Source: an uncultured archaeon A07HR67 (GTDB lineage Archaea > Halobacteriota > Halobacteria > Halobacteriales > Haloferacaceae). From it: a stretch of DNA of 32,428 nucleotides. The translations under genes and the position numbers were made by a program. Each line of letters begins with the position of its first letter. Position 1 is the first letter of the stretch. Location: NCBI GenBank assembly GCA_000496175.1, contig KI543169.1, positions 230,391 to 262,818 of the forward strand. The letters are read 5' to 3'. This document shows, piece after piece, positions 1 through 32,428 of the stretch. The notes below the pieces were generated by a model. That model worked only from the letters and a program-made list of their open reading frames with translations. It made no database searches and was not told the DNA's origin.

Positions 1-212
1 GTATTCAGCACGACCACCAAAATCTATTACCGTATGAGGGTTTCAACAGAGCCTCTCAAACGTAATCTGTGCTGTTCTTACTTTGACATGAATCAGAGGA
101 CAGTACACTACATTAAAACCCGATTGAAACAATCAAACAGGATTCCATCACGGTCCGTTTATTAGCTTCAGGGAGATAACTCGGGTGTGGTGGCCATGAC
201 GATATGTTACCC

Positions 213-255
213 CCTCTGAGCCCCTTGTGATGAAAATTTTCAACCGAGCCACCAC
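213..255 (+). repeat. Degenerate direct repeat, copy 1
   Basis: An 18-bp block (213-230, beginning CCTCTGAGCC) and a 3' block GAGCCACCAC (246-255) are both repeated exactly at the same 33-nt internal offset in the copy at 322-364. The middle is diverged. A shorter relative of the TTTCAACNGAGCC part lies at 40-53, and a CCCTCTGAG fragment at 261-269. The copies are 109 nt apart. Confidence 0.7.
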
Positions 256-321
256 TTCCACCCTCTGAGTCAGGGCTATCGATAGACCTGCCACGAGCTA
301 TTAGTAGTTCTTGACCTTCCA

Positions 322-364
322 CCTCTGAGCCCCTTGTGACGATCAGTTTCTACTGAGCCACCAC
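322..364 (+). repeat. Degenerate direct repeat, copy 2
   Basis: This is the second copy of the 43-bp element. 322-339 is identical to 213-230 and 355-364 is identical to 246-255. Its right end coincides with the switch to GC-rich DNA, so it may mark the edge of an inserted segment. Spacing and divergence do not fit a CRISPR array. Confidence 0.7.
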
Positions 365-400
365 CGTTCGACGCCGTGCGTCACCGCCGCGATACCCGTC

Positions 401-406
401 TTTAAC
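401..406 (+). promoter_or_regulatory. TATA-like box for the SAMP3/MoaD-like gene
   Basis: TTTAAC lies 25-30 nt upstream of the ATG at 431. This supports a leaderless mRNA beginning at that ATG rather than at the in-frame GTG at 422. Confidence 0.55.
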
Positions 407-430
407 CCGTCGGGTCCCGATGTGCCGATC

Positions 431-1069
431 ATGGAACTGGAGTTACGCTTCTTCGCGACGTTTCGCGAGGCCGTCGGCCGCAAGACGGTCGTTCGCGAGT
501 TCGAGGACGGGTCGGACGTGGGCGAGGTGTTGGCCGTTCTGGAGGCGGAGTACGAGGAGATGGACGGACGGCTGATCGTCGACGGCGACCTCGCCCCGCA
601 GATCAACGTGTTGAAAAACGGCCGCGAGGTGTTACACCTCCAGGGGCTCGAGACGGCTCTTGGGGACGGCGACCGACTCTCTGTCTTTCCGCCCGTCGCC
701 GGCGGCACGGCCGACGCGGACGCCGCCGGCAGCACGGCCGACGACGCCGGCGATACGGAAGCCAACTCTGCGGCCCCGCCGACCGAGGACGGATGGATTC
801 GTCGCGAGGTCGCGTATCGCGGCATTTCCCGGCGGCTCGCGGCCCACTACCTGGTGAACCTCGGCGGCGACCTCGTCGACGCCGACGACCCGGCGGCGGC
901 GACCCGCGTGGACGGAGACGGCTGGCGGGCGACCCTTCGTGCGGAGACCGTGACCGCGGCGGCGTCGATCACCCTCACGGAGGTCACGGTGTCGTTCGCG
1001 GGCGAGACGGCCGTTCTCGAGGCGTTGTTGCCGCGGTTCAAACAGAAGGCGATGCGGGCCGGCGGCTGA
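431..1069 (+). CDS. Ubiquitin-like SAMP3/MoaD-family protein with extra C-terminal domain
   Basis: The N-terminal 92 residues are a beta-grasp MoaD/SAMP domain. They start MELELRFFATFREAVG and end in FPPVAGG, closely resembling Haloferax SAMP3, which serves both molybdopterin synthesis (sulfur carrier, partner of MoaE) and protein conjugation. Unlike stand-alone carriers, the chain continues through an Asp/Ala-rich linker into a second domain of about 90 residues that itself ends in RAGG. A comparable two-domain arrangement is known from a Thermus MoaD-related protein; that the C-terminal domain is related is my inference. To act as a carrier, the inner di-glycine (residues 91-92) would have to be freed by cleavage, unless the terminal GG is the active one. 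I chose the ATG at 431 because of the TATA box 25-30 nt upstream; the frame also permits a GTG at 422. The next gene overlaps the stop codon. Confidence 0.85.
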   Translation: MELELRFFATFREAVGRKTVVREFEDGSDVGEVLAVLEAEYEEMDGRLIVDGDLAPQINVLKNGREVLHLQGLETALGDGDRLSVFPPVAGGTADADAAGSTADDAGDTEANSAAPPTEDGWIRREVAYRGISRRLAAHYLVNLGGDLVDADDPAAATRVDGDGWRATLRAETVTAAASITLTEVTVSFAGETAVLEALLPRFKQKAMRAGG

Positions 1070-1455
1070 TGGCCGAGACGCCCGCCGACTCCCACCCGAT
1101 CGACGGAACGGCGCTTTTGAAAGCCGCGGCGCTCGCAAGCGTCCCCGCAGACCGGCTTCCGGCACTTCTCGCCCGCGTCCAGGCCGACCTCGAGCCGCGC
1201 CGCGACGAGTACCGGCGACGGTACGAGCGGGTCGGAACCACCGCCGACCGGGAGGCGTTCCTCGTCGAACCCGACCACTGGGCCGCGATTGGCGACCGGC
1301 TCGACCTCCTCGACCGCGAGCGCGACGCCGTCGCCCGCGCACACGAGACCGCGGTCGAACGCTGGGACACTGAGCCGGAGCGGCGCGCGGAGTTCGAAAC
1401 TGCCCTCGAGATCCGGTCGGCGGTCGTGATCGCCAACGCCAGCCCAGACGAGTAA
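1069..1455 (+). CDS. Small charged helical protein, function unknown
   Basis: This gene encodes 128 residues. The ATG at 1069 shares its first base with the preceding TGA, so it is probably translationally coupled to the SAMP3-like gene. The sequence is almost entirely helix-forming, rich in Arg, Glu, Asp and Ala, with stretches such as RRDEYRRRYERVG and LDLLDRERDAVARAHE that suggest a coiled coil. It has no cysteines, membrane segment or signal peptide. I do not recognise the family. The coupling suggests a function related to the sulfur-carrier gene, but nothing in the sequence shows which. It is followed by a T6 run at 1487-1492 that could end the transcript and is also the TATA element of the next gene. 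Confidence 0.75.
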   Translation: MAETPADSHPIDGTALLKAAALASVPADRLPALLARVQADLEPRRDEYRRRYERVGTTADREAFLVEPDHWAAIGDRLDLLDRERDAVARAHETAVERWDTEPERRAEFETALEIRSAVVIANASPDE

Positions 1456-1486
1456 CGTCCGACCCGTCCCGCACACACCGACGGAG

Positions 1487-1492
1487 TTTTTT
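1487..1492 (+). promoter_or_regulatory. T-rich TATA-like element before the FAH-family gene
   Basis: A TTTTTT run lies 23-28 nt upstream of the ATG at 1515, the position expected for a leaderless promoter. It could also serve as a terminator for the upstream pair. Confidence 0.45.
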
Positions 1493-1514
1493 GCCCGCCG
1501 CTGGAGGCGTTCAC

Positions 1515-2243
1515 ATGCGACTCGCTCGCCTGCTGACGCCGACGGGGCCGGTCGCCGGCCGGTACGAGGACGGCGTGATCGTTGCCGCCGACGGCCGATA
1601 CGTCGTCGGCCGCGACGGGCGGCTCCTTCCGCCGTGTGAGCCGAGTGTCCTCTACTGTGTCGGCCGGAACTACGCGGACACGATCGACCAGATGGGGTAC
1701 GAGCGGCCGGCCGAGCCAGACTTCTTTCTCAAGCCGCCGACGAGCCTCCTCGCACACGAGCGATCGGTTCGGTATCCCGACTGGACCGACGAGCTCACCT
1801 ACGCCGGAGAACTCGTCGCCGTGATCGACGAGCGATGCCGCGACGTCGCTCCCGAGGCGGTGTCCGATGTGATCCGTGGCTACACGATCTTGAACGACCT
1901 CGACGCGCTCGATCAAGAGGGCCGCACCGCTCGGAAGGCGTTCGACGGCTCCGCGCCGCTCGGGCCGTGGATCGAGACCGACGTGGATCCGACAGCGATC
2001 GATATGTCGACCACGGTCGGCGGCGAGCGCCGACAACGCGCACACACGGAACGCATGTTGTTCGATCCCGCAGAGGTGGTCTCGTACCTCTCGCGGCGGT
2101 TCACCCTCCGTCCGGGCGACTGTGTCGCGTTCGGGAGCCCCGCGAACCCGGGGCTCGTGGAGCCGGGCGAGCGCGTCGAGATCACCTACGAGGGCGTCGG
2201 AACGCTCTCGAACCGGGTCGTGGCGGGCGACGACTCGGCGTAG
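1515..2243 (+). CDS. Fumarylacetoacetate hydrolase-family protein
   Basis: This 242-residue protein has the FAH C-terminal fold, whose members hydrolyse, decarboxylate or isomerise acyl-pyruvate-type substrates using a divalent metal. Recognisable blocks are CVGRNYADTIDQMG (48-61), FLKPPTSL (71-78), the beta strand around ELTYAGELVAVID (93-105), YTILNDLDALD (123-133), KAFDGSAPLGPWIET (141-155) and GDCVAFGSPANPG (201-213). In the usual E-x-E-L metal motif the first glutamate is Ala97 here, while Glu99 and Asp128 remain, so metal binding may be altered. The start at 1515 is favoured over an upstream in-frame codon at 1491 by the T-rich promoter element. The gene converges on the DUF418 gene with 7 nt between stops. 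The substrate cannot be told from context. Confidence 0.85.
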   Translation: MRLARLLTPTGPVAGRYEDGVIVAADGRYVVGRDGRLLPPCEPSVLYCVGRNYADTIDQMGYERPAEPDFFLKPPTSLLAHERSVRYPDWTDELTYAGELVAVIDERCRDVAPEAVSDVIRGYTILNDLDALDQEGRTARKAFDGSAPLGPWIETDVDPTAIDMSTTVGGERRQRAHTERMLFDPAEVVSYLSRRFTLRPGDCVAFGSPANPGLVEPGERVEITYEGVGTLSNRVVAGDDSA

Positions 2244-2250
2244 CGCCGGC

Positions 2251-3441
2251 TCAGATCGGTTGTCGCTCGCCGTAGGTGAGCGTCCGCCAGACCCACTCGA
2301 CCGGGCCGAACCGGAACCGACGGAGCCACACCACAGACACCAGTATCTCGATCGCCCAGAAGGCGACGACCATCCCCAGCGCCTCTGCGCGGCTGACCGC
2401 GCCGAACAGGCCGAGGCCGTGGCCGTAAAACACCGTGGTCGCGACGACGGTCTGGAGCAGGTAGTTGGTGAACGCGGTTCGGCCGACCGCCGCGAACGCC
2501 CGGGTCACGGGTCCGTCCGGCCGCCGCCGCGCGTAGAGGGTGACGAGCCCGACGTAGCCGCCGGCGACGAGGAGGCTCCCGACGTAGTTGAACTGCCGCC
2601 AGAACAACGCCGCGCCGGCGCTCCACTCGTTCGCCTCGATGTACCAGACGCCCGCGAGGACGGTCGCGACGCCGACGACGCCGCCCGCGGCGAGCCGTCG
2701 GTAGAGCCGGGTCGAGCGCTCGCCGGTCAACACGCCCCACTTGTACAACGCCATCCCGAGCAGGACGGTGCCGCCGACCCGCCAAAACGTCCCGCCGAGA
2801 AAGCCGGTCGTCTGTCGGCCGATCGCGGTGGGAACCCGGTGGTCGAGCTGTTCGATCCAGCCGCCGCGGTACGTCGCCACCTCGGCGCGGAGCGTCGCCT
2901 CTGCCGGCGCCCACTGGGGTGCGATCGCCTCGCCGCCGACGGTGAGGCCCGCAAACACCTCGAGTGCGGGGGTGACGAGCAGAAACAGGAGCCCGAGCCC
3001 GGCCTGTGCCCGCGGCTCCCAGTCGTGAACGAAGACGAGCGCCAGCCCACAGACGCCGTACGCGACGAGGATGTCGCCGTACCACAACAGGTACGCGTGT
3101 CCCAGCCCGATGAGTATCAGCCACGCGGTCCGCCGGTAGTGGAGCCGCAGTGCGGGCTGGTCTTTTCGCTTCTTGCTCTCGATGAAGAGCACGATGCCGG
3201 CCCCGAACAACGCCGAAAACACCGTGATGAACTTGAGCTCCGCGAAGAGGTGGCCGACGAGCCACGCCCAGTAGTTCACCCCGGAGAAGTCGCCGTAGAC
3301 GGTCGGGTTGAGGAGCGTCGTCTCGGGCATCGAGAAGACGCGAACGTTGATTACGAGAATGCCGAGCACGGCGACGCCGCGAAGCGCGTCGAGACTCACG
3401 ATTCGTTCAGACGGCGGCGTCGGGCCGGGTGCGTCGCTCAC
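2251..3441 (-). CDS. DUF418 (YeiB-like) multi-spanning membrane protein
   Basis: This 396-residue integral membrane protein opens with the family signature RIVSLDALRGVAVLGILVIN, shared by DUF418/YeiB proteins and related acyltransferase-like membrane families. It closes with the DUF418 ending FGPVEWVWRTLTYGERQP. About ten hydrophobic segments are visible. The biochemical role of DUF418 proteins is not established; they are usually described as putative transporters or membrane acyltransferase relatives. The start is a GTG at 3441, with a TATA-like CTTATT on the minus strand at 3473-3478, giving a very short leader. It is monocistronic and converges with the FAH-family gene. Confidence 0.85.
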   Translation of the reverse strand: MSDAPGPTPPSERIVSLDALRGVAVLGILVINVRVFSMPETTLLNPTVYGDFSGVNYWAWLVGHLFAELKFITVFSALFGAGIVLFIESKKRKDQPALRLHYRRTAWLILIGLGHAYLLWYGDILVAYGVCGLALVFVHDWEPRAQAGLGLLFLLVTPALEVFAGLTVGGEAIAPQWAPAEATLRAEVATYRGGWIEQLDHRVPTAIGRQTTGFLGGTFWRVGGTVLLGMALYKWGVLTGERSTRLYRRLAAGGVVGVATVLAGVWYIEANEWSAGAALFWRQFNYVGSLLVAGGYVGLVTLYARRRPDGPVTRAFAAVGRTAFTNYLLQTVVATTVFYGHGLGLFGAVSRAEALGMVVAFWAIEILVSVVWLRRFRFGPVEWVWRTLTYGERQPI

Positions 3442-3472
3442 GGGTCGTTCGGGCAGACGAACTACACCGACG

Positions 3473-3478
3473 AATAAG
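3473..3478 (-). promoter_or_regulatory. TATA-like box for the DUF418 gene
   Basis: CTTATT on the minus strand, 32-37 nt upstream of the GTG start at 3441, implies a 5' leader of only a few nucleotides. Confidence 0.4.
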
Positions 3479-3560
3479 TTCGTGATCCCGTCCGGCGGTT
3501 TCGGCGGACCGACTCGCGAACCGAGCCTCGGTCGACTCGCGAGACCAGACAGATTCGGCC

Positions 3561-3610
3561 GAGCCGGCCGCTCAGCTGGCCCGACGTGTTCAGTCGAGCC
3601 GGCCGTTCAG
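3561..3610. repeat. 15-bp imperfect direct repeat at the oxidoreductase 3' end
   Basis: GAGCCGGCCGCTCAG at 3561-3575 recurs with one mismatch as GAGCCGGCCGTTCAG at 3596-3610. The second copy includes the minus-strand stop codon of the Gfo/Idh/MocA gene (3607-3609). No function is evident. Confidence 0.6.
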
Positions 3611-4671
3611 TCGAATCGCACCGCTTGCCCAGTCTCCGAGGACCGATAGATCGCGTCGATCACGCGTTGTACCGCCAGCCCTTCTTCCACCGTGTTGATC
3701 GAGGGCGGCTCGGCGGCGGCGACCGCCTCGAGGAAGACGCCCTGTTCGGCCGCGTGGCTGTTCGCGTCGCGGGTGTCGATCGTCGTGTTCGAGAGGTGGT
3801 GGCCCCCGCCGACGCTCGCCTCGTGAATCGTGAGCTCGTCGGTACCACGGTCGAACGTCGCCCCCGCCTCCGTTCCGCGGATCACGTACTCGTCGGTCGA
3901 CGGCCGGTTCGTCGCCCAGGCCACCTCCAACGACACCGTGGCGCCGCCGGCACCGCGGATGAACGCCGACGCGGAGTCGTCGACGTCGAACCCCTCGGGG
4001 CCGGTGTCGTCGCCCCACATGTGGACGAACGCGTAGTCGTCGCGTCCGCCGAACTCCGAGCGGGTCTCGCCGGACACCTCGACGATCTCCGGATGGTCGA
4101 GAAAGTACAGCGCCAGGTCGATGGCGTGAACCCCGATGTCGATGAGCGCGCCGCCGCCGGCGACGTCCTTGGAGGTGAACCAAGAGCCCCGCCCGGGAAC
4201 GCCCCGGCGCCGGACGTAGTTCGCCTCGACGTGTGTCGTGTCTCCGAAGCGCCCCTCCTCCTGGTAGTGTTTGAGCACCTGGACCGGCTCTCGAAACCGG
4301 TTGTTGAACCCGACCATACAGAACCCCTCGGCGTCGGCGGCCGCGTCCGCGATCCGTTCTGCGCTCTCGAGCGTGTGTGCGAGCGGCTTCTCCAAGAGCA
4401 CGTCGAGCCCCGCGGCGAGCGCCGAGGTCGCGTACTCCTCGTGGAATCGGTTGGGAGTGGTGATCAACACGGCGTCGCAGTCGTCGTAGAGCGCGTGTTC
4501 GTCCTCGTACGTGTGAACGCCGAACTCCTCGTGAAAGCGCTCGCGCGCGTCCGCGTCGATGTCCATCCCGCCGACGAGGGTCGCGCCTCGGTCGACGAGC
4601 TGCGTGGCGTGGTGATGCCCGATACCGCCGAGCCCCACGATTCCGACGCCGACATCGGTCGCGCTGTTCAT
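3607..4671 (-). CDS. Gfo/Idh/MocA-family NAD(P)-dependent oxidoreductase
   Basis: This 354-residue protein has a Rossmann N-terminal domain with GLGGIGHHH (13-21), an acidic residue after strand 2 (MDID, 36-39) and the family hallmark EKPLAH (94-99). The C-terminal alpha/beta domain carries GGGALIDIGVHAIDL (172-186), where Asp178 and His182 are the usual catalytic or substrate-contact residues. Relatives oxidise or reduce sugars, inositol or biliverdin-like substrates with NAD(P). The substrate cannot be assigned; a sugar or polyol is likely from the family. The start at 4671 is supported by a minus-strand GTTAAC 24-29 nt upstream. It lies downstream of a ThDP-enzyme gene on the same strand but has its own promoter, so operon membership is not required. 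Confidence 0.88.
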   Translation of the reverse strand: MNSATDVGVGIVGLGGIGHHHATQLVDRGATLVGGMDIDADARERFHEEFGVHTYEDEHALYDDCDAVLITTPNRFHEEYATSALAAGLDVLLEKPLAHTLESAERIADAAADAEGFCMVGFNNRFREPVQVLKHYQEEGRFGDTTHVEANYVRRRGVPGRGSWFTSKDVAGGGALIDIGVHAIDLALYFLDHPEIVEVSGETRSEFGGRDDYAFVHMWGDDTGPEGFDVDDSASAFIRGAGGATVSLEVAWATNRPSTDEYVIRGTEAGATFDRGTDELTIHEASVGGGHHLSNTTIDTRDANSHAAEQGVFLEAVAAAEPPSINTVEEGLAVQRVIDAIYRSSETGQAVRFD

Positions 4672-4694
4672 ATGTTCGGTTCACGATGACCGCG

Positions 4695-4700
4695 GTTAAC
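4695..4700 (-). promoter_or_regulatory. TATA-like box for the Gfo/Idh/MocA gene
   Basis: GTTAAC, 24-29 nt upstream of the ATG at 4671, fits leaderless transcription. Confidence 0.5.
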
Positions 4701-4734
4701 GATCACGTTTCGAGCCGGTCCGGTCCGACGCGGC

Positions 4735-6426
4735 CTACCGGTCTCGGGTCATCCACTCGCTCGCCTGCGGCTCGGCCGGATCCGTGACGACCTCGACCAA
4801 CGCCGGGCCGTCGTGTTCACGAGCCGCCGCGACGGCGTCGCCAACCCCGCCGATGTCGTCGACGCGCTCGGCGTGAACGCCCATCCCGGCGGCGACAGAG
4901 ACGAGATCCAACCCCGTCTCCGCCCACCCATACGCTTGATCAGGGAGGTCGTGCGTTCGCGCGGCCTCCTCGCTGATGATCGCGTAGTCGTCGTTGTTGA
5001 GCGCGACGACCGTGACGTCGATGTTCTCGGCGGCGAGCGTGTGAAGCTCGTGAACACACATCATGAGCCCGCCGTCGCCCGTCAGCGCGACCACGTCGCG
5101 GTCGGGGGTCGCGAGCTTCGCGCCCATCGCAGAGGGGAGTCCCGTCCCCATCGTCGCCCACGAGCCGGGGTTGACGTAGGCGGACGGCCCCGACGCCGGG
5201 AAGGAGACCAGCGTCCACAGCCGGAACCCGCCGGCGTCTGCGGTCACCACCGTCTCCGCCGGGAGCGCCGCCCGGATCTCATCGAGGACCTCGACGGACC
5301 GAGCCGGAGCGTCGGCGTCGCGGTCGGCGGTGACGGCCGCGAACCGTTCCCGGTCCGCCTCGCGCACCGAGGCCGCGCGGGCCGCGCCCGCTCCGTCCTC
5401 GGCGACTCCGGCCCGATGGCCCTCCAGCCGACCGGAGAGCGTCCTGAGGAACCGGTCCGCGTCGGCGACGACCCCGAGGTCGGCCTCGTACCCGAATCCA
5501 ACGTCGTCGCCGTCGAGCGTGACGTGAACCAGCGTCTCCGGCATCGACACCGACCACTTCGCGGTTGAGACCGCGTCGAGGTCGGATCCGACGACCAGCC
5601 CCACGTCGGCGTTCGCGAGCAGTTCGCGAAGCTCCGTGCTCGCGCCGCCACACAACACGCCCGCCGACAACGGGTGGCGCTCCGACAGCACGCCCTTCCC
5701 CTTGTACGTGGTGACGACCGGCGCGTCGAGCCGCTCGGCGACCTCGCGGAGCCGGTCCGGCGCGCCGGCACGCCGGACGCCGCCGCCCGCCAGCACGACC
5801 GGCGCGTCTGCCTCGCGGAGCCGGTCGGCCGCCGCGTCGACCGCAGCCGTCGTCGGCGCCGGAGGCGCAGCCGGCTTGCGGTCCGGCGGCGTTGCCTGTG
5901 GGGTTCGGCTCGCGAGCACGTCTTTGGGGATCCCGACCCGAACCGGTCCCTGCGGGGCCTCGCGGGCGACTCGAATCGCGTCGGCGACGGCCGCGACCGC
6001 GCCCGCGGGCGACTCGACGAGGACGTTCTCTTTCACGACGGTGTCGTACGTCTCCGGCGGCGTCTCGTGGATTCCGTCGCCGCCGCGCACCTCGCGTTCG
6101 GTCTCGACGGCGAGGTGAAGCAAGGGCACGTTGTCGTTGAGCGCGTTCTTCAAGCCGTTCATCGCGTTCATGTCGCCCGGGCCGGGGACGACCACGGTCG
6201 CGGCCATCGCCCCCGGCGGGCTCGTCTCGGCGTACCCCCACGCCTGGTGGGTGACGGCCGTCTCGTGGCGCGCGACGACGAACCGCGCGTCGCGGTCGGC
6301 GACGGCCCGGTTGAGCGGCAACGTCTGCTTGCCCGGGATGCCGAACGCCACGTCGATGCCGTGGTCGAGCAAACAATCCACGACCGCCTCGCCGACCGTC
6401 GGCTCCGTATCCGCGTCTGTCTCCAT
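4735..6426 (-). CDS. Thiamine diphosphate-dependent enzyme, acetolactate synthase-like
   Basis: This 563-residue protein has the three-domain layout of the POX/acetohydroxyacid synthase family: an N-terminal pyrimidine-binding domain with the catalytic glutamate in RHETAVTHQAWGYAE (Glu55), a central domain around 190-320, and a C-terminal diphosphate-binding domain with GDGGLMM at 450-456 and NNDDYAII starting at 478. That is the GDG-X(24-27)-NN motif binding Mg-ThDP. Such enzymes condense or decarboxylate 2-oxo acids. It is probably not the biosynthetic IlvB: no regulatory IlvN subunit gene is adjacent, and the catalytic-centre residues differ from IlvB. Benzoylformate decarboxylase-like or other 2-oxo-acid roles remain open. 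The start at 6426 is supported by a TTTCAATT element 23-30 nt upstream. Confidence 0.85.
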   Translation of the reverse strand: METDADTEPTVGEAVVDCLLDHGIDVAFGIPGKQTLPLNRAVADRDARFVVARHETAVTHQAWGYAETSPPGAMAATVVVPGPGDMNAMNGLKNALNDNVPLLHLAVETEREVRGGDGIHETPPETYDTVVKENVLVESPAGAVAAVADAIRVAREAPQGPVRVGIPKDVLASRTPQATPPDRKPAAPPAPTTAAVDAAADRLREADAPVVLAGGGVRRAGAPDRLREVAERLDAPVVTTYKGKGVLSERHPLSAGVLCGGASTELRELLANADVGLVVGSDLDAVSTAKWSVSMPETLVHVTLDGDDVGFGYEADLGVVADADRFLRTLSGRLEGHRAGVAEDGAGAARAASVREADRERFAAVTADRDADAPARSVEVLDEIRAALPAETVVTADAGGFRLWTLVSFPASGPSAYVNPGSWATMGTGLPSAMGAKLATPDRDVVALTGDGGLMMCVHELHTLAAENIDVTVVALNNDDYAIISEEAARTHDLPDQAYGWAETGLDLVSVAAGMGVHAERVDDIGGVGDAVAAAREHDGPALVEVVTDPAEPQASEWMTRDR

Positions 6427-6448
6427 ACTGCGACGTCGACCGACCGGG

Positions 6449-6456
6449 AATTGAAA
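6449..6456 (-). promoter_or_regulatory. TATA-like box for the ThDP-enzyme gene
   Basis: TTTCAATT on the minus strand, 23-30 nt upstream of the ATG at 6426. Confidence 0.5.
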
Positions 6457-6485
6457 CCTTCGCTCCGCGGGACGCTACCGGCGTC

Positions 6486-8363
6486 TCACTCCGCCACGTT
6501 CGTCTCGCGCACCCGAACGCCCTTGCGCGCCAGGTGACGCATCTGCCGCTGGGCGAACTCCTCCTCGCTCGTCCCACGGGTCGCGAGGACGTAGACGAGC
6601 GCGGATCCTTCCGGACGCATCGTCCGGCCCGCCCGTTGTGACCCCTGTCGTCGGGAGCCGCCGAGCCCGCTTGCGACGACTGCGAGCTCCGCGTTCGGTA
6701 GGTCGATTCCCTCGTCGCCGACCCGGGAGACGACGAGCGTCTCGAGGTCGCCCTCGGCGGCCCGAAAACGCCGGAAGAGCTCCGTGCGCTCGTGGTGGGG
6801 CGTTTCTCCGCTGACGAACGGGACGTCGAGCGCCTCGGCGATCGCCTCGCCGTGGTCGAGGTACTCGATGAACACGAGCGCCTTCTTCTCGCGGTGGGCG
6901 GCGAGCAGATACCGGATCTCTTCGACTTTGGCGGGGTTCTCGGCGGCGAGCCGGCGTCGCTCCCGGCCGTCCGCGCTGGCGTACTCGTTTCGTGCGAGCT
7001 CCTCGCGCCACGGGACGTACCGGATCTCGACCTCCGGCTCTTGGACGAACCCCGCCTCGAACAACGCGTCCCAGTCGGCTCCGATCGGCGGGCCGATCAG
7101 GGTGTAGATTTCTTCTTCGCTGCCCGTCTCGCGCACCGGCGTCGCCGAGAGCCCGAGCCGGTGTTTGGCCTGGAGTTCGGCAGAGCGTTTGAACACCGGT
7201 GCGGTGATGTGGTGAGCCTCGTCGAAACAGATCAACCCCCACTTTCGCGAATCGAACAGGCTGCGGTGACGGTCCATTCCGGCGGTCTGGTAGGTCGCGA
7301 TCGTCACCGGCCGGATCGTCTTCTCGCCGCCGTGATACTCGCCGACGTCGCCGGGGTCGATCGAGGAGTGTTCGAACAGCTCCTCGCGCCACTGGCCGGC
7401 GAGCTCGCGGGAGGGCACCAGTATCAGCGTTTCTCCGCCGACGGCCGCGATCGTCGCGATGGCGGCGACGGTCTTGCCCGACCCGGGCGGGCCCACGTAC
7501 ACCCCCGAGCGTGACTCCAGAAACGTCTCGACCCACGTCTCTTGATACGGCCGGAGTTCGGTCGTGAGCTCGACGTCGACCGGGTCGCCGGTCTCGAGGT
7601 CGCGGTCGTCCTCGACCGGATAGCCGGCGTCGTACAACGCGCGTTTGACCCCGGCGATCGCGTCCTCGTTGACCCACGCCTCCGTCTCCGAGATCGGCGC
7701 ACGGAGCTGGTCGTCGGTGAGGTGCTCGTCCGCGACGTTTCCCAGCAGGCTCTCGGCGGCGGCCTCGAGAACCACGTAGCCGTCGTCGTGGGTGTACAGC
7801 CGGAAGCGGTGTGCGCGCCGCCACTGGTCGCGGACCCAGTCTTCGAGGTGGTCGAACCGCCGCGGCAACACCGACCGGAGACTGGCGACCAGCGCGTCGG
7901 CGTCGTCGAACGGCGCGGCCCAGACGTCTTCCTGACGGATCCGGTAGAGGTACCCTCGGGTACCGGGCTCGGTCCCCGTGGTGTCGACGAGGTACGCGAA
8001 CTGCGAGAGCTGCGCTCGGGTGAACTGGGTGGGTCGGTCGACGACGAGTTCTCGACGGCTCGGAAAGACGACGACCCGCTCGCGGCTCGCCAGTCGTCCC
8101 CACTCCGTCGGGTAGAAGACGACGGGGTCGTTCTCGACGTCGAGTCGGTCCACGTCGCCGCGCTCGACGAGGTCGGCGAGCGCGTCGCGGGCCGCGGCCT
8201 GTGTCGTCCCCAGCCGCCGCGCGACCTCGCTGGCCGTCGCGACGGGGCGTTCTTCGGCTTCGAGCGCCTCGTGGAACCGGTCGAGCGGAACGTCGGCGCG
8301 CTCGGCTTCGAGAACGTCGGCTCCGCCGGTATCGTCGGTGCCGTCACCGCTGTCGTCTCCCAT
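6486..8363 (-). CDS. Archaeal XPB (Rad25-type) superfamily 2 DNA helicase
   Basis: This 625-residue protein has a winged-helix-like N-terminus (SEVARRLGTTQAAARDALADL, about 45-65), an XPB-type damage-recognition region, then two helicase lobes. Visible motifs are Q/I with GPPGSGKT (291-298), Ia LVPSREL (315-321), II DEAHH (381-385), III LSATP (405-409) and VI QRAGRTMRP (576-584). XPB homologues unwind DNA and act in nucleotide excision repair, with the nuclease Bax1 as partner in some archaea; no bax1 is in this window. The XPB RED motif that follows motif III reads RET (411-413) here. The frame extends upstream to 8519, but the ATG at 8363 is preferred because of a CTTTGA box 24-29 nt upstream and because the extra residues are low-complexity. 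Confidence 0.9.
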   Translation of the reverse strand: MGDDSGDGTDDTGGADVLEAERADVPLDRFHEALEAEERPVATASEVARRLGTTQAAARDALADLVERGDVDRLDVENDPVVFYPTEWGRLASRERVVVFPSRRELVVDRPTQFTRAQLSQFAYLVDTTGTEPGTRGYLYRIRQEDVWAAPFDDADALVASLRSVLPRRFDHLEDWVRDQWRRAHRFRLYTHDDGYVVLEAAAESLLGNVADEHLTDDQLRAPISETEAWVNEDAIAGVKRALYDAGYPVEDDRDLETGDPVDVELTTELRPYQETWVETFLESRSGVYVGPPGSGKTVAAIATIAAVGGETLILVPSRELAGQWREELFEHSSIDPGDVGEYHGGEKTIRPVTIATYQTAGMDRHRSLFDSRKWGLICFDEAHHITAPVFKRSAELQAKHRLGLSATPVRETGSEEEIYTLIGPPIGADWDALFEAGFVQEPEVEIRYVPWREELARNEYASADGRERRRLAAENPAKVEEIRYLLAAHREKKALVFIEYLDHGEAIAEALDVPFVSGETPHHERTELFRRFRAAEGDLETLVVSRVGDEGIDLPNAELAVVASGLGGSRRQGSQRAGRTMRPEGSALVYVLATRGTSEEEFAQRQMRHLARKGVRVRETNVAE

Positions 8364-8386
8364 CGTCCGGGTTACGGGTGCGAGCC

Positions 8387-8392
8387 TCAAAG
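8387..8392 (-). promoter_or_regulatory. TATA-like box for the XPB gene
   Basis: CTTTGA on the minus strand, 24-29 nt upstream of the ATG at 8363. This sets the XPB start downstream of the longest open frame. Confidence 0.45.
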
Positions 8393-8439
8393 GGATAGCG
8401 TCCCCGTTGCGAGCGCCCGCGGACCTGGACCGCGAGGAC

Positions 8440-9153
8440 TCACCGGCCGCGTCGGCCGCCGCGGCAGGACCGTGCGGTGATCGCGGACTTCGACCGGAAC
8501 CGACAGCCGCAGTCGACACACCGCACGTGCGGATCGCCGGGCTCGGTCTCCAACCGGTGACCGCCGACGACGAACGGACGCGTGATCGACCGCGGACGGA
8601 TGCGGTCGGGAACGGGCGTCGACGACGACTCGCTCAGCGCCGTCCGGACGGCGATCGTGTCGACGTCTACCGGGTCGAACCGCCCTCCCTTGAGCGCGGA
8701 CTCGCGGTCTGCGACCTCCGTCCACGCGGTGACGACGACCGGAGAATTGGTGTCCGTGTCGGCCACGACGACGACGAACCGAATTCCGTCTCTGACGACG
8801 GCGAAGCGCCAGCCATCGGTCTGGTTCCAGCGGAGCTGGCCGGCGCGTATGGCGTCGCTCACCGTGCGCGTCGAGACGTATCGGCCGGGCTGTTGCAGCC
8901 GCTCGCGGAAGTGGTCGGTGAGCGCGTACAGCCCGGGATCGCGCAACGGCGGGTCCTCGGGGGTTCGGCCTCGCGACGGCGGTGTCCGGCTCGGGTTCTC
9001 GGATACCGCCGCGCTCGGCTCGGGCGAGCCGGGACGCGCGGTCGATGCGCCGCGGTCGGTCTCGGGTGACGCCGCGTGCGGTGCGGTCCGACGCTCCGTC
9101 GTTCCGGTGCCGGGGCCGTCGTCGTTCCCCGGTCCGCCCTGTCGGGATGCCAC
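8440..9153 (-). CDS. DUF4258-like protein with C-terminal cysteine cluster, unknown function
   Basis: This 237-residue protein has three parts. Residues 1-70 are a disordered Pro/Ser/Thr/Gly-rich tail. A compact middle domain follows (about 72-155), containing YALTDHFRERLQQPGRYVST, GWRFAVVRDGIRFVVVVAD and VVVTAWTEV. It resembles the DUF4258/RelE-like small alpha-beta fold found in toxins and stand-alone proteins. The C-terminus has RCVDCGCRF and a further Cys (SC), which could bind zinc. The fold assignment is by pattern only; there is no antitoxin-like partner. The start is a GTG at 9153 with a CTTATG box 24-29 nt upstream, divergent from the aMBF1 promoter. Confidence 0.65.
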   Translation of the reverse strand: MASRQGGPGNDDGPGTGTTERRTAPHAASPETDRGASTARPGSPEPSAAVSENPSRTPPSRGRTPEDPPLRDPGLYALTDHFRERLQQPGRYVSTRTVSDAIRAGQLRWNQTDGWRFAVVRDGIRFVVVVADTDTNSPVVVTAWTEVADRESALKGGRFDPVDVDTIAVRTALSESSSTPVPDRIRPRSITRPFVVGGHRLETEPGDPHVRCVDCGCRFRSKSAITARSCRGGRRGR

Positions 9154-9176
9154 TGTAGATATCTATCCGATTATCA

Positions 9177-9182
9177 CATAAG
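9177..9182 (-). promoter_or_regulatory. TATA-like box for the DUF4258-like gene
   Basis: CTTATG, 24-29 nt upstream of the GTG at 9153, supports that non-ATG start. It is part of a divergent promoter region shared with aMBF1. Confidence 0.5.
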
Positions 9183-9221
9183 GGTGTTACGGCGTCACAC
9201 GACCCACTGCCCGGCGTTCCC

Positions 9222-9227
9222 TTTATA
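9222..9227 (+). promoter_or_regulatory. TATA box for the aMBF1 gene
   Basis: TTTATA, 25-30 nt upstream of the ATG at 9252, is a canonical leaderless archaeal promoter. Confidence 0.6.
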
Positions 9228-9251
9228 CGACCGGCTGTGTTAGCGTCGCGT

Positions 9252-9773
9252 ATGCCACAGTGTGAAATGTGCGGTGCCGAGCAGGCCTCCCTGACGACGA
9301 CGAAGGTCGAAGGCGCCGAGCTGGAGCTGTGTAACTCCTGTACGGACTTCGGCACCGAGGTCCGCGAGGAGCCCAGCAGCTCAGGCGGGAGCAAGTACTC
9401 GACGAGTTCCAGCTCCGGAACCACCTCGTCGTCCTCCTCGTCCGGTTCCAGTGGCTCCTCGGGAGGGTCCGGGCGCCCCCGGGATATGTTCGACGACATG
9501 GACGAGATCGCCACCGACTACGACGACCGGATCCGGCAGGCCCGGGAATCGCGAGACCTGAGCCAGGAACAGCTCGCCGACCAGCTCAACGAGAAGGCGA
9601 GCCTGATCCGAAAACTCGAGCGCGGCGACACGCTCCCGACCGACGAGATCCAACAAAAACTCGAACGAGCGCTCGACGTCTCCCTCGTCGAAGGCGAAGA
9701 GGTCGACGAGGAGTGGGAGACCAGCGACGCCGGCACGATGACGCTCGGAGACGTCGTCAAGCGAAAGGACTGA
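9252..9773 (+). CDS. Archaeal multiprotein bridging factor aMBF1 (zinc ribbon plus HTH)
   Basis: This 173-residue protein has an N-terminal zinc ribbon with Cys4, Cys7, Cys27 and Cys30, a Ser/Gly-rich linker at about 43-75, and a Cro/C1-type helix-turn-helix (IRQARESRDLSQEQLADQLN then KASLIRKLERGDTLPTDE). This is the aMBF1/TIGR00270 layout. Eukaryotic MBF1 bridges TBP and activators; archaeal MBF1 is associated with transcription or the ribosome and its precise role is unsettled. The start at 9252 follows from the TATA box. The neighbouring divergent gene encodes a Cys-cluster protein of unknown role. Length and domain order are normal for the family; the poly-Ser linker looks unusually long. 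Confidence 0.92.
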   Translation: MPQCEMCGAEQASLTTTKVEGAELELCNSCTDFGTEVREEPSSSGGSKYSTSSSSGTTSSSSSSGSSGSSGGSGRPRDMFDDMDEIATDYDDRIRQARESRDLSQEQLADQLNEKASLIRKLERGDTLPTDEIQQKLERALDVSLVEGEEVDEEWETSDAGTMTLGDVVKRKD

Positions 9774-9796
9774 ACGGTCGGTTCGTTCCGCCCAAC

Positions 9797-10588
9797 TCAG
9801 ACCGTCGCGCCGCCATCGTCGGTTCGTTCCGACTCCCAGTACCGATCGATCAGATACCCGATCACCTCGTCGACGGTCTCGGGATCGTAGCTCCAGAACC
9901 CGAAGAACAACTCCGGTTCTCGTTCTTCGGCGAGCAGCACGCATTTGGCGCCGTCGAAGCCGCCGCCGTCGTAGGCGACGAACCACGTCTCGCGTATCTC
10001 CGCGGTCCGGCCGACGTGGACCGTGTAATGATCCGCCGTCGGGGGATCTCCCTCCGCGGCGGCGTACGCGTGAACGTCGAGACGGTCCTTCTCTCCGAGC
10101 CGGTCGTACGTGTTCGACTCGCGCGTCAACACGTCGAGCGTCTGGAATCCCGCGTGGAGCTCGCCGTCGCCGACGCGCCAGGCTCGGTCCTCGATCTCGC
10201 GGGAGGCGGCGACCATGTCGGCCTGTGAGTAGCTGGTGAACAACGTCTCGTCGAGGTGGTCGAGAATCGGCTCGCCGACCTGGCGTCGGGTCCCTGTGGC
10301 CACCGACGACCCGGTGTCGTCTGTCCCCTCCGGCTCGTCGGTCCGGTCCGTTCGCCCCGCGTCGGATCCCGGGAGCAACTCGTCGATCGACACCGCGGTC
10401 ACGAACTCGCCGTCACGCGAGAGGACGGCGTAGCCGCCCGGTCCGCTCGCCGACGGCTCGGCGACGACCCGCAGGTTGCGGTCGGCGAAGTGTTCTGCGA
10501 GCGTCTGAGCGACCGCCGGGCTGGAATCGAAGACGGTCAGGGTGGCCTCGCGCGCCTCCACGCCGGCGATGATCTCGATCAGGGACAT
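9797..10588 (-). CDS. DICT sensory domain-containing protein
   Basis: This 263-residue protein begins MSLIEIIAGVEAREATLTVF, a pattern typical of haloarchaeal DICT-domain proteins. DICT domains occur with GGDEF, EAL and other signalling outputs and are thought to sense light or small ligands. Residues 1-75 and 100-255 look like the folded parts, with an Asp/Thr-rich linker between them; the C-terminal part includes ETWFVAYDGGGFDG and ELFFGFWSYDPETVDEVIGYL. No output domain or membrane segment is seen. The frame continues to 10642, but that codon lies inside a strong minus-strand CTATAT box (10641-10646), so the ATG at 10588 with a leader of about 29 nt is preferred. It is divergent from tpiA. 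Confidence 0.75.
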   Translation of the reverse strand: MSLIEIIAGVEAREATLTVFDSSPAVAQTLAEHFADRNLRVVAEPSASGPGGYAVLSRDGEFVTAVSIDELLPGSDAGRTDRTDEPEGTDDTGSSVATGTRRQVGEPILDHLDETLFTSYSQADMVAASREIEDRAWRVGDGELHAGFQTLDVLTRESNTYDRLGEKDRLDVHAYAAAEGDPPTADHYTVHVGRTAEIRETWFVAYDGGGFDGAKCVLLAEEREPELFFGFWSYDPETVDEVIGYLIDRYWESERTDDGGATV

Positions 10589-10640
10589 GCGATGGGTGGC
10601 CCACGGAGATGGGTTCGTTCGACCGGTTGCCCGCCCGGGC

Positions 10641-10646
10641 ATATAG
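10641..10646 (-). promoter_or_regulatory. TATA box for the DICT-domain gene
   Basis: CTATAT on the minus strand lies about 53-58 nt upstream of the ATG at 10588, implying a leader of about 29 nt. It excludes the upstream candidate start at 10642. Confidence 0.45.
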
Positions 10647-10709
10647 TGTTATGTTCTCACGAGACGAGAACGCCGGGCGGCTCGGTCCGGAGTCGCGCCG
10701 AATGTGAAG

Positions 10710-10716
10710 CTATTTG
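10710..10716 (+). promoter_or_regulatory. TATA-like box for tpiA
   Basis: CTATTTG, 25-31 nt upstream of the ATG at 10741. Confidence 0.5.
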
Positions 10717-10740
10717 CGCCCCCGGCCCGCTATCGGAATC

Positions 10741-11385
10741 ATGTTCATCCTGGTGAACCTCAAGGCGTATCCGTGTGACCCGATCGAGGTCTCGACCGCC
10801 GCCCGCGATGTCGCCGAGGCGTCCGGCGCGCGGATCGGCGTCGCGCCGCAGGCAGCCGACCTCGCGCGCGTCGCCGAAACCGGCGTCGAGACCTGGGCCC
10901 AGCACGTCTCGCCGAACGCCCACGGCTCTCACACCGGGTCGACGCTCGCGGAGGCCGTCGCCGACAACGGCGCCGAGGGAACGCTGATCAACCACTCGGA
11001 GAACCGCCTCCGGCTCGCCGACATCGACGCCTCCGTGCGGGCGGCAGAACGGGCCGAGTTAGAAACGGTCGTCTGTGCGAACAACCCGGCGCAGATCGGC
11101 GCGGCGACGGCGCTCGGTCCAGACGCGGTCGCGGTCGAGCCGCCCGCGCTCATCGGCGGCGACGTGTCGGTCGCGACGGCCGACCCGGGCGTCGTTGAGG
11201 ACGCGGTCGCGGCCGCCGAGGCGGTCGACCCTGCCGTCGACGTGTTCTGTGGTGCCGGCGTCTCCACCGGCGACGACGTCGACGCCGCGGGAGACCTCGG
11301 CGCTTCGGGCGTCCTCCTCGCCTCCGGGGTCGCCAAGGCGGACGACCCGGCAGCGGTACTGGAAGACTTGGTCTCCGGGCTGTAA
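10741..11385 (+). CDS. tpiA: Triosephosphate isomerase, archaeal short type
   Basis: This 214-residue TIM barrel interconverts glyceraldehyde 3-phosphate and dihydroxyacetone phosphate in central sugar metabolism. Active-site residues are visible: Asn6 and Lys8 in VNLKAY, His85 in LINHSENR, and the catalytic base Glu133 in [10 protein letters not shown] phosphate-gripping [10 protein letters not shown] loop lies near the C-terminus. The length (about 215 rather than 250) is that of the archaeal subfamily. The ATG at 10741 is fixed by the CTATTTG box and by the conserved [10 protein letters not shown] opening; an upstream in-frame GTG would add nine nonconserved residues. It precedes dnaK on the same strand after a 170-nt gap containing a separate promoter. 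Confidence 0.95.
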
Positions 11386-11453
11386 CCCGACCGCCGCCGA
11401 CCCCGTCGGGCTGCGCTTGCGGGTCATGATAAATACACCGATGAGGATCGATC

Positions 11454-11493
11454 ACACGATAACAAAAACCGCAAGACGCGAGCGGGATCGTGT
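11454..11493. promoter_or_regulatory. Inverted repeat upstream of dnaK
   Basis: ACACGAT (11454-11460) and ATCGTGT (11487-11493) form 7-bp arms around an A-rich spacer, about 60-100 nt upstream of the dnaK start. This could be an operator or merely chance; no known haloarchaeal heat-shock element is recognised. Confidence 0.3.
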
Positions 11494-11522
11494 CGACGCC
11501 CGCAGCGCCCCGTCTAGTAAGC

Positions 11523-11528
11523 TTTAAC
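11523..11528 (+). promoter_or_regulatory. TATA-like box for dnaK
   Basis: TTTAAC, 28-33 nt upstream of the ATG at 11556. Confidence 0.5.
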
Positions 11529-11555
11529 CGACACAAGCCGGTATTCTATGGTAAG

Positions 11556-13580
11556 ATGGCGACAAACAAGATCCTCGGTATCGACCTCGGTACCACCAAC
11601 TCCGCGTTCGCGGTGATGGAGGGCGACGAGCCCGAGATCATCTCGAACGCGGAGGGCGACCGGACGACTCCGTCCGTCGTCGCCTTCTCCGACGACGACG
11701 AGCGGCTCGTCGGGAAGCCCGCCAAGAACCAGGCGGTACAGAACCCGGACCGGACGATCCAGTCGATCAAACGCCACATGGGCGAGGACGACTACACGGT
11801 CGCGGTCGGGGACGAGGAGTACACTCCCGAACAGATCTCGGCGATGACCCTCCAGAAGATCAAACGCGACGCCGAGGAGTACCTCGGCGACGACGTCGAG
11901 AAGGCCGTGATCACGGTCCCCGCCTACTTCAACGACAAACAACGTCAGGCGACGAAAGACGCCGGAGAGATCGCCGGCTTCGACGTCGAGCGGATCGTCA
12001 ACGAGCCGACCGCGGCGTCGATGGCGTACGGCCTCGACGACGAGTCCGACCAGACCGTCCTCGTGTACGACCTTGGCGGCGGAACGTTCGACGTGAGCGT
12101 TCTCGACCTGGGCGGCGGCGTCTACGAGGTCGTCGCCACGAACGGTGACAACGACCTCGGCGGCGACGACTGGGACGAGGCGCTCATCGACCACCTCGCC
12201 GAGGAGTTCGAAAACGACCACGGCATCGACCTCCGCGAGGACCGCCAGGCGCTCCAGCGGCTGAAAGACGCCGCCGAGGAGGCGAAGATCGAGCTGTCGA
12301 ACAAAAAGGAGACGACGGTCAACCTGCCGTTCATCACCGCGACCGACAGCGGTCCGGTCCACCTCGAGCAATCGGTCACGCGGGCGACCTTCGAGAATCT
12401 CACCGCCGACCTCCTCGACCGAACCGTCGACCCGACCGAGCAGGCGCTCGCCGACGCCGGCTACTCGACGGGCGACATCGACGAGGTGATCCTGGTCGGC
12501 GGCTCGACGCGGATGCCACAGGTTCAACAAAAGGTCGAAGACCTGGTCGGCCAGGAGCCGAAAAAGAACGTGAACCCCGACGAGGCGGTCGCGCTCGGAG
12601 CGGCGATCCAGGGCGGCGTGCTCTCGGGTGATGTCGACGACATCGTGCTGCTCGACGTGACGCCGCTCTCGCTCGGCATCGAGGTGAAAGGCGGGCTCTT
12701 CGAGCGGCTCATCGAAAAGAACACCACGATTCCGACCGAGGAGTCGAAGGTGTTCACCACGGCGGCCGACAACCAAACCTCCGTCAACGTCCGCGTCTTC
12801 CAGGGCGAACGCGAGATCGCCGAGGAGAACGAACTGCTCGGCGCGTTCCAGCTGACGGGGATCCCGCCGGCGCCCGCGGGCACGCCCCAGATCGAGGTCT
12901 CGTTCAACATCGACGAGAACGGGATCGTCAACGTCGAGGCCGAAGACCAGGGCTCTGGCAACGCCGAGTCGATCACCATCGAGGGCGGCGTCGGCCTCTC
13001 CGACGAGGAGATCGAACAGATGCAAGAAGAGGCGGAGAAACACGCCGAGGAAGACGAGGCCCGCCGCGAGCGGATCGAGGCCCGCAACGAGGCCGAGACC
13101 ACGATCCAGCGGGCCGAGACCCTGCTCGAGGAGAACGAAGAAGAGGTCGACGACGACCTCGTCGCGGACATCGAGACCGCCATCGAGGACGTCGAGGAGA
13201 CGCTGGAAGACGACGACGCCGACACCGAGGCGATCGAGTCGGTGACCGAGGCGCTCACCGACGAACTCCAGGAGATCGGCAAGCAGATGTATCAAGAACA
13301 GGCCGCACAGGCCGGTCCCGGCGGCGCCGGCGGCGCGGCGGGGCGCCGGCCCAGGCGGCATGGGCGGTGCTGGTCCCGGCGGTATGGGCGGCGCCGGCGG
13401 TCCCGATCCGGACGCCGACGACGAGGAGTACGTCGACGCCGACTTCGAAGACGTCGACGACGACGAGGAGTAACCGGCGGTCGTCGACCGCGCCTCGCCG
13501 CCGAGCACGCCGCTGACCGAACGCCACGGTCGACCCGGGCTTTTCAAGTGTCTGAGCCGGCTACAACCGACAACGAATGA
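11556..13580 (+). CDS. dnaK: Molecular chaperone DnaK (Hsp70), C-terminus frameshifted
   Basis: DnaK refolds proteins in an ATP-dependent cycle with DnaJ and GrpE. The N-terminal ATPase domain shows IDLGTTNS (9-16), DLGGGTFD (172-179) and VGGSTRMP (near 314). The interdomain linker [14 protein letters not shown] is near 362, followed by the substrate-binding domain and a helical acidic lid. A loop present in Escherichia coli DnaK is absent near residue 75, as in Gram-positive-type DnaK, in line with a bacterial origin. As sequenced, the frame after about residue 595 becomes an 80-residue Arg-rich tail ending at 13580, untypical of any DnaK. The expected Gly/Met-rich, acidic ending sits in the +1 frame and stops at 13473 (see next entry). 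Removing one G from 13340-13343 gives 638 residues. dnaJ follows; grpE is not in the window. Confidence 0.93.
13342..13473 (+). other. Displaced DnaK C-terminal tail in the +1 frame
   Basis: Read from 13342, this stretch gives a run beginning [17 protein letters not shown] and ending in [12 protein letters not shown] before TAA at 13471-13473. That is the normal low-complexity acidic end of haloarchaeal DnaK. It is out of frame with the body of dnaK by one base, with the extra base lying in the GGGG run at 13340-13343. Confidence 0.85.
13541..13546 (+). promoter_or_regulatory. Possible TATA-like box for dnaJ
   Basis: TTTTCA lies 31-36 nt upstream of the dnaJ ATG at 13577, implying a leader of a few nucleotides. 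dnaJ may also be read through from dnaK. Confidence 0.35.
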
Positions 13581-14731
13581 GTGAGGACTTCTACGACGTC
13601 TTGGGCGTTTCGCGGGACGCCAGCGAAGACGAGATCAAAAAGGCGTACCGCAAGAAGGCCGCGAAACACCATCCCGACGTCAGCGACGACGACGACGCCG
13701 AGGAGCGATTCAAGAAGATTCAGAAGGCCAAGGAGGTGCTCACCGACGAAGAGAAGCGTCGTCAGTACGACCAGCTCGGCCACGACCGATTCACCGAGGC
13801 CGACAAGCGCGGGGCGACCGGCGGTAACGCCGGTCCCGGTGGGGCCGGCGGCCCGTTCGGCGGTGCCGGTGGGGCCGGCGGCTTCGAAGACATCTTCAAC
13901 CAGTTCTTCGGCGGGGGTGGCAACGGCCGTGGCGGCCGAGACACCCGGCCACGACAGGGTAGCGACCTCCGAACGACGCTCACGGTCGACCTCGAGGAGG
14001 CGTTCGAGGGGACCGAAAAACAGTTCACCATCACCCGGCCGGAGCGGTGTGACACCTGCGGCGGCGAGGGACACCCTCCAGACGCGGACGTCCGCACCTG
14101 TCCACAGTGTAACGGCCAGGGGCAGGTCCGGCAGGTCCAGCAGACGCCGCTCGGCCGCGTCCAACAAACGTCCACCTGTCCGCGGTGTGAGGGGGCGGGC
14201 GAGGTGTACAGCGAGGAGTGTTCCGACTGTGGCGGCGATGGAGTCGTCCGAGAAGAAGCCACGCTCACCGTCGAGGTGCCTGCCGGCATCCAGTCGGGCC
14301 AAACGCTCCGGATGGAACGCGAGGGGGCACCCGGCGAGAACGGCGGGCCGAACGGCGACCTGCTGATCGAGGTCGACGTCGACGTAGGCGAGCGGTTCGA
14401 CCGCGACGGCGACGACCTCCGCGTCAACGAGGCGGTCTCGTTCCCCCAGGCGGTCTTCGGCGACACGATCGACGTCGAGACCGTCGACAGCACCGTCGAG
14501 ATGGACGTGCCCGCCGGAACCCAGAGCGGCGAGACGTTCCGACTGCGAGGAAAGGGGATGCCACACCTCCGCCGACGGGGCCGCGGAGACCTGTACGTGA
14601 ACGTCGCCGTCGTCGTCCCCGAGTCGCTCAACGAGGAGCAGCGCGAGGCGCTCGAGGCGTTCGCCGAGGCGGGCGGCGAGGATATCGACGTCGGCGGCGG
14701 CTTCTTCGAGAAGCTGAAGAGCTCGTTTTGA
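13577..14731 (+). CDS. dnaJ: Chaperone DnaJ (Hsp40), class I
   Basis: This 384-residue co-chaperone stimulates DnaK ATPase and delivers substrates. The J domain (1-70) has the essential HPD at 32-34. A Gly/Phe-rich region follows (about 80-120, with several GPGGAGG and FGGAGGAGG stretches). The zinc domain has four CxxCxGxG repeats ([32 protein letters not shown]), then the two beta-barrel substrate-binding domains and the C-terminal dimerisation segment. It is full length with no missing motif. It lies 103 nt after the ancestral dnaK stop. The shifted dnaK frame ends in an ATGA overlap with this start, which I take as coincidence. Confidence 0.96.
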
Positions 14732-14761
14732 GGCCGCCGGCGAGACGGTCTGCGCCCCACG

Positions 14762-14767
14762 CTTTTG
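14762..14767 (+). promoter_or_regulatory. TATA-like box for the cupin gene
   Basis: CTTTTG, 24-29 nt upstream of the ATG at 14791. Confidence 0.45.
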
Positions 14768-14790
14768 TCACCGCCGGTTCAACGGGGCGT

Positions 14791-15108
14791 ATGGGATACG
14801 ACACAGCCACGTACACGGAGGTCGACCCGAAGGCGCCCGGCATGTACTTTCTCCGAGACGCGCTCGATTGTGCGGAACTCGGCGTGACCGTCGTCGAGGG
14901 TGACGCCGACTGGGACGGGATGGAACACGATCACGCCGACGCCGGCCACGAAGAGGTGTACCTCCTCGTGGAAGGCGACGCGACGCTGGAGGTCGACGGC
15001 GAGACGGTCTCGCTGGCGGCCGGAGACGCGGTCCGGGTGGACCCGGACTCGACTCGGTCGCTCGGGTTTCACGACGAGTCGCTGCTGGTCGTCGCCGGCG
15101 CCCCCTGA
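14791..15108 (+). CDS. Small single-domain cupin protein
   Basis: This 105-residue protein consists of one cupin beta-barrel. Cupin motif 1 is seen as GMEHDHADAGHEEVYLLVEG, providing His, His and Glu metal ligands. Motif 2 is reduced: the sequence around AAGDAVRVDPDSTRSLGFHDE has the usual Pro-Asp turn but a displaced final His. Such small cupins bind metal or small ligands, and their reactions are diverse, so no substrate can be given. The frame extends far upstream inside dnaJ, but the ATG at 14791 has a CTTTTG box at the right distance and starts the cupin fold. Confidence 0.85.
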   Translation: MGYDTATYTEVDPKAPGMYFLRDALDCAELGVTVVEGDADWDGMEHDHADAGHEEVYLLVEGDATLEVDGETVSLAAGDAVRVDPDSTRSLGFHDESLLVVAGAP

Positions 15109-15124
15109 GAACGGTCTCCGCGCG

Positions 15125-15130
15125 TTTAAG
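15125..15130 (+). promoter_or_regulatory. TATA-like box for the acyl-CoA-synthetase-like gene
   Basis: TTTAAG, 24-29 nt upstream of the ATG at 15154, is a typical leaderless promoter. Confidence 0.5.
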
Positions 15131-15153
15131 ACGCAGCCGCTCGGATCTCGAGT

Positions 15154-15897
15154 ATGGACGTCGTCGGTGACCTGCTCGCACGCGATCGACGCAGCCGCAG
15201 CCCCGCGCTCGTCACACCGGAGGGGGGCGAACGAACGTCCCGCGACCTGATCACGAACGCGCACAAGGCGGCGAACGTGCTTCGCTACCTCGGCGCGCGC
15301 GAGGGAACCCGAGTCGCCGTCGACCCGACGCCGGCGGTTCACGCCACGGTCGCGTTTCTTGGGGCGGCCCGGCTCGGCGCACCGGTTCGGTTCGATCCGA
15401 GCGCTGGGGTCGACGCGGGCGACCGCGTCGTGGTGATTCCGGTCGGTGACGAACTGTCGACGACCCCTTCTCCGGGGACGAGCCTCGCCGTCTTCGGCGG
15501 CGCGCCCGAGCGGTCGGAGACGACCCACTGGGAACAGGAACTCTGGAGCGAGAACCCGGCGGCGCCGCCCGCGACGGTGTCGAAGGGGGATTCGGTCATC
15601 CGTGCCGGCGCGGGCGAGGTCACACACCGCCGTCTCCTCGAGGCCGCAGACGCCGTCGCGGCGACCCACGAGATCGGCTCCGGTACTCGCGTCGTCGTGC
15701 GGACCTCGTTTGGAGACCCGCGGGCGGTCGCGGCGGGCGTGGTCGCGCCGCTCGCACACGACGGCGTGACGGTTCTGGCCGGAGATTCCGCCGGGACGGA
15801 GTCCCGCGGCGACCTGGCGGTCGTCGACGACGCCGACACGGCGGCGCCGGAGCCGGAGCGCGTCGTGCTCTCGGCGCTGGCGGCGCTCGAGGACTGA
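15154..15897 (+). CDS. Half-length, degenerate acyl-CoA synthetase-like protein
   Basis: This 247-residue protein resembles the N-terminal subdomains of ANL-superfamily (AMP-forming acyl-CoA synthetase) enzymes: RTSRDLITNAHKAANVLRYL and GTRVAVDPTPAVHATVAFLGAARLGAP match the usual opening strand-helix pattern. The region where the phosphate-binding TSGTTGxPKG loop should be reads SVIRAGAGEVTHRRLLEAAD, so the Ser/Thr/Gly-rich loop and its Lys are lost. The whole C-terminal half, including the adenylate-anchoring and catalytic Lys motifs, is absent. It is therefore unlikely to form acyl-adenylates. It has its own promoter and an intact open frame with normal codon use, so it looks maintained rather than decaying. 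The role is unknown. Confidence 0.65.
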   Translation: MDVVGDLLARDRRSRSPALVTPEGGERTSRDLITNAHKAANVLRYLGAREGTRVAVDPTPAVHATVAFLGAARLGAPVRFDPSAGVDAGDRVVVIPVGDELSTTPSPGTSLAVFGGAPERSETTHWEQELWSENPAAPPATVSKGDSVIRAGAGEVTHRRLLEAADAVAATHEIGSGTRVVVRTSFGDPRAVAAGVVAPLAHDGVTVLAGDSAGTESRGDLAVVDDADTAAPEPERVVLSALAALED

Positions 15898-15940
15898 GCC
15901 GAGCGAGACGGAGCCGTGCCGCCCCAGACCGGCCGTCAGG

Positions 15941-17305
15941 TCACTCGTCGGCCGACACGCGCCGACCGCCCGCCCCTTCGCCGTCGTCGCTCGTCCGGTC
16001 GGGCTCGTGGAGCAGACACGCCGACTCGTGACCCGAGCCGTGTTCGATCCGTTCTGGCGCGGTCTCCTCACAGGGAGTGGTGAACGCCTCGGAGAAGGTG
16101 TCGGCGGCCGCCTCGAACTCGCCGTTCACGATCTGGTCTAACCCCCGACTGAGCGTTCGCTCTGCCGTCTCGGACGCGACCTCGGACGGGATGTCGAAGT
16201 CCGCTCGGATCCGCGCTTTCACCGCGGCGTCGGTGACGTCCGTCTCCGAGTCGGCGGCCAACCGCTCGCGAATCCCGGCGACGTCGACCGCCCCGGACTC
16301 GGCGGTCGCACGCAGGTTCAACAGCCCGCGCCAGGCGGACTGATCGATGTCGAGTTCCGCCGGCTGGATCACCCGATGACAACGCGTGTGGAACCGACAG
16401 CCGCTCGGCGGGTCCGACGGACTCGGAACTGTCCCCTCCAGTTCGATCCCACCGGGGCTCGCCCGCGGGTCCGGCGTCGGGATCGACGACAACAACGCCT
16501 CCGTGTACGGGTGCTTCGGGTCGCTGAACACCCGCGACACCGGGCCGATCTCGACGATCTCGCCGAGATACATCACTGCGACCCGGTCACACACCTCACG
16601 AATGACCGACATGTCGTGGCTGATCAACAACAACGACAGGTCGAACGCCGACTGGAGCTCGTCGAGCAGCCCGAGAATCTCGGCTTTGATCGAGACGTCG
16701 AGCGCCGAGACGGGCTCGTCGGCGATCACGAGATCGGGGTTCAGTACCAGCGCTCTCGCCAGGGCGATCCGTTGTTTCTGTCCGCCGGAGAACTCGTGAG
16801 GGTACCGGTCGGCGTCGGACGCAGAGAGCCCGACACGGTCGAGCAAGTCCTCGACGATCGCCCGTCGTCGGTCGCGGTCGTCCATCCCCTGAACCCGTAA
16901 CGGCTCGGCGATCGCGTCACCGATCGTCATCCGGGGGTCGAAACTTGACGACGGGTCCTGAAACACCATCTGGACTCCGCGACGGAACGCTTCGAGTTCG
17001 CGGTCGTCGAACCGCGTGACGTCGTTCGGGTGCGTTCCATCCGCGTTCCGTGTCGCTCCTCCCCGACCGTTTCCGTTGAAGATCACCTCGCCGCCGGTCG
17101 GCTCCTCCAGCCGAACGATCGAGCTTGCGGCCGTCGACTTGCCGCAACCGGACTCGCCGACGAGCCCCAGCGTTTCGCCGCGTTCGACCTCGAAGCTGAT
17201 CCCGTCGACGGCGCGGGTCACCCCGACCTGCCGTCTGAACAACCCCTCCGTTATCGGGTAGTGTTTCTCCAGGTCGCGAACGCTCATCAACGGCTCTTCA
17301 CTCAT
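15941..17305 (-). CDS. Peptide ABC transporter ATP-binding protein, OppF/DppF type
   Basis: This 454-residue ATPase powers solute import with the OppD-type partner. Seen are Walker A GESGCGKST (50-58), the Q-loop in VFQDPSSSFDP (114-123), the ABC signature FSGGQKQR (172-179), Walker B VIADEP (193-198) and the H-loop SHD (229-231). The opp-family C-terminal motif GCRFHTRC (302-309) is present, but the second pair of cysteines (Cys412, Cys430) is about 100 residues further on, not about 10-30 as in the partner. The insertion (about 312-410) is helical and acidic. Four such cysteines are reported to hold an iron-sulfur cluster in some Opp/Dpp ATPases. It is last in the operon, overlapping the oppD stop by 8 nt. 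Confidence 0.92.
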   Translation of the reverse strand: MSEEPLMSVRDLEKHYPITEGLFRRQVGVTRAVDGISFEVERGETLGLVGESGCGKSTAASSIVRLEEPTGGEVIFNGNGRGGATRNADGTHPNDVTRFDDRELEAFRRGVQMVFQDPSSSFDPRMTIGDAIAEPLRVQGMDDRDRRRAIVEDLLDRVGLSASDADRYPHEFSGGQKQRIALARALVLNPDLVIADEPVSALDVSIKAEILGLLDELQSAFDLSLLLISHDMSVIREVCDRVAVMYLGEIVEIGPVSRVFSDPKHPYTEALLSSIPTPDPRASPGGIELEGTVPSPSDPPSGCRFHTRCHRVIQPAELDIDQSAWRGLLNLRATAESGAVDVAGIRERLAADSETDVTDAAVKARIRADFDIPSEVASETAERTLSRGLDQIVNGEFEAAADTFSEAFTTPCEETAPERIEHGSGHESACLLHEPDRTSDDGEGAGGRRVSADE

Positions 17306-18350
17306 CCTCGGGACTCACCCCGCCGGCCGCCGGTTGCTCCTCGCGTGAACCGTCCCGAAGAACCGACCGGTCCATATCGCTGCGGTAGTGGACACAGGAG
17401 GCGTGTTGTCCCGGATTCACGGCGTGTTCTGCCGGCTGGCCGCCGGTACGACACGCCTCGACAGCGTGTGAACACCGAGGGGCGAACCGACACCCAGCCG
17501 GCGGGTCGTGTGGATCCGGCAGGGTTCCGGGAATCCCTCCCTTGCGACTCCCGCCCACCTCCGGGATACACTCCAACAACCGTCGGGTGTACGGGTGAGC
17601 CGGGCGTTCGAAGATGTCGAGCACGTCTCCCCGTTCCATCACCTTGCCCGCGTACATCACCACGATCCGGTCGGCGATCTGTGCCACCACCCCGAGGTCG
17701 TGTGTGACGAAGAGCACTCCCATGTCGAACTCCGACTGGAGCTCGTCGAGCAGCGATAGAATCTGTGCCTGGACCGTGACGTCGAGCGCCGTCGTCGGCT
17801 CGTCGGCGATGAGCAGGTCCGGGTCGCCGACGAGCGCCATCGCGATCATGGCGCGTTGTTTCTGCCCGCCGGAAAGCTGGTGGGGGTACTCCTCGAACCG
17901 CGCGCTCGGATTCGCGATTCCGACTCGGTCGAGAAGGTCTATCGCTCGCCCGCGAGCCTCCGCGTCGGGAACGTCCTCGTGGATCTGAAGCGCCTCTACG
18001 ATCTGCCACCCGACGGTGTAACAGTGGTTCATCGCCTCCTGTGGGTTCTGAAACACGTGTGCGATGTCGTACCCACGGATCGTTCTGAGCTCCGGCTCCG
18101 GCATCTCGAGGAGGTCACGCCCTCGATACCGCACCGAGCCCTCGATGCGGCCCGGCGGCGAACCGATGAGCCGCGTGATCGATTCCGTCGCGACGGTCTT
18201 TCCCGACCCCGACTCGCCGACGAGACAGACCGTCTCGCCCGCCTCGACGGTGAAGTCGATCCCGTCGACCGCGACGAGCTCTCCCTCGTCGGTGTCGAAC
18301 GCCGTCGTGAGCCCCTCGACCGCCAGAAGCGGCGACGCGTCGTCGGTCAT
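17298..18350 (-). CDS. Peptide ABC transporter ATP-binding protein, OppD/DppD type
   Basis: This 350-residue ATPase is the second motor subunit of the importer. Motifs are Walker A GESGSGKT (45-52), the Q-loop HVFQNPQEAMNH, signature LSGGQKQR, Walker B LLIADEPTTALD and H-loop THD. The C-terminal cluster GCRFAPRCSHAVEAC plus a final Cys in HASCVHY has the normal compact spacing, in contrast to OppF. The start at 18350 (MTDDASPLL) gives a 4-nt ATGA overlap with the upstream permease gene; the open frame runs to 18461, but the extra residues are an out-of-frame reading of oppC. Confidence 0.93.
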   Translation of the reverse strand: MTDDASPLLAVEGLTTAFDTDEGELVAVDGIDFTVEAGETVCLVGESGSGKTVATESITRLIGSPPGRIEGSVRYRGRDLLEMPEPELRTIRGYDIAHVFQNPQEAMNHCYTVGWQIVEALQIHEDVPDAEARGRAIDLLDRVGIANPSARFEEYPHQLSGGQKQRAMIAMALVGDPDLLIADEPTTALDVTVQAQILSLLDELQSEFDMGVLFVTHDLGVVAQIADRIVVMYAGKVMERGDVLDIFERPAHPYTRRLLECIPEVGGSRKGGIPGTLPDPHDPPAGCRFAPRCSHAVEACRTGGQPAEHAVNPGQHASCVHYRSDMDRSVLRDGSREEQPAAGGVSPEDE

Positions 18351-19531
18351 TCGTTCTCCGCCTCCGCTTCCGGGTTCAACGCGTCCAACAACGCGTCGCC
18401 GAGGAAGTTGAACGCCAGAATGGTGAGAAACAACACGACCCCCGGCGCGAGAACGATCCACGGCGCAAACGAGAGGTCACTCCGGCCGGCGGAGATGAGC
18501 TGCCCCCACGAGGGGACCGCCGAGTCGCCCAGCCCGAGAAACGCGAGCTGTGCCTCCGCGAGGAGAAAGCCCGGAACGAGAAGCGTGAGCTGCGTGATGA
18601 TGCTACTCGCCGTGTTCGGCACGACGTGGCGTCTCACGACCTGAGCGGTGGTCGCGCCGGTGAGCCGGCCCGCCTTGACGTACTCGGCCTCCGAGACGGA
18701 CAACGACTTGCTCCGGACGTAGCGGGCGGTGCCGCCCCAGGCGAAAAGCGAGAAGACGAGAATGAACATGCCAAGTCCCGCCCCGTAGATGTACAGGATG
18801 AGAAGAAACATCAGAAGCGTCGGAAACGAGAGCACGACGTCGACGAACCGCATCAGGGTCTCGTCGACCCAGCCGCCCGCGTACGCGCTCACCGTCCCGA
18901 CCGAGACGCCGATCGCCGCGACGATGGTCGTCGTGATGAACGCGATCTGCATGCTGATCGTCATGCCGTAGACGATGCTCGCGAAGACGTCTTTTCCGCC
19001 TTGGGTGGTTCCGAGCGGGTGTTGGAGGGTTCCCTGACACCGCCCGCCGACGACGTCGCCGACACACGTCGCCACGTTTGCGGCGTCGATGGAGAGAAAG
19101 ACCGGCGGCTGGTGGCCGGTGAGAACGCTCTGTTCGGGCGCACTCACCACGAGCGGGCCGAAGAGTCCGCCGACGAAGACGACGCCGAGCCATCCCAGGC
19201 TGACGACCGCCGGGCGGTTGCGCTTGAACTGCCGCCAGTAGTACCGCGTCATGCGAGGGTTCTGGTACAACGGCGCGACCACGTAGAAGGCGAACAACAC
19301 CAGCGTGAACCCAAAGAGGTAATCGATCCCCTCGAGGTTCCACTCCGTTCCGAGAAACGCGAACGTCGCCGTTCGTTCCCCGAGCACCTGCCAGTCGTAG
19401 ATCCCGAGCAGGGCGAGCGGCAGCGTACAGAACACGACGCCCAGCGTGTTTTTCGACGGCTCGAACCACCGCGACTGCGATATCTCGTCCCACTCTACCT
19501 CGTCGAACCGGTCAGATCGTTGCGTTCCCAT
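18347..19531 (-). CDS. Peptide ABC transporter permease, OppC/DppC type, N-terminally extended
   Basis: This 394-residue permease has the conserved core: a first core helix (about 108-128), a large extracytoplasmic loop, five further helices and the cytoplasmic EAA loop (EAEYVKAGRLTGATTAQVV, 281-299) that contacts the ATPases. It is about 90 residues longer than usual. The extension carries two additional hydrophobic segments (about 29-46 and 70-87) before the usual YYWRQFKRNRPAVVSLGW start. The extracytoplasmic loop contains Cys156 and Cys165, which could form a disulfide. It is transcribed between oppB (6-nt gap) and oppD (4-nt overlap). Confidence 0.9.
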   Translation of the reverse strand: MGTQRSDRFDEVEWDEISQSRWFEPSKNTLGVVFCTLPLALLGIYDWQVLGERTATFAFLGTEWNLEGIDYLFGFTLVLFAFYVVAPLYQNPRMTRYYWRQFKRNRPAVVSLGWLGVVFVGGLFGPLVVSAPEQSVLTGHQPPVFLSIDAANVATCVGDVVGGRCQGTLQHPLGTTQGGKDVFASIVYGMTISMQIAFITTTIVAAIGVSVGTVSAYAGGWVDETLMRFVDVVLSFPTLLMFLLILYIYGAGLGMFILVFSLFAWGGTARYVRSKSLSVSEAEYVKAGRLTGATTAQVVRRHVVPNTASSIITQLTLLVPGFLLAEAQLAFLGLGDSAVPSWGQLISAGRSDLSFAPWIVLAPGVVLFLTILAFNFLGDALLDALNPEAEAENE

Positions 19532-19537
19532 CTGTGT

Positions 19538-20512
19538 TCACCTGTCGTCGTAGCTGATCCGCGGGTCCAACACGGTGAACACGAGGTCCTCGATGAGGTT
19601 CCCCACCACGGCGACGAAGGTGAACGCCAGCGTCGACCCCAACACGAGGTTCGTGTCCTGTGCGATGAGCGCGTTGTACGTCACGCGTCCGAGCCCCGGA
19701 ATGCCGAACACCACCTCCACGAGCAACGACGACCCGAGGAACAACGCCAACAGCTGTCCGACGAGCGTCGTCGACAACGGCACCAGCGTCGGACGCATGA
19801 CGTGATAGGCGTACGCGCGAAGCGGCGAGACGCCCTTCGCCTTCGCTGTCTTCATGAAGTCGGCGTGTTGGAACTCGGCGGACTCGTTGCGCGACACCCG
19901 CATGACGGCGCCGATCGATCCCGTGACCAACACGAAGACGGGGATCGACAGCTGGATCGCGTTCGCGAGGCTGAACACCGGCACGCTCGTGTCGTAGACG
20001 ACCGGAATCACCTCGAGCCAGACCCCGAACATCAACAACAGGATGATCCCGAAAAAGAAGTTGGGGATGGCGTATCCGAAGAACGCGAACCCGGTCGCGA
20101 GATGGTCCTTCCAGCTGTACATGTTCGCGGCCGAGTACACGCCCACGAGCGGCCCGAGCAGGATCGTCAGGATCGTCCACGGCACGGAGTACTGGGCGGT
20201 GTAGTACAACCCTTCGGCCAGCGCCGTCGTCACGGGCTGGCTCCGGCTGTCGGCCCAGCCCCAGTCGAGCGTGTAGATGCTCTGGAGGTAATCCATGTAC
20301 CGCACGTGAATCGGCTCGTCGAGCCCCCGGAGTTCGCGGGCACGTTCGGCCGCCTCGGCCGGATCGCCGCCCTGAAGCGCCGCCTGCGTCGCCGCCCGCT
20401 GGATCTCTGGGTTCGGAGCGGCTGCGAGGAGCAGAAACGTGATCGTGACGATGATCAACGAGACGACCGCGGCCCACATCACGCGAGCGGTGACGTACGT
20501 TCCGAATCCCAT
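19538..20512 (-). CDS. Peptide ABC transporter permease, OppB/DppB type
   Basis: This 324-residue permease has a first helix at about 10-30 (RVMWAAVVSLIIVTITFLLL), a long external loop containing LRGLDEPIHVRYMDYLQSIYTLDWGW, as is typical of OppB, five further helices, and the EAA loop around ADFMKTAKAKGVSPLRAYAY. It ends with the family sequence NLIEDLVFTVLDPRISY. It forms the membrane channel with OppC. It sits 36 nt after the binding-protein gene and 6 nt before oppC, so it is in the same operon. Confidence 0.93.
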   Translation of the reverse strand: MGFGTYVTARVMWAAVVSLIIVTITFLLLAAAPNPEIQRAATQAALQGGDPAEAAERARELRGLDEPIHVRYMDYLQSIYTLDWGWADSRSQPVTTALAEGLYYTAQYSVPWTILTILLGPLVGVYSAANMYSWKDHLATGFAFFGYAIPNFFFGIILLLMFGVWLEVIPVVYDTSVPVFSLANAIQLSIPVFVLVTGSIGAVMRVSRNESAEFQHADFMKTAKAKGVSPLRAYAYHVMRPTLVPLSTTLVGQLLALFLGSSLLVEVVFGIPGLGRVTYNALIAQDTNLVLGSTLAFTFVAVVGNLIEDLVFTVLDPRISYDDR

Positions 20513-20548
20513 GTGGTCTGTGTTGGTTTGATGATCGGTGAGCCGTGG

Positions 20549-22423
20549 CTACTCTTCGCCTGGATAAAACTCCGACCAGCGGGGCTGCCAGGTGAAGTGC
20601 GCGTCGGCGAGCCCTCGGTAAACCCCCTGAATGAGGTCGTCTTTGCCGATCGCCGCCGCCAGCGCCTGGCGGAACGCCGTGATCTGGAACAGGTTTCCCG
20701 GCCCGGTTTGCCACCCGTTGGCGCGCTGATTCACCGAGAGAATACGGTTGTACGGGGTGGGTATCTCACGGACGGTCACGTCTTCGTTCTCCTCGTACGA
20801 TTGGAACTGTTCGGGCGGAATGCCTGCTGCGTCCGCTTCTCCGGTTTCGAGCGCTCCGAGCCGCGACGCCTGTTCTTCCACGACGCTGATCGACGCCTCC
20901 TCGAAGAACGGCCCGTCGGCGAACCGGTCCGGCCCCTCGTCGACCTCCTGGAGATAGTACTCGTCGTTGCGGGTGTACGTCGTTCCGGCGCCGCGGTTCC
21001 ACTCGTCGAGCGTGAAGGCTCCGAGGTTTCCGGTGAACGATAACTCGAGCAGCTCCTGGTCCTGTTGTAATCCCTCGACGTCTTCGGACTCGACGTACGG
21101 CTCGAGGAGGTCACGCGGGATCGGGTACAACAACGGGTCGTACGACTGCGGCCACAACAACGCCGGCGTGTCCAGCGTCGCCTGAAAGGTGAACTCGCCG
21201 GTCTGTTCGACCTCGACGCCCTCCCAACTCGACGCGGAGACGGTGTTCGCCCAGTCGCTCTGGTGGATCTCCTGAACGAGGTAGACGAAGTCCGCCGCGG
21301 TGACCTGTCCGTACGGATCGCTGAACGTGAGGTTCTCCCGGAGTTCGAACGTCCAGACCTCCCCGTTCTCCGTGGACATGTCGTACAACAACGGGAAGTA
21401 CTCCTGATCGTCGTCGAAGGTGTACCCTTGGTCGAGAACGCGACCGATCGCCGTTCCGGCGCCCGCCTCCGTGTTGTACAACGGGTTCAGCGTCGAGAAC
21501 CCGGCCGCGCTGACCGTGTCGTACGAGCCGGAGACGGTCGGATCGCCGGCGTACCACGCCGGGAAGTCCCAGCCGTTCGAGAAGTTCTCGCTCGGCCCGT
21601 TCAGCTCCGGATTGTAGCCGACGAGGTCGTCGCCGAGAACGAGCATGACGTACGGCTGCTCGCGGGCGAGATTCTCGAATATCTCGACGAACGCCTCGCG
21701 GAGCTCGTCCCGGCTCGTCGCCTGGCGTGCCGTCTCGAAGAGACCCGTCGCGTCGAACTCGGGATAGTAGCCGACGGGGTTGTACACCGTGTTCGCGCCG
21801 TCGAAGAACACCTCGTTCGTGAGCGGGTTGAGCGGGTACGTGTTCAGCCCGAACACGACTGACATGTCCCACGCCTCGTTGCTCGTCACCGACTGCGGAC
21901 CGGGGTTCTGTGGCGTCGGCTGCGCCCACTCGACCTCCTCGCCGTTGACCGTGTCGGTGCCGCCTGCCGGCTCGGCGGTCCAGTACTCGTTGTTGAACCG
22001 AGTGCCGTCGATCGCCTCGACCGAGACGACGATGCCGAGGTTTTCCTGGAGCTCTTGGCCGATGTACTCGGCCACGAGTTGGGAGGTCTCCTGTCCGGCC
22101 GAGTGGTAGATGTCGAGTTCGACCTGGTCGCCTTCCGGCGTCACCATGTCGCCGCCGTCGAAGCCGTAGTCGTGGTCCGATTCTTCGAAGGCTCTCCGGG
22201 CGAGGGTGCGCGCGACCGTCTCGCCGTACAGGTCGTCGACGCCGAACCGCGGGAACGCCCCGATTGTGACGTCGTCGCCCTCGCTGTCTGCGGTGCCTTC
22301 CTCGTTTTCCTCTCCTGAGCAGCCGGCGAGCGCCGAGAGGCCGGTGACTCCGAGCGCGGAGAGCCACCGTCGCCGGCTGACTCGTCGGCTGGTTTCACTC
22401 CCTGCCGTGGGCCGCCGTGACAT
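20549..22423 (-). CDS. Tat lipoprotein substrate-binding protein with swapped SBP_bac_5 halves
   Basis: This 624-residue protein begins with a twin-arginine signal (SRRRWLSALG) and lipobox ALAGC with Cys35, so it is a membrane-anchored extracellular receptor for the OppBCDF importer. Family 5 binding proteins normally run from an N-terminal half (STLNPL-type opening, VWTFELRENLTFSD, TLDEWNRG-type lobe, AFRQALAAAI) to a C-terminal half (domain closure, DELREAFVEIFENLAREQPYV). Here the C-terminal half comes first (about 55-290) and the N-terminal half second (about 298-624), ending just after the usual midpoint at FYPGEE. This suggests a circular permutation, with the old termini joined near residues 285-300 (about 21530-21570). 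The open frame is intact, with a promoter and a normal start. The ligand is probably a peptide or similar solute. Confidence 0.88.
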   Translation of the reverse strand: MSRRPTAGSETSRRVSRRRWLSALGVTGLSALAGCSGEENEEGTADSEGDDVTIGAFPRFGVDDLYGETVARTLARRAFEESDHDYGFDGGDMVTPEGDQVELDIYHSAGQETSQLVAEYIGQELQENLGIVVSVEAIDGTRFNNEYWTAEPAGGTDTVNGEEVEWAQPTPQNPGPQSVTSNEAWDMSVVFGLNTYPLNPLTNEVFFDGANTVYNPVGYYPEFDATGLFETARQATSRDELREAFVEIFENLAREQPYVMLVLGDDLVGYNPELNGPSENFSNGWDFPAWYAGDPTVSGSYDTVSAAGFSTLNPLYNTEAGAGTAIGRVLDQGYTFDDDQEYFPLLYDMSTENGEVWTFELRENLTFSDPYGQVTAADFVYLVQEIHQSDWANTVSASSWEGVEVEQTGEFTFQATLDTPALLWPQSYDPLLYPIPRDLLEPYVESEDVEGLQQDQELLELSFTGNLGAFTLDEWNRGAGTTYTRNDEYYLQEVDEGPDRFADGPFFEEASISVVEEQASRLGALETGEADAAGIPPEQFQSYEENEDVTVREIPTPYNRILSVNQRANGWQTGPGNLFQITAFRQALAAAIGKDDLIQGVYRGLADAHFTWQPRWSEFYPGEE

Positions 22424-22446
22424 AGTGGGTACCAGCCGGTCAACGC

Positions 22447-22453
22447 ATATAAA
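22447..22453 (-). promoter_or_regulatory. TATA box of the ABC transporter operon
   Basis: TTTATAT on the minus strand, 24-30 nt upstream of the ATG at 22423, is the only clear promoter of the five-gene operon. Confidence 0.6.
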
Positions 22454-22522
22454 CTCTCGTTGCGCTGCGGGCGCCGTGACCACGCCGCTCGTGTCGAGTC
22501 GGCTCCAAGGGATCCGGAACTC

Positions 22523-22528
22523 CCTAAG
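22523..22528 (+). promoter_or_regulatory. TATA-like box for the NYN-domain gene
   Basis: CCTAAG, 23-28 nt upstream of the ATG at 22551. It faces away from the ABC operon promoter. Confidence 0.4.
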
Positions 22529-22550
22529 CGATGCCGGTACATATCAGCGT

Positions 22551-23048
22551 ATGACGGACGTTCATCCCGCCCAGCGCGTCGGCGTGCTCGCCGACTCACA
22601 GAACCTGTACCACTCCGCACAAAGCCTCTACTCGCGAAAAATCGACTACTCGGCGTTGCTCGACGGCGCGGTCCGCGACCGGTCGCTGGTCCGCGCCATC
22701 GGCTACGTGATCCGCGCCGACTCGCCCGAGGAAGAAAGCTTCTTCGAGGCGTTACGTGAGATCGGCTTCGAGACGAAGATCAAGGCGATCAAGACGTTCG
22801 CCGACGGCTCGAAGAAGGCCGACTGGGACGTCGGGATGAGCCTCGACGCCATCACGCTCGCGAGCCACGTCGACACCATCGTGTTGTGTACGGGCGACGG
22901 CGACTTCGCCCGGCTCTGTTCGCACCTCCGCCACGAGGGCGTCCGCGTCGAGGCGATGGGATTCGGCGGCTCAACCGCCGACGAGCTCGTCGACGCCGTC
23001 GACAGCTTTGTCGACCTCTCGGCGGACGAAGACCGGTTTCTGTTGTAA
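22551..23048 (+). CDS. NYN/LabA-type (DUF88) putative ribonuclease
   Basis: This 165-residue single NYN domain has a PIN-like nuclease fold. Acidic active-site positions are visible: Asp in GVLADSQNLYH (about 15), Asp in KKADWDVGMSLDAI (about 90) and the pair in LCTGDGDFARLCSHL (about 115-117). The end GVRVEAMGFGGSTADELVDAVDSFVDL matches LabA/DUF88 proteins. Members are thought to cleave RNA; specific substrates are mostly unknown. It is monocistronic and convergent with the dap cluster, with 9 nt between stops. Confidence 0.88.
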   Translation: MTDVHPAQRVGVLADSQNLYHSAQSLYSRKIDYSALLDGAVRDRSLVRAIGYVIRADSPEEESFFEALREIGFETKIKAIKTFADGSKKADWDVGMSLDAITLASHVDTIVLCTGDGDFARLCSHLRHEGVRVEAMGFGGSTADELVDAVDSFVDLSADEDRFLL

Positions 23049-23057
23049 GACGGCCGC

Positions 23058-24352
23058 TCAGCCCACCACGCGGTCGACGACGCCCGCGACCGTCACGGCC
23101 GCGGCCTCGACTTCGCGGACCCGGACGTACTCCCGTTCCGCGTGTGCCACCGCGCCGGCGTCGTCCGCGAGGTCTCCCGGGCCGAAGACGACCGTCGGGG
23201 TCGGCGCGAAGTACGACGCCTCCGTCGCGGCGCCGAACGGACGGACCGCGCCGCCGCGGCCGCTCGCCAGTCCCGCGGCGTCTGTCGCCGTCCGCGCCGC
23301 GCCGGCTACCGCCGAGACGAACTCGTGGTCCGGGTCGGTCGAGAACGCCTCGAAGAACGGCGATTCTCGCTCGGTCAGCGTCATCTCGACGCCGACGGGC
23401 GCGTCGGTCGCCTCCCGAACGGCGGCCGCAAGAGCCCGTTGAAACCCCTCTGCGGTCTCGGGGGGAACGCTCCGGCGGTCGACCGTCACCGCACACTCGG
23501 CCGGCACCTGGTTCGTCGCGGCACCCCCTCGATGACGGTCGGCGTGAGCTTCGGCGGGCCCAGCTGTGGGTGGTCGCGGGCGTCCTCGTCGAACCGGCGG
23601 ATCGCAGCGAGTGCGTCCTCCGCGGCGGCGACGGCGTTTACGCCCGCGAACTCGGCGGCGTGTGCCGCCCGCCCCGAGAGCTCGACGCGCCCCTGAAACC
23701 GCCCCTTCGCCGCCGTACACGCGTCGAGCCCGGTGGGCTCGCCGACGAGATACAGGTCGCCGGCCAGGCGGTCCTCGGATCCGGGGAGAGTTCCGGCCAG
23801 CGCCGCCGCTCCGAGCGAGAGGGTCTCCTCGTCCGGGGTCACCGCCAGCGTGAGCCGTCCCCGCTCCGGCTCTGCTGTGAGAAACCCGTGTATCAACGCC
23901 GCCAGGGGTCCCTTGGCGTCACACGCGCCTCGGCCGCGGATCACGTCGGTCTCAGACGATCCCTCTGTCTCCTCAGGGTCGTCCGGACCGTCCGTTTCGC
24001 CGGCCTCCGCGCCCGTTTCGCCGGCCTCCGCGCCCGTCGCCGCCCGATCCCGTTCGAACGGGACGTGTGGCGTCACCGTGTCGAGGTGGGTGTTCATCAC
24101 GAGGTGTGGCCCCGCCTCGGGAGCCGCCGAGACCCTCTCGGCGACCACACAGCCCGCCTCGTCGACAGTGACGTCGACGTCGCTCCCGAGCCGTTCGAGC
24201 GTGTCCACGACCAGCCGCCGCATCCTTTCGACCCCGTCGTGAGACGGCGTCTGAACGGCGTCCGCGAGGAACGCGACCGGATCGAAGGCGGTCGACGCCG
24301 CTTCCGGGGCTGGGACGTGCGGCCCGTCCGTCTCGTCGCGGTCGGCAGTCAT
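23058..24352 (-). pseudogene. dapE: M20 peptidase, probable succinyl-diaminopimelate desuccinylase, frameshifted
   Basis: DapE removes succinate from N-succinyl-LL-diaminopimelate. The 5' part shows M20 metal motifs: NTHLDTV (first His and Asp), GRGACDAKGPLAAL (bridging Asp), PDEETLS (catalytic Glu), GEPTG and the dimerisation-domain GRAAHAAE. After Glu275 the frame changes: the expected continuation GGAATNQVPAECAVTVDRRS lies one base away and runs to the stop at 23058, including the last metal ligand His (GAVAHAEREYV). One G is missing from the coding-strand G run (plus-strand C5 at 23524-23528). As written the protein stops at 23486 after 288 residues, whereas the corrected gene has 431. 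It overlaps dapF by 4 nt. The DapE assignment rests on operon context; LysK/ArgE-type deacylases are the alternative. Confidence 0.85.
23994..24035. repeat. Two perfect 21-bp tandem repeats within dapE
   Basis: Units 23994-24014 and 24015-24035 are identical and encode seven residues twice (GAEAGET on the minus strand) in a surface linker before the GRGACD motif. This in-frame duplication probably arose by slippage and should be harmless. Confidence 0.9.
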
Positions 24353-25236
24353 CGCGGATCCGGCGTCACCCGCCTCGTGAACTCTCGGGCGACCGGGCCG
24401 GTGAGCGTCGCGTAGTCGTCGTCCGGGACCGCGATCCGCAACTCGCCGCCGGGCGGTCGGGTCACCGCCGTGTCGCTGTCGATCAGCCCGAGTCGGCGGG
24501 CGGCGGCGACGATCGCGACCGCGCCCGTGCCACACGACCGCGTTTCTCCCTCGACGCCGCGCTCGAACGTCCGCTGGTCGACGACCGCCGGCCGGTCGTT
24601 CTCCGGGTCGCCGCGGTCGACGACCGCCGCCAGGTTCACGTTCGCCCCCCGGGGAAAGACGCCGGCGGCTCTGACCGGCGGCGCGACGGCCGCCAGGTCG
24701 ACGTCGCCGGGGTCGTCGTCGAGAAACGCCACGGCGTGTGGCACGCCGGTGTCGACGGCGGTGACGGTGAGCCCCTCGACCGGCTCTGCGACGAGCGGCT
24801 CCTCGCGGTCGAGCGGAACCGCCGCCGGGTCGAACCGCGGCGTCCCCATCTCGATGGTGACCTCGCTCCCGTCGAGGCTCACGCTCGCCCGGCGGGTGCC
24901 CGCCTGCGTGTCGATCATGAACTCGTGTTCGTCGGTTCGCTCGTGTGCCCACCGGGCGACGACGCGCGCGCCGTTGCCACACATCGCGGCCGTCGAGCCG
25001 TCGGGTTGTACCAGCGTCATCACGACGCGGGTCGGGTGACACCGTTCCTCGATGCTCAAAAAGAGGACGCCGTCCGCCCCGCGGCGACCGGCGTCGTCGC
25101 CGACGACGCCCGTCTCGCGGTCGCAGTGTGCCCGCGCGAAGGCGGCCCTGTCGCCGACTCCCTCGGCGGCGTCGACCACGAGAAAGTCGTTGCCGGTGCC
25201 GTGGTACCGTCGTACCGGAACGGCGTGTGCGCTCAT
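24349..25236 (-). CDS. dapF: Diaminopimelate epimerase
   Basis: This 295-residue pyridoxal-independent epimerase converts LL- to meso-diaminopimelate. Its two catalytic cysteines are visible: Cys86 in MCGNGARV and Cys235 in SCGTGAVA. The substrate loop YHGTGNDF is at 11-18, and FPRGANVNLA marks the start of the second half. Length and symmetry are normal. The ATG at 25236 overlaps the lysA stop by 4 nt, and the dapE start overlaps the stop of this gene by 4 nt, indicating tight coupling in the cluster. Confidence 0.96.
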   Translation of the reverse strand: MSAHAVPVRRYHGTGNDFLVVDAAEGVGDRAAFARAHCDRETGVVGDDAGRRGADGVLFLSIEERCHPTRVVMTLVQPDGSTAAMCGNGARVVARWAHERTDEHEFMIDTQAGTRRASVSLDGSEVTIEMGTPRFDPAAVPLDREEPLVAEPVEGLTVTAVDTGVPHAVAFLDDDPGDVDLAAVAPPVRAAGVFPRGANVNLAAVVDRGDPENDRPAVVDQRTFERGVEGETRSCGTGAVAIVAAARRLGLIDSDTAVTRPPGGELRIAVPDDDYATLTGPVAREFTRRVTPDPR

Positions 25237-26594
25237 CGGCTCACCCCGCCGGCGTCACCGTCGATCGGCGCTGGACCGCCGTCGCCGTCCCGGCTCGGTT
25301 CGGCTTCCCGCTCGACCCGCGTGAGGTCCGCCAGACGCTCGCGCCGGCGCACGACCGTCGCGTCCCCGTTCAGCGCGACCTCGGCGGGCCGCGGCCGCGA
25401 GTTGTACTGGCTCGCCATCTCGTACCCGTACGCGCCCGCGATGCCGACGGCGAGGAGGTCGCCGCGGACCGGCCGCGCGAGCGGGCGGGTCCGACAGAAC
25501 GTATCGCCGGTCTCACAGATGGGTCCCGCGACCGTGACCGGCGTCGACTCCCGGTCGGCGGGGTCCGGTTCGTTGTTCGCCCCGCCGATGTTCCGGATCG
25601 GGTGATACGCGTCGTACATCGCCGGCCGCAACAGGTCCGTCATCCCGGCGTCGACGCCGACGACCGTCTCGTCGGGCGTCGGTTTCACCGTGTTCACCCG
25701 GGTCAGGAGTACGCCGGCATCGGCGACGACGTACCGCCCGGGCTCGACCGCGAGCGCGACACCCGGAACCTCGCCGAGCGCGTCTCGGGTGGCGTCTGCG
25801 ACCGCGTCCAACTCGAGCGGGGCGTCGTCCTCGCGGTACGGCACGCCGAACCCCCCGCCGACGTCGACGTACTCGAGATTGAGGGGATCGGGCGAGGCGT
25901 CGGGGTCGCCTGCGGCCGCTTCCGGCTCCGTCAGTTCTCGTGCGAGCGCGCCCATCCGCGAGACCAGTTCCCGGTGGCTGTCGAGCCCGTCCGCGTCGAT
26001 TCCCGACCCGGCGTGGGCGTGGATCCCGACCAGGTCGAACCGGTCTACGGCGTCGCGGGCGACCCGCACGGCCCGGTCGTGCGGCACGCCGAACTTCGCG
26101 GCCGCGCCGGTTCGGACCTTCTCGTGGTGGCCCGCGCCGACGCCGGGGTTCACCCGGAGACACAGCCGGCCGTCGTAGCCGCGGTCGGCGAGGCGGTCGA
26201 GCGTGTCGACCGCGCCCGCGGTGACGGTCAGCCCGTCCGTCGACGCGGCGGCATCGACGACGTACTCGAGGTCTCGCGCCGGCGGGTTCACCGCGGTGTA
26301 GTGGAGCCGGTCGCCGCCGAACCCCGCCGCGAGCGCGCGGTCGACCTCGCCGGCCGAGGCGCACTCGGCGTCCAGCCCGGCCGCGTGGACGGTCTCCAAC
26401 ACCGCACGACCGCTGTGTGCCTTCATGGCGTATCGTACGTCGGCGTCGGGAAACGCCGCCGTCAACCGCTCGCAGTTCTCGCGCACGCGTTCGAGGTCTT
26501 GGACGTACAGCGGCGTGTCGTGGGCGTTCGCGAGCGTCCGGAGCCGGTCTCGGTCCCACTCGCTCACCCGCCGAACCGATTGCTCGTCGGTCAT
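25233..26594 (-). CDS. lysA: Diaminopimelate decarboxylase
   Basis: This 453-residue PLP enzyme decarboxylates meso-diaminopimelate to lysine, the last step of the pathway. It is a fold-type III barrel with the Schiff-base lysine in RYAMKAH (Lys58), VGIHAHAGSGID, a phosphate-binding EPGRYVVADAG, and the active-site GPICETGDTF that supplies Cys and Glu across the dimer. The tail after PFDLTR-type sequence is Arg/Asp-rich and ends in an acidic stretch typical of halophiles. It overlaps dapD and dapF by 4 nt at either end. Confidence 0.95.
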   Translation of the reverse strand: MTDEQSVRRVSEWDRDRLRTLANAHDTPLYVQDLERVRENCERLTAAFPDADVRYAMKAHSGRAVLETVHAAGLDAECASAGEVDRALAAGFGGDRLHYTAVNPPARDLEYVVDAAASTDGLTVTAGAVDTLDRLADRGYDGRLCLRVNPGVGAGHHEKVRTGAAAKFGVPHDRAVRVARDAVDRFDLVGIHAHAGSGIDADGLDSHRELVSRMGALARELTEPEAAAGDPDASPDPLNLEYVDVGGGFGVPYREDDAPLELDAVADATRDALGEVPGVALAVEPGRYVVADAGVLLTRVNTVKPTPDETVVGVDAGMTDLLRPAMYDAYHPIRNIGGANNEPDPADRESTPVTVAGPICETGDTFCRTRPLARPVRGDLLAVGIAGAYGYEMASQYNSRPRPAEVALNGDATVVRRRERLADLTRVEREAEPSRDGDGGPAPIDGDAGGVSR

Positions 26595-27430
26595 TCGCGG
26601 AGCGTGTCCTCCCGTCGGGTGGCCTCGATCGTCTCGCGCTCGACCTCGGTGGCGACGACCGCGGGCTTGTACGCGCCGCCCTCGAAGAGGTCGTGGTCGC
26701 CCACCGACGATTCCACCATCCGCGTGAACGCCCGACGCTCGGCCGGGAGGTGGCCGTAGAACACCGTCTCCTCGACGAGGTCGTAGACGGGGATCCGCGG
26801 GGTGAGAAGCGTGTTCTCGCCGACGATCGAGTTCGCGCCGACGCGGAACCCGGACGTGACCCGACAGCCGGCGCCCAGAGACGCGCCCGGTTCGATTACG
26901 ACGGGGGCGTCCTCGACCGGCTCCAACACGCCGCCGATCAGGGTGTTCGCGCCGAGTTTCACGCCCGCGCCGATCTGCGCACAGGAGCCGACGGTGTCAC
27001 AGGAGTCGACGAGCGCGCCGTCGCCGACGTACGCGCCCATGTTGACGAACGAGGGGCTCATCATGATACAATCGCTCCCGAGGTGTGCCCCACGGCGAAT
27101 CACGGTTCCGTCGGGAGTGTTTCGCGTGCCCCGCTCGGCGAGGTCGGCGGTTTCCTGCAGGGACACCACGTCGTAGTAGGTGACGCCGCCGTACTCGTGG
27201 GGCTCCGTCGCCCGCAGTCCGAAGTTGAGCAGGACCCCCTGTTTCACCCACTCGTTCGCCTCCCAGGTCGTCACGTCGGCGCCGGTCTTCTCGGCGGCGC
27301 GGACCTCGCCGGCCTCCAGCGCCGCGAGAAACGCGTCGAGGACGGCCTCGTCGTCGGCGGTCGTCCCGTCGGCCGAGAGCCCCGCCTCGTACCGCCGCCA
27401 GAGATCGGACACGTCGGATTCGAGCGTCAT
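26591..27430 (-). CDS. dapD: Tetrahydrodipicolinate N-succinyltransferase
   Basis: This 279-residue left-handed beta-helix acyltransferase transfers succinyl from succinyl-CoA to tetrahydrodipicolinate. Hexapeptide repeats are visible from about 110 to 215 (GTVIRRGAHLGSDCIMMSPS, NMGAYVGDGALVDSCDTVGS, GAGVKLGANTLIGGVLEP, GASLGAGCRVTSGFRVGANS). The helical N-terminus ends with NFGLRATEPHEYGG. Its presence shows that this organism uses the succinylase branch. It follows dapB after a 57-nt gap carrying a TAAATA box, so a second promoter probably exists here. Confidence 0.95.
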   Translation of the reverse strand: MTLESDVSDLWRRYEAGLSADGTTADDEAVLDAFLAALEAGEVRAAEKTGADVTTWEANEWVKQGVLLNFGLRATEPHEYGGVTYYDVVSLQETADLAERGTRNTPDGTVIRRGAHLGSDCIMMSPSFVNMGAYVGDGALVDSCDTVGSCAQIGAGVKLGANTLIGGVLEPVEDAPVVIEPGASLGAGCRVTSGFRVGANSIVGENTLLTPRIPVYDLVEETVFYGHLPAERRAFTRMVESSVGDHDLFEGGAYKPAVVATEVERETIEATRREDTLRE

Positions 27431-27455
27431 TACTCCCTTTGTCGCCGACCGGCGG

Positions 27456-27461
27456 TATTTA
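27456..27461 (-). promoter_or_regulatory. Internal TATA box before dapD
   Basis: TAAATA on the minus strand lies 26-31 nt upstream of the dapD ATG at 27430. It sits in the only real gap of the dap cluster and suggests an internal leaderless promoter for dapD-lysA-dapF-dapE. Confidence 0.55.
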
Positions 27462-27487
27462 CCCGTCGATGTGTGGCTGTGTGTCGC

Positions 27488-28300
27488 TCACTCATTCGGG
27501 GCCTCTCGTTCACCGCCGAGAACGTCGTCGAACGCGTACCAGCCGGGGTCGCGGCCGGCCAGCCAGGCCGCGGCGTCGAGTGCTCCCTCCGCGAACACGC
27601 CGCGGTCGCCCGCGCGGTGGGTGACGGAGAGCACCTCGCGGTTGCCCGCGAGCAACACCTCGTGTTCGCCGGTCACGTCGCCGGCGCGCCGGGCGTGAAC
27701 GCCGACCTCGTCGGGCGAACGCGGCGCATCGCCCTCGCGGCCGTGGACCCGACGGTCGAGATCGCCGCGGACCGACTCGACGTCTCCGAGGATGGTCTGT
27801 GCCGTCCCCGACGGGGCGTCGCGTTTTCCGTTGTGGTGGGTCTCGGTCAACTCCACGTCGTACCCCGGGACCGCCGCGACGGCCGCGCGGACCGCCCGGC
27901 GGAGCGCGGCGACCCCGCGGGCGAAGTTCGACGCTTTCAGTATGGGCACCGTCTCGCTCGCCGCCCGGAGACGGTCCGTCTCCTCGGGATCGAAGCCGGT
28001 CGTGCCCGTGACGACGGCGACGTCGGCCGCCGCGGCGGCCGTCGCGTACTCGACCGCCGACGCCGGCCCGGTGAAATCGACGAGCACGTCGGGATCGGTC
28101 GCCGCGAGCAGGTCCTCGAGGCGGTCTGCGGCCGCGATGTCGACGCCCGCGACCGGGTCAGTCGGCGTCCGATTCACTGCGGTCGCGACCGCGACCTCGT
28201 CTCGGGTCGCCGCCGCCTCGATCACCTCGGTGCCCATCCGCCCGCCCCCGCCGGTGACGGCGATCCGAACTGGGTCGGCCGCGCCGTCGGTTCCCGTCAT
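27488..28300 (-). CDS. dapB: 4-Hydroxy-tetrahydrodipicolinate reductase
   Basis: This 270-residue NAD(P)H-dependent reductase acts on the DapA product. The nucleotide-binding glycine loop is GGGGRMG (17-23), and DFTGPASA and TGTTGF are the usual central blocks. The signature ETHHNGKRDAPSGTA (153-167) contains the catalytic His155/His156 and Lys159. Although the open frame extends to 28567, the ATG at 28300 gives the family-typical length and a 4-nt overlap with dapA. Confidence 0.96.
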   Translation of the reverse strand: MTGTDGAADPVRIAVTGGGGRMGTEVIEAAATRDEVAVATAVNRTPTDPVAGVDIAAADRLEDLLAATDPDVLVDFTGPASAVEYATAAAAADVAVVTGTTGFDPEETDRLRAASETVPILKASNFARGVAALRRAVRAAVAAVPGYDVELTETHHNGKRDAPSGTAQTILGDVESVRGDLDRRVHGREGDAPRSPDEVGVHARRAGDVTGEHEVLLAGNREVLSVTHRAGDRGVFAEGALDAAAWLAGRDPGWYAFDDVLGGEREAPNE

Positions 28301-29280
28301 TCGACCGCCTCCGCCGGCTCGACCGGCTCCGGCGTCTCGGCTTCGTACTCCGCGAGGAGGTCGCGGAGCGACTCGCGGCGGTCGGCCGAGAGCCGGGTGA
28401 GCGGCGACCGAACGTGCGGGCCGCCCCGCCCGCGGACGTGCATCGCCTCCGTGACCGGAATCGGGTTCGTCTCGGCGAACAACGCCCGAACCAGCGGCGA
28501 GAGCTCGTGGTGAAGCCGGCGAGCGCGCTCGTAATCGCCCGAGAGCGCCGCGCCGACCATCGCACACGACCGTTCCGGCTCGACGTTCGCGACGACGCTT
28601 ATCGTGCCTGTGCCCCCGACGGACACCGTCGGGAGCGTGAGTCCGTCGTCGCCGGAAAGCACGGAGAACGTCTCCTCGCGGGTCCGCTCGACCACCTCGC
28701 TGATCCGGCCGAGATCGCCGGACGCGGCCTTGTATCCCTGGATGTTGGGGTGTGCGGCGAGTTCGACGACGACGTCGACGGGGATCGACCGGCCCGTTCG
28801 CGACGGGACGTTGTACACGATCTGCGGCAGGTCGACGGCGTCTGCGACCGCGCGGTAGTGGTCAAGAAACCCCTCGGGCTCCGGTCTGTTGTAGTACGGC
28901 GAGATGAGCAACAACCCGTCCGCGCCGGCGTCGGCGGCCCGCCGAGACAACGAGAGCGCCTCGGCGGTGTTGTTCGATCCCGTCCCCGCGATGACGGGAA
29001 CGTCGTCGACGGCGTCGCGAACCGTCTCGACGACCTCGACGTGCTCGTCGTGGGTCATGGTGGCCGACTCGCCGGTGGAGCCGGCCGGGACCACCCCGTC
29101 GACGCCCGCCCGCTCGAGAACCCGAGCGTTCTCGGCGAGCTGTGCGTGGTCGATCTCGTTCTCGTCGGTGAACGGCGTCGTCATCGCGGGGTAGACGCCC
29201 TCGAACGGCTCGTCGGTCGGTTCGCGGTCGATGCTCTCGTGGTCGGTCGTGTACGGCGTCGTTGTCGTGGCGTTCGTCAT
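28297..29280 (-). CDS. dapA: 4-Hydroxy-tetrahydrodipicolinate synthase
   Basis: This 327-residue TIM-barrel aldolase condenses pyruvate with aspartate semialdehyde, the first committed step to lysine. The Schiff-base lysine is Lys184 in QGYKAASGD. Tyr156 is in VYNVPSRTG, and the proton-relay Ser68/Thr69 are in GSTGES. Residues 1-25 (Thr/Asp/Glu-rich) precede the usual FEGVYPAMTTPF opening and are an extension; the next Met (33) lies too far into the fold. No TATA box is near the start; the likely promoter is at 29473-29478, giving a leader of about 170 nt. Confidence 0.95.
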   Translation of the reverse strand: MTNATTTTPYTTDHESIDREPTDEPFEGVYPAMTTPFTDENEIDHAQLAENARVLERAGVDGVVPAGSTGESATMTHDEHVEVVETVRDAVDDVPVIAGTGSNNTAEALSLSRRAADAGADGLLLISPYYNRPEPEGFLDHYRAVADAVDLPQIVYNVPSRTGRSIPVDVVVELAAHPNIQGYKAASGDLGRISEVVERTREETFSVLSGDDGLTLPTVSVGGTGTISVVANVEPERSCAMVGAALSGDYERARRLHHELSPLVRALFAETNPIPVTEAMHVRGRGGPHVRSPLTRLSADRRESLRDLLAEYEAETPEPVEPAEAVE

Positions 29281-29374
29281 GGTGTGTCTGGGCGGTGTCG
29301 GTCGTCGATCGGGACGGTCACGCGAGAATCGGGGGTCGTCCGGGACGGGGTCGCCACTCCCGCCTGTGGACGCG

Positions 29375-29449
29375 TCACGCGCGTTTCTTCGAAAAGAGCC
29401 GCGTCGCTGCCGGCGTCCGCGATCCGAGCGTCGACGCGGTCCGAATCAC
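29375..29449 (-). CDS. Candidate leaderless leader peptide upstream of dapA
   Basis: A 24-codon minus-strand frame starts at a GTG (29449) placed 24-29 nt after the TATATA box at 29473-29478, exactly where a leaderless transcript should begin. It reads MIRTASTLG, then continues to LFSKKRA before TGA at 29375-29377. Two adjacent lysine codons (AAG AAA) lie near its end, ahead of the lysine-biosynthesis operon. That would suit a lysine-sensing attenuator or uORF, but archaeal examples of this are rare and no terminator hairpin with a U tract is evident. Third positions are GC-rich as in genes. It could also be a chance open frame. Confidence 0.35.
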   Translation of the reverse strand: MIRTASTLGSRTPAATRLFSKKRA

Positions 29450-29472
29450 AGCCACGCTACGATCGACCCGTG

Positions 29473-29478
29473 TATATA
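29473..29478 (-). promoter_or_regulatory. TATA box of the dap cluster leader
   Basis: TATATA is the strongest TATA element upstream of dapA, about 193-198 nt before its ATG. It predicts a transcript start near 29447-29449. Confidence 0.5.
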
Positions 29479-29639
29479 CGTTGTGTCTCGGCGGAACGCG
29501 GGTCCGTCGCGACCCCGTCCCGCTGCCGGGACTCGGCCTCCTGTCGAGGCCGACCTCACCGTCTGGCGGACGACCCCGGCGTGGCCGCTCGGGGACCTCG
29601 ACTCGCGACCGTGAGCGGCCACGAACCGGACGCCACACG

Positions 29640-29647
29640 TTTTTATT
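29640..29647 (+). promoter_or_regulatory. TATA box for the HD-domain gene
   Basis: TTTTTATT, 25-32 nt upstream of the ATG at 29672. Confidence 0.55.
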
Positions 29648-29671
29648 CGCACGCGACCTCCGCTCAATCCC

Positions 29672-30493
29672 ATGACCAAGCCGGCGGACGACACGCACGT
29701 CGAACGACACCAGTACGATCCGGACGCCGACCACTCGTTTCCTGACGGTCGGGTCAACGCGGTGCTCGACCGGGTCACGGACGACGAGGAGATCGCCACG
29801 TACCTGAAAGCCCAGAACGTCAACGCGGTCGACAGAAAGGGATACAACGACCACGGAACGAAACACGTCGGCATCGTCCGCGACCGCGCGCTGAAACTGT
29901 ACGACCTGCTCAAGGCCCGCGGGGTCGAGTTCAACGGAGCCCGCCAACAGGGCCTCGACGAGGCCGACGAGGCCGTGATCATCGCGCTCGCGGCGACGCT
30001 CCACGACGTCGGCCACGTCGTTCACCGCGACCGACACTCCTACTACTCGATCCCGCTGGCGGCCGACATCCTCGACCGGCTGCTGCCCGCGTTCTACGAG
30101 GTCCCCGAACAGGTGCGGATGAAAGCCGAGGTGCTCCACGCGATACTGTGTCACCACACCGAAGAGGAGACGCTGACGCGGGAGGCGGGTGTCATCCGGG
30201 TCGCGGACGGCCTCGACATGGAACAGGGCCGCTCGCGGGTCCCGTACGAGGAGGGTGGCCGCGGCATCAACACCGTCTCCTCGCAGGCCATCGAGTCCGT
30301 GATCCTCCGGCCGGACGACGACGTCCCCGCGCAGGTCGAGATTCGGATGACCAACGCCGCCGGCGTCTACCAGGTCGACTCGTTGTTGAAATCCAAAGTC
30401 GACGGCTCGCTGCTCGAAGACCTGATCCGGATCGTCGCGATCAACACGAAGTCGAACGGCGACGAATCGATCGTCGAGCGGATCGAGTTGTGA
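29672..30493 (+). CDS. HD-domain metal-dependent phosphohydrolase
   Basis: This 273-residue cytosolic protein has the HD superfamily metal ligands: His in NDHGTKHV (about 60-67), His-Asp in ATLHDVGHVVH (about 110-120), a further His cluster in AILCHHTEE (about 160), and the final Asp in RVADGLDMEQG (about 177). HD proteins hydrolyse nucleotides or phosphodiesters; the substrate cannot be predicted. The C-terminal part (about 200-270) is an alpha/beta segment with strands around QVEIRMTNAAGVYQVDSLLK. It is transcribed divergently from the dap leader. Confidence 0.87.
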   Translation: MTKPADDTHVERHQYDPDADHSFPDGRVNAVLDRVTDDEEIATYLKAQNVNAVDRKGYNDHGTKHVGIVRDRALKLYDLLKARGVEFNGARQQGLDEADEAVIIALAATLHDVGHVVHRDRHSYYSIPLAADILDRLLPAFYEVPEQVRMKAEVLHAILCHHTEEETLTREAGVIRVADGLDMEQGRSRVPYEEGGRGINTVSSQAIESVILRPDDDVPAQVEIRMTNAAGVYQVDSLLKSKVDGSLLEDLIRIVAINTKSNGDESIVERIEL

Positions 30494-30531
30494 CCCGCCG
30501 GGACCCAGCAGGGACCGCCGGCTCGGACGCG

Positions 30532-30539
30532 TTTTAATA
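30532..30539 (+). promoter_or_regulatory. TATA box for the MFS transporter gene
   Basis: TTTTAATA, 34-41 nt upstream of the GTG at 30573, predicts a leader of about 10 nt. Confidence 0.5.
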
Positions 30540-30572
30540 CGTAGCCGCCGTCTGTCGATGTAGATCCTAGCC

Positions 30573-31859
30573 GTGGCTCGGTTCGGCAACTCTGTACGGC
30601 TCCTCGGAAACGCGGAGTTCGCGTCGCTCGCCGGGACCGCCTTCGCGCGGAGCCAGGCGTACTCGACGATCCTGATAGCGCTCGCGTTGTACGCGGACCT
30701 GTTCGGCACCACCGGCTTCGTCGAGGGGCTCTTCGGCACGGCGTTCGCGGTCGTTCAACTCGTCATCGTTCTCCCGCTCGGCCGGGCCGTCGACACGGGC
30801 AACGCGAAGCGGTTCCTGCTCGCCGGCTTTCTGATCAACATCGCCGTCTTCGCCGGATTCACGCTCGTCGGCGACCCGGTCCACGTGATCCTCGTTCGGA
30901 TGGTCCAGGGGCTCGGCGCGAGCATTCTCTGGATCACCGGAGCGACGATCATCGGCGAGGTCAGCCCGGACGACGAACAAGGGTTGTGGCTCGGCTCGTA
31001 CAACCAGTTCGCGTCGGTGTCGTCGCTCTCTGGAGACCTCCTCGGCGGGTATCTGTTGTACGCGTACGGGTTCACCGAGACGTACGTCGCCCTCTCCGCC
31101 ATCACGCTCGTCACCTTCTTTCTCGTCTATCGGTTTCTGCGCGACGACCCCGGAGGCCAGACCGACCCCGAGGACGTCGGCGGACTCGAGGCGTTTCGGT
31201 CGTTGCTCGCGATGCCGATGCTTCGCTCGCTCGTGGTCTTTCGGTTCACGTTCAGCGTGGGGAAGATGGCCGTCATCATCTTCTTACCCATCTACGCGCG
31301 CACGACGTTCGGCATCTCTGCGTTCGCGATCGGATGGATCATGGCCGGCGGCAAGGCGACGAAGGCGGTCACGCAGGGGTTCGTCGGCGACCTGACCGAC
31401 ACGTACGGCCGGCGACACGGCTTCGTCGCGCTCGGCGCCATCCTCTACGGGGTCGGCACTGCGGCGATCCCGCTGGCCGCGTACTTCGAGGGGACTGTCG
31501 CGCCCGTCACCGTCTCGTATCTCGGCGGCTCACAGACGCTCGGCGGGGCGTTCTTCGCGTTGTTCGCCGCGTACTCGCTGCTCGGCGTGGCCGACTCGAT
31601 CCGCCTGCCGGCGAGCATGTCGTTGTTCGTCGACGAGGGCGAACGCCATGACTCCGTCGCGAGCGCGATGTCGCTTCGGTCGATCTCGTGGAAGGTCGGA
31701 CAAGTTGCCGGCCCGGTGATCGTCGGCACCACGATGGATTTCACCACGACCGAGACCGGATTTCTGCTGGCGGCCGGCTTCATCGGCTTCGCGACGGTCC
31801 TGTTTGCGGTCCAGTCTCACCGCGCGGCGGCGGCCGAACCGGCCACGACCGGGGTGTGA
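30573..31859 (+). CDS. Major facilitator superfamily transporter
   Basis: This 428-residue membrane protein has about 12 hydrophobic segments in two halves, with a short cytoplasmic loop near 190-200 (RDDPGGQTDPEDVGG). MFS-like loop patterns are GRAVDTGNAKRFLLAGFLIN after helix 2 and GDLTDTYGRRHGFVALGA in the second half, the latter being the conserved D-x-x-GRR/K loop. The substrate is unknown; there is no adjacent regulator or enzyme. The start is a GTG at 30573, forced by an in-frame stop just upstream. Confidence 0.88.
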   Translation: MARFGNSVRLLGNAEFASLAGTAFARSQAYSTILIALALYADLFGTTGFVEGLFGTAFAVVQLVIVLPLGRAVDTGNAKRFLLAGFLINIAVFAGFTLVGDPVHVILVRMVQGLGASILWITGATIIGEVSPDDEQGLWLGSYNQFASVSSLSGDLLGGYLLYAYGFTETYVALSAITLVTFFLVYRFLRDDPGGQTDPEDVGGLEAFRSLLAMPMLRSLVVFRFTFSVGKMAVIIFLPIYARTTFGISAFAIGWIMAGGKATKAVTQGFVGDLTDTYGRRHGFVALGAILYGVGTAAIPLAAYFEGTVAPVTVSYLGGSQTLGGAFFALFAAYSLLGVADSIRLPASMSLFVDEGERHDSVASAMSLRSISWKVGQVAGPVIVGTTMDFTTTETGFLLAAGFIGFATVLFAVQSHRAAAAEPATTGV

Positions 31860-31907
31860 GCCGCCCCGTGTCGGAACCGACTTCACCTCGGCAGCGGTAT
31901 CGCGGGT

Positions 31908-32417
31908 ATGAGCGACGACGAGGACCTCGCTGCCCTGCGCGTCGGCGCCGACTACCAGTTCGGCGCCGGCGCTGGCGACGCGTTGTTTCCGCCGGGCGAC
32001 CCGGTCACGCTCCGCCGGTCGAGCGGCGGGCGTCCGCGTCAAGTGATCGCCGGCGACGTCGACGACACGCCGGGGAGCAGCGAGGGCGCCCGACTCGTCT
32101 CGTACGGCACCGACGGTCGGTTCACGCTCGGGGAAGCGGGCGCACGGCGGCTCCAGGCGGCTTTCCCCGCGCCGACCGGCCGCGTCGTCGTCGGCGACGA
32201 GAGCGAGCCGTACGTCCGGGAGGGGCGAAACGCCTTCGCGAAGTTCGTGACGGCGGCCGGCCCCGAGATCCGTCCCGGCGACGAGGTTCTCGTGGTCGAC
32301 CCGACGGACGCCCTGTTCGCAGTCGGCCGCGCGGAACTGTCATACGCGGAGGCGCTGGCGTTCGACAGCGGCGTCGCGGTGAAGGTTCGTCACGGCGTCG
32401 CGGACGAAAGCGAGTAA
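31908..32417 (+). CDS. PUA domain-containing RNA-binding protein
   Basis: This 169-residue protein has an N-terminal part (1-85) with a pre-PUA-like strand pattern (DALFPPGDPVTLRRS, LVSYGTDGRFTLGEAGARRL). A C-terminal PUA domain follows: GRVVVGDESEPYVREGRNAF, then GPEIRPGDEVLVVDPTDALFAVGRAELSYAEA. PUA domains bind structured RNA and are found in archaeosine tRNA-guanine transglycosylases and other RNA-modifying enzymes. The layout resembles the C-terminal module of archaeosine-synthesis enzymes as a stand-alone protein; a role in tRNA modification is inference. The gene ends 11 nt before the window edge. Confidence 0.82.
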   Translation: MSDDEDLAALRVGADYQFGAGAGDALFPPGDPVTLRRSSGGRPRQVIAGDVDDTPGSSEGARLVSYGTDGRFTLGEAGARRLQAAFPAPTGRVVVGDESEPYVREGRNAFAKFVTAAGPEIRPGDEVLVVDPTDALFAVGRAELSYAEALAFDSGVAVKVRHGVADESE

Positions 32418-32428
32418 GCACCCCTCAC

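Follow-up and report, generated by a model that had tools for sequence, protein, structure and literature searches.

A circularly permuted SBP_bac_5 substrate-binding lipoprotein in Halorubrum, with canonical orthologues at the same locus

Introduction

Binding proteins of the SBP_bac_5 family (PF00496), among them OppA, DppA, AppA and NikA, belong to structural cluster C. The protein described here is encoded in a 32,428-nucleotide stretch of contig KI543169.1 from the uncultured archaeon A07HR67 (the window). It shares with this family homology in both halves, Tat/lipoprotein export and an operon that also encodes Opp/Dpp-type permeases and ATPases, and differs from it in that the chain opens in the usual C-terminal half and a short linker joins the old termini. 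A binding protein with such a topology has been described in TpMglB-2 (Tp0684), a circularly permuted glucose-binding lipoprotein of cluster B, for which the terms 'Cluster Bc' and 'Type Ic' were proposed and whose authors suggested membrane tethering as the cause of the topology (PMC4990184). The two cases agree in being natural circularly permuted ABC binding lipoproteins: both halves are homologous to one unpermuted family, stand in swapped order and have the new termini inside the old chain. TpMglB-2 is a sugar-binding protein of cluster B, whereas our protein matches PF00496, a different family. The passages on which we draw concern one treponeme/Gram-positive family and do not mention a canonical orthologue at the same locus (PMC4990184); the SBP_bac_5 permutation, in contrast, recurs in cluster C, including alphaproteobacterial forms that look non-lipidated. 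In the literature searched, which was largely open-access, TpMglB-2 was the only natural permutation of a binding protein, and no prior report of a permuted SBP_bac_5 protein was found.

A second system for comparison is an old permuted clade within SBP_bac_5 itself, exemplified by WP_013385786 of Ketogulonicigenium vulgare. Its C-half also comes first and is accompanied by adjoining permease and ATPase genes, but the clade has a separate origin, a breakpoint lying about 35 residues further and about 24% identity to our protein over the matched part.

Results

The gene and its operon

The ORF listing gave a minus-strand frame of 644 open codons, in which the ATG at 22423 and the stop at 20549 delimit a protein of 624 amino acids. 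A sequence-only reading had proposed this ORF, which is real at 20549-22423, without stating that it lies on the minus strand; the plus strand of the interval is interrupted by stops. The features are as follows.

22448..22453, minus strand: TTTATA, TATA-box-like, its first base 30 nt from the ATG (from the sequence)
20549..22423, minus strand: permuted SBP_bac_5 substrate-binding lipoprotein gene, 624 aa (ORF; PF00496, AppA and half-profile matches)
22319..22423, minus strand: Tat signal (SRRRWLSALG) and lipobox (LAGC, Cys35) (translation)
21551..22261, minus strand: residues 55-291, ancestral C-terminal half, now leading (profile match to AppA 421-501; alignment to the C-halves of canonical L049-L051)
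21533..21550, minus strand: residues 292-297 (AGDPTV), joint between the old C-terminus (PAWY) and the old N-terminal linker ((P)xVSGSYDTV) (junction comparison)
20552..21532, minus strand: residues 298-624, ancestral N-terminal half, now trailing, with the end FYPGEE (PF00496 13-251; PDB chains 44-331 and similar)
19538..20512, minus strand: oppB-like permease, retained downstream in most relatives (ORF; named by context and the relatives' annotation)
18347..19531, minus strand: oppC-like permease (ORF and relatives' loci)
17298..18350, minus strand: oppD-like ATPase, start set at ATG 18350 (ORF and relatives' loci)
15941..17305, minus strand: oppF-like ATPase (ORF and relatives' loci)

The protein thus has both an export signal and the genes of an Opp/Dpp-type importer beside it. 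The translation confirmed the lipobox cysteine at residue 35, and the lipobox pattern was found again in almost all relatives looked at. The proposed limits of the two halves (55-290 and 298-624), their joint near residues 285-300 and the oppBCDF genes after the binding-protein gene held up as well. TTTATA 30 nt before the ATG is what we take to be the leaderless haloarchaeal promoter pattern. A scan for sigma-70 promoters and terminators, which is of the bacterial type and ill-suited to archaea, returned no match.

The order of the two halves is reversed

PF00496, the only Pfam family found in the protein, matched it in two stretches (E 4e-41) with a score of 141.7 bits against a gathering cut-off of 32.4. 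The best stretch aligned residues 351-617 to positions 13-251 of the 368-position profile, so that the start of the profile falls toward the end of the protein. The chain is therefore not collinear with PF00496 from N to C but reversed, and we class it as a permuted homologue of SBP_bac_5, not an ordinary member of the family. For comparison, the canonical relative L049 gave one collinear match (residues 53-434 to profile 11-353). The proposed profile check thus gave two stretches, with the profile start near the protein's end, and no single collinear match. Residues 53-292 searched alone against PF00496 gave no match, because the model scarcely covers that half.

Comparison with known structures led to the same result. 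In a phmmer search against AppA (1xoc), residues 292-613 aligned to chain positions 15-312 and residues 193-268 to 421-493, again in reversed order. A profile of the first half matched AppA 421-501 (E 4e-5), and one of the second half matched 6npo 44-331 (E 4e-10), 8efz 25-290 and many more chains near their N-termini. The halves of canonical orthologues aligned readily to the protein once they were swapped. AlphaFold models, built from shallow alignments, were equally poor for the permuted (A1, mean pLDDT 38) and the canonical order (A2, 39) and are therefore uninformative on the permutation.

Permuted and canonical orthologues share one locus

The permuted form is present in 19 of 52 genomes of the genus, which its named members identify as Halorubrum. 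All 19, that of the window included, align with the permuted query over a long collinear stretch, with 68-91% identity in the other 18; named carriers include H. lipolyticum DSM 21995, H. salsamenti, H. saccharovorum DSM 1137 and H. sodomense RD 26. When the two halves were searched separately, the C-half preceded the N-half within one open frame at 18 distinct Halorubrum loci. In 15 of the 52 genomes the halves were matched separately, or a single half was matched (about 48-70% identity; 48-69% over the N-half); the genes fetched from these genomes were canonical, save the frame-broken one of G006, and G401, which was left unfetched, had an N-half match only. The canonical orthologue of G006 (L079) is broken into two open frames with internal stops. 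The remaining 18 genomes had no match at E 1e-60, and both forms occurred together in none of the 52. The survey of haloarchaeal homologues suggested earlier thus found both orders, the permuted one being common in haloarchaea. Places joined from tblastn matches cannot by themselves establish the order of the halves: genes of Halocatena, Haloarcula JP-L23 and Natrononativus (L115) looked full-length in this way and were canonical on inspection, as were the candidates from Cytobacillus and Meiothermus.

Both forms of the gene are found at one locus, with dapA...dapF-NYN on one side and oppBCDF on the other. A divergent NYN gene adjoins the binding-protein gene in permuted L043-L047, L053, L054 and L059-L062 and in canonical L069, L074-L077 and L089; in most loci the dapA-dapD-lysA-dapF cluster lies past it and oppBCDF follows the binding-protein gene. 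Since both forms share this position, the Halorubrum permutation most likely arose in place in the operon, from a canonical orthologue. A second genus presents the same picture, with permuted L063 (genome G300) and canonical L064 (G220) in the same operon, including genes further downstream. The oppBCDF genes are absent downstream of permuted L045, L047, L060, L061 and L062 and of canonical L089, in all of which the binding-protein frame is open; judging by the tree, they were probably lost at least twice among permuted genes and once in a canonical line. At these six loci the binding-protein gene stands alone ahead of convergent downstream genes.

Further permuted genes occur outside this locus. 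The genome of the window (G000) has two or three more SBP_bac_5 genes that are permuted by their order: C2 (L004/L012), C4 (L009/L011; truncated by the contig end) and C10 (L007; split by a frameshift). One on C14 (L003), masked upstream, is consistent with the permuted order; canonical genes lie on C12, C15 and C14. Of 97 haloarchaeal genomes, 24 contained relatives detected with a permuted query from the old clade; almost all of them matched over about 500 residues or more, in permuted order. Members of this clade (L116, L118 and L124 from Alphaproteobacteria; L119, L123, L125 and L126 from haloarchaea) are annotated just as 'ABC transporter substrate-binding protein'.

The breakpoints differ and retain relics of the old termini

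In the clade of the window protein the chain ends in FYPGEE or FYPGDE and restarts at about FPxFGVxDLYG, where canonical orthologues have FYPGDEAISTFGTGDLYG or FYPPEEEIPQFGVGENYG; scarcely any domain residue is lost at the cut. Canonical C-termini read AWYFDE or AWHFDE and canonical N-terminal linkers TPSVSGTYDTV. The joint of L044, AWHFEDPSVSGSYDTV, runs from such a C-terminus (AWHFDE) into such a linker (TPSVSGTYDTV). The permuted gene of the second genus (L063:7419-9308), which belongs to another family (f3, g37) and comes from a single draft genome, was cut about 36 residues beyond this point, past a helix, and its joint holds a long internal linker, TEAGGADESAGLPEDIEEPPAVEGSYNS, akin to the linker that follows the lipobox in L064. 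The divergent permuted group (L093-L107) and the old clade were cut near the position of L063. The breakpoints thus differ between events.

The permutation arose several times

For the trees, permuted proteins were rewritten to canonical order beforehand, and the permuted label was fixed ahead of tree building. On the tree of 71 rows this label requires four changes, and branches with strong support force at least three of them; a single change sufficed on none of the 200 bootstrap trees. The clade of the window protein (support 100/99) has canonical outgroups on all sides, and L063 is the sister of canonical L064 (100/99). Each half alone recovered the window's clade (99 and 97) as well as L063 with L064. 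The sister group of the window's clade has moderate support on both halves (96/92), and the N-half alone weakly disagrees with it. AU tests rejected the union of the window's clade with L063 (p 8e-4), of L063 with L093-L107 (p 4e-11) and of the window's clade with L093-L107 (p 3e-64); these p-values are somewhat post hoc, since the split into three groups was drawn after the first tree and the breakpoints. We conclude that at least three independent reorderings among haloarchaeal homologues are forced.

In a tree of 47 rows that included bacteria, five changes were required, at least four of them forced, and the older permuted clade (97/89) united K. vulgare, Nitratireductor, Maritalea and haloarchaeal genes, one of them on C2 of the window's genome. 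This clade, common to alphaproteobacteria and haloarchaea, is a fourth origin; its deep placement is less sure, as long branches weaken confidence there. What had been read as a single odd gene is thus one of several independently permuted lineages.

Alternative explanations

The genome of the window is a draft of 16 contigs, 82% complete, so an ordinary gene might have been scrambled by misassembly or in a chimaeric contig. Order and junction are identical in 19 Halorubrum genomes, several of them of named strains, and the permuted genes lie mid-way in large contigs; the independent assemblies have already refuted this explanation, whose probability we consider practically nil. Fusion of half-genes from two SBP paralogues is conceivable in a genome with several SBP_bac_5 genes, and the N-half and C-half trees do differ, weakly, in where they place the clade. 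Yet each half matches the same canonical orthologues, which share the locus, at about 60-72% identity, and no well supported conflict was seen; since each half separately supports the clade, the protein is no hybrid of two paralogues, and we regard such a fusion as extremely unlikely.

A single ancient permutation, with the canonical order regained afterwards, would account for the wide spread of permuted genes in haloarchaea, their presence in alphaproteobacteria and the similar breakpoint in G300 and the divergent group. It is very unlikely: the AU tests and the bootstrap trees speak against it, the Halorubrum and G300 events differ in breakpoints and linkers, and a return to the exact original termini by re-permutation is implausible. 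It is also quite unlikely that the permuted protein has lost its function and that its frame has stayed open by chance. The five permuted relatives lacking oppBCDF fit this explanation, as do the higher dN/dS values (0.20-0.35) of the measured pairs that involve relatives without these genes, and those five may be drifting. In the window and most relatives, however, the transporter genes are intact, and frames with signal and lipobox are open throughout the clade. There, rough NG86 estimates of dN/dS were low, at 0.11-0.19 for permuted pairs with the transporter and 0.07-0.15 for canonical Halorubrum pairs, and the similarity of these ranges shows that purifying selection acts on both forms to a similar degree. 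For the species of the window, the earlier remark that the gene looks functional therefore holds.

Proposed mechanism and function

The junction relics fit tandem duplication followed by fusion and trimming, as had been suggested, and we infer this route from them. The gene would have been duplicated in tandem, the C-terminus of the first copy fused to the post-lipobox linker of the second, the N-half of the first copy deleted behind its signal, and a stop would have arisen where the N-half of the second copy ends. Duplication is reportedly a general route to circular permutation. No duplication intermediate was found among the loci compared. A Phyllobacterium plasmid (L122) carries four consecutive peptide-binding SBP genes, a tandem SBP duplication of the kind that the proposed route requires as raw material. 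In G191, two N-half matches lie 7.6 kb apart on the same strand, an arrangement that suggests an operon of this family duplicated in tandem.

Because the cut points leave almost all domain residues in place, the two-lobed fold and its binding cleft should persist. In OppA and DppA structures the old termini are neighbours in the first lobe, the cut points being in the other, so the lipid anchor would have crossed over to the other lobe. Canonical haloarchaeal orthologues examined have lipoboxes and none is visible in the sequence of the K. vulgare protein; tethering alone is therefore insufficient to explain the topology. The operon and the family point to a predicted importer of the peptide type with a peptide-like solute as ligand.

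To summarize, the window very probably encodes a circularly permuted SBP_bac_5 lipoprotein of structural cluster C that is exported by Tat, anchored at Cys35, arose in place and most likely feeds OppBCDF. The permutation itself, as first read from the window alone, is borne out in three ways: by the sequence, by its recurrence in independent genomes and by the canonical orthologues that share the locus.

Discussion

Permutation probably recurs in SBP_bac_5, with at least four origins, of which two are so recent that a congener has the unpermuted orthologue in the same operon, and with a preference for a cut region early in the ancestral C-half. Family searches that presuppose the collinear order will split or under-score such proteins. 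As a rule, natural circular permutations are inferred by comparing distant relatives. In Halorubrum, permuted and unpermuted orthologues that are about 65-70% identical occur at one locus within a single genus, and independent events that were cut at different points can be compared. If this reading is true, these genes would form an unusually clear natural series on protein permutation and on the effect of placing the anchor on the other lobe.

Follow-up and report, generated by a model that had tools for sequence, protein, structure and literature searches.

A one-base frame break in the dapE gene of a haloarchaeal draft genome is very probably a consensus error

Introduction

When the dapE gene of a haloarchaeon is deposited in two reading frames, has the organism lost a step of lysine synthesis, or has the record lost a base? 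Lysine synthesis in haloarchaea follows the diaminopimelate route, and in Natrinema gari, mutation of dapD or dapB leads to lysine auxotrophy, the arginine pathway provides no replacement, and Ask, Asd, and DapE are only 15.3 to 21.7% identical to the corresponding proteins of that pathway (PMC10433800). For Haloferax volcanii, a further source describes the dapE assignment as supported by gene clustering (PMC8305020).

The window analyzed here, by which we mean the whole stretch of 32,428 nucleotides (C16:230391–262818), belongs to a genome of the Halorubrum group that comprises 2.89 Mb in 16 contigs and is 82% complete. We infer that the dapE break is very probably a one-base consensus error, missing from the DNA of the organism itself. 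The case is mainly of cautionary value: a literal reading of the record would predict a lysine-requiring haloarchaeon in which the tail of DnaK is damaged, and automatic pathway reconstruction would be misled by this genome and by at least one other, G022, which carries similar breaks.

Results and Discussion

A single dapE gene in two frames

The minus-strand dapE frame opens with an ATG at 24352 and closes at the stop at 23486 (Table 1). Residues 1–275 of this first ORF are DapE-like and end in ...GPPKLTPTVIE, after which 13 unrelated residues of the shifted frame lead to the stop. The DapE sequence is taken up again in the adjacent frame as AATNQVPAECAVTVDRRS... and runs on through 154 residues until the stop at 23058; the residues flanking the break are ...LTPTVIE before and ...ATNQVPAECAVTVDR after, and the adjacent-frame continuation after ...LTPTVIE reads AATNQVPAECAVTVDRRSV... 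Frameshift-aware protein-to-DNA alignment placed the break at 23528 with all three reference proteins.

The two ORFs complement each other along a single NCBIfam model, NF006402 (succinyl-diaminopimelate desuccinylase, 369 positions), which is matched over its whole length, but in two frames. By this family match, the product would be a desuccinylase. Neither half reaches the curated cut-off of 369 bits when scored apart, so that the gene as deposited is a broken DapE gene. It resembles haloarchaeal DapE in that both halves fit the model end to end and in that the gene order with dapF and lysA is that of the relatives; it differs in being split across two frames by one base. The first-pass annotation had located a frame break after Glu275 with about 155 residues intact in the adjacent frame, and its coordinates, residue number, and estimate of length all agree with these results. 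It had also assigned a late histidine to the other frame, where it is indeed encoded, in the motif VAHAERE; in this family, the residue would be the last metal ligand. In a PDB search, the first half matched distant M20 proteins and the second half had no hits, and a promoter and terminator scan found nothing.

Table 1. Coordinates of the dapE parts, the neighboring lysine genes, and dnaK in the window.
Feature	Coordinates	Strand	Evidence and remarks
dnaK ORF	11490..13580	+	Tail misframed after about 13344 (G4 run); 3/3 references
dapE, second part, adjacent frame	23058..23541	-	NF006402 positions 221-368, 204 bits; no internal stop
C5 at the frame break	23524..23528		Lost base here or in adjoining Gly-Gly codons; 3/3 references, codons of 76 relatives
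dapE, first part	23486..24352	-	288-aa ORF; NF006402 positions 2-226, 316.4 bits
dapF, intact	24349..25236	-	TIGR00652, 181.6 bits (cut-off 114.65)
lysA, intact	25233..26594	-	TIGR01048, 338.7 bits (cut-off 297.9)
dapD, intact	26591..27430	-	NF008808, 261.3 bits (cut-off 204)
dapB, intact	27488..28567 (ORF as listed)	-	TIGR00036, 202.6 bits (cut-off 122)
dapA, intact	28297..29280	-	TIGR00674, 319.4 bits (cut-off 206.15)

The lysine gene cluster

The dapE gene is the last of a dapA-dapB-dapD-lysA-dapF-dapE cluster in which the five genes upstream all score above their model cut-offs (Table 1), and dapF shares 4 bases with the start of dapE. For dapB, the alignment with relatives begins near 28291, inside the listed ORF. 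These five genes align unshifted to proteins of other species, with the sole exception of one of the three references for dapA, in which the shift sits upstream of the dapA start. A candidate shift near 29620, in plus-strand ORFs opposite dapA and beyond, appeared with two of three references, failed the strict filter described below, and is not claimed. An oligopeptide/dipeptide ABC transporter cluster adjoins dapE at about 15988–22483.

dapE in related genomes

A scan of genome contigs yielded 76 named dapE loci in relatives, the best at 71–73% identity, and the matches to the first half all end at residue 276. Both halves lie in one frame in all 76 named relatives, and the break is therefore more than chance. 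Within the genus, 49 of 52 genomes, the window's own genome being counted, contain a match above the NF006402 cut-off. The three others are the window's own genome, G022, where the match falls into two pieces, and G040, which gives no match and is 84% complete. In G045, the match is shortened because N runs lie inside its dapE.

G022, of the same genus, is like the window in that its dapE is split mid-gene in two frames at CCCCC, and unlike it in that the split occurs at another site of dapE and dapF is broken too. This genome consists of a single contig and is listed with a completeness of 99%; the shifts in its dapF and dapE (L121, 8477 and 9423) both fall at CCCCC, and strict shifts were counted in 5 of 36 aligned genes, one of them doubtful.

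Absence of decay

Apart from its one break, the gene bears none of the signs of a decaying pseudogene that were looked for in dapE, namely further stops or indels and relaxed constraint. Against 12 relatives, pN/pS (Nei–Gojobori) is 0.29–0.43 for the first half and 0.23–0.33 for the second, like the values obtained when an intact relative (L001) is compared with 11 others (0.24–0.37 and 0.20–0.37, respectively). GC3 amounts to 0.85 for the first half, compared with 0.88 for the second, and both halves are free of internal stops. The first-pass view that decay is minimal is thus borne out. It had further supposed that, were the lesion biological, lysine synthesis would depend on another deacylase; this part finds no support, since constraint across the cluster is normal and a consensus error would explain everything observed. 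A very recent true mutation would likewise leave no decay, a point that counts against an error.

Which base was lost

In the relatives, the break site corresponds to two glycine codons. Among the 76 named loci, the first of these is GGC in 61, GGG in 8, and GGT in 7, and the second is GGC in 59, GGG in 8, GGT in 5, and GGA in 4. An uninterrupted run at this site is thus the exception among relatives, and a longer run is not general there. The second codon of the window is GGT, and in all three Halorubrum-like relatives (at least 64% identity) that share a GGT at this position, it is preceded by GGG. Judged from these codons, a shortening of the run (C5 from C6) is possible; loss of an interrupting base would give an identical G5. 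Hence, of the earlier statement that C5 should read C6, the C5 at the break stands, and C6 is not established.

Frameshifts and assembly quality

The draft is gappy: N runs are frequent in the 20 stretches of 20 kb that were sampled, and many consist of exactly 20 N, a gap length that may be typical of certain assemblers. To the left of the window itself lie 575 N and to its right 20 N, so that it represents one gapless contig of the scaffold. Proteins of other species were aligned in a frameshift-aware manner with the window and the sampled stretches (101 genes, 101 kb), and alignments below 50% identity or shorter than 80 residues, as well as events close to N runs, were left out of the counts. 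Several simpler procedures were set aside. A reference-free frame Viterbi produced an excess of false calls at ordinary gene overlaps and was used merely to suggest places, simple tblastn splitting was disturbed by antisense ORFs and was replaced by the filtered alignment, and with no filter or with a first one, shifts turned up in all genomes, often close to misplaced gene starts, so that the stricter filter is quoted here.

Five strict shifts were found in the 101 aligned genes: those in dapE and dnaK, and three in other parts of the same genome (L111 3027, L112 14221, and L117 9610). The last three lie near C4, C4, and G3 runs, respectively. Within the 18 bases surrounding the shift, four of the five have a G/C run of 4 or longer, compared with 9.1% of positions (P 0.0003, an approximate value because gap placement has some freedom). 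The suspicion about data quality voiced in the first-pass annotation is upheld by these shifts and by the gappy state of the draft, as is its call of a second indel in dnaK. All three references place the dnaK shift at about 13344, near GGGG in the Gly-rich tail and in the sense opposite to that of dapE; the conserved acidic tail is encoded in a different frame, and the uncorrected ORF continues into dnaJ. An ORF antisense to dnaK (11514–13547, minus strand) matches Pfam PF10712 (NAD-GH, 5e-142), presumably a spurious antisense family of Hsp70 genes.

The rate of shifts is by itself only suggestive. It amounts to 5 in 101 kb versus 14 in 477 kb when all eleven other genomes are treated alike (P 0.23), control events being kept in the counts even where they seem to reflect misplaced starts or antisense ORFs (G045 12829 and 12942; G022 10447). 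A comparison with 2 in 359 kb gives P 0.007, but its six genomes were chosen after the counts had been seen. As evidence, we give more weight to the homopolymer context and to the occurrence of two breaks in one contig than to the rate. G/C runs of 5 number 94 per 100 kb here versus 127–166 in six other groups; base composition differs between the groups, and no inference is therefore built on the lower count.

Explanations of the break

The reading that we favor, and consider very probable, is that the deposited consensus dropped one base in a G/C-rich stretch of an ordinary working dapE; the living cell would then have an unbroken gene and would make lysine in the usual way. In its favor are the two halves that continue each other, the unbroken relatives, the lack of decay, the gappy draft, the dnaK shift, and the homopolymer context. 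The break resembles homology-confirmed singleton consensus indels in that it involves one base, a G/C run, and one species, with homology on both sides and no other decay, and, as in other drafts with consensus indels, further cases occur in the same assembly. A survey of prokaryotic frame transitions expects most of those that occur only once and have homology support to be sequencing errors (PMC3711429). Unlike in typical homopolymer consensus indels, the relatives suggest that the base lost from dapE need not have lain in the run; that a longer run is not general among them, and that the shift rate does not significantly exceed that of the eleven other genomes, we count against an error.

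We think it unlikely that the deletion is real and fresh, carried by a wild Halorubrum population with an otherwise kept lysine cluster that copes by import, by a substitute M20 deacylase, or by slippage. The form in which imported lysine or peptides suffice after a true, very recent one-base deletion, with the diaminopimelate cluster starting to decay, appears rather more doubtful. It takes the sequence as given and can point to the oligopeptide/dipeptide transporter cluster beside dapE and to the Natrinema gari dapD and dapB auxotrophs, which grow on supplied lysine (PMC10433800). The transporter genes, however, also stand near dapE in relatives in which the gene is intact, neither dapE nor the other five genes show decay, and the shift of dnaK in the same contig suggests a fault of the data rather than an effect of lysine biology.

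We would be surprised if dapE were truly lost and its function taken by another M20 deacylase. The first-pass annotation had proposed a search for a second M20 desuccinylase elsewhere in the genome; run on the assembly (82% complete), this search detected other M20 paralogues and no second DapE above the NF006402 cut-off. Eight other places in the genome weakly match the DapE model, the best reaching 127.4 bits against the required 369. Six of these were classified: two score above the cut-off of the broad ArgE/DapE model TIGR01910 (C14:179841 and C16:75430), one above that of a [LysW]-lysine hydrolase model, and three above no cut-off among the matches listed. Of the eight relatives searched, only one has a close homologue of the gene at C14:179841, which is thus not simply shared housekeeping and could suit a substitute; nothing connects any paralogue with the loss of dapE. 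The paralogue of [LysW]-hydrolase type, which exceeds its own cut-off, has an aminotransferase and a carbamoyltransferase-like ORF as neighbors and is thus probably an arginine enzyme. Taken together, the paralogue data neither demand nor exclude a substitute enzyme. Least probable of all, in our judgment, is that the DNA is as given and that the full protein is recovered by slippage, either of the ribosome, moving back one base at the GGG codon, or of RNA polymerase within the run. Judged by the sequence, stepping back one base in the G5 would yield exactly the residues conserved in the relatives. Against it, the frame change expected to be conserved in a programmed frameshift occurs in none of the 76 named relatives, and dnaK would require a shift of the opposite sense. 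Moreover, the run is only 5 long, compared with the runs of eight or more for which transcriptional slippage is described (PMC3711429), and runs of this length are so common in the genome, as counted above, that slippage on them would disturb many genes.

Two minor observations concern the M20 genes themselves. The deacylase at C14:179841–180803 scores 253.8 bits with TIGR01910, the cut-off being 217.6. Within dapE, a perfect 21-base tandem duplication (2.2 copies, 23992–24037) is in frame and gives rise to a repeated TGAEAGE in an acidic insertion.
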